This document shows, in pieces, positions 1-64,000 of a DNA stretch of 64,000 nucleotides. Origin of the DNA: Acidobacteriota bacterium. Lineage in GTDB: Bacteria > Acidobacteriota > Terriglobia > Acidiferrales > UBA7541. Location: the NCBI GenBank assembly GCA_003223215.1, contig QHYH01000102.1, positions 1,848-65,847 of the forward strand, written 5' to 3'. The position numbers were made by a program, and so were the translations under genes. Under the pieces are notes generated by a model. It ran no database searches and was not told the DNA's origin. It saw only the letters and a program-made list of their open reading frames with translations. Numbering within the stretch: position 1 is the first letter of the stretch; every line of letters begins with the position of its first letter.

Positions 1-1
1 C

Positions 2-1098
2 GCGAACGTTGCGGTTGCCGCGAACGCGGAATCCGCAATTTGTGCGGCCCGAGGATTTCCTGGCATTACCATTATTCCCGCAGGGGACGAAGCCGCACGT
101 ATCGGTACCCTTCCGCTCTCCTCGCTCAAGATCCCCATGGAGCTGCTGGATACTTTGGCGCGCTGGGGCATTCATACTTGCGCAGAGTTTGCGGCTCTCC
201 CCGAAATCGCCGTGGTCGAGCGGGTTGGACAGGAAGGCAGGCGCTGGCAGCTCGTTGCGCGGGGCGCCGACGCGAGACCACTGCTGCCAAAAGACCTTCC
301 GCTTCAGTTTGCAGAATGCCTGGACCTGGAATTCCCCGTCGAATTGCTTGAGCCACTGATGTTTGTAATGAACCGCTTGCTCGATGAGCTGTGCACTCGG
401 CTCAGGATGCACGCCCTCGCAACGAATGAAATTCAACTCACGCTAACACTGCAGGGGAATGGTTCGCGACGCAAAGAATCGCTTGTCCATGTCCGGACAC
501 TCCGGCTTCCCGTGCCTGCTCGAGAAAGCAAATTCCTGCTGAAGCTGTTGCAACTGGACCTGCAAAACCATCCGCCGAACGCCCCGGTCGTTGGAGTAAG
601 GATATCGGCCGTACCGGCAGGCCCACGCACAAGACAACTGGGGTTGTTCCTGCCGCTGAGTCCTGAGCCGGAACGGTTGGAAGTCACGCTCGCCCGCATT
701 CGGAACACTGTCGGTGATGACCATGCCGGCAAACTCATTTTGTCCTGCCCGAATCCACAACCAGGACAGCAACCATGCAACGCCGAACGACCGCCGCGTT
801 GCGCATGTACCGCCCTCCGCTTCCCGCTGGCGTCGAGCTGCGCGAAAAGAAGCCGGCGGCCGTTATCTGCGAGGGGGCACGTCGGCGGATCCTCGCACTT
901 TCAGGACCGTGGCGGACCAAGGGGGAATGGTGGTCTGAAACCGCGTGGGCGAGAGACGAGTGGGATGTACTCATGGAGGCGCTACGCCCCGCCTATCGAC
1001 CTGTCGCGAGTGAACCTCCGGAGGAAGAAACCGCTCTGTATCGCATCTACCGAGACCTCCGTTTGCGGCGTTGGTTTATCGAAGGAATCTACGACTGA
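2..1098 (+). pseudogene. imuB: ImuB-like Y-family polymerase homologue, 5' truncated by the window and frameshifted
   Basis: This is the C-terminal part of ImuB, the catalytically inactive Y-family polymerase that recruits ImuC/DnaE2 for SOS mutagenesis. Reading is open from base 2; a segment ending ARGFPGITIIP and the following 'LARWGIHT...LAALPEIAVVERVGQEG' region match the ImuB thumb and little-finger part. The frame carrying this runs to about base 740-775 and then loses similarity. The characteristic C-terminus (LRMYRPPLPAGVEL, GPWRTKGEWW, RDEWDV, WFIEGIYD) continues in the next frame from about 775 to the TGA at 1096-1098. A single indel between about 740 and 775 would restore it. The stop overlaps the dnaE2 start by one base (TGATG), so the two form one cassette. 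imuA, if present, lies upstream of the window. Confidence 0.85.
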
Positions 1099-4000
1099 TG
1101 TATGTGGAACTTCATTCTTGCTCTGCATTCAGTTTCCTGGAGGGCGCTTCCCTGCCCGAGGACTTGGTTAGCGAAGCGGCACGACTTGAGTTGCCAGCCA
1201 TCGCTTTGCTGGACCGCGATGGAGTCTACGGCTCCCCGCGCTTCCACATGGCGGCCAAGAAAGCAGGAATTCGCGCCCATGTGGGCGCGGAAATCTCCGT
1301 GGAAGGGTGCGGAACTCAAGCAGGCATGCCGTCCTGGATGCCAAACAAGATTCCTTCGAGACCGGTCCGGCTGGCTCTGCTTGCCAAGAACCGCACCGGA
1401 TACCAGAACCTCTGTCGTCTGATGACCCGCTACAAGCTGCGGGAAAAGGAAAAAGGGACAGGGGCCGCGACGCTGGAAGAAGTCGCGGAACGCGCCAAGG
1501 GGCTGGTCTGCCTCACCGGCGGCGAAGAAGGAATTCTGGCAGCGTCACTCGCGCAGGGAGGATCGGAAAAGGCCCGACGGGACATCGAAAAGCTTCTCAC
1601 GATTTTTGGAAAAAGGAACGTTTATGTAGAGGTTCAGCGCCATTTCGATCCGGCCGAAGAAACGCGCAACCAAGCTGCCGTTTGCCTTGCAGAGGGCTTG
1701 CATTTGCCTCTGCTCGCGACCAACGGAGTTCGTTACGCTCATTTCCAGGACCGCGAGATCCTCGATGTGTTTACCTGCATTCGCAACCACTGCCAGCTCG
1801 AAACGGCGGGACGGCTACTGGAGCGAAACGATGAGCGTCACTTTCGCCCGGCGGCGGAGATGACTCGGCTGTTTTCCGACCTGCCTCAGGCCATTGCGAA
1901 CACGGGCGAACTCTCGGCACGGCTCAGATACACCTTGGCGGACCTTGGCTATGGGTTTCCCAGATACCCGGTTCCCTCCGGCGAAACGATAGATTCTTTC
2001 CTCCGAAAACGCACGGAGGAGGGTTTCCGCGCGCGCTATGCGGCGAAGAGCAACGACAACCTCTACGAGCGCGCCGAACGGCAGGTTCGGCGGGAACTGG
2101 CTTTAATCGAGAAACTGAAGCTTGCCGGCTACTTCCTGATCGTTTGGGACATCGTTCGCTTCTGCCGTGAGGAAGGAATTTTGGTTCAGGGCCGGGGGTC
2201 GGCTGCCAACAGTGCCGTCTGCTATTCCCTCGGAATCACGGCCGTTGATCCTGTAGGTATGGAGTTGCTCTTCGAGCGCTTTCTTTCCGAAGAGCGTTGC
2301 GAGTGGCCCGACATCGACCTGGATCTGCCGAGTGGCGACCAGCGTGAAAAAGCCATTCAGTACGTGTACCAGCGCTACGGGCAGCTGGGCGCAGCGATGA
2401 CCGCGAACGTGATTACCTACCGTGGCCGTTCGGCGGCGCGCGAAGTCGGAAAAGTGCTGGGCTTCGATCGCGAGACTCTGGACCAGCTGTCCAGCCTGGT
2501 GAACACCTGGGGATGGCGGGATGCAACCGATTCGACGGAGCATCAGTTTCATCAGGCAGGCTTAGACCTTAGCCATCCCCGCGTTCAGAAATATCGCGAA
2601 TTGTGCGAACGCATTCAGGACCTGCCGCGTCACCTGGGCCAGCACTCTGGCGGCATGGTGATCTGCCAGGGGCAGCTGGATTCCGTCGTGCCGCTCGAAC
2701 CGGCAACCATGCCCGGTCGCGTCGTCGTGCAGTGGGACAAGGACGATTGCGCCGACATGGGCATTGTGAAAGTAGATCTGCTGGGTCTTGGGATGATGGC
2801 GGCCCTCGAAGACTGTTTGGGACTCGTTCCAAAACACTACCGGGAGCCGCTGGATTTGGCACAGCTTCCCGCCGACGATCCTCTGGTTTATGAAACGCTG
2901 CGGCGCGCGGATACCGTCGGAATGTTTCAGGTCGAAAGCCGCGCGCAGATGTCTTCGCTGCCGCGAAATGCGCCAGCAACGTTTTACGACCTGGTTGTGC
3001 AGGTCGCGATCATCCGCCCCGGCCCCATTGTGGGCAGGATGATGCACCCCTACATGCGGCGCCGTCAGGGACGGGAGCCAGTCGTGTATGCCCATCCTTC
3101 GCTCGAGCCCGTGCTGAAACGAACGCTGGGCGTGCCCTTGTTTCAAGAACAGTTGCTGCGCATGGCGATGATCGCAGCCAGCTTCACGGGCGGCGAAGCA
3201 GAAGATCTGCGGCGCGCAATGGGCTTCAAGCGGTCGGAAAGCCGCATGCGCGAAATCGAGGTGAAACTGCGTCACGGCATGGACCAGAACGGGATCCAAA
3301 GCGAGACTCAAGAAGAGATCATCACGCAAATCACGTCGTTCGCCCAATACGGATTCCCCGAGTCGCACGCGGCCAGTTTCGCGCTCATCGCCTACGCGAG
3401 TGCCTACCTCAAATGTCATTATCTGGCGGCATTCACGGCCGCCCTGCTGAACAATCAGCCCATGGGTTTCTACAGTCCGGCCACCCTCGTGAAAGACGCG
3501 CAGCGCCACGGCCTGCGAGTGAAACCCATCGATGCACGGTACTCAGAATGGCGTTGTACGCTTGAACGTGACCTAGACAAGGAGGGCAAGCCAGCGCCCT
3601 GCCTGCGAATCGGCTTTCGCTACGTCCGTGGTCTGCGCCAGGCTGCCGCCGAAGCGCTCGTCCGCCAGCGGCAGGTGTGTCCGTTTGCTGGAATCGAAGA
3701 CCTTGTCAAGCGGGTCCCTGAATTGCGGAAGTCGGAACTCGTGACGCTCAGCGAGATTGGAGCCCTGAACGGGCTTGGCCGGAAAATCCATCGCCGCTCG
3801 GCTCTCTGGCAAGTCGAACGAGCCGCGCGCCCGGCGGGCCGCTTACTCGAATCAATTCCGGAGCAGGCCGACGCGTCTCCGTTGCAACAGATGACCGACG
3901 AAGAAAGGCTGGTCGCGGACTTCCACGGCTCGGGCATGACCGCCGGTCCGCACCCGATGAGCTACTGCCGCGCTCGGCTGGACTCGCTGAAGGTGAAGCG

Positions 4001-4307
4001 CGCCTGCGATCTCCATGGAATCCCGGATGGAGTACAGACTCGCGTGGCCGGATGCGTGATCGCCCGGCAGCGCCCCGGAACGGCCAAGGGCTTCGTGTTT
4101 CTCAGTCTGGAGGATGAAACCGGGATTGCGAATGTGATTGTCCATCCGGACTTGTATGAGAGAGACCGGCTGATCATCAATCGCGAGAAATTTCTTCGAA
4201 TCGACGGTATTTTGCAAAATCAGGACCAGGTGGTTTCGATCAAGGCCTCGCAGGTGATGCCCATTGTGATTAGCGCGGCAGAAACCGAGTCACATGATTT
4301 TCATTGA
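1098..4307 (+). CDS. dnaE2: Error-prone DNA polymerase III alpha subunit DnaE2 (ImuC)
   Basis: Catalytic subunit of the ImuABC translesion mutasome, a C-family polymerase of 1069 aa, the usual length for DnaE2. An N-terminal PHP domain begins at once (YVELHSCSAFSFLEGAS). The palm carries GRGSAANSAVCYSLG near residue 365 and the catalytic acidic motif PDIDLDLP at residues 404-411. GFPESHAASFA lies in the fingers region, and an OB-fold with a 'FVFLSLEDETGIANVIV' strand is near the C-terminus. The start ATG at 1098 is chosen because it overlaps the imuB stop and gives the normal DnaE2 N-terminus; no in-frame start upstream adds conserved sequence. In many bacteria the cassette is LexA-controlled, but its promoter would lie outside this window. 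Confidence 0.97.
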   Translation: MYVELHSCSAFSFLEGASLPEDLVSEAARLELPAIALLDRDGVYGSPRFHMAAKKAGIRAHVGAEISVEGCGTQAGMPSWMPNKIPSRPVRLALLAKNRTGYQNLCRLMTRYKLREKEKGTGAATLEEVAERAKGLVCLTGGEEGILAASLAQGGSEKARRDIEKLLTIFGKRNVYVEVQRHFDPAEETRNQAAVCLAEGLHLPLLATNGVRYAHFQDREILDVFTCIRNHCQLETAGRLLERNDERHFRPAAEMTRLFSDLPQAIANTGELSARLRYTLADLGYGFPRYPVPSGETIDSFLRKRTEEGFRARYAAKSNDNLYERAERQVRRELALIEKLKLAGYFLIVWDIVRFCREEGILVQGRGSAANSAVCYSLGITAVDPVGMELLFERFLSEERCEWPDIDLDLPSGDQREKAIQYVYQRYGQLGAAMTANVITYRGRSAAREVGKVLGFDRETLDQLSSLVNTWGWRDATDSTEHQFHQAGLDLSHPRVQKYRELCERIQDLPRHLGQHSGGMVICQGQLDSVVPLEPATMPGRVVVQWDKDDCADMGIVKVDLLGLGMMAALEDCLGLVPKHYREPLDLAQLPADDPLVYETLRRADTVGMFQVESRAQMSSLPRNAPATFYDLVVQVAIIRPGPIVGRMMHPYMRRRQGREPVVYAHPSLEPVLKRTLGVPLFQEQLLRMAMIAASFTGGEAEDLRRAMGFKRSESRMREIEVKLRHGMDQNGIQSETQEEIITQITSFAQYGFPESHAASFALIAYASAYLKCHYLAAFTAALLNNQPMGFYSPATLVKDAQRHGLRVKPIDARYSEWRCTLERDLDKEGKPAPCLRIGFRYVRGLRQAAAEALVRQRQVCPFAGIEDLVKRVPELRKSELVTLSEIGALNGLGRKIHRRSALWQVERAARPAGRLLESIPEQADASPLQQMTDEERLVADFHGSGMTAGPHPMSYCRARLDSLKVKRACDLHGIPDGVQTRVAGCVIARQRPGTAKGFVFLSLEDETGIANVIVHPDLYERDRLIINREKFLRIDGILQNQDQVVSIKASQVMPIVISAAETESHDFH

Positions 4308-4611
4308 AGAGCGGCAGAGCTCTCCGGTTGCGAACCTCGTCCTCAGCTCCTCCTAGACCAGAACGTTTAGGCAAGCTGGAAACCAGGAAGGCGTCAGGAC
4401 TTGTGGTCAAAAGGTGAGGGGCGCAGGATCACCGGCTGTCTGTTTTTATTATGTCCGCCTTCCGCAATATGCTGAAATCGAGATCAACTTCGGACGCGTG
4501 AATCAGGCGGCATCATTCTCTGCCCTCGCTCACTAGCTGCGCGCCGGACGGTTCCGAGTCAAATCGAACCCTACAGACCACCATTCCCCAGTGGTGTAAA
4601 GTCCCAACGGG
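4308..4611. other. Intergenic region between dnaE2 and the MFS_3 transporter
   Basis: About 300 bases without a convincing gene. I see no strong terminator hairpin after dnaE2 and no clear promoter or Shine-Dalgarno sequence before the transporter. The spacing suggests the transporter has its own promoter here. Confidence 0.5.
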
Positions 4612-6264
4612 ATGGCGGAACACCCGCAAAATCGGGATGCACAGGCACAGGCTACCAGCGCGTCCCAGATCCGCCCAAACGAAAACACCTCAGAACGGAC
4701 AGCGTGGCGGCCCTTGCGCCTGCCGATGTTCCGGAATTTATTGATCGCCGACCTGGTGTCCGACATCGGCACGTTCATGCAGGGCGTGGGCGCGGCGTGG
4801 TTGCTGGTGTCGCAAGGCGCGGGGCCTTTGCTGGTAGCTCTGACTCAGACTGCTTCGGCGTTGCCCTTCTTTCTGCTGGCGCTGCCTGCGGGAGCGCTCG
4901 GCGATATCTTCGACCGGCGGAAGCTGATCTTAGCCACAGAAGCGTGGATGTTGTGCATTGCGACGGCACTCGCAGTACTGACTCTGCTGCACTCGATTAC
5001 ACCGTGGCTGCTACTGCTCCTGACGCTAGCTCTTGCCATTGGAGACGCGCTGGAAGCCCCGACGTGGCGCGCGGTCCTGCCTGAAGTCGTTCCCCAAGAA
5101 GACTTGCTGCCCGCCTTGGCGCTGAACGGCATTGAGTTCAATTTGGCGCGTGCGATTGGGCCCGCCCTGGGAGGATTCCTGATTGCGGTGGCTGGCGTAG
5201 CGACGGCGTTCACGTTGAATGCACTATCGTTTCTGGCTGTGCTTTGGGTCATCGCCCGATGGAAGCGGCCAGCGCGCCAGAGTGGTTTGCCTCGAGAGAC
5301 TCTGAGCGGTGCAACTCGCGCGGCGATTCGTTACACAAGAAACGCGCCTGAGATGTTGACTGTTCTCGGACGAATCGCTTCCATTATGTTTTTCGCGAGT
5401 GCCTTTTGGGCGCTGCTCCCTACCGTTGCGCACGCGCTCGGCAGCAGTTCGACGCTTTATGGATTGCTCCTGACGGTGTTCGGCGGTGGCGCGGTCGTCG
5501 GAGCAATGGCGCTGCAGCGCGTGCGATCGTCGCTATCAGCGGAGGCCACGCTGGCCATAGGAACTACGTTGTTTGCGGGTGCGCTGTGGGCAACGACAAC
5601 GTTCAGGTCCGTCGTGCCGCTGTCCGTCGCCATTGCGTTGGGCGGAGCAGCCTGGACGGCGGTGATGTCCCTGATGAGCGCGGTAATGCAGAGCGTTGCG
5701 CCGGATTGGGTCCGCGCAAGGGCGCTGGCTGTTTTTCTGCTGGTGTATATGGGCTCGTGGGCTGCCGGGAGCGCGTTCTGGGGATATGTCGCCGGGCACC
5801 GAGGCACCCAGTTTTCCTTGGTGGCGGCAGCCATCGGCACAGCGGCGTCTCCAGTGCTGATTCTGATTTCGCGGTTGCCCGATGCGACGGCAGACCTCGC
5901 GACCTGGGACCACTGGCGAAAGCCGAGACTGGTGGAAGCAACAGAACCCAGTGAGGGACCGGTGCTGGTTACGGTCGAATATGAGATCGACGCAAAGGAC
6001 TCGGACGAGTTCCTCATGGCCCTTGAGCAGTTCTCACGGGTGCGGCGGCGGGATGGTGCGTCGCGCTGGGCCGTTTATTACGATACCGAACAACCGACAC
6101 GCTACCTCGAAACGTTTATCGTCGATTCGTGGGGAGAACATTTGCGGCAGCACACGCGATTGACCCAGGCGGACCGCGAAATAGAGGAACGCGTCGATCG
6201 GTTTGCAGCAAATCCAGCCGAAGTGAGGCATTTCATTTATGCCCGGCGCAAGAACCCTAGATAG
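4612..6264 (+). CDS. MFS transporter of the MFS_3 (EntS-like) family with C-terminal cytoplasmic domain
   Basis: Inner-membrane drug or siderophore exporter of 550 aa. After a hydrophilic N-terminus of about 35 residues come twelve predicted hydrophobic segments with the loop 2-3 motif GALGDIFDRRKLI. The last ~110 residues (from about VLVTVEYEIDAKDSDEF to the end) are soluble and resemble an antibiotic-monooxygenase-like ferredoxin fold; this extension is typical of the MFS_3 family. Substrate cannot be told. It ends about 100 bases before the DGPF gene, so it may or may not be controlled by the downstream ECF sigma factor. Confidence 0.9.
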   Translation: MAEHPQNRDAQAQATSASQIRPNENTSERTAWRPLRLPMFRNLLIADLVSDIGTFMQGVGAAWLLVSQGAGPLLVALTQTASALPFFLLALPAGALGDIFDRRKLILATEAWMLCIATALAVLTLLHSITPWLLLLLTLALAIGDALEAPTWRAVLPEVVPQEDLLPALALNGIEFNLARAIGPALGGFLIAVAGVATAFTLNALSFLAVLWVIARWKRPARQSGLPRETLSGATRAAIRYTRNAPEMLTVLGRIASIMFFASAFWALLPTVAHALGSSSTLYGLLLTVFGGGAVVGAMALQRVRSSLSAEATLAIGTTLFAGALWATTTFRSVVPLSVAIALGGAAWTAVMSLMSAVMQSVAPDWVRARALAVFLLVYMGSWAAGSAFWGYVAGHRGTQFSLVAAAIGTAASPVLILISRLPDATADLATWDHWRKPRLVEATEPSEGPVLVTVEYEIDAKDSDEFLMALEQFSRVRRRDGASRWAVYYDTEQPTRYLETFIVDSWGEHLRQHTRLTQADREIEERVDRFAANPAEVRHFIYARRKNPR

Positions 6265-6353
6265 GACGTGGCACCCGAAGACAGCCGAACTTCTTTTAAA
6301 AAGATGTCCGCAGCTTCGCGCGTCAAACGTCTACAGGTTAGAAGTAGCAACTT

Positions 6354-6360
6354 AAGGAGG
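6354..6360 (+). promoter_or_regulatory. Strong Shine-Dalgarno deciding the DGPF-protein start
   Basis: AAGGAGG sits 6 bases before the ATG at 6367. Another ATG at 6361 touches the Shine-Dalgarno directly and is too close, so 6367 is the better start. Confidence 0.75.
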
Positions 6361-6366
6361 ATGACC

Positions 6367-6708
6367 ATGAGCGAGTTTGTATTTCTTTATCGCGGCGGGG
6401 AAAGCGGGAGATCCCCTGAGAGAATCCAGCAGTCGATGCAGAAGTGGATGGCCTGGTTCAAGGAGCTTGGCCAGAACGGTCATGTCAAAGACCAGGGGCA
6501 ACCGCTCGAGCGGACGGGCAAGCTGGTGAAACGCAAGCAGAAGACGGTGACGGATGGACCGTTTGCCGAGGCGAAAGACATCGTCGGCGGGTACACGCTT
6601 ATTGAGGCCCGCGATCTGGCGCAGGCTGTTGAACTGTCAAAAGGTTGTCCGATCCTCGATGTTGATGGTGCCGTAGAAGTACGTCCAGTGATGAAGCTGA
6701 ATATGTGA
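6367..6708 (+). CDS. DGPF-domain (YCII-related) protein
   Basis: Small soluble protein of 113 aa in the YCII/DGPF family. The name-giving DGPF motif is present at residues 63-66 (VTDGPFAEAKDIVGGY), and the terminal 'VEVRPVM' is also typical. The molecular function of DGPF proteins is not established; a dimeric alpha-beta barrel is known for the fold. It lies directly before an ECF42-type sigma factor, whose ATG at 6708 overlaps this gene's TGA (ATGTGATG). That pairing is the conserved signature of ECF42 loci, and DGPF genes are known regulon members of that sigma group. Confidence 0.93.
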   Translation: MSEFVFLYRGGESGRSPERIQQSMQKWMAWFKELGQNGHVKDQGQPLERTGKLVKRKQKTVTDGPFAEAKDIVGGYTLIEARDLAQAVELSKGCPILDVDGAVEVRPVMKLNM

Positions 6709-7973
6709 TGGAGCCCACTGATCATCTGTTCCGGCGCGAATCGGGGCGCATGGTCGCCACGTTGACGCGCATCTTTGGAATCCACAACCTGGCGCTGGCA
6801 GAGGACGTCGTACAAGACGCCTTCTGCCGCGCGCTGGAAGTGTGGAAATTCCACGGTGTGCCGGAGAACCCCTCCGCGTGGCTCATGGCCACGGCCAAGA
6901 ACCGCGCGCTGGATGTTCTTCGCCGCGAACGCACGGCTCGCACGTTCGCGCCCGAACTAGGGCGAATGCTTGATAGTGAATGGACACTCGCGCCTGCCGT
7001 AGAGGAGCTATTTGGGGCGCCTGCCATCCATGACGGCCAGCTTCGCATGATGTTCTCCTGCTGCCATCCCCGCCTTCCCGAGGAGGCCCAAGTCGCGCTT
7101 ATGCTCCACATCTTGTGCGGTTTCAGTGTGGACGAGGTCGCTGGGGCCTTCGTCAGCAGCCATGCCGCCATAGAGAAGCGCATTTCACGGGCAAAGAAAG
7201 TAATGGCAGGATCGAAGAGGCTGTTCGATGTATCCGGGCAGGGTGACTTGTCCGTGCGCCTTCCGGCCGTGCAACGTGCGCTCTACCTTCTCTTTAACGA
7301 GGGCTACCACGGGGCGTCTCCCGAGTCGGCCGTGCGAGCCGAGCTGTGCCGGGAAGCGATGCGTCTCACGGCGCTTCTCCTCGACCATTCGCCTGCGGCC
7401 ACGCCGGCGACGCGTGCTCTTTCGGCGCTGATGTGTTTCCATGCCGCGCGTCTGCCGGCGCGCGTGGATGCGGCGGGCGACTTGCGGCCGCTCTTCGAAC
7501 AGGACCGTTCGCGGTGGGATGTGCGTGTCATAGCCGAAGGCCAGAGGCAGCTTGATCTTTCAGCGACGGGCCCGGAACTGACCGAGTATCACGTGGAAGC
7601 CGCGATCGCGTGGGTTCACACAGCCGCGCATGGAGTCGAGGATACGAACTGGGGAATGATCGTTTCGCTCTACGACCAGTTGATGGCCATTCACCCTTCA
7701 CCAGTCGTAGCGCTCAACCGCGCCATCGCCACAGCCCAACGCGAAGGTCCGCAGCGCGGCCTTGAAGAGATTCGGAAGATTGCTCATTCAGACCGCCTGG
7801 CCAGCTATCCTTTCTATCACGCCGCGCTTGGAGAGTTTGAGTTTCGAAGTGGAAGGCATGAAGTCGCGCGTCAACATTTCCTGACCGCACTCACCTTCGT
7901 GCGTAACCCGATGGAACGGCGATTCATCGAACAACGCATCGGTGCATGTAAGGTGGGGAGTCCCGTCGGCTGA
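6708..7973 (+). CDS. ECF42-type RNA polymerase sigma factor with C-terminal TPR-like extension
   Basis: Sigma factor of 421 aa, about twice the length of a simple ECF factor. Residues 1-90 hold the sigma-2 region (LAEDVVQDAFCRALEVWKF, NPSAWLMATAKNRALDVLRR). Residues about 105-165 hold sigma-4 (LMLHILCGFSVDEVAGAF, AAIEKRISRAKK). The remaining ~240 residues are a helical extension ending with repeats such as 'ALGEFEFRSGRHEVARQHF' that look TPR-like. This architecture plus the upstream DGPF partner identifies group ECF42, which has no anti-sigma factor and is thought to be regulated through the extension. The ATG at 6708 is preferred over the GTG at 6705 because it forms the usual stop/start overlap. 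Confidence 0.93.
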   Translation: MEPTDHLFRRESGRMVATLTRIFGIHNLALAEDVVQDAFCRALEVWKFHGVPENPSAWLMATAKNRALDVLRRERTARTFAPELGRMLDSEWTLAPAVEELFGAPAIHDGQLRMMFSCCHPRLPEEAQVALMLHILCGFSVDEVAGAFVSSHAAIEKRISRAKKVMAGSKRLFDVSGQGDLSVRLPAVQRALYLLFNEGYHGASPESAVRAELCREAMRLTALLLDHSPAATPATRALSALMCFHAARLPARVDAAGDLRPLFEQDRSRWDVRVIAEGQRQLDLSATGPELTEYHVEAAIAWVHTAAHGVEDTNWGMIVSLYDQLMAIHPSPVVALNRAIATAQREGPQRGLEEIRKIAHSDRLASYPFYHAALGEFEFRSGRHEVARQHFLTALTFVRNPMERRFIEQRIGACKVGSPVG

Positions 7974-8110
7974 AGAAGCAGGACCAGCAATAGAATTTCC
8001 GAAACGCAGAAATGAAACCCTTTTTTATTAAACAAAACCAGAGTTGCGCCCATATAAGGAATCGCGCACCGAACGCTTTTCGCAAATGCCTCGGCGACAA
8101 GTGCGCCGAC

Positions 8111-8134
8111 AGGCCGGATTCACCGATCCGGCCT
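8111..8134 (+). terminator. GC-rich inverted repeat, possible terminator or attenuator
   Basis: AGGCCGGAT and ATCCGGCCT form a perfect 9-bp stem with a 6-base loop, followed by a short T-rich stretch (TTCTCC). It lies 138 bases after the sigma factor and 103 bases before the SDR start, so it could end the sigma-factor transcript or sit in the SDR leader. The T-run is short, so a role as an intrinsic terminator is uncertain. Confidence 0.5.
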
Positions 8135-8236
8135 TTCTCCGAACGGCCTGATTCCGCGTGAAAAAAGGTGTCCGTCCCAAAGCGTTTCAAACGTCTTGAG
8201 AATGGAAGTGGAAGTCATGGAACGAAGAGGGATCAC

Positions 8237-9043
8237 GTGAGCAGCACTCAAATCCTGCAGGAAAAGTACGCTGTTGTGTTCGGTGCTGGCGGCTCAATAG
8301 GAGCTGCCGTCGCCAAGGAGTTCGCAGCGCAAGGTGCCGAACTCTTCTTGTCAGGCCACACGAAGCCGGGCGTTGAATCAGTGACCAAGCAAATCGCGGC
8401 AAATGGCGGGAGGGCGCACGCAACGGTAATTGACACGCTCGACGATGCCGCTGTCAACCAATATATCGATGACATCGCAAAGCAGGTGGGCAAGGTCGAC
8501 ATCATCCTCGATGCCGCCGGCCCTCTCGCCAAAGAGTACGGAAACGGAAAGAATGCCGTGGATTTGCCGATTGAAGAGTTCATGGTGCCGCTGGCGACGA
8601 TGCTAAAGTCGCGCTTTATCACCGCCCGCGCCGCGGCGCGCCTTATGATCAAGCAGCACTCCGGCGTGATCATTTTCGTTACGGGTAGCCCGGCTCGGGC
8701 ACACGTTCCAGGCGCGACGGCGATCGGCGCGGCGTTTGGCGCAATCGAGAATCTCACGCAGAATCTGGCCTTCGAGATCAGCCCCTTTGGAGTGAGGGTC
8801 GTCTGCCTTCGAACGTTGGCCAACACCGACAGCCGGTCCATTCAGGACACGATGTACTTGCTGGCCGACAAACTGAACCTCACAAAGGACCAGGCGATGG
8901 CACAAATCGCGCAGTCCAACTTTCTGAAGGTCCCCGCGACGGTCCAGGATACGGCGAATGCACCGGTGCTGATCGCTTCCGACCGCGCGCGCATGCTGAC
9001 GGGAACGGTGGTCAACGCGACGGCGGGAGCCGCGCTGGATTAA
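8237..9043 (+). CDS. Divergent short-chain dehydrogenase/reductase family protein lacking YxxxK
   Basis: Rossmann-fold protein of 268 aa. The cofactor loop is GAGGSIGAAVAKEF near the N-terminus, with 'DIILDAAGPL' in place of the usual NNAG motif. Where classical SDRs have Tyr-x-x-x-Lys, this one reads PGATAIGAAFGAIENLTQ, so both the catalytic Tyr and Lys are absent; 'FEISPFGVRVVCL' then matches the family. It is therefore either a binding or regulatory protein or an SDR with altered chemistry. The GTG at 8237 is chosen because AGAGGG lies 6 bases upstream and the Rossmann strand follows at the right distance. Confidence 0.85.
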   Translation: MSSTQILQEKYAVVFGAGGSIGAAVAKEFAAQGAELFLSGHTKPGVESVTKQIAANGGRAHATVIDTLDDAAVNQYIDDIAKQVGKVDIILDAAGPLAKEYGNGKNAVDLPIEEFMVPLATMLKSRFITARAAARLMIKQHSGVIIFVTGSPARAHVPGATAIGAAFGAIENLTQNLAFEISPFGVRVVCLRTLANTDSRSIQDTMYLLADKLNLTKDQAMAQIAQSNFLKVPATVQDTANAPVLIASDRARMLTGTVVNATAGAALD

Positions 9044-9189
9044 ACGGCCGTCTGTCGGATTCCGGCAATTGTCGGAAACCAACACGCGAGATGGAGAAAA
9101 GGTCCACGGATTCAATCTCTTAATTGTGGTGTCTGAATTGCTGCTCGAGTTCGGTGGAAGTCACTTTGAGGGGGTGCCAGGCAAAGGAC

Positions 9190-9883
9190 ATGGCGATTAC
9201 AACCGCAGAGACGGCAAAATTAAATGAACCCGAATTGATCCTTGCCGGCAGACGAGGCGATGAACGCGCAACGGAAGCTCTTTTTCGCCGTTATCAGGGT
9301 CTGCTGTTTCAAACAGCATTTCGCATCCTCAGGAACAAACAGGATGCCGAGGATTCGTTGCAGGACGCGCTACTTTCCGCTCACCGTAATCTTAAACGCT
9401 TCGAAGAACGCTCGCAGTTTTCCACCTGGTTGACACGCATCGTCATTAACGCCGCGCTCATGAAGCGACGTAGCATCAAGGCTCGGCGTTCCTGACATCC
9501 TCCAGGAGGACGAGCTGCCCGGGATTGGACGCTTTGCCGACCCAGCGCCGGATCCGGAGCAGATTTACCTGGGCGTTGAAATCCGCGAGATGATCAACAA
9601 GAACATCGACCGACTCTCACCCCGTCTGCGCATCGCCCTCCTCCTGCGTCACGTGGTAGGTTACTCGACGGGGCAAGCCGCCAAGAAACTCGGCGTTGCT
9701 GAAAACGCGCTGAAAGCGAGGGTATGGCGCGCCCGCCACCAGCTCGCCGAGCGCCTGGGGCGCCCGCTGCAAGGAATGGCGGCACGCTCAGTAAGAACGC
9801 TCCTGACGACGAAAGCGGCGGCCATCGCCACATTTTGGTCCCGTGCGTCGTCGTTTCGAGGAGAGACGGACGGTTATACCTGA
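9190..9883 (+). pseudogene. ECF sigma factor split by a frameshift
   Basis: The N-terminal half (MAITTAETAKLNEPELILAG onward, then LFRRYQGLLFQTAFRILRN and DAEDSLQDALLSAHRNLKRF) is a clear sigma-2 domain ending at a premature TGA at 9493-9495. The sigma-4 half (LSPRLRIALLLRHVVGYSTG, AENALKARVWRARHQL) continues in another frame and is open from about 9497. An indel near 9480-9496 explains this. If the break is real the factor would be inactive; if it is a base-calling error, the intact protein is about 230 aa. The next gene starts 2 bases after this stop. Confidence 0.85.
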
Positions 9884-9884
9884 C

Positions 9885-10312
9885 ATGAAAATCCCAGCGA
9901 AAGGCGCGCCCGGGCTAACTCTTGAAGAGATGAAGCAGTTCGTACGAGACCATTTTGAAGAATTCGTCAATCAAAAAAAGTCCGAAGTTGCATTCAAGAA
10001 TTTCAGCACCGACTTCTTGGACCACGACGAGCCGACAGGAGTGGAAGTCGGGCCGGAGGCTGCCAAGAAGATGATGGAAACCGCCTACAAACGTTGGCCA
10101 GACCTGAAGGTCGCCATAGAAGATATTCTGGCGGAAGAAGACAAAGTCGTCATTCGCAATTCGTGGACGGGCAGGGAAGCCGCAACGGGCAAAGGATTGA
10201 ATTCCATGGGTTCGTCATGTGGCGCTTTGCGAATAAGAAGATTGTCGAGCGCTGGGCAACCATCACGCCTCCCACTCCTATCAGCACAAGAGCCCCGCAA
10301 TGGAATGATTAG
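9885..10312 (+). pseudogene. SnoaL-like / ester cyclase family protein, frameshifted
   Basis: Small cone-fold protein of the NTF2/SnoaL type. The N-terminal part (MKIPAKGAPGLTLEEMKQF, FLDHDEPTGVEVGPEAAKK, WPDLKVAIEDILAEEDKVV) is followed by TATGK at about base 10190. The family's usual continuation, IEFHGFVMWRFANKKIVERW, is found in a different frame from about 10190 to the TAG at 10310-10312. One indel near 10185-10200 would rejoin the two. It begins directly after the broken sigma-factor gene, so the pair was probably one transcript. Confidence 0.8.
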
Positions 10313-10335
10313 CTGGCGGAACCAGAGGAACTCCC

Positions 10336-11007
10336 ATGGCAAGCGTGGCAGTAGTCTTCCAATCGGATCGCGGGCACACCAAGGTGCTTGCCGACGCGAT
10401 TTTCAAAGGCATCAAGGCAGTCGAGGGAACAAACGCGCAGTTCCTGGAGATCCAGGGGAGCGACGTTTTTGAAGGACGCTTCGCGAATGAAACATTGATG
10501 ACCGAACTCGACCGTTGTGACGGGATCATCTTCGGGTGCGCCACGTATATGGGGAGTGGATCGGCGATATTCAAGGCATTCCTGGAGGCCGCCTTTCGAC
10601 CACGCTGGCTCGAGCAGCGGTGGAAACACAAGATTGCCGTCGGGTTCACCAACTCGACTTCTCAGAATGGCGACAAACTCTCGACCTTGTTGCAACTGAA
10701 CGTATTCGCGATGCAGCTGGGCATGATTCGGGTGGGGGTGGGCGATCTGCCTGGAAACAATTGGAGCGGCGGTGCGCGCTCTGATCTGAACCGGCTCGGC
10801 ACCTGGGTAGGTGCAATGGGACAAAGCAACGCCGATGAAGACGCGCCGAGCATCGGCGACACAGAGACCGCTGAGCGCTTCGGTAACCGGATCGCGCTAA
10901 TTACCCGCCGTTTCAAAGATGGAACCCCGTACGAGATCGTTCGGCTGAGCGAGTCGGAATTTCGGCAGGAAAATGTCAGAAGGCGAAACGGTTCGTTCAA
11001 GAAATGA
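10336..11007 (+). CDS. Flavodoxin/WrbA-like NAD(P)H-dependent oxidoreductase family protein
   Basis: Flavodoxin-fold protein of 223 aa. The first strand and FMN phosphate loop read VAVVFQSDRGHTKVLADAI, a variant of the T/S-x-T-G-x-T loop, and 'DGIIFGCATYMGSGSAIFKAFLEAA' gives the second flavin loop as in WrbA. 'KIAVGFTNSTSQNGDKLSTLLQL' is the next loop. The last ~35 residues are not flavodoxin-like. The C-terminus overlaps a dienelactone hydrolase remnant, which suggests that the tail is a junction sequence. The start follows a GAGG Shine-Dalgarno sequence. Confidence 0.88.
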   Translation: MASVAVVFQSDRGHTKVLADAIFKGIKAVEGTNAQFLEIQGSDVFEGRFANETLMTELDRCDGIIFGCATYMGSGSAIFKAFLEAAFRPRWLEQRWKHKIAVGFTNSTSQNGDKLSTLLQLNVFAMQLGMIRVGVGDLPGNNWSGGARSDLNRLGTWVGAMGQSNADEDAPSIGDTETAERFGNRIALITRRFKDGTPYEIVRLSESEFRQENVRRRNGSFKK

Positions 11008-11192
11008 ACCAGGCAGGTGTCGACTGGCAGCTGATTATCTATGGCGGTGCCATGCACGGCTTTACTCACAAGCACAGCCCCGCACTCCCAGGCGTTGCGT
11101 ATCACGCGCCGAGCGACACCCGCTCCGCAACTGCTATCCAGCATTTTCTCGCTGAACTGTTTGGCTCTAACCCGGACTCGGTTAATTCTTAG
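10974..11192 (+). pseudogene. Dienelactone hydrolase family, C-terminal remnant
   Basis: Only the last ~70 residues of a dienelactone hydrolase remain. The frame reads KRFVQEMNQAGVDWQLIIYG, GGAMHGFTHK, then PALPGVAYHAPSDTRS and FLAELFG. The catalytic His of the Cys/Ser-Asp-His triad is in GGAMHGF, but the nucleophile and Asp regions are missing (a full protein is about 240 aa). The ATG at 11004 overlaps the stop of the flavodoxin gene, and homology extends a few codons 5' of that ATG, so this is the scar of a deletion rather than a real small gene. Confidence 0.75.
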
Positions 11193-11238
11193 CCAGAGAC
11201 TCGTGAGTCAAAGCACTGGTACCAAGGAGGAGTCCGTC

Positions 11239-11349
11239 ATGGCGCCCCAAGCCGATTCAACTCGCTACGCGCTCCGGACCCTTTGTGCCTCTTTGGACGC
11301 ACAGCGCGCTGCTTTGTTACACAATTTCCGACTTTTTCAGCAACGCTAG
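11239..11349 (+). CDS. Short open frame with good ribosome binding site, function unknown
   Basis: A 36-residue frame (MAPQADSTRYALRTLCASL...) with AAGGAGG 8 bases upstream. The Shine-Dalgarno sequence is the only support. It may be the start of a gene whose body has been lost, in keeping with the other remnants around it. I recognise no family. Confidence 0.3.
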   Translation: MAPQADSTRYALRTLCASLDAQRAALLHNFRLFQQR

Positions 11350-11380
11350 GACTAGTAGTGCGAGGTGTGCTTGTCGATCG

Positions 11381-12337
11381 TCATAAGAGGTTCACAAACT
11401 GTCCGTTTTTGAGAACCCGGAAGCCTTCGCGCGGCTGGCAAGCGATGAGTTCTTTGCTGGGAGTGTCGAGGCCGTCGTCCGCGAGCCGGAAAGTGCCGTG
11501 GTGGATTGCGATGCTGGTTTTGACGGCCAGGATCTCATGGGCTCTCACCGCCTCCGCAGGAGACATGTGCACGCTAGCCATGAACCAGCGAGGTTCGTAC
11601 GCTCCAATCGGCAATAACGCAGCGTGCGGCGATCCAAACTTTTCTCGGATCTGAGAGAAATGAGGTCCGAATGCCGTATCTCCCGCGAAATAGACGAGTC
11701 GCTGCTGAGATTCAATCAGGTATCCGCACCACAGCGTCAAGTTGCGGTCCCAAATTCCTCGGGCTGAGAAGTGCAGTGCCGGAACGCAATGTACGGTGAA
11801 GTTTGGCAGGGATAATGACTCGCCCCAATCCAGTTCGTGAACCGGTCCGATGTTCTTCGAGCGAAGTAGCCGAGCCCCGCAAGCAGGAACAATGAACGTG
11901 GAACCTCCTCGGGCCGCCAACCGACGCAGAGTCGGCAGATCCATGTGGTCATAATGGTTGTGGCTGATTAGCACAAGATCAATCGGCGGCAGGTCCTCCC
12001 ACGACACTCCAGGTTTTCTTCTTCGTCGTGGTCCTATCCAGGAAAGCGGGCTTGCTCGTTCGGACCAGATAGGATCCGTCAAAATGTTGGAACCCCTTTG
12101 CTGAAGCAGCACCGTCGAATGATTCACGAGAGTGACGCGCAGTGCGTTACCGTTCACGCGGGGCGGCGGCTGGGATGGTTCGACGTCCGGAATGAAACTG
12201 GGCGACGGTTCCGGCCGACTCGTCAGCTTCCATCGAATGACGTCACCAAAGCCGGGCACTTGCGGAGCATCTGGATTGAAGAAGCGCTTGCCGTCAAAGT
12301 GCTTCGGAAATGCTGTCCCCCTCGTGTGCTCGTTCAT
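11381..12337 (-). CDS. MBL-fold metal-dependent hydrolase, NAPE-PLD / UlaG-like
   Basis: Metallo-beta-lactamase-fold protein of 318 aa. The zinc motif HNHYDH is at residues 126-131. Upstream is 'VTLVNHSTVLLQQRGSNILTDPIWS', the conserved N-terminal strand of the lipoprotein/phospholipase-D-like branch of the family. Later metal ligands fit 'YFAGDTAFGPHF' and 'IAIHHGTFRL'. The closest named family is N-acyl-phosphatidylethanolamine phospholipase D and bacterial relatives, most of which have no known substrate. It has no signal peptide, so it should be cytoplasmic. It is transcribed alone, with about 270 bases before the next gene on this strand. Confidence 0.9.
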   Translation of the reverse strand: MNEHTRGTAFPKHFDGKRFFNPDAPQVPGFGDVIRWKLTSRPEPSPSFIPDVEPSQPPPRVNGNALRVTLVNHSTVLLQQRGSNILTDPIWSERASPLSWIGPRRRRKPGVSWEDLPPIDLVLISHNHYDHMDLPTLRRLAARGGSTFIVPACGARLLRSKNIGPVHELDWGESLSLPNFTVHCVPALHFSARGIWDRNLTLWCGYLIESQQRLVYFAGDTAFGPHFSQIREKFGSPHAALLPIGAYEPRWFMASVHMSPAEAVRAHEILAVKTSIAIHHGTFRLADDGLDTPSKELIACQPREGFRVLKNGQFVNLL

Positions 12338-12605
12338 GACTCACCATGAGCCTGGTCCGCCACCACTCGGCCTGTAATGGTATGCAGACGGGGCGTCGAG
12401 AAACGGTCTCGGCCGGGCATCTCTGCGCCATCCGCACCTTCCGGACTGTGAATTGCCGCGGCATGGAAGCTGAATGGCACCATAACGATGGGCTTGGCCA
12501 AAGCACCGTGTCGTAACGTGCAGACAAAACCGCACGCTGCGTAGGCCGCGACCTTTGCCAGGCGCCTAGATTGCTCTTCTCAACCCTACTCCCAGTTGCT
12601 TTTTA

Positions 12606-13229
12606 TTACGCTCCACCGGCTGTCGCTGCTTTGGTTACTTCCACCAGTGGAACGTTGACGAGATGTTCGCTCAGGAACCAGACCTGAAGTTCGTTGGTGC
12701 GCAGCACCTCGCTAATAACCAGATCATTGGTGCCGTCATCGCCCAGGGCGGAAGCCCGGCGCGCGAGCGTTCGGGCAGTACGAATGATGACCTGGTGAGC
12801 ATCGAGCAAGCGCGAAAGCTGTACGGGCACTTCTTCGCGACCGCGGGGCGGCCGCTCAATCTGCGTCGTCTCGGCTACATCCGCGGCCATGGCGATGCTA
12901 ACGCCGCCGAGGAGCTGAATGCGTTCAGCGATGGAGTCAACCAATTCATCCTGCTCGTCGTGATGTTTGTCATAAAGCAGATGGAGTTGATAAAAGGTCG
13001 GACCAGCAACCTGCCAATGAGATTTCTTGTACAGATCGCGAAGGGTAATGGTGTCGGCAAGAAGCTTGTTGAGTTGCTCGGTCATTTCCAGGCGCACGGG
13101 CTCTTCCAGTTCGAGCGGAAGCGCGTGGCTAACCGTTCCATAGGCCTGTAGCTCCGCAGCGCGTTGATGAAAGCGCGGCTGGGCGCTGTCGCTTTCGGTA
13201 GTTTTTGGATCGATCTGTTTTTTCACCAT
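12606..13229 (-). CDS. dps: Dps-family ferritin-like DNA protection protein
   Basis: Dps-type ferritin of 207 aa. The helix-1 ferroxidase motif KKSHWQVAGPTFYQLHLLYDKHH is followed by DELVDSIAERIQLLGG, the signature of inter-subunit di-iron sites in Dps dodecamers. It has a 35-40 residue polar N-terminal tail with several Lys residues, as in DNA-binding members. The ATG at 13229 is chosen because AAGGAGA stands 8-14 bases upstream; an upstream start would add an unrelated basic stretch. It is expected to oxidise and store iron and to protect DNA during oxidative stress. The gene follows the hydrolase gene on the same strand with 28 bases between them. Confidence 0.92.
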   Translation of the reverse strand: MVKKQIDPKTTESDSAQPRFHQRAAELQAYGTVSHALPLELEEPVRLEMTEQLNKLLADTITLRDLYKKSHWQVAGPTFYQLHLLYDKHHDEQDELVDSIAERIQLLGGVSIAMAADVAETTQIERPPRGREEVPVQLSRLLDAHQVIIRTARTLARRASALGDDGTNDLVISEVLRTNELQVWFLSEHLVNVPLVEVTKAATAGGA

Positions 13230-13257
13230 GGGACTTCTCCTTTTCCTGTAGGGAATT

Positions 13258-14096
13258 TTATGAAGAGCCTCGGTGCGCACGCCGGAAAAACACCAGTAGT
13301 TCGGAGGTGATTTGGTCCTTGAGCGTGGAACACATGCCGTGGGGCGCGCCTGGAATGACTTTACGAGAGGATCCCGTCACGAGTTTCGCGGAAAGGGGCT
13401 CAGAGTTCGCTATGGGAACGATCTGGTCGCCATCGCCGTGGAGAATCAGCGTGGGCACATCGATCTTCTTCAAATCCTCCATGAAGTCGGTTTCCGAGAA
13501 AGCCTTGATGCACTCATAGACGGCCTCGTGTCCTGCCATCATCCCCTGGAGCCAGAACGAATCGCGCAAGCCTTGCGAGACCTTGGCGCCCGGCCGGTTG
13601 GCCCCGTAAAAGGGTACGGTGAGGTCCTTGAAGAACTGGGAGCGATCAGCTTGCACGCCGGCACGGATCTGGTCGAACACCTCCATTGGCAAGCCGCCAG
13701 GATTCGCGGGCGTCTTCGGCATCAGCGTCGGCGCCGCGCCGATGAGGACAGCCTTGGTGACGCGCTTAGTTCCATGACGGCCGAAGTAGCGAGCGACTTC
13801 ACCGCACCCTGTAGAATGGCCGACGTGAATCGCGTCTTTCAAGTCGACCGCTTCGGTGAGGGCTGCAAGGTCGTCGGCGTAGGTGTTCATTTCGTTGCCG
13901 TTCCAGGGTTGGCTGGAGCGGCCATGGCCACGACGGTCGTGGGCGACGCAGCGGAAGCCGCGGCCGGCAAGAAAGAGCATTAGGTCCTCCCAAGCGTCCG
14001 CGCTGAGTGGCCAGCCGTGACTGAAAACCACGGGCTGACCTGCGCCCAATCCTTGTAATAAACTCGCGCGCCATCTTTCGTTGTAATCGCCGGCAT
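13258..14096 (-). pseudogene. Alpha/beta hydrolase, non-haem chloroperoxidase-like, frameshifted near its start
   Basis: The N-terminus ([17 protein letters not shown]) begins at 14096. The rest of the protein ([20 protein letters not shown] onward) runs in a different frame from about 14049. The junction on the coding strand reads GATTGGGCGCAGG; one more G in the GGG run at 14045-14047 would restore the standard DWGAGQP sequence. The body has the nucleophile elbow GHSTGCGE, Asp in '[12 protein letters not shown]' and His in 'PGAPHGM', all needed for a serine hydrolase or cofactor-free haloperoxidase. A single homopolymer indel makes a sequencing error likely. Five copies of a 7-base repeat lie just 5' of the start. 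Confidence 0.85.
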
Positions 14097-14100
14097 AGGG

Positions 14101-14135
14101 CTTTCTTCTTTCTTCTTTCTTCTTTCTTCTTTCTT
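14101..14135. repeat. Tandem 7-bp repeat (CTTTCTT)5 upstream of the hydrolase gene
   Basis: Five perfect head-to-tail copies of CTTTCTT. On the hydrolase coding strand this is (AAGAAAG)5 ending 4 bases before the ATG, so it supplies the purine-rich ribosome binding region. Such repeats can change copy number by slipped-strand mispairing. Confidence 0.9.
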
Positions 14136-14361
14136 CCGATTTGGTTCGCGGGACCCTAGGGTATCCCTATTGGGCATCTTCGCGCTACCGCATGCACAAC
14201 TGCGAGGCCATCAGCTCGTTGCTCCCACTATGCTTACACCTCTCACGCCTTGGCGAGGCTGGTTGAGCGGCCTTGGCCGCTAGGGTTGCTACCACGGCAA
14301 TCCCTCGCCGGGGGATGCGCAACGAACGAAGGCAACGTGAATGCGTGAGCTCGACGGCGGT

Positions 14362-14544
14362 CTATTTCAGCTGCAGCCTTGGCGTCTGACTCTCAACGGG
14401 GAGTCCGAGAAATCTCTCCGAGACACCGAAACCTGCATTGTTGACAAGCGGGTTTACGGGAAGCTTCCGGTCACTCAGTTGCAACACTTTCCCAAGCCCT
14501 TGAGAAGCGCCGATTACCAGGGCAAAACTTGGATTTGTCTGCAC
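14362..14544 (-). pseudogene. Short-chain dehydrogenase remnant with a large internal deletion
   Basis: The 60-residue frame joins two separate parts of an SDR. 'FALVIGASQGLGK' is the N-terminal cofactor motif, and 'VNPLVNNAGFGVSERFLGLP' is the NNAG strand that normally lies about 65 residues further on. Between them only ~10 residues are left, and the catalytic half is missing. This cannot be a working enzyme. Confidence 0.7.
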
Positions 14545-14810
14545 CTACGCCTGTTTGAACGTCTTCCAATCCCCTTAGACACTCGACAGGAATGGAAAGA
14601 TACAAGTTTTTTGCCGTGGTCTTGCCGCTAACGCGACTCGCAACCGCACCTACTACAAGGACGAGTTTCCCCCAAAATTTTCGTGTGTCTCTTTGCCAGG
14701 ATCGAGAATCAAACGTGCTAGCACGTGGCGTGCTAGCAAAGGCAGATTTTTCGACCGTCCGGCATCGAGACTGGCGGCCGCCGAGGTGTGTCGTGCATAG
14801 CGAAGGTCGC

Positions 14811-15596
14811 ATGATTCGGCGTACCAGCATCGGACAACTCCTAGCGGCTTGCATCGTCGTCGCCGTTCTGTTTGTATTTGGCACTCCGCAGGCCTCAGCC
14901 CACGCGGGCCCCCCGGATGCTGTCCATGCCGGACACCAAGGCATGGATATGTCCATGCCAATGCGCGACGCAACCCCAAATCACCAGTCACAACAGGCCA
15001 TTGCCGTCCGGGACAAAGAGGAGAGTGAGTTTAACCACCATCTGGCCGGGCTTCTGGTAGTCCTTGCTGGTCTGTTCCTTCTTGCCGAAACCACCCTTGG
15101 CCAACACCGAACTTGGACGCGCTTTGCATGGCCTGTCTGTTTTCTGGTTTGCGGTGTATTCCTCCTCGTCTTCAGCGACACAGAGCTGTGGCCCTTCGGT
15201 CCCCAGAGTTGGTGGTATGGCCTCACGCACAATGGGGAAGATCTGCAGCACAAGGTGTTTGCCGTGGTGCTACTGACCCTCGGCGTTCTTGAGATACAGC
15301 GCGCTCGCGGCGTTTTGAAATCGGCCTGGGCTGCCTGGGCATTTCCGTTACTAGCCGTCTTTGGGTCCGTGATGCTCCTCTTTCACGAGCACCACGGCGG
15401 GATGCATAGTGTCGACCACCTGGCGGTGATGAGGCGTGTTCAGGCAGAGCATCTCCATTTTGCCATCGCCGGCGGCGGTATTGGCGTTGTTAAAGGTCTG
15501 TCGGAGTTGCCCACCCCTTGGAAGGCCATTTTCACCAAGTCCTGGCCACTCCTGTTAATCGTTTTGGGAGTGCTTCTCTTGCGCTACACCGAGTGA
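14811..15596 (+). CDS. His/Met-rich polytopic membrane protein, possible metal (copper) handling
   Basis: Protein of 261 aa with a signal peptide (MIRRTSIGQLLAACIVVAVL, then a cut after ASA). The start of the mature protein is rich in His and Met (HAGPPDAVHAGHQGMDMSMPM), a pattern seen in copper-binding periplasmic domains. After that come about six hydrophobic segments with a His-rich loop (LFHEHHGGMHSVDHL). I do not recognise the exact family; a CopD-like role is an inference from composition only. The ATG at 14811 is preferred because it gives a proper signal peptide; the open frame extends further 5' but without likely coding character. Confidence 0.75.
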   Translation: MIRRTSIGQLLAACIVVAVLFVFGTPQASAHAGPPDAVHAGHQGMDMSMPMRDATPNHQSQQAIAVRDKEESEFNHHLAGLLVVLAGLFLLAETTLGQHRTWTRFAWPVCFLVCGVFLLVFSDTELWPFGPQSWWYGLTHNGEDLQHKVFAVVLLTLGVLEIQRARGVLKSAWAAWAFPLLAVFGSVMLLFHEHHGGMHSVDHLAVMRRVQAEHLHFAIAGGGIGVVKGLSELPTPWKAIFTKSWPLLLIVLGVLLLRYTE

Positions 15597-15777
15597 CGGT
15601 TCTATTACTCCACATGCCGGATTCCCTTTTCGCAAAGAGGTGTCTGCATGGCGTTTTGCCTCGCCATGGGGAGACCGAACGGTCCAATGCAAACTGTTTG
15701 CGCCCCTTTGCGTGCAGCAAGCATCAAAGTTTGGTACGCGCAAGAGACGTTAAACGGCTTCCGAGAACGGAGGTGGT

Positions 15778-17085
15778 ATGTCTGAAGTGCAGCAGTTTCC
15801 TACTTTGCCCAGTCAGCCGTTCCGGCTCGACGTCCCTCTACACGAACTTCTGCAACAGCCTTCACGCGAAGCCATACCCCGAGCACCAGCCCTGAGGCAA
15901 GCGGCGTTGCCGACCGCCGTGTTCCCGCAACATCCGGAACTGTTTCACGATCTCGATGAGCAAGACATTGCGGCGCACGAAGCCGTACTTCGCACAGGAA
16001 AGCGCCACTGGCCCGCTTCCAAGATCCTGAAGACCATGAAAGGCTGGATGTTTCCTTACTTCAAGTCCCAAGTACTTCCGGGAGACTTCCAGCCGATCAT
16101 CGCTTACCTTTTCACCGAGTGGAAATGCAATCTTGACTGTCACTACTGCTGGTCTTATGACAATCGCGTCAAGGGCATGAGCGAAGACACTGCGCGGCGC
16201 GCGATTGACTGGCTACACTCGACGCCCTGCCGGGTCCTCGCGCCCACCGGGGGTGAGCCGCTCCTGCGTCCGGATTTTGTTCATAAGGTCGTGTATTACG
16301 CTGCGAAGAAAGACTTCTGGGTTTACCTGGCAACCAACGCACGGCTCTTGCGGCCGGAAGTAACAGACCGCCTTGCTGACGCGGGAATCGCCACCATCAA
16401 TTTTGCCGTCGACACGATCAGGGAAAAACCTGGCCTGCCCAAGGCCCTCGAGCACGTCCGATCGTATTTTGATTACCTTGTGCGAAGGCAATACCGCTAC
16501 GGGTACACGGTATTCTTTAATACGAACATCTGCCGCACAAACATCGAGGACGTGAAGGAACTCGCCAAAATCGCGCACGAGAACGGTATCTCTATCACGT
16601 TTCACATCAACGAAGCGCCGATGATGGAACAGGACCACTTCAAACACTTGCATGAGAACGATACCTACATCCGCCCGGAGGACTTCCCCGTGGTCGATGA
16701 CCTATTGGACTGGCTCATCGACAAGCAGCGTCAGGGCTGGAAGATGGTCGACTCCGTTCCTCGCCTGCAGAACATGAAGGGCTTCATGCGTGGGGTTGGT
16801 GGACATTGGGGCTGCCGTGCTGGCCAGAACTGGCTGATTATCCGCACGGATGGAACACTCGCGCCTTGTTTTCCCATGTACAACGCCGGATACGATTGGG
16901 GAACCATCGAAAACCAGAAGTTCAATCTGAAGCAACTCGAAGAGATGAAGCAGGGCTGCGAGCCGCACTGTTTTTCAACGCTCGGCTACAACGTAGCCTA
17001 TTGCTACAGCGTCTCGCGCGTCATGCGTTGGCTCCTGAAGCAAGCCAGCCACGGCTTTCAGGGCGTGACGGGCAGCTTTGAATAA
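15778..17085 (+). CDS. Radical SAM protein with Cys-rich C-terminal region
   Basis: Radical S-adenosylmethionine enzyme of 435 aa. The [4Fe-4S] motif CNLDCHYC gives C117, C121 and C124, followed by the GGEP-type motif (TGGEPLLRP). The C-terminal part has a second group of cysteines (GCRAGQNWLIIRTDGTLAPCF, GCEPHCF, AYCYS), suggesting an auxiliary cluster like that of SPASM enzymes. The N-terminal ~100 residues are an extra domain. A strong GGAGGTGG Shine-Dalgarno precedes the ATG. It is followed 17 bases later by a fatty-acid hydroxylase gene, so lipid modification is a fair guess, but the substrate is unknown. Confidence 0.9.
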   Translation: MSEVQQFPTLPSQPFRLDVPLHELLQQPSREAIPRAPALRQAALPTAVFPQHPELFHDLDEQDIAAHEAVLRTGKRHWPASKILKTMKGWMFPYFKSQVLPGDFQPIIAYLFTEWKCNLDCHYCWSYDNRVKGMSEDTARRAIDWLHSTPCRVLAPTGGEPLLRPDFVHKVVYYAAKKDFWVYLATNARLLRPEVTDRLADAGIATINFAVDTIREKPGLPKALEHVRSYFDYLVRRQYRYGYTVFFNTNICRTNIEDVKELAKIAHENGISITFHINEAPMMEQDHFKHLHENDTYIRPEDFPVVDDLLDWLIDKQRQGWKMVDSVPRLQNMKGFMRGVGGHWGCRAGQNWLIIRTDGTLAPCFPMYNAGYDWGTIENQKFNLKQLEEMKQGCEPHCFSTLGYNVAYCYSVSRVMRWLLKQASHGFQGVTGSFE

Positions 17086-17102
17086 GCCAGACCAAGCATG
17101 GG

Positions 17103-17867
17103 ATGTTCAGCAAGGAAGGGGATTTGTTCCTTTGGAGGCGATTTGTGTCTCTGGGATTGGCGCCAGCCCTAACTGACTATCGACCGATCGAAGGTTCCTT
17201 TGAAGCGTACAAACGCGGACAGTCCCGCATTGCCCGCCGGCGACTCTATCCGCTTACAGTTTTCTACGCTGTTTACTCGCTCATCGTGACGCTACTCATG
17301 TTGAGCAGCAGGCACCCGTTGCTCGGGATCATGTTTTATCTGGCGGGCATCCCAGTTTGGAGTCTGGTCGAATACCTCTTTCATCGCTACGCCCACCACG
17401 GCCGCTTTCTTCACGGGCGGCTCGACCCTCTTCACCGGGAGCGGCACCATGAAAGCCCCTTCGACGGAGGGCTCTTCAGCAAGGAGCTGAAGGATTTCTT
17501 GCCTCTGTTTTTCGTGGCCGCGCCTTTCAGCTTCCTATTTCCTGTGTACACTCTACCGGTTCTCCTTGCGGGCGTCGTCGAAAGCTATGTCGGCGAAGCG
17601 TGGATCCATTATTTCCTGCATTTCGGAAGGCTTCGCAATCGCTTCTTCCGGTTTCTCAAGCGCTATCACTTTTGCCATCATAGCCCGCGCGGGACGGAAA
17701 CGGGCTGTGGGATCGCTAGCGGGATTTTGCGTCGCTTGTTCCACACGCAGTACCCAAGGCTGGTTCGCAGACCACTGTCCAAAAGCGGCGGTCAGACGAT
17801 TCGCGTCAAGAAGATGACGCGGTCGGAAGCTTTAAGACTTTTCCGCGAAAGATTCAAGCAACAATGA
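17103..17867 (+). CDS. Sterol desaturase / fatty-acid hydroxylase family membrane protein
   Basis: Integral membrane di-iron enzyme of 254 aa. Three histidine clusters are visible: HRYAHH at residues 94-99, HRERHH at 111-116 and YHFCHH near 198. Hydrophobic segments are at about 48-85 and 127-155. The spacing and the 'VEYLFHRYAHH...HRERHHESP' pattern resemble fatty-acid 2-hydroxylases (Scs7/FA2H) and related lipid hydroxylases. It is flanked by the radical SAM gene 17 bases before it and a small membrane protein whose start overlaps its stop, which suggests one operon acting on a lipid. Confidence 0.9.
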   Translation: MFSKEGDLFLWRRFVSLGLAPALTDYRPIEGSFEAYKRGQSRIARRRLYPLTVFYAVYSLIVTLLMLSSRHPLLGIMFYLAGIPVWSLVEYLFHRYAHHGRFLHGRLDPLHRERHHESPFDGGLFSKELKDFLPLFFVAAPFSFLFPVYTLPVLLAGVVESYVGEAWIHYFLHFGRLRNRFFRFLKRYHFCHHSPRGTETGCGIASGILRRLFHTQYPRLVRRPLSKSGGQTIRVKKMTRSEALRLFRERFKQQ

Positions 17868-18136
17868 CTGTCAGCTCATGCGCCGGTTCTCGTTCGCCGG
17901 AGGCCCTGAACGATAAAGAGTTCGGAAAAATCATCAAACAGGCCACCGGGAGTGCCAAGCCTGACGCGAATTTCCCGAAGCGCTTAGAGCCAACGCCCGT
18001 AGTTACCGAGCGTGGCACCATGAGGCGCGAATTAAGTATCTCTGGCAATCAGCTCTTGGCTGCTTGCGTAGTGGCCTTCTGCTTAGCGGGTACACTGGTT
18101 TGGTCGTTTGTGAGGTACTGGTTGTTCGCGCCGTGA
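17864..18136 (+). CDS. Small single-pass membrane protein coupled to the hydroxylase gene
   Basis: Protein of 90 aa. The first ~55 residues are polar and the C-terminus has one hydrophobic helix (LLAACVVAFCLAGTLVWSFV) followed by RYWLFAP. The start ATG overlaps the TGA of the hydroxylase gene (ATGA), a sign of translational coupling. I do not recognise the family. An alternative start at the internal Met-Arg-Arg (about 18020) would leave a 38-residue membrane peptide. Confidence 0.6.
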   Translation: MTVSSCAGSRSPEALNDKEFGKIIKQATGSAKPDANFPKRLEPTPVVTERGTMRRELSISGNQLLAACVVAFCLAGTLVWSFVRYWLFAP

Positions 18137-18291
18137 GTATAGCTGAATGCCTAGGTCCTCCGCCCACCCGAACTCCTGATTAAATGTGGGTTCGCGTATC
18201 CGGGAAACTCGGGCCATCATCAACGTCAGGCAGCCAGACAATGGCTGACACGTGCCGCACCCAAGTAGCGTGACCTTGCATCCAACAAGTG

Positions 18292-19935
18292 ATGCGCGTC
18301 CTACTTCTTAATCTCGGCGAAGCCTCTCTCGAAGCAGTCCAACCCGCTTTGGCCGGCCAAGGCTACGAGATCGCCACAGAGAACGGGTTGACTGTACAGG
18401 GAGTCCTTGCATTATCTCCCGAAGTTTTGGTAATGGAAGCGACGCCTTCTGACCTTAGCTGCTGCGGACTGATCACGCAGCTCAAAGCCCGCCCGGAGAC
18501 CGATTCGTCTCTCAAAGTCGTGATGGTTGTCCATGGAGGCGCTTTGGAGCGAGCCCGCGCCCTGGACCTTGGCACCGACGACGTCATTTCGTTTCCCTTC
18601 GATGCGGTTGAATTCGCCGCAAGGATTAGAACTCAGTTCAGGGAACGTCGACCCGAAGAAGAACTCAAGACAATGCTGAAGTATGCGGTCGAGAGAGAGC
18701 GCTACGCAGATATTGCGGTGGAATCCTTGAGCGGAGTCCCCGCAAGTAAACGGCGCTTGTGGCTGATTCCCGCGCTTTTTGCGCTTAGCGCCGCAGCCGT
18801 TCTCGCGGCAGTGTTCGTGGCTGTCTCGACCCGTAACAGCCGGAAGGCCACCCTGCAGCTACGAGCGGAAATTGCGCGGTTGAATAGCGGCCTGCAACCT
18901 CAAGGTGACTTGCTGCGTCGCGCCGAGCAGGCGCGCGGTTCGATCGAAACGGGCTCGGGTTCTGGTTCGACGGCGCGCGATTCTCTGAAGGCGCAATCCG
19001 AAGATCTACGCAAGAAGGTGGCCAGTGCAGATAGCGCGGACGCCGATGCCCTGAAGAGGCAACTCCTCGACACACAGAGCCGCCTTGCCCAGTTGGAAAA
19101 GGAAGACAAAATCGCGGAGACCGTGGTTCACAAATATGGACCGAGCGTGTGTCTACTGCACGTCGTGGTGGGATTCGTAGATAAACAATCTGGAAGGCCG
19201 CTTCAGGTCGCGGTCGACGCGAACGGTAAGCCACAGGTTGACGATAAAGGGATGGCACAACTCGATCTGGGCGGCGCCGGACCGCCTCTTCAGGTGGACG
19301 CCTTCGGCACAGGTTTTCTCGCGCGGGCTGATGGGACTATCCTCACTAACCATCACGTTGCAGAGCCTTGGTGGCAGGACGATGAATTGAAGCGGCTTCT
19401 CGAACAGGGCGTTGATCCCTACGTTTTGTCTTACGAGGCTTACTTTCCGGGAAAGGCCGCGGCTATCCAGGCAAAGCTTGGTCGCATTTCATCAGAGGCG
19501 GATGTGGCAACACTGAAACTGGAAACTCCGCCGCCGTCTCATGCGGAACTGCTGGAACTCGATGCTCGAAGAGAAGCCAGCGTGACAGGAGAGGCTGTGG
19601 TCCTCATGGGTTATCCCACTGGTGTGGAAGGCATTCTCGCGCGAGCGAATTCCGATGTGGTGCAGAAAGTTGCAAGCGGGGCGCAAGACGTCAGCCAGGT
19701 CATGTCGCGGATCGCCTCCGAGCAGCTGATCCGGCCGACCACAACGCAGGGACACATCGGCGACATCCTAAAAGACAAGATAGTGTATGACGCGGCGACC
19801 ACCTCAGGCGGTTCAGGTGGGCCCCTGTTTAACAGAGACGGTAAAGTGATTGGCATCAATTTCGCGATACTGAGGGGCTTTGGCGGTTCGAATCTCGCTG
19901 TTCCTGTCAGATACGCAACCGACCTGCTTAAATAA
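18292..19935 (+). CDS. Pseudo-receiver / transmembrane / trypsin-like serine protease fusion
   Basis: Protein of 547 aa with an unusual order of domains. Residues 1-120 fold like a response-regulator receiver, but E49 stands where the phosphorylated Asp should be, the acidic pair after strand 1 is missing (LLLNLGEA), and the strand-5 Lys is Phe (ISFPFD). A membrane helix follows at about 155-176, then a coiled coil to about 270. Residues 280-547 are an S1C/trypsin-like protease with H354 or H355 (TNHHVAE), D404 (EADVATL) and S508 (SGGSGGP). The catalytic part would lie outside the cytoplasm. ATG 18292 is used; the GTG before it is in frame. Confidence 0.88.
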   Translation: MRVLLLNLGEASLEAVQPALAGQGYEIATENGLTVQGVLALSPEVLVMEATPSDLSCCGLITQLKARPETDSSLKVVMVVHGGALERARALDLGTDDVISFPFDAVEFAARIRTQFRERRPEEELKTMLKYAVERERYADIAVESLSGVPASKRRLWLIPALFALSAAAVLAAVFVAVSTRNSRKATLQLRAEIARLNSGLQPQGDLLRRAEQARGSIETGSGSGSTARDSLKAQSEDLRKKVASADSADADALKRQLLDTQSRLAQLEKEDKIAETVVHKYGPSVCLLHVVVGFVDKQSGRPLQVAVDANGKPQVDDKGMAQLDLGGAGPPLQVDAFGTGFLARADGTILTNHHVAEPWWQDDELKRLLEQGVDPYVLSYEAYFPGKAAAIQAKLGRISSEADVATLKLETPPPSHAELLELDARREASVTGEAVVLMGYPTGVEGILARANSDVVQKVASGAQDVSQVMSRIASEQLIRPTTTQGHIGDILKDKIVYDAATTSGGSGGPLFNRDGKVIGINFAILRGFGGSNLAVPVRYATDLLK

Positions 19936-20092
19936 CTAAGTCGGCCGTTTCATATGTTCAGTCACGTCTTCTAAGCCGCTTTGGCCAGCGGCGTTGGTAC
20001 GAATCCAAAATGCGTCCGGCCTTGGTCTCGTTAGCGAAAAGCACTTTTGAGAGAGGAAGAGAGTGCGGAGCGGCGGCTTCAGAATCTAGTGG

Positions 20093-20788
20093 TCAGCGTT
20101 CAGCTTCATCGTCTTTGCGCAGATCCGCGACGCGCTGGTACAGGCTCTCGACGGATCGTAAGAACTCATCCATTCCCGTGGTTTCGCCGGTTGCTTCGTG
20201 GGTGGCCAGGTCCGTCTCGATTGCTTTGTTGAGCTGCGTGGCCCGGCGAATGCGCTCCGTAGTGAGCAACGGGAGCACGGTCTGCGGATCGCGCTTTTGC
20301 AGCTGCCGCTCCTGCCATTCCTGAACCGCCCACGCGGTTTTGCGTAAATAATCCAGCGCGTCGCGGAACTCTCTCAGTATGCGATGCTCTACGCCGCCGG
20401 ATTTGATTGTTTGCTCGATCTTGGCAAGTTCGGCGCTTGTTTTCCTGAGCAGGAAATTCACACCCCAAAAAGTCTCATTGGGAACCACAAGCGCGACGGC
20501 AACCCCAAGAAAAGCACCATCCTTGGAACGACGCGTACCCACCAAGCGTGCTTGAGTAGTTTGGCCTGAAAGTAGATTGGTCAGCTCCAGGTCGCCGCCG
20601 ACCCAGGGATAAATCTTCATCTCCAGCAGACCACCCTGGGCGTTTACCTCCTTCGCTTGGGCGGCTTGCTTGACGATCTTGCCGCTGGGCTCTTGCCACT
20701 TCACCTCTACAGGAACAACCACAGAGAAACGGCTGCTCCTCCGTTGTTCCGGCCTAATAGGTGGCTGGTCCGCCGTCCGGTCGTCCAT
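20093..20788 (-). CDS. PilZ-domain protein with C-terminal helical region
   Basis: Cytoplasmic protein of 231 aa. The N-terminus carries the c-di-GMP-type signature EQRRSSRFSVVVPVEVKW (RxxxR equivalent), and 'VNAQGGLLEMKI' stands at the second motif (normally [D/N]xSxxG), where Ser is replaced by Gln. The weakened second motif makes actual c-di-GMP binding uncertain. The C-terminal ~110 residues are helical and polar, with no family I recognise. A GGAGG Shine-Dalgarno stands upstream. The gene is alone on this strand. Confidence 0.8.
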   Translation of the reverse strand: MDDRTADQPPIRPEQRRSSRFSVVVPVEVKWQEPSGKIVKQAAQAKEVNAQGGLLEMKIYPWVGGDLELTNLLSGQTTQARLVGTRRSKDGAFLGVAVALVVPNETFWGVNFLLRKTSAELAKIEQTIKSGGVEHRILREFRDALDYLRKTAWAVQEWQERQLQKRDPQTVLPLLTTERIRRATQLNKAIETDLATHEATGETTGMDEFLRSVESLYQRVADLRKDDEAER

Positions 20789-21190
20789 CGAGGAACCTCC
20801 GTCAAATCAACTTACAGCTCTTATATCACTTCGCTCGTCCTCTCGTATCGGCCCGCGCTGTTAGCCTTCCGTGCCAAGGGGAGCAGCCTTCCTCTGTGGC
20901 TGCTTGCGATGATCGGACCGCGATGCCGACCAGCGTTATTCCGAGGACGCTGGCTCAGGCTCTCGACTTCGCTGCGGATGAGAGGCGGCATTGGTTCGAG
21001 GAAGAACTTCTCCGGTCCCATACCACGCGATTGCAGAAAGGATTGCAATGAAGGCCGTTGCGTTCCAGAGGTGTCGGACGAATATTGAGCACTCCGACCA
21101 TGCTTCGCGGCTGGGATTAGCCAGCACGGACTGCAGAGCTTGGAACTCCCCAAATCATTTCCGGAGCCCCCTTCCGTCGGTCCGTTCGCG
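20789..21190. other. Intergenic region upstream of the PilZ gene
   Basis: About 400 bases between the PilZ start and the stop of the next minus-strand transporter. It should carry the PilZ promoter. A TATAAG at 20825-20820 on the minus strand could be a -10 element, but I see no matching -35. No gene, tRNA or repeat is evident. Confidence 0.4.
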
Positions 21191-22807
21191 TTAGTGTGCG
21201 GCGCCAGGACCAGCCGACCTGATTTTGCGAATAAAGAAGACCAACGGTGCGCCGATCAGGCAGGCGCAGCCCAGCACCCAAAAGCAATCGAGAAAGCCAA
21301 GAAACGCTGCTTGCTCCTGAATCATTCGCGCCATTTGCGCTTTGGCATGCAAAGCGGCGTCCGCGTTGGTGAACCCGTGTGTCGCAAAGTACCGGGATAA
21401 TGCACCGAGAGTCTCCCGATAGCGCTGCTCGAAAGGCGTGGCGTGCGCGACCAAAACGGACTGGTGGTACTGCGTTCGCCTTGCCAGAAGCGTTGTCACA
21501 AAGGCAATCCCAACGCTCCCGCCTTGGTTCCGGAAGAGGTTGGTGATACTCGAAGCTTTGTTGTTTTTATTTTTCGCCAGATAGGAATATGCCAGCTGGC
21601 TCACAGGCACAAAGAGCGGAGCAATACCGAGTCCTTGGAGTGCTCTGAGGAGGGCCATGCGCTTATAGTCCGTTCCAAGATCAATGCTGGCGTACTGCCA
21701 CATGGCGATGGCGAAAATGACGTAGCCGATGAAAATCATCGCCTTGACGCCAACTTTCGGGAAAAGCCTCACAACCAACGGGGCTAAAGCAACAATGACG
21801 AAAGCGCCGGGGCCGAGAACCAGTCCGGCATCGGTCGCGGTGTAGCCGTAGAGGCCTTGCAGCATCTGAGGAATCAACACGGTTGATCCGAAAAGGGCGA
21901 ACCCGAAAAGAAAGTAGTAAGCGTTGGCGATTGCGAAATTGCGGTCCCGGAGCAGACGGATTTCCACTACGGGGTCGGGATGACGCCATTCCCAGATAGC
22001 TGCGGCAACCAATGACAAAAAGGCTATCGAAAAGAACAGGACGATGAAGCGACTCTCAAACCAGTCTAAAGTCTGGCCACGATCGAGAACTACTTCGAGG
22101 GACGCGAATCCGAGGGCAATGAGGACAATCCCGAGGCCATCAATGCGCAACCTGCCATCTTTCCGTGCAGCCACGACTTCCCGAGTGAATTCCGGCGGAT
22201 CGGAAACGACCCGGCTGGTCAAAATTAAAGAGAGAATCCCAATCGGTAGGTTGATAAAGAAGATCCAGCGCCAGCTCCAACTATCGGTAATCCACCCTCC
22301 GAGTGGCGGGCCGATTACCGGAGCCGTGACAATGGCCATGCTGTACAGCGCAAACGCTGCGGGCCGCTTCGCTGGAGGGAAAGTGTCCACGAGGATAGCC
22401 TGCTCCACGGGAGCCAATCCGCCTCCCCCGACACCCTGCAGAACGCGAAAGAGAATGAGCAAGTCCAAGGAAGGCGCAAGTCCACAGAGCAGAGAGCTCA
22501 AAGTAAAGAGCACGACGCAAAGCATATAGTAGCGTTTGCGTCCAAAAACCCGGCTCAGCCATGCGGAAAGCGGAAGAACCACGGCATTCGACACCAGATA
22601 GCTGGTCAGGACCCAGGTGCTTTCGTCGTAGCTGACGGCGAGACCTCCGGCGATATGCGGCAAGGAAACATTGGCAATGGCGGTGTCGAGCAACTCCATA
22701 AAGGTGGCCAGCGTAACCGTGATCGCGATGATCCAAGGATTTACTGCGGACCGTTCGGCCCTCGCCCCGGGGAACGGAAGGGAGGCGGCTATAGCACTCA
22801 TACTCAT
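21191..22807 (-). CDS. DHA2-family MFS efflux transporter, EmrB-like (copy 1)
   Basis: Drug:H+ antiporter of 538 aa with 14 predicted helices. 'FMELLDTAIANVSLPHIAGG', 'ESTWVLTSYLVSNAVVLPLS' and GRKRYYMLC are family motifs, and 'GVGGGGLAPVEQAIL' is motif C of the DHA2 branch. It is a paralogue of the transporter at 27016-28653. The gene is divergent from a tetR gene; 117 bases lie between them and hold two operator-like palindromes, so repression by that TetR is likely. A GGAGG Shine-Dalgarno lies 13 bases before the start. A partner EmrA adaptor lies about 2 kb away on the same strand. Confidence 0.93.
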   Translation of the reverse strand: MSMSAIAASLPFPGARAERSAVNPWIIAITVTLATFMELLDTAIANVSLPHIAGGLAVSYDESTWVLTSYLVSNAVVLPLSAWLSRVFGRKRYYMLCVVLFTLSSLLCGLAPSLDLLILFRVLQGVGGGGLAPVEQAILVDTFPPAKRPAAFALYSMAIVTAPVIGPPLGGWITDSWSWRWIFFINLPIGILSLILTSRVVSDPPEFTREVVAARKDGRLRIDGLGIVLIALGFASLEVVLDRGQTLDWFESRFIVLFFSIAFLSLVAAAIWEWRHPDPVVEIRLLRDRNFAIANAYYFLFGFALFGSTVLIPQMLQGLYGYTATDAGLVLGPGAFVIVALAPLVVRLFPKVGVKAMIFIGYVIFAIAMWQYASIDLGTDYKRMALLRALQGLGIAPLFVPVSQLAYSYLAKNKNNKASSITNLFRNQGGSVGIAFVTTLLARRTQYHQSVLVAHATPFEQRYRETLGALSRYFATHGFTNADAALHAKAQMARMIQEQAAFLGFLDCFWVLGCACLIGAPLVFFIRKIRSAGPGAAH

Positions 22808-22838
22808 GTCAGCCTCAATGCCTCCTTTGATGCGACAA

Positions 22839-22854
22839 GAGACCGTTCGGTCCC
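22839..22854. promoter_or_regulatory. TetR operator-like inverted repeat, site 1
   Basis: GAGACCGTTCGGTCCC has GACC/GGTC arms around GTTC. It shares the ACC-N4-GGT arms with site 2, 43 bp away centre to centre. It lies 31 bases before the emrB start and just upstream of a possible tetR promoter. Confidence 0.6.
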
Positions 22855-22868
22855 ATCTAACGTTGTGG

Positions 22869-22874
22869 TATGAT
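22869..22874 (+). promoter_or_regulatory. Possible -10 element of the tetR promoter
   Basis: TATGAT lies between the two palindromes and 50 bases before the tetR ATG. No good -35 is visible at the right distance, so this is tentative. Confidence 0.35.
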
Positions 22875-22881
22875 GCAGCTA

Positions 22882-22897
22882 GCGACCAATCGGTCGC
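22882..22897. promoter_or_regulatory. TetR operator-like inverted repeat, site 2
   Basis: GCGACCAATCGGTCGC has perfect 6-bp arms (GCGACC/GGTCGC) around AATC. Its position just after the possible -10 element and 27 bases before tetR fits autoregulation. Confidence 0.65.
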
Positions 22898-22924
22898 ACA
22901 GCATCTGCCGGCGGGAGTGGGGGA

Positions 22925-23545
22925 ATGCGAAAAGGCGAACAGACGCGACAGGAAATTATTCGCAAGGCGGCGCCCATCTTCAATCAGAGAGGCTACGACG
23001 GGGCTGCCCTATCCGACCTGATGAAGGCCACGGGGCTCGAAAAAGGCGGAATCTACAGGCATTTCGAAAGCAAGCAACAACTTGCGGCAGAGGCCTTCGA
23101 TTACGCCTGGAAGCTGGCCTTGGATACGCGACTTGAAGGTACGCAATCCATCTCGAATACCGTGGACCGTTTGCAGCAGATCGTACGCAACTTTCGGGAC
23201 CGGCGTGCCGGACTGGTGCCGGGAGGATGTCCACTGCTGAACACCGCCATCGATTCCGACGATGGAAACCCCCGGCTGCGCGAGAAAGCCCGCAGGGCAC
23301 TTGGCTCCTGGCTTGAACGCCTGCGATCCATAATCGAAGAGGGTCGCCGACGACGTGAGATTAGCGGAGATGTGGATTCCTCGGAATTGGCCATGTTAAT
23401 TGTCAGCACCCTGGAGGGGAGCTTGATGGTGAGCCGTCTGCAGCGTAAGGACAATCCGCGCCATTTGGCCTGCCGTCATCTTGAAGAATATCTCGAAACC
23501 AACGTTCGCGCGGCGGAATCGAAGGGGAGGGCGGCAAAGTCATGA
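22925..23545 (+). CDS. TetR/AcrR family transcriptional regulator
   Basis: Regulator of 206 aa with an N-terminal helix-turn-helix (TRQEIIRKAAPIFNQRGYDG, then LEKGGIYRHFESKQQL). The C-terminal part 'FRDRRAGLVPGGCPLLNTAI' resembles the TetR_C ligand domain of the YxaF/LmrA-type group. It is divergent from the emrB copy 1 gene and probably represses both. The next gene, a thioesterase, starts inside its stop codon (ATGA), so the two are cotranscribed and coupled. Confidence 0.93.
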   Translation: MRKGEQTRQEIIRKAAPIFNQRGYDGAALSDLMKATGLEKGGIYRHFESKQQLAAEAFDYAWKLALDTRLEGTQSISNTVDRLQQIVRNFRDRRAGLVPGGCPLLNTAIDSDDGNPRLREKARRALGSWLERLRSIIEEGRRRREISGDVDSSELAMLIVSTLEGSLMVSRLQRKDNPRHLACRHLEEYLETNVRAAESKGRAAKS

Positions 23546-23985
23546 GCACTCCGGACTCTCCCGTAAAAGCCGACTTTAGAACGAGAGCGAAAGCGAATGA
23601 CGTGCCAGTAGCACGTCTGATCGGGTTCGAAGCTAAGGAGATCGCTTCCGGACGGGCTACGGTCACGCTGGCCGCCGGACCTCAGCACGCAAACCCTATG
23701 GGCACGCTCCACGGAGGAATTCTTTGCGACATTGCGGACGCCGCGATGGGCATGGCGTTCGCCAGCACCCTTGGCCCGAAAGAATCCTTCACAACGGTGG
23801 AACTGAAGATCAATTTCTTCCGTCCCGTTTGGGAGGCTAATCTCAGGGCAGAGGGCAAAGTGGTGCGCCGCGGGAGGAACTTGGGCTACGTCGAGTGCGA
23901 GGTCACAGACGAGCGCGGCCAGCTCGTTGCTAAGGCAGCGTCGACCTGTCTCGCATTGAGAGGAGAGGAGGCTGGAGGGCGTTAA
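23542..23985 (+). CDS. PaaI-type hotdog-fold thioesterase
   Basis: Protein of 147 aa in the PaaI/YbgC-like acyl-CoA thioesterase group. 'NPMGTLHGGILCDIADAAMG' is the hallmark helix with the catalytic Asp, and 'VELKINFFRPVWE' is the following strand. It probably hydrolyses an acyl- or aryl-CoA. Its overlap with tetR suggests that its product pathway responds to the same signal as the efflux pump. A second member of this family lies at 45415-45876. Confidence 0.9.
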   Translation: MSTPDSPVKADFRTRAKANDVPVARLIGFEAKEIASGRATVTLAAGPQHANPMGTLHGGILCDIADAAMGMAFASTLGPKESFTTVELKINFFRPVWEANLRAEGKVVRRGRNLGYVECEVTDERGQLVAKAASTCLALRGEEAGGR

Positions 23986-24020
23986 GCTAGCAGGCGGAAT
24001 CGGCCGTGCGAGTCGAAGCA

Positions 24021-24932
24021 ATGTCCACGATTCAAAACATTCTGTTCCCCGTAGACTTCTCGCCGTCTTGCGTTGCTATGGCGCCCTATGTGAAGACAGC
24101 GGCGACGATCTTGGGGGCCAGAGTCACACTTGTCTATGTATTCGATCTCTACAGTCGCGACGCGGTCCAGCTCTATGTACGCCCACTCTCAGAGGTTGCC
24201 GAAGAGCAGCAGGGCCTTGCCCGCGACAAACTGAACTCGTTCCTGAAGTCTGAGTTTCCGCTCGAGGAGTATCCGAGAATCCTGTTGTCGGGCGACGGAG
24301 CGCGACAAATCGTTCACCTCGCCCGGACGAACGGATTTGATCTCATCATCATGCCTACCCACGCCGGCTTCTTCAGATATTTGGCGTCGAACGCGGCTCC
24401 TTTCTTCCAAACAGTCTTCCGCCGGACACTGCTTGGCTCCACGACCGCGAAGGTTTTGAACGAAGCCGATTGTCCGGTACTGACGACGCAGCACGCCGAA
24501 ACCATCTCCCCTGGACAGCTCGAACATCGCGAATTGGTCTGCGGAATCGGCCTTAGCCCGGATTCGGAAAGAGTCATTCGCTACGCCAGCGAGACGGCGA
24601 AAGCGGTTCGTGGGAATCTCACGCTGGTTCATGTGATTCCCGCGAGCGCTCCCGACCCGCCACTCCAGTTGGATCTTGAGGAGCACCTCGAGTCAGCGAA
24701 AAGAGATGGAGCGAGCCGCCGCATCGCAGAGCTGCAAGGCGCCGCCGGTTCGCACGCTCCGGTCAGGATCCTTGTTGGCGCGATCAAGGAGATGTTGACC
24801 GAGGAAGCGCGCAGATTGCGTGCGGATGTCTTGGTGTTGGGAAGGGGTTCGCAATCCGGCGCGATCGGTCGCCTGCGGGATCTTACTTATGCGCTCGTTC
24901 GCGGCGCTCCTTGTCCGGTGCTGAGCGTCTGA
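24021..24932 (+). CDS. Universal stress protein with two Usp domains
   Basis: Tandem UspA-like protein of 303 aa. The first domain starts at 'ILFPVDFSPSCVAMAPYVKT' and the second at 'LVCGIGLSPDSERVIRYASE'. The second ends with 'VLVLGRGSQSGAIGRL', a partial ATP-binding G-x2-G-x9-G-S/T pattern, while the first ends with 'LIIMPTHAGFFRYL', which lacks it. So only one domain may bind nucleotide. I chose the ATG at 24021; a GTG at 24006 adds five residues. Neither has a clear Shine-Dalgarno sequence. Confidence 0.88.
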   Translation: MSTIQNILFPVDFSPSCVAMAPYVKTAATILGARVTLVYVFDLYSRDAVQLYVRPLSEVAEEQQGLARDKLNSFLKSEFPLEEYPRILLSGDGARQIVHLARTNGFDLIIMPTHAGFFRYLASNAAPFFQTVFRRTLLGSTTAKVLNEADCPVLTTQHAETISPGQLEHRELVCGIGLSPDSERVIRYASETAKAVRGNLTLVHVIPASAPDPPLQLDLEEHLESAKRDGASRRIAELQGAAGSHAPVRILVGAIKEMLTEEARRLRADVLVLGRGSQSGAIGRLRDLTYALVRGAPCPVLSV

Positions 24933-24936
24933 ATGG

Positions 24937-26229
24937 TCAATTCGCAGGCAAACATTGGACCTTTACGCTCGGTTCCACAGACATTCCGGGTCTCAACAGG
25001 TGCTCGGGGTCCTGTCCCTTTTCAAACACGATCTTCACGGGTATGCGCTGGACGACCTTGACATAATTTCCCGTCGCATTCTCTGGCGGTAGCAAGCTGT
25101 AGCGCGCCCCAGAGGCGCCGGCTATGTTCAAAACATGCCCTTCATATTTTCTGCCGTACGTGTCGACCGAGATCTTCACGCTCTGCCCCGGACGCATGTG
25201 CTTCAGCTGCGTTTCCTTGAAGTTGGCGGTCACCCAAACGTTCTGACTGTCCAGGGGAACGATGGTCATCATTTGTTGGCCAGGCGCTACGTTCTGCCCC
25301 GGCTGGACCGATCTCCGCCCCACAATCCCGCTCACCGGCGCTACCACGTTCGTGTACTGCAGGTTGAGTTGGGCCTGCTGAAGAATCGCGGCGGCCCGCT
25401 CGGTTTCCGCCTCCGCCGCCTGGGCACGCGACCGCTGCACCGATATTTGCTGTGGTTGCGTCTCTGCGTACTGCAGTTCGGCTTCGGCCTGCGCAATGCG
25501 AGCGCGCGCCTGCGTCACCGCCTGTTCCGCACCAGCCGCGGCCGCACGGGCGGCCTCGACCGCCGCGGCAGTGGCCTTCTGGCTATCCACCGCTTGCGTG
25601 TACTGATGCTGCGGAATCTCGTCCTTTTCTGCCAGCGGTTTGTACCTGGTCACGTCATCCTGGGCCTTTAGATCGTTGGCTTCGGCCTGCCGAAGGGACG
25701 CCTCCGCAGCCTGGAAACCCCGCTCGGCCGCAACCAGCCCGGCCTTGGCGTTGTCAACATCCGCCTGAGCCGTGGAGAGTTGGCTCGAGGTGTTTACCGA
25801 GGTGATCGGAACGGTTGTGCGAAGCGCAGTGGCGCTGGCCTGGTCGTTCGCCAGTGTCGCTTTGGCATTGGCCACTGCTACTTCATAGTCTTTGGGATCA
25901 AGCTGCACTAACACGGTACCCGCTTCGACGTACTGGTTGTCGTCCACCACCACGCGAGTCACGTAGCCGGATACACGGGAACTAACCGGATAAATGTAAC
26001 CGTCAATCTGCGCATCATCGGTGGACTCCCAAGCGAGCAGATAGCGGTAGAGCAGTAGCGAGCTCGCCACAACAACGAGCGCGACAAGCGAAATTAGCAC
26101 TCGCATCCGTGTTTTCGAGCGCCGTAAGCGAGACAGGCTTGCCCGTTCTCCGGCTCCGACTGAAGTCTCCGGTTGCTCCGGGTTTGGCGGCTCTGGGATT
26201 TTGCCCGGTGCGGTTCCCGGGGTTGCCAT
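24937..26229 (-). CDS. EmrA-type periplasmic adaptor (HlyD family) of a multidrug efflux system
   Basis: Membrane-fusion protein of 430 aa. A polar N-terminus of 45 residues is followed by one membrane helix (VLISLVALVVVASSLLLYRY). Then come 'STDDAQIDGYIYPVSSRVSG', the half-lipoyl motif of EmrA, a long Ala/Gln-rich coiled coil (about 130-285), the second lipoyl half (VVAPVSGIVGRRSVQPGQNV) and a beta-barrel. It bridges an EmrB pump to an outer-membrane channel, which is not present in the window. AAAGGAGG lies just upstream. It is 24 bases downstream of the kinase-like gene. Confidence 0.93.
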   Translation of the reverse strand: MATPGTAPGKIPEPPNPEQPETSVGAGERASLSRLRRSKTRMRVLISLVALVVVASSLLLYRYLLAWESTDDAQIDGYIYPVSSRVSGYVTRVVVDDNQYVEAGTVLVQLDPKDYEVAVANAKATLANDQASATALRTTVPITSVNTSSQLSTAQADVDNAKAGLVAAERGFQAAEASLRQAEANDLKAQDDVTRYKPLAEKDEIPQHQYTQAVDSQKATAAAVEAARAAAAGAEQAVTQARARIAQAEAELQYAETQPQQISVQRSRAQAAEAETERAAAILQQAQLNLQYTNVVAPVSGIVGRRSVQPGQNVAPGQQMMTIVPLDSQNVWVTANFKETQLKHMRPGQSVKISVDTYGRKYEGHVLNIAGASGARYSLLPPENATGNYVKVVQRIPVKIVFEKGQDPEHLLRPGMSVEPSVKVQCLPAN

Positions 26230-26252
26230 AGTTATCCTCCTTTGAACCTACT

Positions 26253-26900
26253 CTAACGCACCGCCGTAGACCACTTGCGCTCCTTGGTGTAACGGGCAAG
26301 CGCCTCGAGGATGATCTCAACGGCTACTTCATTTCCCATTCCGGAGTTGACCATCAGGTGAAATCGGTGTCTTCCGGGCCAGTCGACGTCGAAATATTTG
26401 TTTATGAAGTCGGCGCGTTCCCGGTCCACAACCTCGGCGAGTTCCATGGCTTCCTTCTCACTTTTCCCGGCGGCCTGGAGACGTCGCACCCTTTCTTGAA
26501 AGGGTGCGTAAATGAAAACATGAAAGGCGTCGGACCGCTTGCTCAGATAATAAGCCGACCCTCGTCCGACAATCACGCAGTTGCCCTCCACAGCGATTTC
26601 AGGCAGGAGCTTTTGCACGACTTCACGAACGCATTCTGTATCGACCATCTTCAGACGCGGCGCGTTCAAGCTGCCTTCAAAACTTCCACGCATAAAGGAC
26701 TTAAGAAGCCGGTAGTAGGCAGGATCTTTTCGCTCTTCATGCTTTTCGACGGTAGCGCAGTCGCAATCCAAGCGACGCGCGATTTCCTCGGTGAGTAACT
26801 GATCCCAGAGTTTCCAACCAAGCTTGGCTGCCAGCTGCGCGGCAATGTCGCCGCCTCCGCTTCCGTACTCGCGTTCGACCGTGATCACTCGGATGGCCAT
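26253..26900 (-). CDS. Cytidylate kinase-like family protein
   Basis: Protein of 215 aa. A P-loop-like motif 'VEREYGSGGGDIAAQLAAKL' near the N-terminus and 'CVIVGRGSAYYLSKRSDAFH' in the middle are typical of the cytidylate-kinase-like family (often called AAA-type or Cmk2). 'RERADFINKYFDVDWPGRHRF' also fits. Its substrate is not known, and it lacks the usual CMP-binding domain of Cmk. The gene sits between emrB copy 2 and emrA, so it is probably in the same operon, which is an odd place for a nucleotide kinase. Confidence 0.85.
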   Translation of the reverse strand: MAIRVITVEREYGSGGGDIAAQLAAKLGWKLWDQLLTEEIARRLDCDCATVEKHEERKDPAYYRLLKSFMRGSFEGSLNAPRLKMVDTECVREVVQKLLPEIAVEGNCVIVGRGSAYYLSKRSDAFHVFIYAPFQERVRRLQAAGKSEKEAMELAEVVDRERADFINKYFDVDWPGRHRFHLMVNSGMGNEVAVEIILEALARYTKERKWSTAVR

Positions 26901-27015
26901 AAATCGCTCGCTTACTTTTCCGCTACGAATCCCTGCTTTCGAGTCCCTCAGCCGAGGAGCGTGTCGCTTTTACCATTTTTATAAAACGGCTTGCATTTCC
27001 GGACTACAGCGATCC

Positions 27016-28653
27016 TCATCCAACAGCGACTTCCCCTCCGGCTCCAGGCTTATTCCTTTTCAGCGCAAAGGACAGACCAAACATAATCGCTGCGCCCAGA
27101 CATAGAACCCAGAATGTATCGATGTAAGCGAGAGTAGTGGCTTGGCCAATCACCGCCTGGTACACGCGCGCATAAGCCTGGCTTGTCGCCTGGCCAGCCT
27201 CCAGGCCCGATGCACTCAATTGCGCGGCGAGAGCCTCGACCGACTGCGTAAATGTTGGCTGTCCCGGGCTGGTGTGAGCGACCAGGTTCACCTGATGGAA
27301 TTGCGCGCGCCGTGCAATCAGCGTCGTCACCATTGACGTGCCAATGCTGCTACCGATGTTTCGCATGAAATTCACGAGGCCGGCAACGCTGTTGCTCTTA
27401 TCGGCAGGCATTCCAACGTAGGACACGATGTTAATGGGCACGAAAAGGAAAGCAAGCCCAAAAACCTGCACCACCCGCAGAAAGCTGGCTGTCCAAAAGC
27501 TGATGTCCAAGTCGAGATGCTGCGTCGAATAATACATTCCCAGCGACAACACCAACCAGCCAAACCCGATGATGTAACGTGCCTGGAACTTGCCCACGAG
27601 CACGCCTGCGACAGGCATGAGGAAGAGAAGGACAAGCGCGCCACCCGAGAGTACCAGACCTGCAGACTCCGCCGTATAGCCCATCAGGGTTTGCAGGAAC
27701 TGAGGCATCATAACCAAGCTGGAGAACAGCATGATGCCGAGGATAAACATCATCGCGTTCGCCCCAAGAAAATTCATGTTCTTGAAAAGTCGCACATCAA
27801 CGATAGGCTGTTTTTGAAACCATTCCCACATGACCAGCGACACAAGGCCGACCGCTGCGAGGACCGCCAGAGTGAGAATGAAATGCGAGCCGAACCAGTC
27901 GTCTTCCTGCCCTTTGTCGAGCATCACCTGGAGCGCGCCTACTCCCAGCGTCAGCAAGGCCACGCCGATGTAATCGATTTTCACTGCCGCACCCGTGAGA
28001 CGCTTCATCCACGGCGGGTCTTCCACCAGTCGCAGTACCAGGAACAACGTAAGAATTCCTACCGGCAGGTTGATGAAGAAAATCCAACGCCAGGTGTAAT
28101 TGTCGGTGATCCATCCGCCCAAAGTGGGGCCGACGGTTGGGGCGATGATCGTGGTGATGCCGTAGAGCGCAAATGCGAGACCGCGCTGCTGGGGAGGAAA
28201 GGTGTCGGCCAAGATGGATTGTGCCACGGGCTGCAGCCCACCTCCGCCTGCGCCTTGTAGCACCCGGAACAAGATAATCGCCCCCAGGCTCGGCGCCATG
28301 CCACACAGCAGTGAACTTATGGTGAAGATGACCAGGCACAATAGGAAGAAGCGTTTGCGTCCGAGGACGCTGGCAAACCAGCCGCTGATGGGCAATACGA
28401 TGGCGTTCGAAACCAAGTAAGAGGTCAGAATCCAGGTGCTTTCGTCATTGCTGGCACCAAGGTTGCCGGCCATGTAGGGAAGCGCAACATTGGCGATGCT
28501 CGTATCGAGCACCTCCATGAAAGCCGCCATTGCCACTACCACTGCGATCAACCATGGATTTGCCTTCGGTCTCCATGGCTGTGTCGACGACGTGCTGCTG
28601 TCAACCGATTCATCAGCAGGTGGCTTACGAGGGGCCCGGGAGTCGCTTGCCAT
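27016..28653 (-). CDS. DHA2-family MFS efflux transporter, EmrB-like (copy 2)
   Basis: Drug:H+ antiporter of 545 aa with 14 predicted helices. 'NPWLIAVVVAMAAFMEVLDT', GRKRFFLLC and 'GAGGGGLQPVAQSILADTFP' are the family motifs, and its similarity to copy 1 is high along the N-terminal half. Gene order on this strand is emrB2, cytidylate-kinase-like gene, emrA, with 115 and 23 bases between them. No tetR gene is adjacent to this copy. Confidence 0.93.
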   Translation of the reverse strand: MASDSRAPRKPPADESVDSSTSSTQPWRPKANPWLIAVVVAMAAFMEVLDTSIANVALPYMAGNLGASNDESTWILTSYLVSNAIVLPISGWFASVLGRKRFFLLCLVIFTISSLLCGMAPSLGAIILFRVLQGAGGGGLQPVAQSILADTFPPQQRGLAFALYGITTIIAPTVGPTLGGWITDNYTWRWIFFINLPVGILTLFLVLRLVEDPPWMKRLTGAAVKIDYIGVALLTLGVGALQVMLDKGQEDDWFGSHFILTLAVLAAVGLVSLVMWEWFQKQPIVDVRLFKNMNFLGANAMMFILGIMLFSSLVMMPQFLQTLMGYTAESAGLVLSGGALVLLFLMPVAGVLVGKFQARYIIGFGWLVLSLGMYYSTQHLDLDISFWTASFLRVVQVFGLAFLFVPINIVSYVGMPADKSNSVAGLVNFMRNIGSSIGTSMVTTLIARRAQFHQVNLVAHTSPGQPTFTQSVEALAAQLSASGLEAGQATSQAYARVYQAVIGQATTLAYIDTFWVLCLGAAIMFGLSFALKRNKPGAGGEVAVG

Positions 28654-29008
28654 GTCGATGTCAGCGGTCGCGTCCCCAGATCTGCCTCTAGGGAGGCACG
28701 ACCGCTAATGGTAACAGTGCCGCACTAGCGTTGCCACTTCTGGTCCTGTCTTAGTGAGCGGCGGATTTTGCCAAATCAGAAAATTCCAGCCGATAAGGCG
28801 AAACTGCTTTCCCAATTCCAGTTACCAGTACGGGTTCTTCAGCAATGGATGGAAAACGGCCTGCTGTTAAGCGAAGCACAATTCTAGGCACAATTTTCTC
28901 CTCACACGCCTGCGAAAGTCTCAATGATATCCGCACGGATAGACAATCCGCGGCGCCCTAACAACGGTCCTCCGCGTGAGGAGCCATTTGCCAGACGCCT
29001 CTTGCGGC
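28654..29008. other. Intergenic region between emrB copy 2 and the flavin oxidase gene
   Basis: About 350 bases. It should carry the promoter for emrB2. A 61-codon frame with a GTG start on the minus strand shows no recognisable family or ribosome binding site. I do not see palindromes like those of the copy 1 operator. Confidence 0.4.
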
Positions 29009-30805
29009 TCAGAGTTTAGTGAAGCCGTCCGCACTCCATTCTTCCGAGCCGACACCATTATGTACAAAGAACAATCCTGTCGGGTCGTATTTCTTCTTCA
29101 CCGAAGCGAGCCGCGCATAATTGCTGCCCCAATAAGAATGCGACCAGTCCTTCTCGAAGAAATTGCTTTCCGAGACATACGATCCGCCGTTTGGCGTCAG
29201 CGTGCGCAGCTCGTTCATCGAACCATGAACCCGCTCGCGTGATTTTCGTCCGGCTTCGACGTCCGGCTCGTGGCCGCGTACCCCTGGATACCCGCCTTGG
29301 CCGTCCGCGACAATCGCCAGCGCAAAAGCATTCAGCACGGCCGGATTCGTCGCCGTATCTCTCGCCGCTTCGATAGCCTCGCGAGGCGCCCCCGCGAGCC
29401 CTTTGTTGAAATGCAGCTCGATCAGTTCGTAGCGGGAACCAGCAAACAGCGCGTTCGCCAGCTGCTCCTGCAAGTCATCTCCGAGCAACGATGCCGGCAG
29501 CCAGAGTGATTCGAAACCGTAGATGGTCCAGGCTACCTGGCCCCCGTCGCCCGTCCACCACACGTTGTTCTCGCTCGCGCCAGGTCGCGCGTCCGAATCG
29601 AAAACGTGCTGGTGCTGCTCTTTCCTCCACGCCACGTCCCACCAATGCCGCGCGGGCATGCTGCCTAGAATCATTCCTGGCTCGACCGTGTAAACTCCCG
29701 GGGAACGCGCAATCCAGTCCAAGAAGGGTTGCCAGACTTTCCTCGCTTCTTCGGTGCTCAGTCCTAGTGAAACCATGCTGAGCCCGAGCACATTGTCCGG
29801 GCCGATGTGCGCCTGCTCACCCCAATGATCGTTGAAGAGATTTTCGCGGTAAAAACCGACGAAATAGCGTAACAACCGGCGAAACGCGTCATCCGAAGAA
29901 GCCTTGACCCGGAAAATCGCGCCGCCCGCGTACTCGGGAAGTTCGTGCACGCGCAGCGTCACCTTGGTCACCACGCCGAAAGTGCCCCCTCCGCCTCCCT
30001 TAAGCGCCCAGAACAAGTCCGGATTCGCGCACGCGTTCGCGATCCGAATCTTTCCGTCAGCAGTCACAACTTCCGCTTCGAGTAGGCCCGCGGCACATGT
30101 CCCATAATGCTTTGAAAAACTCCCGAAGCCGCCGCTTTGCACGAGCCCCGCTACGCCCACCGTCGTGCATCCGCCGCCTTGAACGTACGCGCCGGCTTTG
30201 GTGGTCACGGCATCGTACGCCTGCATCCAGATTGCACCGGACCCGCAGGTCACCGCGCGCTGGGCCACTTGCTTCCCGTCACAGCCCTCGGGAACAAACG
30301 CTTCGTGCATCAATACGTCGTGCATCTGGCGCGTCCAAACCAGCAGCGAATCCGGCGCATTGGAGGTTCCTTGATAACTGTGCCCACCGCCCTTCAACAC
30401 CAGGCGCAGGTCATTCTCACGCGCGAATTGGATCGCTGCGGCAACGTGATTTGCATCCTTCGCTGCGACCGCGAAGACGCTCGGTTTCGTGAACCATGCA
30501 TCTACCCATCCCAGGGTTTGCGTCAGGCCTGGATGCTCGCCGATGTAGTACGGGTTCTTGATATTTGCAATCAGGTTCTTGCACGCGGTACCGTCCGCCT
30601 CTTTGATGCACGCGTCAATCGGAAACTCCACAGGAATCAAATTTCCGTCAAGCGCGTCGTTGAGCCGTTTCCACGCCGCTTTGGAAGGCCAGTCTGCATC
30701 CGACGGACGCCGCCGGCGAAAAGTCTTGCTCGCAAAAAGGCAAGGCGGCCAGAGCTGCAGAAACGCGGTCATGCCAGATCTCTTCAAAAATGTTCTTCGG
30801 TCCAT
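29009..30805 (-). CDS. Tat-exported FAD-linked oxidase of the berberine-bridge-enzyme type
   Basis: Secreted flavoprotein of 598 aa. The N-terminus MDRRTFLKRS is a twin-arginine signal. The FAD-binding PCMH domain has 'KGGGHSYQG', with H142 as the likely 8-alpha-histidyl attachment, and 'GGGCTTVGV', with C213 as the likely 6-S-cysteinyl attachment. It is therefore probably a bicovalent flavin. The C-terminal BBE segment ends 'YARLASVKKKYDPTGLFFVHNGVG'. Such enzymes oxidise carbohydrates, alkaloids or aromatic alcohols. The ATG at 30805 is chosen because it gives the Tat signal and follows GGGAGG. Confidence 0.9.
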   Translation of the reverse strand: MDRRTFLKRSGMTAFLQLWPPCLFASKTFRRRRPSDADWPSKAAWKRLNDALDGNLIPVEFPIDACIKEADGTACKNLIANIKNPYYIGEHPGLTQTLGWVDAWFTKPSVFAVAAKDANHVAAAIQFARENDLRLVLKGGGHSYQGTSNAPDSLLVWTRQMHDVLMHEAFVPEGCDGKQVAQRAVTCGSGAIWMQAYDAVTTKAGAYVQGGGCTTVGVAGLVQSGGFGSFSKHYGTCAAGLLEAEVVTADGKIRIANACANPDLFWALKGGGGGTFGVVTKVTLRVHELPEYAGGAIFRVKASSDDAFRRLLRYFVGFYRENLFNDHWGEQAHIGPDNVLGLSMVSLGLSTEEARKVWQPFLDWIARSPGVYTVEPGMILGSMPARHWWDVAWRKEQHQHVFDSDARPGASENNVWWTGDGGQVAWTIYGFESLWLPASLLGDDLQEQLANALFAGSRYELIELHFNKGLAGAPREAIEAARDTATNPAVLNAFALAIVADGQGGYPGVRGHEPDVEAGRKSRERVHGSMNELRTLTPNGGSYVSESNFFEKDWSHSYWGSNYARLASVKKKYDPTGLFFVHNGVGSEEWSADGFTKL

Positions 30806-31268
30806 GTAGCTACAAATCCTCCCTCGCACAGCACCAAAGAGTCCTGAGCTACATCCGTTCACTTCTCCCAGTTTTATCTGCGCGGCGCACGTCTGCTGCC
30901 TTTCTCCGACCGGCTTGTCTTTTCAGTCGAGCTTTGCACACCATTGCAGATGACCACTGTCAGTCACCTGCGGGGCCCCCATTCAACCATGAGGCCTAGA
31001 GGAAGGAAAGGCTTCGTCCAGCCTGGTGATCCGGCGAAGTTGGGTGAAGCGACCGTCAGGCGAATGAGACCGTATTGGGAACGGCAACCCGAGGGAAACT
31101 CGACCAGTCACGCCCCACCGCCAAGGTGCCGCGGCGATCCGCCAGGCGTGGCATCTCAGATGCCGAAGCGGAGAACGTTGCCTTGGCCAACAAGATCGTC
31201 AAGGCCCCAAAACGACTACATCGACCGGTCCGCGGTTCATTCGGGATCAAATCGCGCCCCTCCCCAGG
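30806..31268. other. Intergenic region between the flavin oxidase gene and the amidase remnant
   Basis: About 460 bases with a GGGAGG Shine-Dalgarno for the oxidase at its left end. Short overlapping frames on both strands have no family features. This stretch lies downstream of a decayed amidase and may itself be degraded coding sequence. Confidence 0.4.
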
Positions 31269-32213
31269 TCACGATGACGGTTCCTGAAGCATGGGCCGTT
31301 TGTGAGCCCAAGGGTGGGCATCTTCAAACGCAGCCGCTGCACGAAGAACCGTCGCATCCGCGAATCTTCGCCCGACGATTTGCAGCCCCACGGGAAGCCC
31401 TCCTCTGGTGAAACCGCAGGGAACGGTTGCCGCGGGTTGGCCAGTGAGGTTCCAAGGATAAGTGAAGGGCAGCCAGTCTGGAAACGGCGGGAGTGGTCCA
31501 GACGTGCCGGTCATTCCCTCCGAGGCGTTACGACCCGCGGCGAATGCAGGTACTGGCAAAGTCGGTAAGAGGAGCAATTCAAATCGTTCAAAGAACTCTC
31601 GCGTGGCGTGCCAACGCGGCGTCGCGAACCGTCCGTGTCATCGGGCCCACGTGGGACAAGAAAGGAACGGGATTGGGAGGATACACGGCAACACGGCCAT
31701 AAGACGGCTTCAGTCCGAAAATTCCATTGAACGAGGCAGGGATGCGGATCGAGCCGGCGCCATCGGTGCCTAGCGCGAGAGGACCGTGAGTGGGCTTTCC
31801 GTAACCGCCTTGAATCCGAACTCGAGTGTTGTGGTCTTTCCAATAAGAATCCCGCCTGCAGCCAGGACCCTTGCCACCGCCGGAGCATCTTCGTCCGCCA
31901 CGTACTTCTCGCGTGTGCGCGAACCTGACATGGTGCGGACACCCCGAGTGAGGAGCAAATCCTTGATTGAGACGGGAAGGCCGTGAAGAATGCCCAGTCG
32001 ATCACCTCGCATTACCGCGTTCTCCGCTTGCCTTGCCGCCCTGGTAGCGTCTTCTTCTGTAAGCGTGCAAAATGCGTTTATTCGATCATTGGTCTCGTCG
32101 AGCCGTGCAAGGACAGCACGAACCAGTTCGACTGGCGAGAGTTTCTTGGCGCGGATGGCCGCGGCAAGGGCAGTAGCCGGCATGTAGCAAAGATCTTGGT
32201 CTGGCTTGGTCAC
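31269..32213 (-). pseudogene. Amidase family (GatA-like) gene with two internal deletions
   Basis: Three separate segments of an amidase-signature protein are present in different frames. N-terminal: AAIRAKKLSPVELVRAVL through '[19 protein letters not shown]' (with the catalytic cis-Ser loop Lys) and '[18 protein letters not shown]'. Middle: '[20 protein letters not shown]', '[13 protein letters not shown]' and '[15 protein letters not shown]'. C-terminal: [20 protein letters not shown] to 'GLPVGLQIVGRRFADATVL'. The segment holding the catalytic GGSSGG nucleophile motif, about 30 residues, is missing between the first two, and about 170 residues are missing between the last two. The gene cannot be active. 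It follows phnX on the same strand. Confidence 0.85.
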
Positions 32214-32326
32214 GAGGAAATTCTATCCATGGGCGAGCCTGAACGACACTATATTGCCGCCAGCATCGCCCACAAGTCGGAGGGCGCGGGGCCAATCATG
32301 ATTTTTCGTGCAGAGGTTCCAGAAGA

Positions 32327-33157
32327 TCAGTCCGCGGAATTGAGACGCGTGTCGATGTCATCCAGCGCTGCATCCACATCAGCGAGACTGTCTACAACAT
32401 AGTGCGCCCCGACTCTCCTTAATTCAGCGCGAGCAACAACCAGGCGCTCTTCCCGTTCAGACGCCCCTAGCGCCCCAAACTCCTGTTGCGAGAGTCCCAT
32501 CACATTGCCCGTGGCAGCTACCCCAATCGACCAGGCTCCCGCATTGAGTCCTTCTTGAATATCGGCAGCGGTGTCGCCGATCTTGACGATCGCCGGCAAC
32601 GGGTAGACCCGCAGCCGGACGGCGTTCTCATAAATCATGAATGGGAGCGGTCTTCCGGCCCCTACGTCGCCCGGCGCAAGACTGCAATCAGGGACATACC
32701 CGGCTTTCTTACTGGCTTCCACCAGCAAATCAAGCATCTCGCGAGTGTAGCCTGTCGTGGTGCCGATCTTTAAGCCGCGGATTCGGAAACGTTCCAGCGC
32801 TTCCACGACGCCAGGAATGATAGCCGAATATTCCAGCAGGCAGGAAAATTGAAGAGGCACAAAGTCGTCGTACAACCGCTCGACGTCGGTCTCGCAAGGA
32901 AGATTACGATGGACCCGCGCCCATTCGTTCCGGACTCGCGGGATGGACAAAATTTCACGGATGGGGTCCTTCTTGGGTAAGCCCATAGCCCGCCGAATCT
33001 CGGAGTCCGTCAACGCAACATCGGCACGAGCAAACACTCGTTCAAGGGTCCGCACGGGAGCCAAGCTCCCGTAATCCACTGCTGTGCCCGCCCAGTCAAG
33101 GATGACCGCCTGTAACTTGCCACGGTATTGCGTGGGCTGCGAAAGTCTATTCGGCAT
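32327..33157 (-). CDS. phnX: Phosphonoacetaldehyde hydrolase (phosphonatase)
   Basis: HAD-superfamily enzyme of 276 aa that splits phosphonoacetaldehyde into acetaldehyde and phosphate. 'LDWAGTAVDYGSLAPV' carries the nucleophile D21 followed by Trp-Ala-Gly, as in PhnX. 'RRAMGLPKKDPIREIL' supplies the cap-domain Schiff-base Lys. 'GDVGAGRPLPFMIYENA' and 'IVKIGDTAADIQEGLNAGAW' complete the HAD core. Its partner phnW lies 40 bases upstream on the same strand, so the two form a 2-aminoethylphosphonate degradation operon. I see no phosphonate transporter in the window. Confidence 0.93.
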   Translation of the reverse strand: MPNRLSQPTQYRGKLQAVILDWAGTAVDYGSLAPVRTLERVFARADVALTDSEIRRAMGLPKKDPIREILSIPRVRNEWARVHRNLPCETDVERLYDDFVPLQFSCLLEYSAIIPGVVEALERFRIRGLKIGTTTGYTREMLDLLVEASKKAGYVPDCSLAPGDVGAGRPLPFMIYENAVRLRVYPLPAIVKIGDTAADIQEGLNAGAWSIGVAATGNVMGLSQQEFGALGASEREERLVVARAELRRVGAHYVVDSLADVDAALDDIDTRLNSAD

Positions 33158-33197
33158 CTCTATTCCCTAAAGGCCGGCCAAGCCGGACATCGTTCGG

Positions 33198-34333
33198 TTA
33201 AGCTTCGGGTACTACTTGCGACCGACTGATTCGCATTTCTTCAAGCGATCTTTGGATGGCGACGAGCAAGGCTTGCACATCCTCGGGAAAGATGTGCCCG
33301 ATCGTACCGATGCGAAACGAATCGGCATCGCTGAGTTTTCCCGGATAAATCACGAAACCCTGGTCACTCAAAAGATGATAAAACCTTTTGAAATCGAAGT
33401 CCGGCTGCTTCAAATAACGAAAAGACGTGATGATGTGGCTCTGATTTTGACGCGCGAGATAGGGCTCAAAGCCCAGCTTCTCCATGCCCTCGATGAGAAT
33501 TTGTGCGTTTTCAGCGTAGCGACTTGCCCGCCCGGTGATCCCACCCTCGGCCTCCAGCTCTTGCAGGGTCCGCCAGAAAGCAAGTATTGCGTGCGTCGGA
33601 GGAGTAAAGCGGAACTGACCGTCGGTCTCCATCCCTTTCCACTGTGAGACCAGGTCAAGGCTGACACTGCGGGCGCGACCCTCGGCCTCTAGCAGGAGAG
33701 CTCGGCGCGCCAGTACGAAGCCGAACCCCGGGACACCCTGAATACACTTGTTCGCTGAGGAAACCAGTAAATCAATTCCGCAACCCCGAATGTCCATCGG
33801 CATGCCACCAAAGCTGCTCATCGCGTCGACGATGAATGTCCTTTGAAGCCTTCGTGCAATCCGACCCACCTCCTCGACCGGGTTGAGAATTCCGGTTGTC
33901 GTCTCACAGTGGACCATTCCTACGTGCGTGATCGCCGGGTCACGCACGAGTACGTTTTCTATCTGCGTCGGGGCCACCGGCTGCGCCTCTGGGACGATGA
34001 TTACTTCGGTCTCGATTGCAAGCGTCTTGGCGATCTCAGCCATGCGCCGGCCATACGCTCCGTTAATGGCGACGAGTAATTTCCCGTCGCGAGGCACAAG
34101 CGAGGAAATCACCGACTCGACGACGAAGGTGCCAGAACCCTGCATCAGGACCGCCTCGTAGGTTCCGTCCTCCACACCGCCTATCTCCAACAGCCGACGT
34201 CGAATCCTTTGAATCAGTTCGACGAAAGTGTCATCCCGTGAGCCCAAGTCGTGTAATGTAACATCGCCTGCTTCACCGCTTCGCTGGTCGTCAAGGGACC
34301 TGGCGTGAACAGAAGTTTGTCACTGGTTCTCAT
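33198..34333 (-). pseudogene. phnW: 2-aminoethylphosphonate--pyruvate transaminase, frameshifted near its N-terminus
   Basis: The N-terminus MRTSDKLLFTPGPLTTSEAV starts at 34333, and the frame then leaves the family at about 34245. The rest, from LGSRDDTFVELIQRIRRRLL, continues in another frame with intact PLP features: 'SSANKCIQGVPGF' with the Schiff-base Lys, 'HCETTTGILNPVEEVG' and 'FIVDAMSSFGGMP'. An indel near 34243-34252 (TTACATTACACGACTTGG on the coding strand) accounts for it. The rest of the gene is clean, so a base-calling error or a very recent mutation is likely. It converts 2-aminoethylphosphonate to phosphonoacetaldehyde, the substrate of PhnX. Confidence 0.88.
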
Positions 34334-34535
34334 GAGACAGTTCAGCCCCCAGCTCAAAAAAATGCTACAACGAAGTTTATGCAGCCGACCGCTGGTTGCA
34401 CCAGGATATTTTCCGTTGAAAACCGGAGCGGCTTTGCAGGTGAGTTGAGAGTGGATTTGAGGCTCTCGCTCGCCGGTTGGCGGCGATCGGGTCATATGCG
34501 CAGTTGCAACGAAGCACTCCGACGCGGTCAGGCCG

Positions 34536-36443
34536 TCACTTGGGCAGCGCCAACTGCGGAGTTTCTTCGCCGATCTTGGCGGAATAAAGGATGAATTCAA
34601 ATGGATCGGTATTCTGGTGCTTCTCCATCAGCTTGAGATAGACGAGGCGTCTGGCCTTCGCCACAGACGGGCTGTGATCGAACCTGCCTCCGGAGGATTC
34701 CAGCAAAGAGGCGGCGAGTTCGTATTTGCCGTCCGCGGCCAATCTTTCGACGGTCTTGACAAGCTGTCGTTCCGAGACGCCGAGATAGTCAACCAAAAGC
34801 TCGGCGGCGTCGGCGCGAGTGAGATGGTCGAGGCCCTGGAGGTCTGGCTGCCAATAGCCGACGTTCTGATCGTAAAGGCGGTCGATGACGTGTTCACGCA
34901 AAAGCAGATAAGGCAGATACACGTCAGGCCGGTCGTTGAGCAAGGCCGAAGGAATCAGGTTGGCCTGGTGTATCGCACCACGCTCATCGCCGCGGCGGAT
35001 GGCCATCAGAACCTGCTCGCGCAGCCATGCCAGGTCGGTTTTGAGCTGTGACAGGATGGCAGGAGAGGAGAAATTCCGCGTGAGTGGCTCGTGGCCGTGT
35101 AGCAGATACCGCGGATTCTTTTGCACGACGATATCGATGGCGTCCAACAGGCCTTGCAGGTCTCCTTCCTCGACGAATGGCGCGCCAAGATAAGGCATGA
35201 TGAAATCGCCGACAAACAGGACGCCCAGATCCGTCAGGTCAATGAACATGGCGTCATGGGTTTCACCGCCTTCGACGGGAATGAGCTCTATGCGGGTTCC
35301 GCCGACCCTCAGTTCGGTGCGGCGGTCGACGGTGACATCCGGCTTGAAGCTCCGCACGTCGTCGATGTCGTACCGCTCGCCGAAGAATTGCCTGCCGAAG
35401 AAGGCCGGACCACCGGTGGCGTCGGCAATCTCCTCGGTGTAGTTATTCCTTGCGTAGAACTTCAACCGAGGATTTAACCGACGGAAATAGCGGTGTCCCC
35501 CGACGTGGTCCCAGTGAGAATGAGTGATGAAGACGGTCGTCAATTCGGGCAAGCCGGGCGCATACGCTTGCAGCGCTTCGTAGGCGGCTTTGGCGGAATC
35601 CGGGCGCGTGCCCGCATCGATGCCAATCAGTTCCCGATGGTCGTCGGACACCACGAAATAGTATTCCGTGAATTCAAAACCGGAGAGCACGTAGACGCGG
35701 CCGGGAAGGATCTCGGCTATGCGCCGGGGCGCAAAAGCGTGGCCGGTTGCTCGGTCCTCCGAAAAAGGAGTGGTGAGCGTAATCGGGCGGTCGAAATTCT
35801 TGTATCCGCTGCGGTGTAGGTAGTCTTGTGCCTTGGCTCGATCGCCGTCTGCGAGAGCGAGTTTTGCCTGCTGATAATAGACCTCCCGCAGCCACCCCGC
35901 ATGAGGCGCCTTGCCGGCATTCGTCACGCACCAGGCCAACTCGCCCTCTGCCGCTTTCTCCTGATGGAAGCGGCTTGGGAGCTGAGCATGGACGACACCG
36001 GCGGTCCAGTTCACCACGAAGACTTGCCCGCCGGAAAGCTGCTTGGCTTGCTCCAGCATCGCCACGGTGTCGTTCACGTAGCCAATGCGGTGCAGCAGCG
36101 AGACCGAAGAGGCGTTCTGAGCGCGCAACAAAGCGATGGCGGTCAGGTACAGCGCTTTTTGAAGGTCGGTAAGGCTAGGTCCGAATTCCCTCAGGCGCGC
36201 GGAGAAAAACTCCACGCCTTCGCCCGGGATGTTGGCGTTAGCGTACTGGGCCATCAGCAAGAAGAGCAACTGAGGATCCTGCGGAGGAGCCACGCTGTTT
36301 ACGGCCATCAGGTACTCGAGTTCCGGGCGATGCGAAACGGCGGGAGAGCTGATTGTGTTGTTCACTGCGGACATCTTGCTGTAGAGAGCAACCAAGGCCG
36401 TACCCAGCAGCAGGGCAGCAAGCAGGTAGATGACGGCTTTCAT
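34536..36443 (-). CDS. MBL-fold hydrolase with alkylsulfatase-like C-terminal domains
   Basis: Protein of 635 aa with an N-terminal membrane anchor or signal (MKAVIYLLAALLLGTALVAL). Residues about 40-240 are helical. Then an MBL domain has the zinc motif THSHWDH, 'VEGGETHDAMFIDL', 'LFVGDFIMPYLGAPF' and 'YLLHGHEPLTR'. A helical region follows that resembles the alkylsulfatase dimerisation domain. The substrate could be an alkyl sulfate or another ester. An AAGGAGC Shine-Dalgarno lies upstream. A MarR operator sits 39 bases before the start, so it is very likely controlled by the adjacent MarR regulator. Confidence 0.88.
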   Translation of the reverse strand: MKAVIYLLAALLLGTALVALYSKMSAVNNTISSPAVSHRPELEYLMAVNSVAPPQDPQLLFLLMAQYANANIPGEGVEFFSARLREFGPSLTDLQKALYLTAIALLRAQNASSVSLLHRIGYVNDTVAMLEQAKQLSGGQVFVVNWTAGVVHAQLPSRFHQEKAAEGELAWCVTNAGKAPHAGWLREVYYQQAKLALADGDRAKAQDYLHRSGYKNFDRPITLTTPFSEDRATGHAFAPRRIAEILPGRVYVLSGFEFTEYYFVVSDDHRELIGIDAGTRPDSAKAAYEALQAYAPGLPELTTVFITHSHWDHVGGHRYFRRLNPRLKFYARNNYTEEIADATGGPAFFGRQFFGERYDIDDVRSFKPDVTVDRRTELRVGGTRIELIPVEGGETHDAMFIDLTDLGVLFVGDFIMPYLGAPFVEEGDLQGLLDAIDIVVQKNPRYLLHGHEPLTRNFSSPAILSQLKTDLAWLREQVLMAIRRGDERGAIHQANLIPSALLNDRPDVYLPYLLLREHVIDRLYDQNVGYWQPDLQGLDHLTRADAAELLVDYLGVSERQLVKTVERLAADGKYELAASLLESSGGRFDHSPSVAKARRLVYLKLMEKHQNTDPFEFILYSAKIGEETPQLALPK

Positions 36444-36481
36444 GAACGGCTCCTTCTCTGGTTTTCTTTACTCCCGAATAT

Positions 36482-36499
36482 TAGATGTATATACATCTA
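36482..36499. promoter_or_regulatory. MarR operator upstream of the MBL hydrolase gene
   Basis: TAGATGTATATACATCTA is a perfect 18-bp palindrome. Its 16-bp core AGATGTATATACATCT is identical to that in the marR promoter 493 bases away. The central TATATA could overlap a -10 element for the hydrolase. Confidence 0.85.
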
Positions 36500-36516
36500 C
36501 TTGGTCACAAAAACTC

Positions 36517-36972
36517 TTAAGCCAGCAAAGCCGCCTCGGTTATTTGCGACACTGCCTGTTTCATACCCTTCCACCCGCCGGTCCCAAGCCCTTTCCTCAG
36601 CCTGTCTTGCGCCGCGGCCCAGCAGGGTTCGGCCGCCGCCAGCTGCCGCTGGCCAGCCCGAGTGAGACTAAAGAGGCGGGCGCGCCGGTCTCTTCCGCGT
36701 CGCACGCGCACCCAGCCCTGTTTCAGCAGGAGTCCCAGCGTGCGAGTCAATGTGGTACTGTCCATCGCAAAGCCGGCGCTCAAGGTCTTTTGATTTGCTT
36801 CTCCGGTTAGATCCAAGGCCGTTAGCAGGCCGTACTGCGTGATTTCGATTCCAGCCTTCGCAAGTTCCTGGTCATAGATCCGCGTTACGACCCGCGTGGC
36901 GCGGCGCAAGCGCTGACACGCGCATGGCAGGTCAAACAGTGCCTCCGCGCCTCGTTTTTGAGCTATTGGCAT
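36517..36972 (-). CDS. MarR family transcriptional regulator
   Basis: Winged-helix regulator of 151 aa. 'LAKAGIEITQYGLLTALDLT', 'GFAMDSTTLTRTLGLLLKQG' and 'VRVRRGRDRRARLFSLTRAG' form the DNA-binding helices and wing. 'DLPCACQRLRRATRVVTRIY' has a Cys-x-Cys pair at the N-terminus that might sense oxidants. The ATG at 36972 is chosen because translation from further upstream would run through the operator. A TTGACA (37008-37003) and a TATACA (36984-36979, spacer 18) make a good promoter whose start would lie at or very near the ATG, with no Shine-Dalgarno sequence, so the mRNA may be leaderless. Confidence 0.92.
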   Translation of the reverse strand: MPIAQKRGAEALFDLPCACQRLRRATRVVTRIYDQELAKAGIEITQYGLLTALDLTGEANQKTLSAGFAMDSTTLTRTLGLLLKQGWVRVRRGRDRRARLFSLTRAGQRQLAAAEPCWAAAQDRLRKGLGTGGWKGMKQAVSQITEAALLA

Positions 36973-36974
36973 AG

Positions 36975-36992
36975 AAGATGTATATACATCTT
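36975..36992. promoter_or_regulatory. MarR operator in the marR promoter
   Basis: AAGATGTATATACATCTT is a perfect 18-bp palindrome covering the -10 region of the marR promoter. A bound repressor here would block RNA polymerase, so MarR is expected to repress itself. Confidence 0.85.
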
Positions 36993-37002
36993 GTTCCAGC
37001 CT

Positions 37003-37008
37003 TGTCAA
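37003..37008 (-). promoter_or_regulatory. -35 element of the marR promoter
   Basis: A consensus TTGACA on the minus strand with an 18-base spacer to TATACA at 36984-36979, inside the operator palindrome. Confidence 0.65.
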
Positions 37009-37185
37009 ATGACAAGCCGAGTGCGCGATTGCGAGTCGGCAAATGCACACTATTTTCACCGGGCGTCAGGCAGCGAAGGAAGGAACCGTCGTGCCAAGGG
37101 GAGCGGGCTGCTTGGAGTTAGTCGAGCGAATGCGGTTATAAACCGGCGTGCCCTTGCGTATACCAGAAAGAGAAAGGAGCCGTGG

Positions 37186-37879
37186 ATGCACGCTGCACAT
37201 CAAAAGGCCTATAAGGGCGCAGGGATGGAGGGATGGGTTGCGCGATGGTACACACGCACTCGGCAGAACGACATGGCGGATTTCCGCCGAGAAGCCAAGG
37301 CGGTCGCGGATCGCCTGGCGAGCGGTGCGAGCGTATTAGAGGTCGCGCCGGGGCCGGGATTTTTCGCCATCGAGTTGGTAAAGCTGCAAAATTACAGGAT
37401 CACCGGTCTGGACATCAGCCGGACACTGGTCCGGATCGCGACGGACAATGCGCGCAGGGCGGGCGTGAAGATCGATTTTTGCCTCGGAGACGCGTCGGCG
37501 ATGTCCTTTCCGGACGAGTGTTTTGATTCCGTGTATTGCTCAGCTGCCTTCAAGAATTTCGCCGAGCCCATTAAGGCTCTGGATGAAATGCATCGCGTGC
37601 TGCGCCCCCGGGTGTGAAGCTGTGGTTGTGGACCTTTGCAAGGATGCCTCACTCGATGAGATCGATACTTATGTGAGGCAAAGCGGGCGAAGCCGCATCG
37701 ATGCGTGGATCACAAAATGGACCTGCCGGCACGTACTGCTCAAGCACGCTTACCGTAAGGATGAGTTCGTCCAGATGGCGCACCAGAGCCGGTTTGGCGC
37801 ATGCCAGATCACCGTCTCTACCATGGCCCTTGAGGTACGGTTTGCAAAGCCGGGTTACGCAGCGGTGGAGGCGTCCTGA
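37186..37879 (+). pseudogene. SAM-dependent methyltransferase (class I), frameshifted
   Basis: Methyltransferase of about 230 aa if repaired. 'ASVLEVAPGPGFFAIELVKL' is motif I, 'ITGLDISRTLVRIATDNARR' motif II, and 'DSVYCSAAFKNFAEPIKALD' follows. The frame ends at a TGA at 37615-37617 after 'MHRVLRPRV'. In the next frame 'GCEAVVVDLCKDASLDEIDT' continues as expected to 37879. The break is in a run of five C at 37605-37609; with four C the sequence reads LRPGCEAVVVDL. This is a typical homopolymer error. AAAGGAG precedes the start. Confidence 0.87.
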
Positions 37880-38053
37880 CAGTTGTTTCTTGGGAGATGA
37901 GCGGGAGTGGGACAGTTTGGAATTTGAATCTGCAATAACGCTCCCTAGGTTACTGGTGCCCACATAGATTCCGGTACCTCGCCAATCATCGAACCGGAGG
38001 TGCTCCTTCGCTTCCGCTCGTTCATCTCTTCCTATCCGTGCGCCCGATGGACT

Positions 38054-38073
38054 CGAGCGCTCGAAAGCGCTCG
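38054..38073 (+). terminator. Inverted repeat, possible terminator
   Basis: CGAGCGCT and AGCGCTCG form a perfect 8-bp stem with a CGAA loop, followed by TGTGGGTTTT. It lies 175 bases after the methyltransferase stop. Confidence 0.4.
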
Positions 38074-38227
38074 TGTGGGTTTTGCATGGATCCTCCCGAG
38101 TCGATACAGTAGATACCCCGGCTCTAGACGCGACCTGGGTTGAGCGGTACGATGCTGTCTCGTCAGTCCTGCCCAGCCGAGGGTTTCCTCAGCCGCGACT
38201 GGAATTGCCACGAAAGGAGGGCTAGGC

Positions 38228-38326
38228 ATGAACTCAGTCGACTCAGTGCGGTGTGAGATTCTTAGGCTGGTCAAAGCTCACCGGAATACTGCGTTTGTGC
38301 ACACCCAGCAACTCTCAAGGTTCTAG
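38228..38326 (+). CDS. Short open frame with strong Shine-Dalgarno, function unknown
   Basis: A 32-residue frame (MNSVDSVRCEILRLVKAHRN...) preceded by AAAGGAGGG. The good ribosome binding site is the only support. It might be the surviving start of a longer gene. Confidence 0.3.
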   Translation: MNSVDSVRCEILRLVKAHRNTAFVHTQQLSRF

Positions 38327-38485
38327 AACGTTCCCGAAAAAAGCATACGCAGAGAACTCGGCTTTACGGTTGGGATGGTCGGCAGATGCAAGCCTTCGAG
38401 GCCTGGACGAACCCAAACGACTTCATCGAATCGCGAATCGAGGATGAGTACCTGCGAATCGAGATTTGAACCCTTGCAAGCCCGT

Positions 38486-38620
38486 TTATCTCACCGCCTT
38501 GCGATCACCAGCCGCCTTCGCCGCGGCCTTCTTGCGACGGAAGGCGCCCTTCAGTGACGGCGCACCAGGATATGCGGGAATGGCCGATTGCCCCTTGCTC
38601 GTTACCTTCAAACGCGACAT
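38486..38620 (-). CDS. AbrB/MazE-like antitoxin fragment or small basic protein
   Basis: A 44-residue frame. MSRLKVTSKGQSAIPA matches the first strand of SpoVT/AbrB swapped-hairpin antitoxins (VTSKGQxxIP). After this the family sequence is lost and a Lys/Ala-rich tail follows (FRRKKAAAKAAGDRKAVR). AGAAGGAG stands 5 bases before the ATG, and the ATG overlaps the stop of a PIN-domain remnant (TGATG). It is probably what is left of a toxin-antitoxin locus, though the antitoxin normally precedes the toxin. Confidence 0.5.
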   Translation of the reverse strand: MSRLKVTSKGQSAIPAYPGAPSLKGAFRRKKAAAKAAGDRKAVR

Positions 38621-38800
38621 CAATCTCCTTCTGAACGTAGCGGCTGCCTAGTGGCACCTCGATGAGCTTCAATGCGCTTCGCATCGAGCGTCATCGGGCG
38701 ATTTGCCTTCGCCAGCGCGTGCGACCCAATGATGAAATCCGTTAGCAAACGGTTCGGCTCTGCACGTGTGGGCTGTCGCCGCCACTTCGCGTACCGTGCA
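38620..38800 (-). pseudogene. PIN-domain (VapC-like) toxin, C-terminal remnant
   Basis: The open frame reads FARYAKWRRQPTRAEPNRLL, TDFIIGSHALAKANRPMTLD and AKRIEAH before the TGA at 38622-38620. This matches the C-terminal third of VapC-like ribonucleases (typically ..LLADFIIGAHAL...RLLTLD), with the conserved Asp residues at 'TDF' and 'TLD'. No start codon or N-terminal half with the first catalytic Asp is present, so it is a fragment. The left end is exact; the right end is approximate. Confidence 0.55.
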
Positions 38801-38926
38801 AAGCAGTCGCACGCGGAGGAATCCGGACTCGTCCCTCATGCCGGAATCAGGATTCCTTCACGAGCTCGGCAGGAGCGTTATGCATTTGGACGCGAGAAGC
38901 TCAGCGCCAGATCCCGAGTGCGGCCT

Positions 38927-39148
38927 TCAATGAGAGAACGGATACATGGCCCAGCCGATGCCCACGCCAATCAGGAGAAACAGGAGCAGCGTCCATAAGA
39001 TGTACTTTACGCGGTCAATAGGCCGGCGCCGCCCGAGGAAACCGAAGGCAATGGAAATCACCAAAGCAAAGACCACCAACGCTTGGAAATGGCTAAGCTT
39101 CATCGCGATCATCGCACTAAGCAATCCGATCAGGCTCCACGCCGTCAT
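38927..39148 (-). CDS. Small membrane protein with two hydrophobic helices
   Basis: Protein of 73 aa with hydrophobic stretches at about 17-37 (FQALVVFALVISIAFGFL) and 48-68 (YILWTLLLFLLIGVGIGWAM). The start overlaps the stop of the upstream DUF6677-like gene by 4 bases (ATGA), so the two are coupled. I do not recognise a named family. Confidence 0.75.
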   Translation of the reverse strand: MTAWSLIGLLSAMIAMKLSHFQALVVFALVISIAFGFLGRRRPIDRVKYILWTLLLFLLIGVGIGWAMYPFSH

Positions 39149-39588
39149 ACCTTACGACCTCGTGCGACTTCATAAGCGTGCAACGCTGCCAGCAAATTGA
39201 ACACGCCAGCCGTGGCCAGAAACCGCGTTCCGTAATCGCCGTCGGCGCGCGAAACATCCGGCCCGTTCGTCTCGAGCCCTTTCGCCACCCAATAGAACCC
39301 ACCCGTTCCCAGATCCGCCAGGTATCCCAAAGAATCAAAAGCGTCGTTTCCTCTCGAGTTGAAAAGGTTTCCTCGCATCCCCGCCCCAACCCACACGAGC
39401 ACGCCAACCGTCAGGAAACAGATCACCGCGCGGCCCCACATTTTCAACAGCGCATGACCAAGACCCGGCACCAGCCAACTCGCCGCGGCGACTACGAAAG
39501 CAATTGCCTCGCGTCTTGCCTCTTGCGCTGGAGGTACTGGAGACGCTTCTTCTGCCGGAGAAACCGGTAAGCCTTCGTCCCCTGACAT
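39145..39588 (-). CDS. Membrane protein resembling DUF6677
   Basis: Protein of 147 aa. The first 25 residues are Pro/Glu/Ala-rich. Then come hydrophobic helices with 'SWLVPGLGHALLKMWGRAVI' (a pattern shared by TM2-like proteins) and 'GTRFLATAGVFNLLAALHAY' near the end. I associate it with DUF6677, a family common in Acidobacteriota, but this is from memory of the pattern. It is coupled to the small membrane protein downstream. Confidence 0.75.
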   Translation of the reverse strand: MSGDEGLPVSPAEEASPVPPAQEARREAIAFVVAAASWLVPGLGHALLKMWGRAVICFLTVGVLVWVGAGMRGNLFNSRGNDAFDSLGYLADLGTGGFYWVAKGLETNGPDVSRADGDYGTRFLATAGVFNLLAALHAYEVARGRKV

Positions 39589-39609
39589 TCTTTTTTCCTT
39601 CTGCTGGAA

Positions 39610-40788
39610 CTAAGCCAGCAACGGCAGAATCTCGTTTTGGACGGCGCCGGTCACGCGCGCTTCTTTTTCATCGATGTAGATATTCACTTCGGTGCGCACG
39701 CCAAATTCCGGCAGATAGATCCCCGGCTCAATGGAATTGCACGTGCGCGCGATGAGGTGACGCACATCGTGCGTTTCCAGGCCGTCCATGTTCGCGCCGT
39801 TTCCGTGAACTTGCTCGCCGATACTGTGCCCGGTGCGGTGAAAGAAATACTTACCATATCCGGCTTTTTCGATGACGCTGCGGGCGGCCCTGTCCACCTG
39901 CCAGCCTTCCAGGGGTTTTGCTCTCGCGACGTACGTGCGAATTAAATCGACCGCTTTGTCGCGCGCCTCACGCGCCACCGCAAAGACCTTGGCATATTTT
40001 TCCGGCACTTTCGCACCCAGGTAGCCCATCCAAGTCACATCGTAATAAACGCTTCCCGGAGTTTTCTTCTTTCCCCACACGTCGAGGAGCAACAGATCGC
40101 CTTCCTGAATGCGTGCCGCGGATGCCGCGGTAGGGCCATAATGGGGGTCGCTCGCGTGCGCGTTCACGGCGATGTCCGGGCCTTCTTCCGCCCAAATTCC
40201 TGACGCTTCAAACTCTTTTAGAATCCACTGCTTCAAATCGTACTCCGTCAACGGCTTTTTCTCGCGTACGCATTTTGCCGCGTGCCCAAACGCGCCTCCT
40301 ATGATGCGGTCGATAATCACTCCCGCGGAGAAATGGGACTCCTTCTGCTCGAGGCTCCAGCACGCCTCGTATTTCTGCACGAGATCCGCCGAACTCACGA
40401 CTCTTGCGCCGGCGCCTCGCACCAGCTCAACGGTTCCCGCATCCACCATCGCCACGTAGGGGATCCCGTTCTTCGGCGAGTATTGCATCGCCACTTTTTT
40501 CGCGCGGCCCAGGATCTTCTTCAGATTTTTGTGCAGTTCGTCTTGCGCGGCGTAGTACACCGTGTCCCCCGGCAGTGCTGCCAGCGATTCCGACTCGATC
40601 TTGTGGACTAGTTTCTTGGGCTCGCCCTTGGCAGGCACGAAGTAATACCAACGCCGGGTGCGCATGGCGTTGGGCAGGTTTAGGATGTTTTGCGCGATGG
40701 GATCGCGTCCGCGAAAATCGCAAAACAGCCAGCCATCGAGCTTGGCGGCTCGCAAATCTGCTTGCATTCCTTGAAGGTTCGCAGTCAT
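39610..40788 (-). CDS. M24-family metallopeptidase (Xaa-Pro aminopeptidase-like)
   Basis: Pita-bread-fold peptidase of 392 aa. The N-terminal ~155 residues are the creatinase-type domain. In the C-terminal domain the metal ligands fit 'LLLLDVWGKKK', 'VYYDVTWMG', 'FFHRTGHSIGEQVHG', 'NSIEPGIYLPEFGVRTEVNI'. It should remove N-terminal residues from X-Pro peptides, in the cytoplasm. The ATG at 40788 is chosen because it lies one base after the stop of the DUF167 gene; an upstream in-frame start adds six residues. This gene, DUF167, OYE and yggS are in one tight series. Confidence 0.9.
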   Translation of the reverse strand: MTANLQGMQADLRAAKLDGWLFCDFRGRDPIAQNILNLPNAMRTRRWYYFVPAKGEPKKLVHKIESESLAALPGDTVYYAAQDELHKNLKKILGRAKKVAMQYSPKNGIPYVAMVDAGTVELVRGAGARVVSSADLVQKYEACWSLEQKESHFSAGVIIDRIIGGAFGHAAKCVREKKPLTEYDLKQWILKEFEASGIWAEEGPDIAVNAHASDPHYGPTAASAARIQEGDLLLLDVWGKKKTPGSVYYDVTWMGYLGAKVPEKYAKVFAVAREARDKAVDLIRTYVARAKPLEGWQVDRAARSVIEKAGYGKYFFHRTGHSIGEQVHGNGANMDGLETHDVRHLIARTCNSIEPGIYLPEFGVRTEVNIYIDEKEARVTGAVQNEILPLLA

Positions 40789-40789
40789 C

Positions 40790-41083
40790 TCAGGCTTCCA
40801 CGGCAAGCAGCGCGCGGATCTGCTGCCCAGTCACGCCGCGAATTTCGATGCGTTTCGTGCGGCTTCGATCGCCGCTGAGAATTCTAACAGCCGACTTGGG
40901 CGTTTTCAAAAGTTGCGCCAGGAAGTCGATGAGCGCTTCATTGGCGCGACTCTCCAGGGCCGGAGCCTGCAATCGCACCTTCAACGCCCCGCCCATTTCT
41001 CCGGCGACTTCGTCCTTGCTCGCCCGCGGCTGTACGCGCACCGGGAAGACGACTGCGCCATTTCTTTCTTGTATTTCCAGCAC
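40790..41083 (-). CDS. DUF167 family protein (YggU-like)
   Basis: Small protein of about 97 aa. 'VRVQPRASKDEVAGEMGGAL', 'VRLQAPALESRANEALIDFL' and 'VRILSGDRSRTKRIEIRGVT' are the DUF167 core. Its role is unknown; members often lie near yggS, as here with two genes between. I chose a GTG at 41083 just downstream of the OYE stop; a TTG at 41089 or a GTG at 41134 inside the OYE gene are possible alternatives. Confidence 0.85.
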   Translation of the reverse strand: MLEIQERNGAVVFPVRVQPRASKDEVAGEMGGALKVRLQAPALESRANEALIDFLAQLLKTPKSAVRILSGDRSRTKRIEIRGVTGQQIRALLAVEA

Positions 41084-41090
41084 GGCCAAG

Positions 41091-42152
41091 CTACCAGGCG
41101 CGCTCGTACTGGACGGGCGGCTTGATTTTCCCACCCAAGACTTGCGCCGCGCGGCGGGGCCAATAGGGATCTCGCAGCAGTTCGCGCGCCATGATCACCA
41201 GGTCCGCCTGACCCGCTTTCAGAATAGCATCGGCTTGCTCCGGCTCGGTAATCATGCCGACCGCACCGGTTGCGATCCCCGCCTGCTTTCGAATCTCTTC
41301 GGCGAATTTCACCTGGTAGCCCGGGCCGATGGGAATCTGTACTCCGGGCACGACTCCCCCGCTCGACACATCGATGAGGTCCACGCCGAGGGTCTTCAAT
41401 CGTTTGCTCAGCTCGCTGGTTTGCTCGAGGTCCCAACCGCCTTCTTTCCAATCCGTGGCGGAAACGCGAACGAACAGAGGCAAGCTTGCGGGCCAAATTT
41501 GCCGCACCGCCTCTATGACTTGGAGAACGATGCGGATGCGATTCTCGAAGCTGCCGCCAAACTCATCCTGCCGAAAATTGCTGAGGGGAGAAAGGAACTC
41601 GTGCAGCAGATATCCATGGGCGGAGTGAATCTCCAGGACTTCGAATCCCGCCGCGCAAGCGCGCTCCGCCGCTCTTCGAAAAGCGTCCACGATTTCGCGA
41701 ACCTCGCCGGCCGTGAGTGCACCGGGCCTGGGGTAGTCCTTATCAAAGGGTTCCGCGCTCGGGGCAACCGGCTCCCATCCTCCCTCTTCCGGCGGCACCT
41801 TCTTGCCGCCCAACCAAGGCGGTTTCGTGCTGCCTTTGCGGCCTGAATGCGCGAGCTGCATGCCAGCCACTGCCCCTTGTTTGCGCACAAATTCCGCGAT
41901 GGGTCGCCATGCGTCTACATGAGAAGCAAGATACATGCCGGTGTCAGCAGGCGAGATCCTCCCCCGGGCTTCCACGGCCGTTGCTTCCGTGAAAACCAGT
42001 CCCGCGCCTCCCACAGCTCGGCTTCCCAGATGCACCAAATGCCATGGCTGCGGATGACCATCCACCGCCGAATACTCACACATCGGCGAAACGACTATCC
42101 TGTTTTTTAGTTCGACTTCGCGCAATCGAAACGGTGTGAACAACCTGGCCAT
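41091..42152 (-). CDS. namA: Old Yellow Enzyme family NADPH dehydrogenase (YqjM-like)
   Basis: FMN-dependent ene-reductase of 353 aa in the YqjM group. 'IVVSPMCEYSAVDGHPQPWH' carries the redox-sensing Cys of that group, 'MQLAHSGRKGS' and 'HSAHGYLLHEFLSPLSNFRQ' are the substrate and FMN regions, and 'ATGAVGMITEPEQADAIL' and 'ADLVIMARELLRDPYWP' bind FMN phosphate. It reduces activated C=C bonds of unsaturated carbonyls or nitro compounds. It stands 18 bases after yggS. Confidence 0.93.
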   Translation of the reverse strand: MARLFTPFRLREVELKNRIVVSPMCEYSAVDGHPQPWHLVHLGSRAVGGAGLVFTEATAVEARGRISPADTGMYLASHVDAWRPIAEFVRKQGAVAGMQLAHSGRKGSTKPPWLGGKKVPPEEGGWEPVAPSAEPFDKDYPRPGALTAGEVREIVDAFRRAAERACAAGFEVLEIHSAHGYLLHEFLSPLSNFRQDEFGGSFENRIRIVLQVIEAVRQIWPASLPLFVRVSATDWKEGGWDLEQTSELSKRLKTLGVDLIDVSSGGVVPGVQIPIGPGYQVKFAEEIRKQAGIATGAVGMITEPEQADAILKAGQADLVIMARELLRDPYWPRRAAQVLGGKIKPPVQYERAW

Positions 42153-42170
42153 TGCAAGAACCTCTCAAAA

Positions 42171-42887
42171 TCAGCGCTTCACAGCGAGCGCCGTGCGGCC
42201 TCCGAAAAGTGCCGTTCCCACGCGCACCTCGGTGGCGCCCTCTTCGATGGCCGCTTCGAAATCGTGTGACATCCCCATAGACAAGACCGGCAGCGGCAGC
42301 CCGAGCTTGGCATGCAGCTCGTCGCGCAGCTCACGCAGGCGACGGAAATAAGGCCGCACCTGTGCCGTGTCCGGAAGATACGGAGGAATGCACATCAGGC
42401 CTGTGAGTTCTAACTGCGGCAGCGCGGCAATTTTTTCCGCCAACTCCGGAAGCGCAGCAATTTCCGCGCCGCTCTTGGTTTCCTCCTGGGCCACGCGAAC
42501 TTCGATGAGCACGCGCAGTTTGGCGGGAAAGCCAACCCCCGTCCTTGCCCGGTCGAGTTTTTGCGCAAGGGCTAAATCGTCCAGAGAATCAATGGTGTGA
42601 AATAGCTTGGCGGCTTTTGCGGCTTTGTTGCCTTGCAAATGCCCGATCAGATGCCACGTTCCAGCCAAATTGTTCGTGCCAACGCGCTTTATTTCCCACT
42701 CCTGCACACGGTTCTCGCCAAAGTGCCGCACGCCCGCCTGGAAGGCTTCCTGGATGGCGATGGCCGGATGGGTCTTAGAGACGCCGATGAGAGTGATGTC
42801 TTCGGGGCGCCGCCCAACGCGATTTGCAGCGGCCGCGATTCTTTCCTGTATCCGAAGAAAATTTTCTTTAATGGACGGCTGCGCCAT
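42171..42887 (-). CDS. yggS: YggS-family PLP-binding protein (PLP homeostasis)
   Basis: Single-domain alanine-racemase-fold protein of 238 aa. 'DITLIGVSKTHPAIAIQEAF' carries the PLP Lys, followed by 'HFGENRVQEWEIK', 'WHLIGHLQGNKAAKA', 'LTGLMCIPPY', 'LSMGMSHDFEAAIEEGATEV' and 'RVGTALFGGR'. The family buffers pyridoxal phosphate. Often it lies with yggT/yggU (DUF167), consistent with the order here. It is the first gene of the minus-strand series ending at the M24 peptidase. Confidence 0.95.
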   Translation of the reverse strand: MAQPSIKENFLRIQERIAAAANRVGRRPEDITLIGVSKTHPAIAIQEAFQAGVRHFGENRVQEWEIKRVGTNNLAGTWHLIGHLQGNKAAKAAKLFHTIDSLDDLALAQKLDRARTGVGFPAKLRVLIEVRVAQEETKSGAEIAALPELAEKIAALPQLELTGLMCIPPYLPDTAQVRPYFRRLRELRDELHAKLGLPLPVLSMGMSHDFEAAIEEGATEVRVGTALFGGRTALAVKR

Positions 42888-43123
42888 GGTTCACAGTCGA
42901 CAGTTTACAGGTGACGGCAAGAAGGAGGAAAGCGGCGAATAACGAATGAACATAGGTGGCGATGTCGCATGTTTCCCTTTGATCGGCGTTGTGGGAATCA
43001 AGTCGGTTTCTTCGCGCCGCCCGGAATGACACGGCGCTTAAGTCTCGCCCGCGCCGCATTGCAGCGCGGGCTCTCTCCAGTTAGACTGGCGTCCGGCGCT
43101 TCAGGATACACGGTCACGACATC

Positions 43124-43828
43124 ATGCCGGTTCGCGGAAAACTCATAGCCATCGAAGGAATCGATGGCAGCGGTAAGCGCACGCAAGTCGAACTTCTGGC
43201 TACCGCGCTGCGCACGCAGGGCCATTCCGTCCATTCGACGGGCTTTCCGCAATACGTTTCCTGGTTCGGCAAAATGGTCGGGCAATTTCTGAACGGCGAG
43301 CTCGGCCCCCTCGAAAGCGTGGATCCGCACTTCACCGCGCTCCTTTATGCCGGCGACCGTTACGAGGCCAAGCCTAGACTGGAAACCGCGCTGAACAACG
43401 GCCAAATTGTTCTCGCCGACCGTTACATCGCGTCGAATCTGGCGCATCAAACCGCGCGGGTGACGCCTGAAAAGCGCGCCGCTTTCGTCGAGTGGATCGA
43501 ACACCTGGAATACCGGATTTATGGCCTGCCGCCCGAAGACCTCGTCGTTTATCTCCGCGTGCCGCCCGTGCGGGCGCAGAGGCTGGTGGCTCAGAAATCT
43601 CAGCGCAGTTACACATCCGCGCAAAAAGATCTGCAGGAGGCAAGTCTGCGGCATCTCGAAGACGCCGCCGAAATGTACGATTTTCTTTCGAAACGAGGAA
43701 GCTGGACCACGATCGAGTGCTTCGATGCTATGCGCAAGCAGATGCGTGCCCCGGAAGACATTGCCAAAGAAGTTGCCGGGGCCGTTTTGCCGCTGCTCTC
43801 TCAGTTGGCGATGAAGGGCGGCAGCTGA
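43124..43828 (+). CDS. tmk: Thymidylate kinase
   Basis: dTMP kinase of 234 aa. P-loop 'IAIEGIDGSGKRTQVELLAT', 'STGFPQYVSWFGKMVGQFLN', the DR motif 'IVLADRYIASNLAHQTARV' and 'PPEDLVVYLRVPP' are all in place. It phosphorylates dTMP to dTDP. 'FPQY' with 'GKMV' matches the variant of the enzyme common in eukaryote-like and acidobacterial forms. The stop overlaps the start of the holB gene (TGATG), a common tmk-holB arrangement. Confidence 0.93.
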   Translation: MPVRGKLIAIEGIDGSGKRTQVELLATALRTQGHSVHSTGFPQYVSWFGKMVGQFLNGELGPLESVDPHFTALLYAGDRYEAKPRLETALNNGQIVLADRYIASNLAHQTARVTPEKRAAFVEWIEHLEYRIYGLPPEDLVVYLRVPPVRAQRLVAQKSQRSYTSAQKDLQEASLRHLEDAAEMYDFLSKRGSWTTIECFDAMRKQMRAPEDIAKEVAGAVLPLLSQLAMKGGS

Positions 43829-44955
43829 TGGGCTTCTCCGAATTTCTCGGCAACGAACGCATTGTGCTGGCGTTACGGGGCGCGCTGCGCAGCGGACGCG
43901 TGCCGCACGCTTTGCTCTTCACCGGGCCGCGCGGAGTCGGGAAATTCACGCTGGCGCGCATGTTTGCGCAAGCCGCCAACTGCGAACGGATGAAGGACGA
44001 CTTCTGCGGCGAGTGCGCGACGTGCCAGCGCATTTCCCTGCTGGCGGACCCGCAAAAGCTCGTCGAGCAGGGCCTGGCCGAGCGTGGCGAGAGCTCCGAT
44101 GCCGCCTCCGTTGAGCGCGCTCCCCTAATCCTTCAGTCGCACCCCGACGTCTGGGCGCTCGTACCCGATCCCGTGCGTCTGAAAAACCCCGTGGCGCGGC
44201 CGGTGCTGCGGATTGGGCAATTGCGCGCCGTGCAGCGCGCGGCCTATTTCCAACCGATGAGGCGGCGCCGGGTTTTCATTCTTGACGGCGCGGAGACCAT
44301 GCGCTGGGATGTGGCCAACGTTTTTCTGAAGATTCTCGAGGAGCCTCCCGGCCCAGCCACGCTCATCCTCACTGCTCCTTCGCCTTACGCGCTTCTGCCA
44401 ACCATTGTCTCGCGCTGCCTGCAGTTTCATTTCGCGCCGCTCCCGCAAGCCGCCGTGGAGAAAATCCTGAAGGAGGAAACCGGGCGCAAGCCCGTGGACG
44501 TCAGGCTCGCCGCACAACTCGCCGAAGGCAGCCCGGGCCTGGCCATCGAAATGGACGTTGCCGCAGCCGCGCAAAGCCGCAAAAACGCCCTGCGCATCCT
44601 CGAGCGCGCGGCGCGCGGTCAGGGCTTCGCGCAACTCTTCGCTGACACGGCCGCCCTCGCCAAGGACCGCGGGTCTTCCTTTGAGGATCAGCTTGGGGTC
44701 TTTTACGGACTGCTCACCGACCTGCTCGAGCTCACGTCCAAAGTAAAGGAGCCCGTTCTCCGCAACGCCAACCTTGCTAAAGACCTGGAATTATTGAGCC
44801 AAGCGGTCGATTCTGCATGGGTGATTCGCGCCATCGCCGGTTTTGACGAGCTTTACGCGGGCGCGCGCCGGAATCTGAATCGCCAGCTTGGCCTCGACGC
44901 CCTCGCGGCGTCGCTCGCACCAGCGTCTTCGGGCGATTCGAGGAGGCGGTTTTGA
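43828..44955 (+). CDS. holB: DNA polymerase III delta' subunit
   Basis: Clamp-loader AAA+ subunit of 375 aa. 'LLFTGPRGVGKFTLARMFAQ' is the P-loop, C52, C60, C63 and C66 form the zinc module (CGECATC), 'NVFLKILEEPPGPATLILTA' is the LEEPP segment and 'TIVSRCLQFHF' contains the SRC motif. It contains an insertion of about 30 residues after the zinc module (LLADPQKLVEQGLAERGESS). It opens the sliding clamp together with the gamma/tau and delta subunits. It starts within the tmk stop. Confidence 0.93.
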   Translation: MGFSEFLGNERIVLALRGALRSGRVPHALLFTGPRGVGKFTLARMFAQAANCERMKDDFCGECATCQRISLLADPQKLVEQGLAERGESSDAASVERAPLILQSHPDVWALVPDPVRLKNPVARPVLRIGQLRAVQRAAYFQPMRRRRVFILDGAETMRWDVANVFLKILEEPPGPATLILTAPSPYALLPTIVSRCLQFHFAPLPQAAVEKILKEETGRKPVDVRLAAQLAEGSPGLAIEMDVAAAAQSRKNALRILERAARGQGFAQLFADTAALAKDRGSSFEDQLGVFYGLLTDLLELTSKVKEPVLRNANLAKDLELLSQAVDSAWVIRAIAGFDELYAGARRNLNRQLGLDALAASLAPASSGDSRRRF

Positions 44956-45073
44956 TTTTTTGGGGGATTACTGCTGGCCTCTGCGGTCCTAATTCGATTA
45001 CACTGAAACCAATCGCGTTGGCCGCGCATCTTACCAACAGTCACTCCACCCCTGAGGTCTAAAAGGAGCAGCC

Positions 45074-45409
45074 ATGGTGAATCGCCGTATGTTTCGTCCG
45101 GGGTTTCCGGACGTGAAGGAGCCAAGCGCAGCCCGCCCTCCGCACAATGGCCCGGTGCCGAGCAAGAAGCCGGCGCCGCCGGAAATCACGCACGCCGAGA
45201 ATTTCTACTGGGTCAAGCAGATGCAGTCTCACACGCCGATGGCCGTTGTCCTGGAAGACGGCGAGGTGCTGCGTGGCACGGTCGAATGGTACGACCGCGA
45301 TTGCATTAAGTTGACACGGCAAGGCAGCCCGAACCTGCTCATCTTCAAGCGCGTCATCAAGTACGTATATAAGGACGGAGAGGAATCCGCGCAAGGCGGC
45401 GACGAGTAA
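45074..45409 (+). CDS. hfq: Hfq-like RNA chaperone with N-terminal extension
   Basis: Sm-fold protein of 111 aa. Residues about 45-103 match Hfq: 'FYWVKQMQSHTPMAVVLEDG', 'LRGTVEWYDRDCIKLTRQG', 'NLLIFKRVIKYVYK' (the Sm2 motif, YKH reduced to YVYK). The first ~40 residues are Pro-rich and not found in the common Hfq. An AAAAGGAG precedes the ATG. GACGAG-TAA-CTCGTC forms a small hairpin over the stop codon at 45401-45415, right before the convergent thioesterase gene ends. Confidence 0.85.
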   Translation: MVNRRMFRPGFPDVKEPSAARPPHNGPVPSKKPAPPEITHAENFYWVKQMQSHTPMAVVLEDGEVLRGTVEWYDRDCIKLTRQGSPNLLIFKRVIKYVYKDGEESAQGGDE

Positions 45410-45414
45410 CTCGT

Positions 45415-45876
45415 CTATTCCTGGTGTTTGTGGATCGAGTGTCCGGCAGCTGCTCCGAAAGTGAGGAGCGCTTTTGCGGCTAGCGAATTGTCCTCATTCC
45501 AGATTTCGCATTCGGCGACCACAAAATTTCTTCCGGCGCGCAGCACGCGCGCGTCCGCTTTAATGCGTCCGCCGGGAACCGGCTCCAGGTAGTTGATCTT
45601 CAGCTCGACCGTGGCGATTTCCGTTCCTTTTGGCACGACACTGTACGCAGCGATGGCCGCAGTGGTGTCGGCTAGCGCCGCAAGAATTCCCCCATGGACC
45701 ACTCCGTGAATTTGCTTATGGTGCTCCCGCACGTCCAACAGAAAAACGGCGCGCCCCTTCTCCACTTTCTCCACATCGAAGCCGAGATGCGTGATTACCT
45801 GACTTTCTTTCATGCGCTCGCGCACCAGTTCGGTGGCCCAGCGCCCGTCCACCGGTTGTTTTGCCTTGGTTTTCAT
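45415..45876 (-). CDS. PaaI-type hotdog-fold thioesterase
   Basis: Protein of 153 aa. 'QIHGVVHGGILAALADTTAA' is the hallmark helix with the catalytic Asp, 'VELKINYLEPVPGGRIKADA' the next strand. It is related to the thioesterase at 23542-23985 and to the PaaI group of acyl/aryl-CoA thioesterases. The ATG at 45876 is chosen over a TTG two codons upstream. It is convergent with hfq, with 5 bases between the stops. Confidence 0.9.
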   Translation of the reverse strand: MKTKAKQPVDGRWATELVRERMKESQVITHLGFDVEKVEKGRAVFLLDVREHHKQIHGVVHGGILAALADTTAAIAAYSVVPKGTEIATVELKINYLEPVPGGRIKADARVLRAGRNFVVAECEIWNEDNSLAAKALLTFGAAAGHSIHKHQE

Positions 45877-45987
45877 GGCCAATCGCTTTTTTCCAATTCT
45901 TCAGGCGGTACGCCTCTCACCGATCTCAAAAGAAATCGACCCTTCGCCAAGTTCTCTCTTCCCTACTTAGGACCAACAACTGACAAC

Positions 45988-46752
45988 TTAGAATGCCGTG
46001 AGTCCGCCATCCAGCGGAATCGCGGCACCGGTCAGCCACGAGGATTCCTCGGACGCCAGGTAAACGGCCAACTCCGCCACGTCCGCGGGTTTACCGAAGC
46101 GCCCCAGCGGAATGATCCCTTCCCGCGATTGCCGCAATCTCCGCCCTTGCTCGCTGTCGTTGAACAAGCCCTTCACCAATTCCGTCTCCACGATGGACGG
46201 GCAAACGCAATTCACGCGCACATTCTCGTGTGCGTGATCGAGCGCCATCGCTTTTGTCAGCAGCGTCACGCCTCCTTTAGACGCGCAATATGCCGCACGG
46301 TCTTTCATCGCCACCAGCCCCAGCACCGAGCCGATATTCACGATGGTCCCGCCGCCCGCCTTACGAAACTCTCTTAGCGCGGCGCGCGACATCAGAAACG
46401 GCCCTTTCAGGTTCACGGTGATCACGCGATCCCAGTCTTCTTCGCTGATGGTGTCCACAGTCGAAACACTCAGCGTTCCGGCGTTATTCACCAGCACGTT
46501 GACCTTGCCAAATTTCCTCACAGTTTCGGCAACCGCGTGGTCCGCTTCCTTGGCGCGCGTCACGTCGCAAACCAGCGGCAACGCTCGGATGCCTTGCTTG
46601 TCTATTTCAGCGGCAACGTCTTTCACTTTTTCCAAACGACGACCTGCTATGGCCACGCTCGCGCCTTCCCGCGCGAAGGCCACCGCGATGGCGCGGCCAA
46701 TCCCCGTACCGCCGCCCGTGATCAGAGCCACTTTCCCTGCAAGTCGTGTCAC
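45988..46752 (-). CDS. FabG-like short-chain dehydrogenase/reductase
   Basis: Classical SDR of 254 aa. 'VALITGGGTGIGRAIAVAFA' binds NAD(P), 'NVLVNNAGTLS' is the NNAG motif, 'VNIGSVLGLVAMKDRAAYCASKGG' holds the catalytic Ser and the Tyr-x-x-x-Lys (YCASK), and 'AIPLDGGLTAF' ends it. 3-oxoacyl-ACP reductase or a related alcohol dehydrogenase; the substrate cannot be told. The GTG at 46752 is preferred because AGGAG stands upstream and it yields the normal N-terminus; the open frame continues further upstream without conserved sequence. Confidence 0.92.
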   Translation of the reverse strand: MTRLAGKVALITGGGTGIGRAIAVAFAREGASVAIAGRRLEKVKDVAAEIDKQGIRALPLVCDVTRAKEADHAVAETVRKFGKVNVLVNNAGTLSVSTVDTISEEDWDRVITVNLKGPFLMSRAALREFRKAGGGTIVNIGSVLGLVAMKDRAAYCASKGGVTLLTKAMALDHAHENVRVNCVCPSIVETELVKGLFNDSEQGRRLRQSREGIIPLGRFGKPADVAELAVYLASEESSWLTGAAIPLDGGLTAF

Positions 46753-47098
46753 AATTCTCCTCTTCCGAACGTCTAATAGGGCGTCCAATAGGACGCTCCG
46801 CATCGGGCCGCTGTCCCGCCCGGTGCGCGACTCTAGCACTCCGGCTGATAGACCCGCAAGCAGCGTCACTGTGAGCGGCGCACTTCGCGGTGGCACAAAG
46901 AAGAAAATGATGTATCGTACCTGCGCTCTGTGTGGCCATCCCGCCGGGAAAGACGTTTTGCTGGTTGGCTGGGGTTTTTTGCAAATTGTCGTTCTGCGTC
47001 CCGGTCAGGGCCGGCGCGAAGGAGCTCAAGCCGGGTGACGGAAATGCCTTTGGTTTTGCATTGCCTTAGAACTTAAGATTACAAACAAAACGGCCTCC
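46753..47098. other. Intergenic region upstream of bshA
   Basis: About 345 bases between two divergent genes. It should hold both promoters. A 43-codon plus-strand frame at 46907-47038 has a CxxC pair (RTCALCGHP) but no clear ribosome binding site or family. The A/T-rich stretch just before bshA lacks a good promoter match. Confidence 0.4.
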
Positions 47099-48223
47099 AT
47101 GCGCATCGGCATCACTTGCTACCCCACTTACGGCGGCTCCGGCGTCGTCGCCACGGAGCTCGGCATCGAGCTCGCCGCGCGCGGCCACGAGGTCCACTTC
47201 ATTAGCTATGCACCGCCGATCCGCCTGAGCCTCGACGGTGAGCGCCTCCACTTTCACGAAGTGGAGGTGGTTACCTACCCGCTCTTTGACCATCCTCCCT
47301 ACACGCTGGCGCTTGCCACCAAAATGCTCGAAGTCTTTGAGTCTGAATCTCTCGACCTTCTCCACGTGCATTATGCCATTCCGCATTCGGTGAGCGCGCT
47401 GCTCGCGCGCTCGATGGCTGCGCCGCGCGGCCTCCCTTTTATTACCACGCTGCATGGCACGGACATCACGCTCGTCGGCAGCAACCGCAGCTATCTTCCC
47501 ATCACCAAGTTTTCCATCGAGCAAAGCGACGGCGTTACCAGCATTTCCCGCTACTTGCTTGGCAAAACGCTGAAAGAGTTCGACATCAAACGCCCCATCG
47601 AAGTCATTCCTAACTTTGTGAACTGCGATCTGTACAGCCGCGCCGCCGACAAAGGCCTTGCCGCGCACTGGGCACCCAACGGCGAGCCGATTCTCATGCA
47701 CCTTTCGAACTTCCGTCCCGTCAAGCGCCTCACCGATGCCGTCGAGATCTTTACACTTGTGCGGGCGAAAATGCCCGCCAAGCTCGTGCTCATCGGCGAC
47801 GGCCCCGACCGCGGCGCCGCCGAGTATCTTGTACGCAAGAACAAGCTCGAGAAAGACGTCTTCTTTCTCGGCAAGCAGGACGCCGTTTATCAAAAGCTGG
47901 CCGCCGCGGACCTTTTCTTACTGCCCTCGCAACTTGAATCCTTCGGCCTCGCGGCGCTCGAGGCCATGGCCTGCGAAGTTCCCGTCATTGGCACAAACGC
48001 CGGCGGCATGCCCGAAGTGGTCGAGCATGGCGTGGATGGATATTTGGTGGAACCAGGCGATGTTCAGGCGGCGGCACGCTACGCCATCCAAATTCTTTCA
48101 CGCCCGGACCGCGGTCGCGAAATGGGCAAAGCGGCCCGCGTTGACGCCAAGAAAAAATTCTGCGCCAACGACGTCATCCCCGCCTACGAGGCCTACTACA
48201 AGCGCATCCTTTCCGAAGCGTGA
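47099..48223 (+). CDS. bshA: N-acetyl-alpha-D-glucosaminyl L-malate synthase BshA
   Basis: GT4-family glycosyltransferase of 374 aa that starts bacillithiol synthesis by joining UDP-GlcNAc to L-malate. '[20 protein letters not shown]' is the typical BshA N-terminus. '[16 protein letters not shown]', '[20 protein letters not shown]' and '[11 protein letters not shown]'-like '[20 protein letters not shown]' follow, and the C-terminal donor site has '[20 protein letters not shown]'. The match to BshA is strong throughout. bshB and bshC are not in the window. The 5' end is divergent from the SDR gene. Confidence 0.95.
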
Positions 48224-48414
48224 GCAGGAATAACTGGCCTGGGGCGCCATTTGCAAGTTACGTATCGTGCTTACGTGGGTGGACGCTCGGTGTACTCTGC
48301 CAATTCCTGCATCAGAATCTGTAGCAAACGGCGTTTGTCCTCGACTTTCCCCAATCTAGACGGTTTCTCCACAGCCGAACCTTGCCATTCCATCGTCGCA
48401 CCATAAGATTCGAG

Positions 48415-48798
48415 TCATCGCTTCCTGCGAACGTTCTTGGTCATGCCTCGTTCCTTGCTGACGCGCGGCTTCCCTGCTTTGGCGTTCTTCTGTACGCGCA
48501 GCTGCCACGCCGTGCGCAGAGCGCCTGCCAGTACGTCCTCGCTTGCCACGGCAAGCCGGACGTGCGTCGCGCCATTCCTGCCCCATCCGCCACGCACAGG
48601 CCGGAACACGCCCGGCAACTCTTCCACGAACACGGCCTGCTGCTCCGGTGTCAGCATCAAGTTCCCGTAGCCCTGCTTTTCCGCCGCCAAGGTCGCGAAA
48701 ATCCGTCCTCCCACCCGAAAGTCCGCCTGCCCGTGATGCGAACCCTCTTCGGCACCTTCCAGGCTTAGCGCTATCCGCCTAAAGTCGCTTGCGTTCAT
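48415..48798 (-). CDS. MmcQ/YjbR family protein
   Basis: Protein of 127 aa of the YjbR-like double-wing family. 'FRRIALSLEGAEEGSHHGQA', 'VGGRIFATLAAEKQGYGNLM' and 'WGRNGATHVRLAVASEDVLA' fit the fold. The function is unclear; a DNA-binding role is suggested by structure in other members. The C-terminus is basic (MTKNVRRKR). The ATG at 48798 is chosen because an upstream start would add only 13 non-conserved residues. Confidence 0.87.
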   Translation of the reverse strand: MNASDFRRIALSLEGAEEGSHHGQADFRVGGRIFATLAAEKQGYGNLMLTPEQQAVFVEELPGVFRPVRGGWGRNGATHVRLAVASEDVLAGALRTAWQLRVQKNAKAGKPRVSKERGMTKNVRRKR

Positions 48799-48998
48799 TT
48801 CATCACCATGCGCTCCCCGAACACATATATATAACAAATCGACAGGCTAATCTCCGCGGAGCGAGAGGAGTCGGGCTGGCCATCCTCTTCCAGACGACGG
48901 CTTTCCGCAGCGCCGGGGAGCCGTCTCGCCGAGGGATAGAAAGCTAGCTATGGGGAGCCCCTCCCAGAAATACTTCGCTCAAGGATAAACGCCAAAGC

Positions 48999-50003
48999 TT
49001 ATTGAAAGTTGGCGCAGTTCAGGTTTTCCGACTCCCGTGCGGGCAGCCGCGCGTAGTGGCGCGCAAGCTCCGAAGCGTACCGCCTGCCGATTTCCTCGCG
49101 ATTCGCGGCCAGCCATTGGCTCAAGCAGGTTTCTCCGGTCGATGGTCCTTCGGGAGCGAGCAGGGCGGCCATGAGGCCTTTGTATTCCTCCCAAGTCAGG
49201 ACGACGTCGCCGACAAACCATCCGGCGACGCGGGTGGCCAGATACGCGGCAGCCATCGGAACATGAACCAGGTGAATGCGGCATTGCAGTTGCGCAGCAA
49301 TCTGGCTCACCAATTCCTCGAAGGTGTAAGTCTCGGGCCCAACCGCGTCGCGCACGGCATTTCCTTCCTGCTCCGGGGCATCGGCGAGGAGCCTCGCCAG
49401 GTCTTCCACGAAAATCGGGCGGATGCGGTAGCAGCCGTCACCAGGAATCGCAAACACGGGAAAATGGCGCACGAACCAAGCGATATTGTTAATGAGAATG
49501 TCTTCGAGGCCGAAGATGACCGTGGGTCGAAGAATCGTGTAAGCCAAACCGGACTCTTTGACCGCCCGCTCGAGTTGCGCTTTCCCTTTGTAATAACGGA
49601 GCGGCGAGTGGAGCGACGGGTTGGCAATGCTCACGTGAACGATGCGGCGGACGCCGGCGTTCTTCGCGGCGGCAATCAGCGTCACCGTATTTTGCACGGC
49701 CGCATCGAACGTGGACTTGCCGTGCGGAAAACGCACCCAATACGTATTGATCAGGGTGGAAGCCCCGCGCAGAGTTTCCGTTAGGCGCTCGGGATGTTCG
49801 AAGTTGTAAGGAAATACTTGAACCCTGTCCGCAAAAGGGTTTGCGCGTTCTGGATGGTAGGTTAGCGTGCGAATCCTGTACTGCCGGCCGAGCAAAATGC
49901 GCGTCGCATATTTCCCGGTATAGCTGAACGCCCCGGTGATAACGACGGTCTTGTCCGGGGTTTTCCCGACTTGCGTGGATTCCTGGTCTGTGCGATGGTG
50001 CAT
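48999..50003 (-). CDS. NmrA-like / extended SDR NAD(P)-binding protein
   Basis: Rossmann-fold protein of 334 aa. 'KTVVITGAFSYTGKYATRIL' binds the nucleotide. 'ASTLINTYWVRFPHG', 'VRRIVHVSIANPSLHSPLRYYKGK' and 'YTILRPTVIFG' match the atypical SDR group related to complex I NDUFA9 and NmrA. The active-site Tyr-x-x-x-Lys is represented by YYKGK. The ATG at 50003 is preceded by AGAGGGG; further in-frame starts at 50054 (ATG) and 50108 (GTG) would add 17 or 35 polar residues. The gene just upstream is a frameshifted membrane protein, so the pair is probably one operon. Confidence 0.87.
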   Translation of the reverse strand: MHHRTDQESTQVGKTPDKTVVITGAFSYTGKYATRILLGRQYRIRTLTYHPERANPFADRVQVFPYNFEHPERLTETLRGASTLINTYWVRFPHGKSTFDAAVQNTVTLIAAAKNAGVRRIVHVSIANPSLHSPLRYYKGKAQLERAVKESGLAYTILRPTVIFGLEDILINNIAWFVRHFPVFAIPGDGCYRIRPIFVEDLARLLADAPEQEGNAVRDAVGPETYTFEELVSQIAAQLQCRIHLVHVPMAAAYLATRVAGWFVGDVVLTWEEYKGLMAALLAPEGPSTGETCLSQWLAANREEIGRRYASELARHYARLPARESENLNCANFQ

Positions 50004-50108
50004 CGCGCTTCCCCTCTTTGCGACCTCTTGCCAGTCGTTCCGAGCAGTCGCCATGGCCCTTCTCTGAGGCCCTGCTTGATTAAGAACGGTCGTTTCCACG
50101 GCCGACAC

Positions 50109-50520
50109 TCACAGTCCGTGCGCGAAGTAGGCTGCGCCGTAAGTGGCAGCCAGGAGAAACGCGCCCGCCGTGAAGGCCATGTCCGCCCGAGCGATTTTCT
50201 CTGCGCAACGCGGCGTCGTAATAAAGGAGCTGAACGGGAACGCGAACCAACCAGAACACCGCAATGGCACCGGCGAGAAAGCGTCCGAGGCCGCGGCCAC
50301 TGGCTAAATCGCCCGCGAAGCCAAAGGTAACCGCAGCGAACATGAGCACCACTCCGACGATGTAGGCCGAATGAACCACGAAGATTTGCCGGATGATGGG
50401 CGAGACACGGGAAAGATTTTCGCGGTAGTTCAACTTTGCAGGCAGGAACAGATTCGCGGATGCAATCGCGACTTGAACGAACCCGGCGATCCACAGCAGC
50501 AGCAAGTGAGCCCGCACCAT
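50109..50520 (-). pseudogene. Small membrane protein, frameshifted (unknown function)
   Basis: Protein of about 137 aa if repaired, with four hydrophobic segments (HLLLLWIAGFVQVAIASANLF, FVVHSAYIVGVVLMFAAVTF, FLAGAIAVFWLVRVPVQLLY and MAFTAGAFLLAATYGAAYFA). The last segment is in a different frame from the first three. The break is at the run of four T on the plus strand at 50195-50198 (AAAA in the gene); three A would give LRREIARADMAFTAG. A sequencing error is the simplest reading. The pattern resembles a DUF-type family found beside NmrA-like genes, but I cannot name it. Confidence 0.7.
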
Positions 50521-50542
50521 TGCCTTCTTTCGTGCATAACAC

Positions 50543-50956
50543 TCACCGGGAATTCTGCCCCGCCGGGCACTGCGCCGCCGCGCACTTGCGGTTCGCCGCC
50601 ACCCAACGATAACCTTTGCGCAGAATGTCCATCATTCCCGGAATTTTCGAAAACCACACCAGGGGCGCCGCCCACCAGATTTCGCGCGCCAACTCGACGG
50701 CCGCGTCCGCGCCGCCGTAACGTCTTCCACCGCTCATCAGAAATTGCATTTCTTTCATCAAGCCGTCGTGCGACAGGCCCAGCAACTCCGCCACGCGAGG
50801 ATCCTGCAACGGCGCCAGAGCCATCCCGCGCCGCTCCATGATGGGCGCCAGCCAACGCGCGATCTTCGTGCAGAACTTGCAGTCCGCGTCAAAGAAGAGC
50901 CAGCCTCGCGCGTGCCGCCCCTTTCCGTCCGTGTATTCACTCACCAGGGAAATCAT
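50543..50956 (-). CDS. DCC-family thiol-disulfide oxidoreductase-like protein (DUF393)
   Basis: Protein of 137 aa. '[20 protein letters not shown]' is the family signature Asp-x-x-Cys-x-x-Cys near the N-terminus, and '[20 protein letters not shown]' follows as usual. A thioredoxin-like redox role is assumed from the CxxC pair. The ATG at 50956 is used; a TTG at 50998 overlaps the gbsR gene. With gbsR and the downstream membrane protein it may form an operon. Confidence 0.88.
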
Positions 50957-50978
50957 TTTTTCTTCTTTCGGAGCATGC

Positions 50979-51539
50979 TCATCCGGCTTTTTTGCCAAGC
51001 ATGGTCACCACTTTGCCGCGCAATTTCAGCACGCCCTTCAGCGCGGCCGCAGGCATGCGGATCACCTCTTCGAACAACCCGGTCATCGCCGTCAGGAATT
51101 CCAGCATGTCCGTCAAGCGTTCTCTCGTGTAGGAGTCGCCCTGTGGATTAGCCTTGATCTCCTGCACGCATTCGTCGAGCACGCGCAGCGTAGGGTCGAT
51201 TTCACGGCGCTTCCGCTCTTCGGAAACGATCCGGAAGATCTCCCAGACGTCCTTGATGGACTCGAAGTGGTCGCGCCGATCGCCCAGCACGTGAACAACG
51301 CGCACGATGCGCCAGCCCTGCAGTTCGCGCAGGCTGGTGCTGACGTTAGACCGTGCCACCGCCAAGGTTTCGGCAATCTCATCCGCGGGCAGCGGCTGGG
51401 GTGAAAGAAACAACAGCGCGTGTACTTGGGCTACGGTGCGGTTGATGCCCCAGCGCGTGCCCATCTCTCCCCAGTGGAGGATGAACTTCTGGGCCACGGG
51501 GGTGAGGGAATTTGGCGACGTTCTTGTGTGTACGCTCAT
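50979..51539 (-). CDS. GbsR/MarR-type transcriptional regulator
   Basis: Winged-helix regulator of 186 aa in the GbsR group. '[20 protein letters not shown]', '[20 protein letters not shown]' and '[20 protein letters not shown]' form the DNA-binding part. GbsR proteins usually sense choline or related compounds; nothing here tells the ligand. An inverted repeat, ATTTCTG/CAGAAAT, lies across the start and promoter (51538-51566), which suggests autoregulation. Confidence 0.9.
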
Positions 51540-51566
51540 TTCTGTAATGTCTCTCTATTCAGAAAT
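51538..51566. promoter_or_regulatory. Inverted repeat over the gbsR-type gene start
   Basis: ATTTCTG (51538-51544) and CAGAAAT (51560-51566) form 7-bp arms separated by 15 bases. The left arm includes the start-codon complement. The AT-rich sequence stands out from its GC-rich surroundings. Confidence 0.5.
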
Positions 51567-51793
51567 TACCAAAACTACCGTCCGCTTGTCAAGGGGTTTT
51601 TGGAGAAACCCTGCTCCAGGAGCCTCTTCAAGTCTTCCGGGACCCGCGAGGCGTCTTCGTTCCGACCGCCCTGAGGGTGCACTCTCGGCTGGCGCAGCCC
51701 TTCCGAACACCTGTACTTTTTCCGGCCTTCCCCACCAGCCGCTTCGGGCATACATTTCTATTGGGTCTGGGCCGGTGCCAGAGCGCCACGTCT

Positions 51794-52636
51794 ATGAAAG
51801 CTGCGTTCCGAATCGCCTTTTTACTATCGCCTGCGATTTCGTTTGCGGTAGGCCTGCTTGGTGCCGCCGCCACGGATGACTATGGCGTGGATGGCTCGCT
51901 GAGCGCGGCGATCTGCCCGGTCGTTTACAGCCTCGACGAGACTCCTGCGGCGCGCGGATATCACTACACTTTTTTCGGCAACGCGTTCTTCATCAATAAT
52001 CAGGGCTACCTCCTGACGGTCGCGCACGTGCTCGAGACATTCAAGAACGGGGGCCAGCCCTCCATTCTGGTGACGGGTCCAGACAGCCCGCCGCAGTTGC
52101 TTCCGCTTACGATCATCGCCGCCGACGTCGGGCACGACGTCGCCATTCTTCGCGCCAGCCCCAATCCCTTTTCCGGCCACTCTCGCGTGGGTTTCTTGCC
52201 GTTGGCCTCCGACGCCGCAGTCGCCGGGCAATCTGTCGTCGCGTTGTCGCTCCATCCCGCCCGCTTGCGCGACGCCGAGAGCTTTCCATTACCTGTCGAG
52301 GACCGGTCCGCCGGTACCGTGCTTTCCATCGAGGAGACCAAGCTAGAGAAGTTTGCGCTCCCCGCGGAAGTCCTGCTGTTGAGCCATCCGGTCGTGCTCG
52401 GGCAAAGCGGGTCGCCGGTTCTGGCAACGGGCTCCCACGCCGTCATCGGCCTCATTGAAGGCCGCTGGGTCCGTGACGGTTCGGTTGCAATCGCCCGACG
52501 CAAGGAACAATCCACAGAGCCGCCCGGCGCGGCCATCCCGGTCCGCTATGCCATTTCCCTTCTCGAGCAACATGGGGTTGCCTATCACTCCGCCCAACGC
52601 ACCGAGATTCGCGGAGACGCGCCTGCCAGGAATTAG
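51794..52636 (+). CDS. Secreted trypsin-like serine protease
   Basis: Protein of 280 aa. A signal peptide is at the N-terminus (MKAAFRIAFLLSPAISFAVG). The catalytic residues fit 'YLLTVAHVLETF' (His), 'DVGHDVAILRA' (Asp) and 'VVLGQSGSPVLAT' (Ser in GQSGSP). 'VGHDVAILR' and the short size match S1C proteases without a PDZ domain. The ATG at 51794 is chosen because it gives the signal peptide. It is divergent from the gbsR-type gene. A larger relative with a receiver domain lies at 18292-19935. Confidence 0.85.
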   Translation: MKAAFRIAFLLSPAISFAVGLLGAAATDDYGVDGSLSAAICPVVYSLDETPAARGYHYTFFGNAFFINNQGYLLTVAHVLETFKNGGQPSILVTGPDSPPQLLPLTIIAADVGHDVAILRASPNPFSGHSRVGFLPLASDAAVAGQSVVALSLHPARLRDAESFPLPVEDRSAGTVLSIEETKLEKFALPAEVLLLSHPVVLGQSGSPVLATGSHAVIGLIEGRWVRDGSVAIARRKEQSTEPPGAAIPVRYAISLLEQHGVAYHSAQRTEIRGDAPARN

Positions 52637-52754
52637 CAGCGAGACATCTCCCCTGATTGCAGTCAGGCATAGTCTTCGGCGACCCTTCGAAAGGGATGGC
52701 GAGCGTACCCGAGAGGTTTGGCTTTTGGTGACTCGGTGTCCGCGCCGGGCGCTC

Positions 52755-54782
52755 CTAGTAATGAAGATTGAAGTTCAAAAGGTGCCAATGCAGCAGGACC
52801 CAGAGCAAACCGACGCAGCCGATGGCGAGCAACGTGTTCCAAATCCTGTACCAAACCCATTGCTGCGAGTCGCCCCAGGACCTGATGGCAGCAATGACAG
52901 TGATCAGCGCGCCGATCCCGGCAAGGACACCGACCACTTGCAAGAGATGGATCTTCCAGCCGCCACTTGTTCCGAGCTCGAGCTTCTCCAGAAGGTTAAA
53001 TATCCAAACGAAGCCAAGCAGATAAAAGATGTCGATGATGCAGGCGATTTTCGCCCAGTGGCGCCATTTTCGGGCGGTGGGATCGAGCATCAACGACTGC
53101 CGGTAGTGCTTCCGCAGAATCGCCGACACCGGCCAGCATAGAATGGTAAGAACCACCACGCCAATGCCCAGCCCGATGACCACGTAATCGAAGGCTTGCT
53201 TGTCGAGCGTGGCGCCCACTTCCTGAAGCACGATAAAAGGAAAATCGAGATAGGCGGTGCGATGGCCGCTGCCGTCTTTCACAAAAGCGACTCTTTCCGG
53301 GCCGTCGACGCTGTTGAAGAGCATGGGAGCGATTTCCCGGAAATGGCGCGGCTGTCCGTTTTCCTTCTTGAAAGCCTCGACGTAAATGGTGTTGTCCTGG
53401 GGATCGGCCAAAACCTTGGTCTCGCCCAGCATCGTGGTCAGCGACAAAATATTCGTTTCGAAGCGGCGGCTGCTTTTGTAGGAACCCACGACACTTTGCG
53501 CATCCTGTTTCGCCGTGGCCAGGGTTGTTTCATTCGCGGGCGCGCCGGGAAAATAGCGGTCCATAAACTTGATGTACAGGTCGCCGCGCGCATCGCCATG
53601 CTCGGGGCGGCCTGCGCTGTTGTAAGACACAAACAATCCCACGTGCGCATCGAGCACCAGAAACAAATCGCTGTGGAACAACTCCGTGTCGCCGCCGTGC
53701 GAGATAACCCGATGGCCGTTCAGGTTTTGTTCGTAGAATCCCAGGCACATCGCATTCATGCCGGCGGGCCAGCCTTCCTGACGCCCGTGCATATCCATTG
53801 CCGTCTCCGGCTTAAGGATTTGAGCATCGCCGTAACGCCCGTTTTGCAAATGCATGATCATCCAGTGCGCCATCGATTCCGCGGAAGCCGAGAGCGATCC
53901 GGCTGGAGCAACCTCCACCCACTCAAAGTGCTTGGGTTTGCCGGAGCCGAGGTCATAGCCTTTGGACATGAACGGCTCAAGCGACTTCGGGAGTGGCTGG
54001 CGGAAGGTGGCGCGGGTCATGTTCAGCGGGTTGAAGAAATGTTGGTCCACGTAATCATAGAAATCCTGACCGGAGACGCGCTGGACCATGTACGCCGCGA
54101 GAGTCGTGGCGTAATTCGAATAAGCCGGAACGGTCCCGGGTGCAAAAATCTGCGCGGGCAAATGCGACGGCAGATACTTAGCGACAGGCGTCAAATCTTT
54201 TTCTTCGCCAACAAAGAGGTCTTTGATGGTTTCTTCGAGGCCGGAGCGATGGGTCATGATGTCGCGGAGGGTGGTGGGCTTTCGAAAAGTCTCCGGAATC
54301 CTGAAGTCGAGATACTGATTCACATCTGCGTCGAGGTTTAACTTGCCCTGCTCCACCTGCTGCATCACTGCGGTCCAAGTAAACGTCTTGGAGATGGAGC
54401 CGGGCCGGAAGAGCGTGTCTTGCGGCGAAACTGGCGTTTTCTTCTCGGCGTCCGCATAGCCGTAGCCTTTTTCGAAGAGAACTTTTCCGTCTTTTACGAC
54501 GGAAATGACGGCGCCGGCAATGTCGGCCCTTTCAATCTGCTGCGGAATCAAGCCGTCGAGAAATGCGGAAAGATCTGATTCGGTCAATTCCTGGCCGCGC
54601 GGTGCCGCAAGAGCATTCGTGCCAGCCGCTGCGCCCGCTCCTGACGCGCTCTTCTTCGCCGCGGAAGGGCTCTTCGGCGCCGTCGCTTTTTGTTCCTGCG
54701 CATAAATCCGCGCACTCAACAAACCGCATCCGGCCAGAAGCAAAGCCGCGCTGCGCAAAGCCCACGAATGCCAATTGGTCAT
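52755..54782 (-). CDS. Serine beta-lactamase-fold hydrolase with C-terminal membrane domain
   Basis: Protein of 675 aa. A signal peptide with a possible lipobox (LLLAGC) precedes an Ala/Lys-rich linker. The beta-lactamase/PBP domain has 'FRPGSISKTFTW' with SxxK, 'VPAYSNYATTLAAYMVQ' with YxN, and 'VISHGGDTELFHSDLFLV' with the HGG motif. The C-terminal ~130 residues have four hydrophobic helices (FDYVVIGLGIGVVVLTILCW, ACIIDIFYLLGFVWIFNLL and two more). Such proteins may be esterases, D-aminopeptidases or beta-lactamases. ATG 54782 is used; a GTG 26 codons upstream is unlikely. Confidence 0.9.
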   Translation of the reverse strand: MTNWHSWALRSAALLLAGCGLLSARIYAQEQKATAPKSPSAAKKSASGAGAAAGTNALAAPRGQELTESDLSAFLDGLIPQQIERADIAGAVISVVKDGKVLFEKGYGYADAEKKTPVSPQDTLFRPGSISKTFTWTAVMQQVEQGKLNLDADVNQYLDFRIPETFRKPTTLRDIMTHRSGLEETIKDLFVGEEKDLTPVAKYLPSHLPAQIFAPGTVPAYSNYATTLAAYMVQRVSGQDFYDYVDQHFFNPLNMTRATFRQPLPKSLEPFMSKGYDLGSGKPKHFEWVEVAPAGSLSASAESMAHWMIMHLQNGRYGDAQILKPETAMDMHGRQEGWPAGMNAMCLGFYEQNLNGHRVISHGGDTELFHSDLFLVLDAHVGLFVSYNSAGRPEHGDARGDLYIKFMDRYFPGAPANETTLATAKQDAQSVVGSYKSSRRFETNILSLTTMLGETKVLADPQDNTIYVEAFKKENGQPRHFREIAPMLFNSVDGPERVAFVKDGSGHRTAYLDFPFIVLQEVGATLDKQAFDYVVIGLGIGVVVLTILCWPVSAILRKHYRQSLMLDPTARKWRHWAKIACIIDIFYLLGFVWIFNLLEKLELGTSGGWKIHLLQVVGVLAGIGALITVIAAIRSWGDSQQWVWYRIWNTLLAIGCVGLLWVLLHWHLLNFNLHY

Positions 54783-54998
54783 CGCCGTCTCCCATCTCGA
54801 ACAATGTTGCTGGTGAAACATTTGGTGCATTACCGCAAAGAAATCATGGATGGGCGACACTCTAGGCGGCAGCTACAGCGCTGTCAAGCCACTCTTGTGT
54901 GAAAAAGCCCGGGAGGGGCCGATAACAACACCCGTTGCACATTGCGGGAAAACAAGGCGGCGCGTTTGTCGCCTTGTCCCCTGTCTGATAACGTCTTC

Positions 54999-56327
54999 TT
55001 ACTTCCTGACTTCCTGCATCACGGGCACCAGCTCTGGAATTTCAATGCGAATCACGGTGCCTTCGCTAAGCCGGCTTTGGATGTCGAGCTGAAAATCCGT
55101 TCCATAGAGCACGCGCAGCCGCTCACGCACGTTGCTCAATCCAATCCCTTCCACGTAGACGTGCGGCAGCCTTTCCTCGGAAATGCCCACGCCGTTGTCT
55201 TCAATCTCGATACTCAGGCGGCCGTCCCGGTCGATCGTGCGCAATTCGATTTTTCCGCCGCCGATTTTAGGCGCCAACCCGTGCTTCAAGCAGTTTTCGA
55301 CAATCGGCTGCAGCAGCATGCTCGGCACAAACGCTTCGAGGGCCTCCTGGTCCACGTGTTTCACAATTTCGAGGTTTTCGCGGCCAAAACGAGCAACCTC
55401 GATGTCCAGATAATCGTCGATGAATTGCAGCTCCTCGCGGAGCGGCACAAACGTTTCGTGCTTGCGCAGCAACCTGCGCAGAATGTTGCTGAGCTTCAGC
55501 ACGACCTCACGCGCCGAGTCCGGGTCAAAACGGATCAGCGCCGTCACGGTGTTCAGCGTGTTAAAGAGAAAATGCGGATTAATCTGCCGTGAGAGCGCGT
55601 CCATGCGCGCCTTCAGCAGGAGTTGCTGGTGACGCTCGAGGTTCATCTCATTGCGCGTGTTATTCCAGATTTTCAGCGGCGACGCGACCGACATCAACGT
55701 CGCAATGACAGCGAGGATCAGCCACCAGTCCCACCGGGCGTGAATGGCGAAGAGCCATTTCGGTTTGGGCGCCAGCAGCACCAATGCAACGCGGCCCACT
55801 TCCAGGCCCACGCACGTCGCAAGCGGCGCCATCTCCCAGGACAGTTCGGCCTTGCGCAACAAGCGCACGGTGGCCTTGGGAATGTTCAAAAAGGTGAACG
55901 GCCCGAAATTCCAGAGGTCTTCTTTGTTGGGAATGGCCTGACGGATCAGCCCGCCCAACAAGCCCGCCGCGGATGCCGCGGGCATGGCCAGCCATTCATG
56001 ACCCACGAGCGCCGGGATGGTGATAATGGCCCCGCCGATGGGTCCTACGACGCGGCCGCCCAACAAGCCCATGAGGAATGCGCCTTCCAGGGACAAATCC
56101 GCGAAAGAATAGCCCGGACCGCCAATCAGGCGCAGGGTCACGCCCAAAATGAGTGGTGGCACCATGAACAACATTAATTTCAGTTTTTGATCCGGGTCGC
56201 GCTGCTCGGTGAATAAGACACGTCGAAAGGTGTTCCAGCGGGCGAGGAGCGCGGCAAACGAGGATGCCACCGCCACCTTCAGCAGCAACGTGAAGAGAAA
56301 TTCGCGAACGGAAGAGGCTGTATCCAT
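54999..56327 (-). CDS. LytS-type sensor histidine kinase, orphan
   Basis: Histidine kinase of 442 aa. The N-terminal half has six or more hydrophobic segments of the 5TM-5TMR_LYT type (LLGGRVVGPIGGAIITIPAL, MPAASAAGLLGGLIRQAI). The C-terminal half has the His_kinase motif 'LSRQINPHFLFNTLNTVTAL', with the phospho-His in NPHFLFN, and the ATPase 'MLLQPIVENCLKHG', 'IEIEDNGVGISEERL'. No LytTR or other response regulator gene is beside it, so its partner must be elsewhere. Confidence 0.92.
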   Translation of the reverse strand: MDTASSVREFLFTLLLKVAVASSFAALLARWNTFRRVLFTEQRDPDQKLKLMLFMVPPLILGVTLRLIGGPGYSFADLSLEGAFLMGLLGGRVVGPIGGAIITIPALVGHEWLAMPAASAAGLLGGLIRQAIPNKEDLWNFGPFTFLNIPKATVRLLRKAELSWEMAPLATCVGLEVGRVALVLLAPKPKWLFAIHARWDWWLILAVIATLMSVASPLKIWNNTRNEMNLERHQQLLLKARMDALSRQINPHFLFNTLNTVTALIRFDPDSAREVVLKLSNILRRLLRKHETFVPLREELQFIDDYLDIEVARFGRENLEIVKHVDQEALEAFVPSMLLQPIVENCLKHGLAPKIGGGKIELRTIDRDGRLSIEIEDNGVGISEERLPHVYVEGIGLSNVRERLRVLYGTDFQLDIQSRLSEGTVIRIEIPELVPVMQEVRK

Positions 56328-56501
56328 GGCGGTCTGCGCCTCAAGTAACGCTAGCCAATCCGCTCAGCGAAGTAAAGCGCGTTGCCGAAAGAGAAAAGGA
56401 GTGTCGGCTGGCAACCAGGCCACCGATTGGCAAGTTGACGAGGTGCTCAAGCAGGCAGAAAACCGGCCGAATTGCGGTTCCTGCTATACTTTTCGTTTCT
56501 C

Positions 56502-57140
56502 ATGAAAGCGAATTCGCGACCGAGCCAGCCTTCGAGCAAGGGCGGCACGAGTGTGCGGAAGATCGCCCAGGCGGATCTTCCGACGCGCTACGGGCGATTC
56601 ACAATCGTTGGTTTTCAAGGCCGCGGAAAAAATGAGGAAGCGGTGGCACTGGTGCGTGGAAACCTTATTGGCAAAGCCCCGCCGCTGGTGCGCGTGCATT
56701 CGCAATGCTTGACAGGAGATGTGCTAGGGTCGCTGCGGTGCGACTGCCGTTCGCAACTCGAACTATCATTGAAAAAGATCGCCCAGGCGGCATCGGGAAT
56801 TTTGCTTTATCTTCCGCAAGAAGGTCGCGGAATCGGCTTGATGAACAAGCTCCGCGCTTATCAATTGCAAGACGGCGGGATGGACACGGTAGAAGCAAAC
56901 GAAAAACTAGGATTCGCTGCCGACGCACGCGAGTACGATTTTACCGCGCAAGTCTTGAAAAAACTCGGCGCCAAACGCATCCGGCTGCTTTCGAACAATC
57001 CCGAAAAAGTGCGGCAACTCGAGAAAGGGGGGATTCAAGTTATCGAGCGCGTGCCGTGCCAGCCGCGCGTGTCGAAAATCTCGCGCCGGTACCTGAAAAC
57101 CAAGAAACGTAAAATGGGCCACATCCTCAAAGGAATTTAG
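56502..57140 (+). CDS. ribA: GTP cyclohydrolase II
   Basis: Stand-alone riboflavin-pathway enzyme of 212 aa, without the DHBP synthase (RibB) domain often fused to it. 'VHSQCLTGDVLGSLRCDCRS' supplies the three zinc Cys, 'LPQEGRGIGLMNKLRAY' is the GTP-binding segment, 'DTVEANEKLGFAADAREYDF' and 'RLLSNNPEKVRQL' complete the core. The C-terminal tail is Lys/Arg-rich (SRRYLKTKKRKMGH). It converts GTP to diamino-hydroxy-ribosylamino-pyrimidinone phosphate. ATG 56502 gives the family length; an in-frame start lies 10 codons upstream. Confidence 0.93.
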   Translation: MKANSRPSQPSSKGGTSVRKIAQADLPTRYGRFTIVGFQGRGKNEEAVALVRGNLIGKAPPLVRVHSQCLTGDVLGSLRCDCRSQLELSLKKIAQAASGILLYLPQEGRGIGLMNKLRAYQLQDGGMDTVEANEKLGFAADAREYDFTAQVLKKLGAKRIRLLSNNPEKVRQLEKGGIQVIERVPCQPRVSKISRRYLKTKKRKMGHILKGI

Positions 57141-57223
57141 ATTTGCGAGCATTTCTCGACCCGCGGTTCATGCCGACGTGTACAAGTTGAGATCCTTCGC
57201 TTGGTTCGGAACGAAAACTGGAT

Positions 57224-57427
57224 TTATCCCCCGCCGACAAATTGCACGATTTCGTAACGGTCGCCAGCCTGGATGGTGGTCTTCTGCCAGTCCGCGCGGG
57301 AGAGAATCTCGAGGTTGCGTTCGATAGCCACGCGGCCGGGATCCAGGCTCATTTCGTGGAGCAAGTCGCTGACCGTCGCGCCGGGTTTTGCGGCGCGCTG
57401 CTCGCCGTTTACGATGATGGTCAGCAT
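57224..57427 (-). CDS. thiS: Sulfur carrier protein ThiS
   Basis: Ubiquitin-like protein of 67 aa. 'MLTIIVNGEQRAAKPGATVS' starts it, and it ends 'GDRYEIVQFVGGG', with the C-terminal Gly-Gly that becomes the thiocarboxylate. It donates sulfur for the thiazole of thiamine. thiG, which is usually adjacent, is not downstream. The next gene upstream is an unknown protein 12 bases away. Confidence 0.93.
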   Translation of the reverse strand: MLTIIVNGEQRAAKPGATVSDLLHEMSLDPGRVAIERNLEILSRADWQKTTIQAGDRYEIVQFVGGG

Positions 57428-57439
57428 GGGTTCCCGTCC

Positions 57440-58063
57440 TCAGCTAGTGGAAGGCACTCGAGGCTTGGCGCGCAATTGAAAACGCAACTGAGCGTGCGCC
57501 TTCCCCTTGGAAGCTTCGATGACGAGCGCCACTTCAGCACCGGCCAGAGGGGGCATGTCGAAGGCAAGGTTGGCGCGCCCGAGTGACCCCGTTTCCGAGG
57601 AAAACGCGGCAGGTTCCGCGGCGCCTTCCACGCGAGCCATAACCGTGGCGCGCTCGACGGGCTTGCTCGCAGGATCGTTCACGGCTATTTGTAACAGGGC
57701 GCGTTTGCCCGAGAGCCAGGTTTTGGCGTTGAGCAGCTCCAAATGGATAGCCGCGGCTGATTCGGCAGGAGCCGGTGTGTGACCTCGCGTCTTCCCGTCG
57801 CTGGGAAGCGCCAAGCGCAGCTTGCCCGTGCGGATCTCATCAACCACGCTGCGGTGCTGCGTGTCCACGCGAAGCTTGAGCGCCTGCTCGCGGTCGGAAT
57901 TCAAGGGAAGGAGGTCGCTGAAGCTATTCGTGCGGCGATGAAGTACGCGCCCGCGCAGATAGACGGTGGTATCGATGAGCGCATGCGCGGCCCCGCGCTC
58001 TTCGGTCTGGACGTGATAAGTGTCGCCAGCAACCGTCACGTTGGAGTTGTGACCAAATGGCAT
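57440..58063 (-). CDS. Conserved hypothetical protein upstream of thiS
   Basis: Protein of 207 aa. The N-terminus (MPFGHNSNVTVAGDTYHVQT then EERGAAHALIDTTVYLRGRV) is conserved-looking, with 'TNSFSDLLPLN' after it. The C-terminal ~100 residues have alternating hydrophobic strands (LLQIAVNDPASKPVERATVM, EVALVIEASKGKAHAQLRFQL) like an immunoglobulin-type beta-sandwich. I do not recognise the family. It is divergent from nuoA and 12 bases upstream of thiS, so it is likely cotranscribed with thiS. Confidence 0.75.
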   Translation of the reverse strand: MPFGHNSNVTVAGDTYHVQTEERGAAHALIDTTVYLRGRVLHRRTNSFSDLLPLNSDREQALKLRVDTQHRSVVDEIRTGKLRLALPSDGKTRGHTPAPAESAAAIHLELLNAKTWLSGKRALLQIAVNDPASKPVERATVMARVEGAAEPAAFSSETGSLGRANLAFDMPPLAGAEVALVIEASKGKAHAQLRFQLRAKPRVPSTS

Positions 58064-58128
58064 GTCGGTGTCCGCCCGCGTTTTCGCGCCAACCGCAGCA
58101 GGCCTCGCAGAGATTTGTTGCGCCCGAA

Positions 58129-58158
58129 TTGACCGGGCGCCCGCTAAATCGATATTAT
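58129..58158 (+). promoter_or_regulatory. Promoter of the nuo operon
   Basis: TTGACC (58129-58134) and TATTAT (58153-58158) are separated by 18 bases. The start of transcription would fall at about 58165, six bases before the nuoA ATG. No Shine-Dalgarno sequence is present in that space. The spacer contains the palindrome CGGGCGCCCG (58134-58143). Confidence 0.6.
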
Positions 58159-58170
58159 AGCAGTTCGACC

Positions 58171-58542
58171 ATGACGGATTCTGGCTTACATACCTATGCT
58201 CCGCTTCTCCTACACCTGCTGATTGCCTTTGGCCTGGCCGGCCTGCTGACAGCGCTTTCCGTACTGGTGGGATGGCGGCGGCCGAACCGGGCCAAGCAGC
58301 AAGCGTACGAATGCGGCATGGAACCCACAGGTGACGCGCGGGAACCCTTCTCCGTCAAGTTCTACCTCGTGGCGATGGTTTTCATTCTGTTCGATGTGGA
58401 AGCCATCTTCTTGTACCCCTGGGCCTACATCTTTCGCAGTTTACGCTGGTACGGCTTTGTGGAGATGATGATTTACATTGCCGTTCTCCTGGTCGGTTAT
58501 CTTTATCTTTGGAAAAAGGGCGCGCTCGACTGGAACAAGTAA
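58171..58542 (+). CDS. nuoA: NADH-quinone oxidoreductase subunit A
   Basis: Membrane subunit of complex I, 123 aa with three helices. 'KQQAYECGMEPTGDAREPFS' is the loop 1-2 signature of NuoA, 'KFYLVAMVFILFDVEAIFLY' has the conserved Asp-x-Glu, and 'VEMMIYIAVLLVGYLYLWKK' is the third helix. The ATG at 58171 is 13 bases after the -10 element, so the message would be almost leaderless. The next gene is nuoC; nuoB is not between them. Confidence 0.95.
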   Translation: MTDSGLHTYAPLLLHLLIAFGLAGLLTALSVLVGWRRPNRAKQQAYECGMEPTGDAREPFSVKFYLVAMVFILFDVEAIFLYPWAYIFRSLRWYGFVEMMIYIAVLLVGYLYLWKKGALDWNK

Positions 58543-58550
58543 CGGCGCTC

Positions 58551-59090
58551 GTGGGATTGGAAATTGTGACCGAGTCTTCCAGCCAAAAAGCTAATGTTAG
58601 TGTCGAGTGCTTGCGGTCGTGGAGCCCGCAGGCTGTCGCAGAGGTCATCGAATTCCGGGGTGAAACCGCGATCCTAGTGCCGCGAAACTTGCTTCGCTCC
58701 GTGGCGGAGCGATGCCGCATGGATTCCAAACTGCAGTTCAACCTGCTCACGGACGCTACCTGCCTGGACCGCTTCCCCGTTGAGCCGCGATTCGAGTTGA
58801 ACTACCAACTGGTGTCCATTCCCAGACGCGATCGGGTGCGTTTGCAAGTCAAACTGAGCGGCCAGGATCCCGTGGTGGATTCCCTTGTGCCCGTTTGGCC
58901 CGGAGCGAACTGGCTCGAGCGCGAGATTTTTGACTTGTTCGGGATTCGTTTCGAGGGCCACCCGGATTTGCGACGGATTCTGCTTCCTGAAGATTGGGAA
59001 GGATATCCGCTGCGCAGAGATTTTCCGGTGGAAGGCTACCGCGACGTGCCGAGCACGGGGGACCTTTTTAAGAAGAGCAGCCTGCTATGA
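58551..59090 (+). CDS. nuoC: NADH-quinone oxidoreductase subunit C
   Basis: Peripheral-arm subunit (30-kDa type) of complex I, 179 aa from the GTG at 58551; a TTG at 58509 inside nuoA would add 14 residues. 'FNLLTDATCLDRFP', 'VPVWPGANWLEREIFDLFGI' and 'LRRILLPEDWEGYPLRRDFP' are the family motifs. The stop overlaps nuoD by 4 bases (ATGA). Confidence 0.93.
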   Translation: MGLEIVTESSSQKANVSVECLRSWSPQAVAEVIEFRGETAILVPRNLLRSVAERCRMDSKLQFNLLTDATCLDRFPVEPRFELNYQLVSIPRRDRVRLQVKLSGQDPVVDSLVPVWPGANWLEREIFDLFGIRFEGHPDLRRILLPEDWEGYPLRRDFPVEGYRDVPSTGDLFKKSSLL

Positions 59091-60283
59091 CAACCGTGGA
59101 CACCGTTACCGGCACGGCCAAGACGATGGTCCTCAACATGGGACCGCAGCACCCGTCGACGCACGGCGTGCTGCGCATCTTGCTGGAGCTGGACGGCGAA
59201 ACGGTCGTGAAAGCGGTTCCGGACCTCGGCTATCTGCATACTGGCATCGAAAAATCTTGCGAAGACAAGACCTACTCCCAAGTCATCACGCTGACCGACC
59301 GCATCGATTACCTGAATCCGCTGGGCAACAACCTGGTGTACTGCATGGCGGTCGAAAAGCTGCTCGGGCTGGAAGTGCCTAAGCGCGCGCAATACATCCG
59401 CGTGATGATGGTCGAGCTGCAGCGGATTTCCTCGCACCTGGTGTGGCTCGGGACGCATGCCATCGACCTGGGGGCCATGTCGGTCTTTCTCTATTGCTTC
59501 CGCGAGCGCGAAGAGATTCTAAAGATCTTCGAAATGTTCTCGGGTCAGCGGATGATGACCAGCTACATTCGCATCGGCGGCGTAGCGCTGGACCCGCCCG
59601 CGGGCTGGCGTCAGGCGGTACAAAAATTCCTGAACATGATGCCGAGCCGAGTGGATGAATACGAAACGCTGCTGACACAGAACCCCATCTGGATCGGCCG
59701 TACAAAGGATATCGGCTACATCTCACCGGAAGATGCGATTGCATTGAGCATGACCGGCCCGACGCTGCGCGCGTCGGGCGTGGCATACGACAACCGGAAA
59801 GCCTTTCCCTATTCGAGCTACGAGGAATTCGACTTTGACGTGCCCACCCGCACCGAATCGGATTGCTACGCGCGGTACCTAGTGCGCGTGGCGGAGATGC
59901 GCGAAAGCTTGAAAATCGTTCGGCAGGCGATAAAAAAAATCACGCATGAAGGGCCCATCAAGGCGGAAGCGCCGGGAATTATTCCGCCGCAGCGTGAAAA
60001 AATGAAGACGGAGATGGAGGCGCTCATCTACCACTTCAAGATTTTCACGGAAGGTTTTTCGCCGCCGCCGGGCGAAGCGTTTGTGGCGGTGGAGTCGCCT
60101 CGCGGCGAGCTGGGCTGCTTCGTGGCCAGCGATGGTTCGCCGAAGCCGCTGCGTGTGCATTTTCGGGCCCCGTCATTCATTAATTTGCAGGCGCTGCCGA
60201 AGCTTATCGAAGGTCGATTGATCGCCGACGTGGTCGCGTGCATCGGTACGATTGACATCGTGCTCGGAGAAGTCGACAGGTAG
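59087..60283 (+). CDS. nuoD: NADH-quinone oxidoreductase subunit D
   Basis: 49-kDa-type subunit, 398 aa, which lines the quinone site. 'MVLNMGPQHPSTHGVLRILL' begins the family match, 'DRIDYLNPLGNNLVYCMAVE' follows, and 'ELQRISSHLVWLGTHAIDLG' is the helix near the N2 cluster. It ends 'DVVACIGTIDIVLGEVDR', with the conserved terminal Arg. It is followed 2 bases later by nuoEF. Confidence 0.97.
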   Translation: MTTVDTVTGTAKTMVLNMGPQHPSTHGVLRILLELDGETVVKAVPDLGYLHTGIEKSCEDKTYSQVITLTDRIDYLNPLGNNLVYCMAVEKLLGLEVPKRAQYIRVMMVELQRISSHLVWLGTHAIDLGAMSVFLYCFREREEILKIFEMFSGQRMMTSYIRIGGVALDPPAGWRQAVQKFLNMMPSRVDEYETLLTQNPIWIGRTKDIGYISPEDAIALSMTGPTLRASGVAYDNRKAFPYSSYEEFDFDVPTRTESDCYARYLVRVAEMRESLKIVRQAIKKITHEGPIKAEAPGIIPPQREKMKTEMEALIYHFKIFTEGFSPPPGEAFVAVESPRGELGCFVASDGSPKPLRVHFRAPSFINLQALPKLIEGRLIADVVACIGTIDIVLGEVDR

Positions 60284-60285
60284 CC

Positions 60286-62100
60286 ATGGAACTTTCCCCC
60301 AAGCTTGCAATGAAATTTGAAAAGCTGCAAACCAGCTATCCGCTTAAGCGCAGCGCGCTGATCCCCATGCTGATGTACGCGCAGGATGAATTTGGCTACA
60401 TCAGCGACGAAATGATCGCGGAAATCGCACGGCGGCTGGACTTGAACAACGTGCAGGTCGAGGAAACACTGGCGTACTACTCGATGCTGCGGCGCAAGCC
60501 GATGGGCAGGCATCACGTACAGGTCTGCACCAATGTGGCGTGCATGCTCAAGGGCGGCTACCAAGTGCTCGAGCGCGCGAAGAAGCGGCTGGAGATCGAC
60601 CACAAAGAGACCACCCAGGACGGCGTGTTTTCGCTCGAAGAAGTCGAGTGCATCGGCGCGTGCACCGGCGCTCCGGCCATGCAGGTGAATTACGACTTCT
60701 ACGAAAACGTGACGCCGCTGAAGTTCGACCGCATCATCGAAGAACTGGACGCCGGAAAACACCCCGTGGCGGAGCCGGTGACTTCCGGCGCACTGCACGA
60801 CCGGCACGTCCTGGAAACGCCGCTGATCAGCCGGCGCTGGGGCATGAAGGATTCGCACAGGCTGGACGTGTACGTGAAGCAGGCGGGCTACCAAGCGCTC
60901 GAAAAAGCGCTGAAGGAGATGACGCCGGAATCCATCATCGAAGAAGTGAAGAAATCAAACTTGCGCGGACGTGGTGGCGCAGGCTTCCCAACGGGAATGA
61001 AGTGGTCGTTCGTGCCAAAGGATTCGCCGAAAGCAAAGTACGTGCTTTGCAACGCGGATGAAAGCGAGCCGGGCACCTGCAAGGACCGGCCGCTGATGGA
61101 GATGGACCCGCACCAGTTGATTGAAGGCATGGTCATTGCCGGTCGCGCCATCAACTCGCATCAAGGCTTCATCTACATTCGCGGCGAATACCGCTACGTG
61201 CTGGACATTGTGGACGCCGCCATCGCCGAAGCTTATGCCGCCGGCTACCTGGGCAAAAACATTCTGGGCACCGGTTTTGACTTTGATTTGCTGACTCACA
61301 CCGGCGCGGGCGCATATGAATGCGGCGAGGAATCGGCGCTGATGGAGTCTCTCGAAGGGAAGCGCGGCTACCCGCGCATCAAGCCGCCCTTCCCCGCGGT
61401 CGTGGGACTGTATGGCTGCCCCACGATTATCAACAACGTAGAAACACTGAGCGCCGTGCCGTCCATCATTCACGAAGGCGGCGAAGCTTACGCGAACCGC
61501 GGCACGCCGAAGAATGGCGGCACTCGCATGCTGTGCGTCTCCGGTCATGTCCGGAAGCCGGGGATTTATGAAGTTCCGCTCGGCATGAACATGAAGAAGT
61601 TCATTTACGAAGTGGCGGGCGGCATCGCCGAAGGGAAAAAACTGAAGGCGGTCATTCCCGGCGGAAGTTCCTGTCCGCTGCTGACCGCCGAGGAGATCGA
61701 TATCCCGATGGATTACGATGCGCTGGCGAAAGCGGGCTCGATGCTCGGTTCCGGCGGCATGGTGGTGATGGACGAAGACACCTGCATGGTGGACATGGCG
61801 CGGCGCATCATGCACTTCTACGCCCACGAATCCTGCGGATGGTGCATTCCGTGCCGGGAAGGTACCGCTTGGTTGCGGAAGACCTTGGAGCGCTTCCACG
61901 CCGGTTTGGGGCGTCAGGAAGACATCGATCTCATCGCGGACCTTGCCAAAAACATGCTTGGGAGAACCTTCTGTCCGCTCGGCGACGCCGCGGCCATGCC
62001 GACCATCAGCATCGTGCAAAAATGGCGCGGAGAGTTTGAAGGTCATTTGAGGGGGCGTTGCCCATATAAATCCGCCGGCGCGCTCGTTGGCGCCAGGTAA
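60286..62100 (+). CDS. nuoEF: NADH-quinone oxidoreductase fused subunits E and F
   Basis: Protein of 604 aa joining NuoE (1-165) and NuoF (about 185-604). The NuoE part binds a [2Fe-2S] cluster with CTNVAC and CIGAC. The NuoF part has 'LRGRGGAGFPTGMKWSFVPK' for FMN and NADH, 'CNADESEPGTCKDRPLMEMD', and 'ESCGWCIPCREGTAW' plus a later Cys (RTFCPLGDA) for the N3 [4Fe-4S] cluster. The linker is about 20 residues. The frame is continuous with no internal stop or start, so it is a true fusion. It accepts electrons from NADH. Confidence 0.95.
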   Translation: MELSPKLAMKFEKLQTSYPLKRSALIPMLMYAQDEFGYISDEMIAEIARRLDLNNVQVEETLAYYSMLRRKPMGRHHVQVCTNVACMLKGGYQVLERAKKRLEIDHKETTQDGVFSLEEVECIGACTGAPAMQVNYDFYENVTPLKFDRIIEELDAGKHPVAEPVTSGALHDRHVLETPLISRRWGMKDSHRLDVYVKQAGYQALEKALKEMTPESIIEEVKKSNLRGRGGAGFPTGMKWSFVPKDSPKAKYVLCNADESEPGTCKDRPLMEMDPHQLIEGMVIAGRAINSHQGFIYIRGEYRYVLDIVDAAIAEAYAAGYLGKNILGTGFDFDLLTHTGAGAYECGEESALMESLEGKRGYPRIKPPFPAVVGLYGCPTIINNVETLSAVPSIIHEGGEAYANRGTPKNGGTRMLCVSGHVRKPGIYEVPLGMNMKKFIYEVAGGIAEGKKLKAVIPGGSSCPLLTAEEIDIPMDYDALAKAGSMLGSGGMVVMDEDTCMVDMARRIMHFYAHESCGWCIPCREGTAWLRKTLERFHAGLGRQEDIDLIADLAKNMLGRTFCPLGDAAAMPTISIVQKWRGEFEGHLRGRCPYKSAGALVGAR

Positions 62101-62145
62101 AGTAAAGGACCAGAAGCAAAGACAAAGAACCGCGGCAAGGACTCC

Positions 62146-64000
62146 ATGCCAGATCAGAAGCTCATCAAGCTGAAGATTAACGACCGCGAAGTGCAGGTGC
62201 CGCAGGGTACGCTGGTCATCGAGGCGACGCGGCGCATCGGAACGGAAGTGCCATCGTTCTGTTACTATCCCGGCCTGTCGCTCCAGGCGGCATGCCGCAT
62301 GTGCCTGGTGGAAGTCGAAAAAGCGCCCAAACTCCAGACCGCGTGCACGCTGGTAGCCACCGACGGCATGGTCGTTCGAACCGATACGGACCAGGTGCGC
62401 CAAGCGCGCAAGGCCATGCTCGAGTTTCTCCTGACCAACCATCCGCTGGACTGCCCGGTGTGCGACAAGGGCGGCGAATGCGAACTGCAGGACATGACTT
62501 ACCGCTATGGCGCAGATTTCAGCCGGTTCGTCGAGGAGAAGATTCACCGCCCCGAAGAGAAGTGGTCCGAGCTGGTTTATTACGACGCTCCGCGATGCAT
62601 TTTGTGCTTCCGCTGCGTGCGCGTTTGCGACGAGGGCATGGACGTAAAAGCGCTCGGCGTGGGCATGCGCGGCGCGAACAGCGTGATCATCCCGAACCGC
62701 GGCGATCACCTGGAATGCGAAGAATGCGGTATGTGCATCGACATTTGCCCCGTCGGCGCGCTCACCAGCGGCACGTATCGCTATAAGACGCGTCCTTGGG
62801 AGATGCAATACGTGCCAACCGTCTGCGCGCACTGTTCGAACGGTTGCAAGACTACGCTCGGCGTGCGCAATCATGAAATCCTGCGCGCAAACAATCGCGA
62901 TCTGAGCGGCATCAACAAGGATTTTCTGTGTGTGAAGGGACGCTTCGCCTTCGATTTCACTAGTCACAAGGAGCGCATTCGTCAGCCGCTGCTACGCCGG
63001 GGCGACAAGCTGCTGCCCGTCTCGTGGGAAGATGCGGCGCAAGCCGCAGCAACAAAGCTGAAAGCCGCTTATGACGCAGGCGGCAAAGAGGCCATCGGCT
63101 TCATCGGTTCGAATCGTACTTCAAACGAAGAAAACTATCTCCTGCAGCGACTCGCCCGCGGGACCTTTGGAACCAACAACATCGATCATCACCGAACCGC
63201 CGATTACGCCGGATTGCTCACGGCGCTCGGCGACCGCGCGGCCTTCTCCCTGCTCACCATGGAGCAGTTGTACCAATCGAAAGCCGTGCTGGTCATTGGC
63301 AACGATCCGACCAATCAGAATCCCCTGGTGGCGTGGCAGATTCGCAGCGGCATCCGGCATTTTGGAACAAAGCTTTTCGTCATTCATTCGAACGAAAGCA
63401 AGCTGCAGCGCAAGGCGAACCAGTTCGTGAGAGTTGCCGCGGGGCAGGAGCCTGCCGTTTTGAAATGGCTGGCGCACGAAGAAGGCCAACTCGCGCCGGA
63501 ACTCGTCGAGCAACTCGCGCAACTGAAAGCTGCGCTCGAAGCGCAAAGCGACGTGGCCATTGTCTCTGGCGCGGAGATTTCCGGCGCAGCCCTTGCGACG
63601 CTCGTCGCTTTCGGCTCAAAGCTGCCCGGCCAGAGCCGCTACATGGCACTCGGCGATTACAGCAATTCCCGCGGCGCGGCGGACATGGGACTGCTGCCCG
63701 ACCGCCTGCCCGGGTATGCTCACGTGGACGACGCAAAGGCCCGCGAAGCTTTCGAACAGCTTTGGGGCTCGGTGCTTTCTTCGAAGCCGGGACTCACTGC
63801 GCCGCAGATGGTGGAAGCGGCTCGGTCGGGACAGCTGCAAGCGTTGTACGTGGTGGGTGCAAATCCTCTGGTGCACTTTGGAAACCCCGGCGATGGGCGC
63901 GGCAAGCTCGATCTGCTCATTGTGCAGGAAATGTTTTTGACGGAAACCGCCAAGGCAGCCGATATCGTTCTTCCCGCCGCGTCGGCTTACGAAAAAGACG
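62146..64000 (+). CDS. nuoG: NADH-quinone oxidoreductase subunit G, 3' end outside the window
   Basis: 75-kDa-type subunit, 618 codons visible and open at the right edge. The N-terminus (KLIKLKINDREVQVPQGTLV) is a ferredoxin-like [2Fe-2S] domain with 'CYYPGLSLQAACRMCLVEVE'. 'HPLDCPVCDKGGECELQDMT' has the His-ligated cluster, 'CILCFRCVRVCDEG' and 'CEECGMCIDICPVGA' two [4Fe-4S] clusters, and 'CAHCSNGCKTT' the extra N7-type site. A molybdopterin-oxidoreductase-like domain follows ('LGDYSNSRGAADMGLLP'). ATG 62146 is preceded by a weak purine-rich region, 45 bases after nuoEF. Confidence 0.96.
   Translation, partial: MPDQKLIKLKINDREVQVPQGTLVIEATRRIGTEVPSFCYYPGLSLQAACRMCLVEVEKAPKLQTACTLVATDGMVVRTDTDQVRQARKAMLEFLLTNHPLDCPVCDKGGECELQDMTYRYGADFSRFVEEKIHRPEEKWSELVYYDAPRCILCFRCVRVCDEGMDVKALGVGMRGANSVIIPNRGDHLECEECGMCIDICPVGALTSGTYRYKTRPWEMQYVPTVCAHCSNGCKTTLGVRNHEILRANNRDLSGINKDFLCVKGRFAFDFTSHKERIRQPLLRRGDKLLPVSWEDAAQAAATKLKAAYDAGGKEAIGFIGSNRTSNEENYLLQRLARGTFGTNNIDHHRTADYAGLLTALGDRAAFSLLTMEQLYQSKAVLVIGNDPTNQNPLVAWQIRSGIRHFGTKLFVIHSNESKLQRKANQFVRVAAGQEPAVLKWLAHEEGQLAPELVEQLAQLKAALEAQSDVAIVSGAEISGAALATLVAFGSKLPGQSRYMALGDYSNSRGAADMGLLPDRLPGYAHVDDAKAREAFEQLWGSVLSSKPGLTAPQMVEAARSGQLQALYVVGANPLVHFGNPGDGRGKLDLLIVQEMFLTETAKAADIVLPAASAYEKD

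Follow-up and report, generated by a model that had tools for sequence, protein, structure and literature searches.

What does a radical SAM enzyme do directly beside a fatty-acid hydroxylase in a soil acidobacterium? The two genes lie in a 64,000-nucleotide stretch of DNA that was analyzed whole (the window), where 17 bases separate them and the hydroxylase frame overlaps that of a small ORF by 4 bases (Table 1). The original prediction described three ORFs on the forward strand with this spacing, and the window bears that description out; the prediction also read them as one unit modifying a membrane lipid. We propose, with a probability of roughly 60%, that the radical SAM protein has an accessory role in the modification of membrane-lipid chains, a reading based on sequence comparisons that place ether-lipid genes beside it in some relatives and the hydroxylase beside it in the window.

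Table 1. Features of the radical SAM/hydroxylase locus, with positions in the window.
Feature	Position	Strand	Evidence
Radical SAM protein, 435 aa, core with SPASM/twitch-like C-terminal region	15778..17085	+	PF04055, 71.8 bits
CX3CX2C cluster motif, codons 117, 121 and 124	16126..16149	+	Invariant in 47 aligned sequences
Four Cys presumed to bind an auxiliary cluster, codons 346, 364, 394 and 398	16813..16971	+	Invariant in 47 aligned sequences
Fatty acid hydroxylase, Scs7/FA2H-like, 254 aa, start codon uncertain	17103..17867	+	PF04116, 37.1 bits
Small ORF, 90 aa as called	17864..18136	+	ORF call
Last 38 residues of the small ORF, conserved; possible true start ATG 18020	18020..18136	+	Matches in relatives
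First 52 codons of the 90-aa ORF	17864..18019	+	Non-conserved except at most 13 residues adjoining the conserved part
Short-chain dehydrogenase remnant	14275..14478	-	46% identity over 69 residues, internal stop, E 1e-9

The radical SAM protein clears the Pfam cut-off for its superfamily (71.8 bits against 29.5), and the SPASM model PF13186, at 17.2 bits, falls under its cut-off of 21.5. Seven cysteines are invariant among the 47 aligned sequences. Three form the CX3CX2C motif, and the other four confirm the extra cysteines that the original prediction had noticed; these four would be enough for one presumed auxiliary [4Fe-4S] cluster, and we take the one-cluster form of this region to be "twitch-like", as the four residues suggest. 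Pfam matched no B12-binding domain in the protein up to an E-value of 1, and the zinc-ribbon domain found by Pfam in all three Tes-like proteins scanned is absent from it. Orthologues occur in 30 of 396 Acidobacteriota genomes (E ≤ 1e-40, the window genome included) and in 10 of the 36 genomes of the genus (E ≤ 1e-60), and a pattern-based search of genome_contigs returned 22 loci; many of the relatives that carry the gene are, to judge from their titles, metagenome-assembled genomes. The gene has a premature stop at two loci, L130 and L033:6001-7308, the latter being the closest hydroxylase-bearing relative, and these stops may reflect decay or error. Among the literature matches listed (title and start of abstract, few subscription journals), we found no description of this radical SAM family.

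Comparison with known lipid-active radical SAM enzymes sets the protein apart from the two that could be scored. The original prediction had called for a comparison with HMMs, and in it the Tes model NF045702 scored 42.3 bits, with 450 needed, matching the core only, and the model TIGR03470 for HpnH (adenosylhopene transferase) scored 38.9 bits, with 225 needed, Mss being outside the models compared. We reject both assignments. HpnH resembles the window protein as a radical SAM enzyme with a lipid substrate, but the genome has an HpnH of its own that scores 545 bits. Tes and Mss share the radical SAM core with the protein, and a Tes-like gene even adjoins its orthologue in L066; Tes differs in its model score, in its zinc ribbon, in size (435 aa in the window, 621-732 aa for Tes-like frames) and in being represented by separate proteins in the same genome. 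The window genome encodes two such Tes-like proteins, at 313 and 252 bits, both under the cut-off of 450, and the one of them that was compared with the radical SAM protein is similar to it in the core only. For Mss, the criterion given in the available part of PMC13274423 is identity above 30% at E ≤ 1e-30 to a known Mss. All of the best 25 of 61 NCBIfam matches lie far under their cut-offs, and none of these 25 assigns the protein to a known family with a non-lipid substrate, such an assignment being what the original prediction had named as fatal to its lipid reading. Gms, the GMGT synthase, is described in the portion of PMC11186832 seen here as a radical SAM enzyme with two auxiliary clusters that introduces a C-C cross-link into archaeal tetraethers. 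By that partial description, Gms and the window protein have in common N-terminal helices, a CX3CX2C core, a C-terminal SPASM-type region and an accessory step on spanning lipids, which for the window protein would be a proposed one, the difference being that the four further invariant cysteines of the window family would suffice for one auxiliary cluster.

The neighborhoods of the gene supply the main argument for a lipid substrate. We compared 56 loci and the window; three of them (L068, L148 and L149), having identical neighbors and contigs of equal length, repeat L051, L040 and L038, which leaves 54 distinct loci. At 13 of the 54, a PlsR-like gene and, where the contig reaches, a Ger-like gene run in the same direction as the radical SAM gene, in four different orders: plsR-rSAM-ger (L045, L046, L047, L057); rSAM-plsR(-ger) (L048, L049, L050, L058, L060, L061, L084), where the matched parts stand 72-75 bases apart in six of the seven and the radical SAM and partner genes of L084 are broken; Tes-like-rSAM-ORF-plsR-ger in L066, the only locus with a Tes-like gene upstream; and rSAM-LolA-like-plsR-ger in L147, which comes from the window's own genus. 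We set aside a tree-based count of a single origin for the PlsR/Ger neighborhoods, since L050, L061, L084 and L147 did not yet carry that label in the tree. The labels PlsR and Ger follow domain make-up and papers on such genes. In the two loci tested, L061 and L066, the Ger-like product combines two BcrAD_BadFG domains with DUF2229 (split over two ORFs in L066), and for the PlsR-like protein neither Pfam nor NCBIfam gave a match at E ≤ 0.01. These partners, found in 13 relatives, recall PlsA-PlsR and Ger (plasmalogen synthase and glycerol ester reductase); the likeness lies in the BcrAD_BadFG domains and DUF2229, the two-gene form in the relatives measuring about 1240 and 595 aa, and the window genome has no match. 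A make-up termed 'BB', of BcrAD_BadFG domains, is linked to alkyl-ether formation in the accessible text of PMC13274423, and PlsAR and Tes homologues are proposed for brGDGTs in Solibacter usitatus in the corresponding part of PMC10087280. By domain content, we consider the PlsA/Ger-like neighbors putative reductases of the ester-to-ether type. Their repeated and rearranged linkage to the radical SAM gene, once together with a Tes-like gene, argues that the enzyme acts on membrane-lipid chains. Another lipid-type neighbor, an AMP-ligase/ACP/acyltransferase fusion, lies within 1.3 kb of the gene in seven of the 54 loci (L034, L037, L039, L040, L041, L043, and L059, where only a piece of it is found) and is accompanied by a VTT-domain membrane protein in five of these seven.

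Against the lipid reading stands the possibility that the protein acts on a soluble small molecule and that its lipid neighbors reflect chance or regulation. More than half of the loci (29 of 54) have none of the three lipid-type neighbors (PlsR/Ger-like genes, hydroxylase or fusion), although 8 of these 29 have less than 2 kb of sequence on one side; 16 of the 30 radical SAM genomes are without PlsR or Ger, and the nearest folds are not Tes. The AlphaFold model of the protein (mean pLDDT 84) is closest among solved structures to BlsE, a radical SAM enzyme acting in blasticidin S biosynthesis (Z 22.1 over 291 residues, rmsd 3.2, 16% identity); its other fold neighbors are SkfB, SuiB, anSME, a sactipeptide maturase and viperins, and Tes ranks below many other radical SAM folds in VIA-align, at Z 16.5, a ranking that excludes nothing. 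We nevertheless consider a BlsE-like role unlikely, because the PlsR/Ger association persists through four different arrangements and spans no fewer than three families (f1, f2 and f62), a pattern not expected if genes were placed at random in genomes several megabases long.

Genome content agrees with the linkage, in counts that ignore relatedness throughout. A PlsR-like gene is present in 14 of the 30 radical SAM genomes compared with 23 of 366 others (odds ratio 13, p 1.6e-8), and a Ger-like gene in 14 of 30 compared with 27 of 366 (p 8e-8). The PlsR/Ger genes are linked to the radical SAM gene in six of the 14 co-occurring genomes (G007, G233, G329, G337, G370 and G377); in the other eight they sit on separate contigs or, in the case of G265, at a distance of about 175 kb. 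The remaining 16 of the 30, the window's own genome among them, gave no match to PlsR or Ger at E ≤ 1e-60, and in that genome PlsR-like matches were lacking at E ≤ 1e-3 and Ger-like matches at E ≤ 1e-60, so that nothing there points to ether lipids from this route. The predicted tie to ether and spanning lipids gains independent backing from part of the family (13 of 54 loci, with a Tes-like gene once). Tes-like proteins (E ≤ 1e-40) occur in 24 of the 30 radical SAM genomes and in 194 of the 366 others (odds ratio 3.5, p 0.004), and the six radical SAM genomes without such a match are the six of family f25.

This distribution also bears on whether the protein could itself be a further, diverged synthase of membrane-spanning lipids, joining two fatty-acyl tails as Mss or Tes does. 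The PlsR/Ger-like neighbors would then be the other half of a route proposed in the part of PMC13274423 consulted, and the distant match to the Tes structure would fit. We regard such a role as quite improbable, since a Tes-like protein is already present in 24 of 30 radical SAM genomes and in L066 stands side by side with the radical SAM gene, and since the protein lacks the zinc ribbon of the three Tes-like proteins scanned and falls far short of the Tes model, the one of the two enzymes compared. With a Tes-like protein in most radical SAM genomes, and many Tes-like genomes having no radical SAM gene of this family, accessory tailoring fits better than coupling.

We propose that the radical SAM protein, as a tailoring enzyme, would cleave SAM at the CX3CX2C cluster and abstract hydrogen at an unactivated carbon in the acyl or alkyl chain of a lipid, and that its single auxiliary cluster would complete the reaction, most likely by making a C-C bond or another tail modification. 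The candidate reactions include C-C bond formation and the introduction of a methyl, a ring or a cross-link. In relatives, the enzyme would provide accessory tailoring on the lipids handled by PlsR/Ger-like ester-to-ether reductases and Tes-like chain-coupling enzymes. In the window lineage, the FA2H-like, di-iron hydroxylase would hydroxylate the same acyl chains that its radical SAM partner handles; we infer the lipid substrate, the chemistry and the sharing of a substrate by the two proteins. The hydroxylase partner, together with the finding of no PlsR or Ger in the window genome, suggests that the substrate in this lineage is likely an ester-bound chain.

The hydroxylase itself belongs to the PF04116 superfamily (37.1 bits against a cut-off of 31, with conserved His motifs), and eleven histidines are invariant among the three hydroxylases aligned, from the window, L044 and L035. 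Scs7 is its best solved relative (E 5e-4, residues 66-216), which together with the Pfam match and the His-rich motifs likens it to the fatty acid 2-hydroxylases FA2H and Scs7. Scs7 carries a cytochrome b5 part; the window hydroxylase differs in being bacterial, 254 aa long and, in the Pfam search, in having no second domain. Its predicted structure was too poor for use (pLDDT 47). In a search limited to the genus, the hydroxylase was found in four of 36 genomes at E ≤ 1e-15 (the window's, G419, G401 and G439), and it adjoins the radical SAM gene in all four; G439 retains only a C-terminal radical SAM piece beside a run of N and stands outside the count of 10 in 36 given above. Among the 54 distinct loci, five have a hydroxylase gene downstream of the radical SAM gene and co-directional with it: the window, L033, L035, L044 and L143. 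The short-chain dehydrogenase that persists in the window as a remnant has intact homologues close to both genes at L033, L035 and L044.

The small ORF does not share this association. The two large genes of the predicted unit are real, but the trio is not conserved in relatives: the hydroxylase adjoins the radical SAM gene at five of 54 loci and the small ORF lies near the pair at two of those five, and we reject a conserved three-gene unit. The only copy near such a pair outside the window is that of L044, which follows the radical SAM gene on the same strand at a distance of about 2.3 kb. The 90-aa ORF matched no Pfam or NCBIfam family. Its conserved part comprises the last 38 residues (53-90), which define a hydrophobic one-helix protein family by their predicted sequence character, with matches in L044, G398, G401 and at a second place in G000, the window's genome; in all, 3 of the 41 genomes searched have a match, the window's own included. 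Homology extends up to 13 residues further upstream in three of four relatives, and the longest frames that the relatives allow are 38 residues in L044, set by its sole upstream start, 47 in L146, 75 in L145 and up to 78 in L144. The frames of up to 75-78 residues in two relatives make it less certain that the 90-aa ORF is a plain over-call; with relatives' frames ranging from 38 to 78 residues, the small ORF may be made in the window as either a 38-aa or a 90-aa form, so the 4-base overlap is unproven and carries little weight. The copies at L144:3516-3617, L145:3662-3769, L146:3317-3424 and L044:9631-9741 form a scattered family with a conserved hydrophobic C-terminus of 38 residues ending in R.WLF.

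A role in peptide (RiPP) maturation, with this small membrane peptide or the product of a different short ORF as the substrate, might be suggested by the fold neighbors SkfB, SuiB, anSME and the sactipeptide maturase, by the weak SPASM match and by the small ORF two genes downstream (2.3 kb away in L044). We hold it very improbable, given that only four auxiliary cysteines are invariant, that copies of the small ORF exist at sites without the radical SAM gene while next to most orthologues none was found, and that no short ORF was recognized as recurring beside the gene in divergent orthologues. No RiPP precursor was recognized near the gene: among 2151 short ORFs at 53 loci, the clusters common to orthologues less than 70% identical look, from where they lie and on which strand, like large genes read out of frame or in antisense.

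Branched tetraether lipids serve as climate proxies. Their biosynthesis is incompletely known, according to the sections of PMC13274423, PMC10087280 and PMC11868695 available here. A radical SAM family that recurs in PlsR/Ger-type clusters of Acidobacteriota and is distinct from Tes-like enzymes is a named candidate for deletion or expression in laboratory strains. We would call doubtful the more specific proposal that this family is one of the missing tailoring enzymes of bacterial spanning lipids, acting for instance in the step that gives brGDGT-type lipids their C5/C6 methyl, a ring or a cross-link, and that the hydroxylase of the window lineage would lead to an undescribed hydroxylated spanning or long-chain ester lipid.

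Two further arrangements of lipid-type genes came to light in these genomes. In five (G085, G122, G037, G306 and G258), the genome encodes, besides the two-gene PlsR/Ger-like pair, another homologue of about 1400-1500 aa whose sequence runs in one frame. In the window genome, HpnH adjoins a homologue, at 47% identity, of the AMP-ligase/ACP/acyltransferase fusion (L003:724-1848 and 2132-3274).
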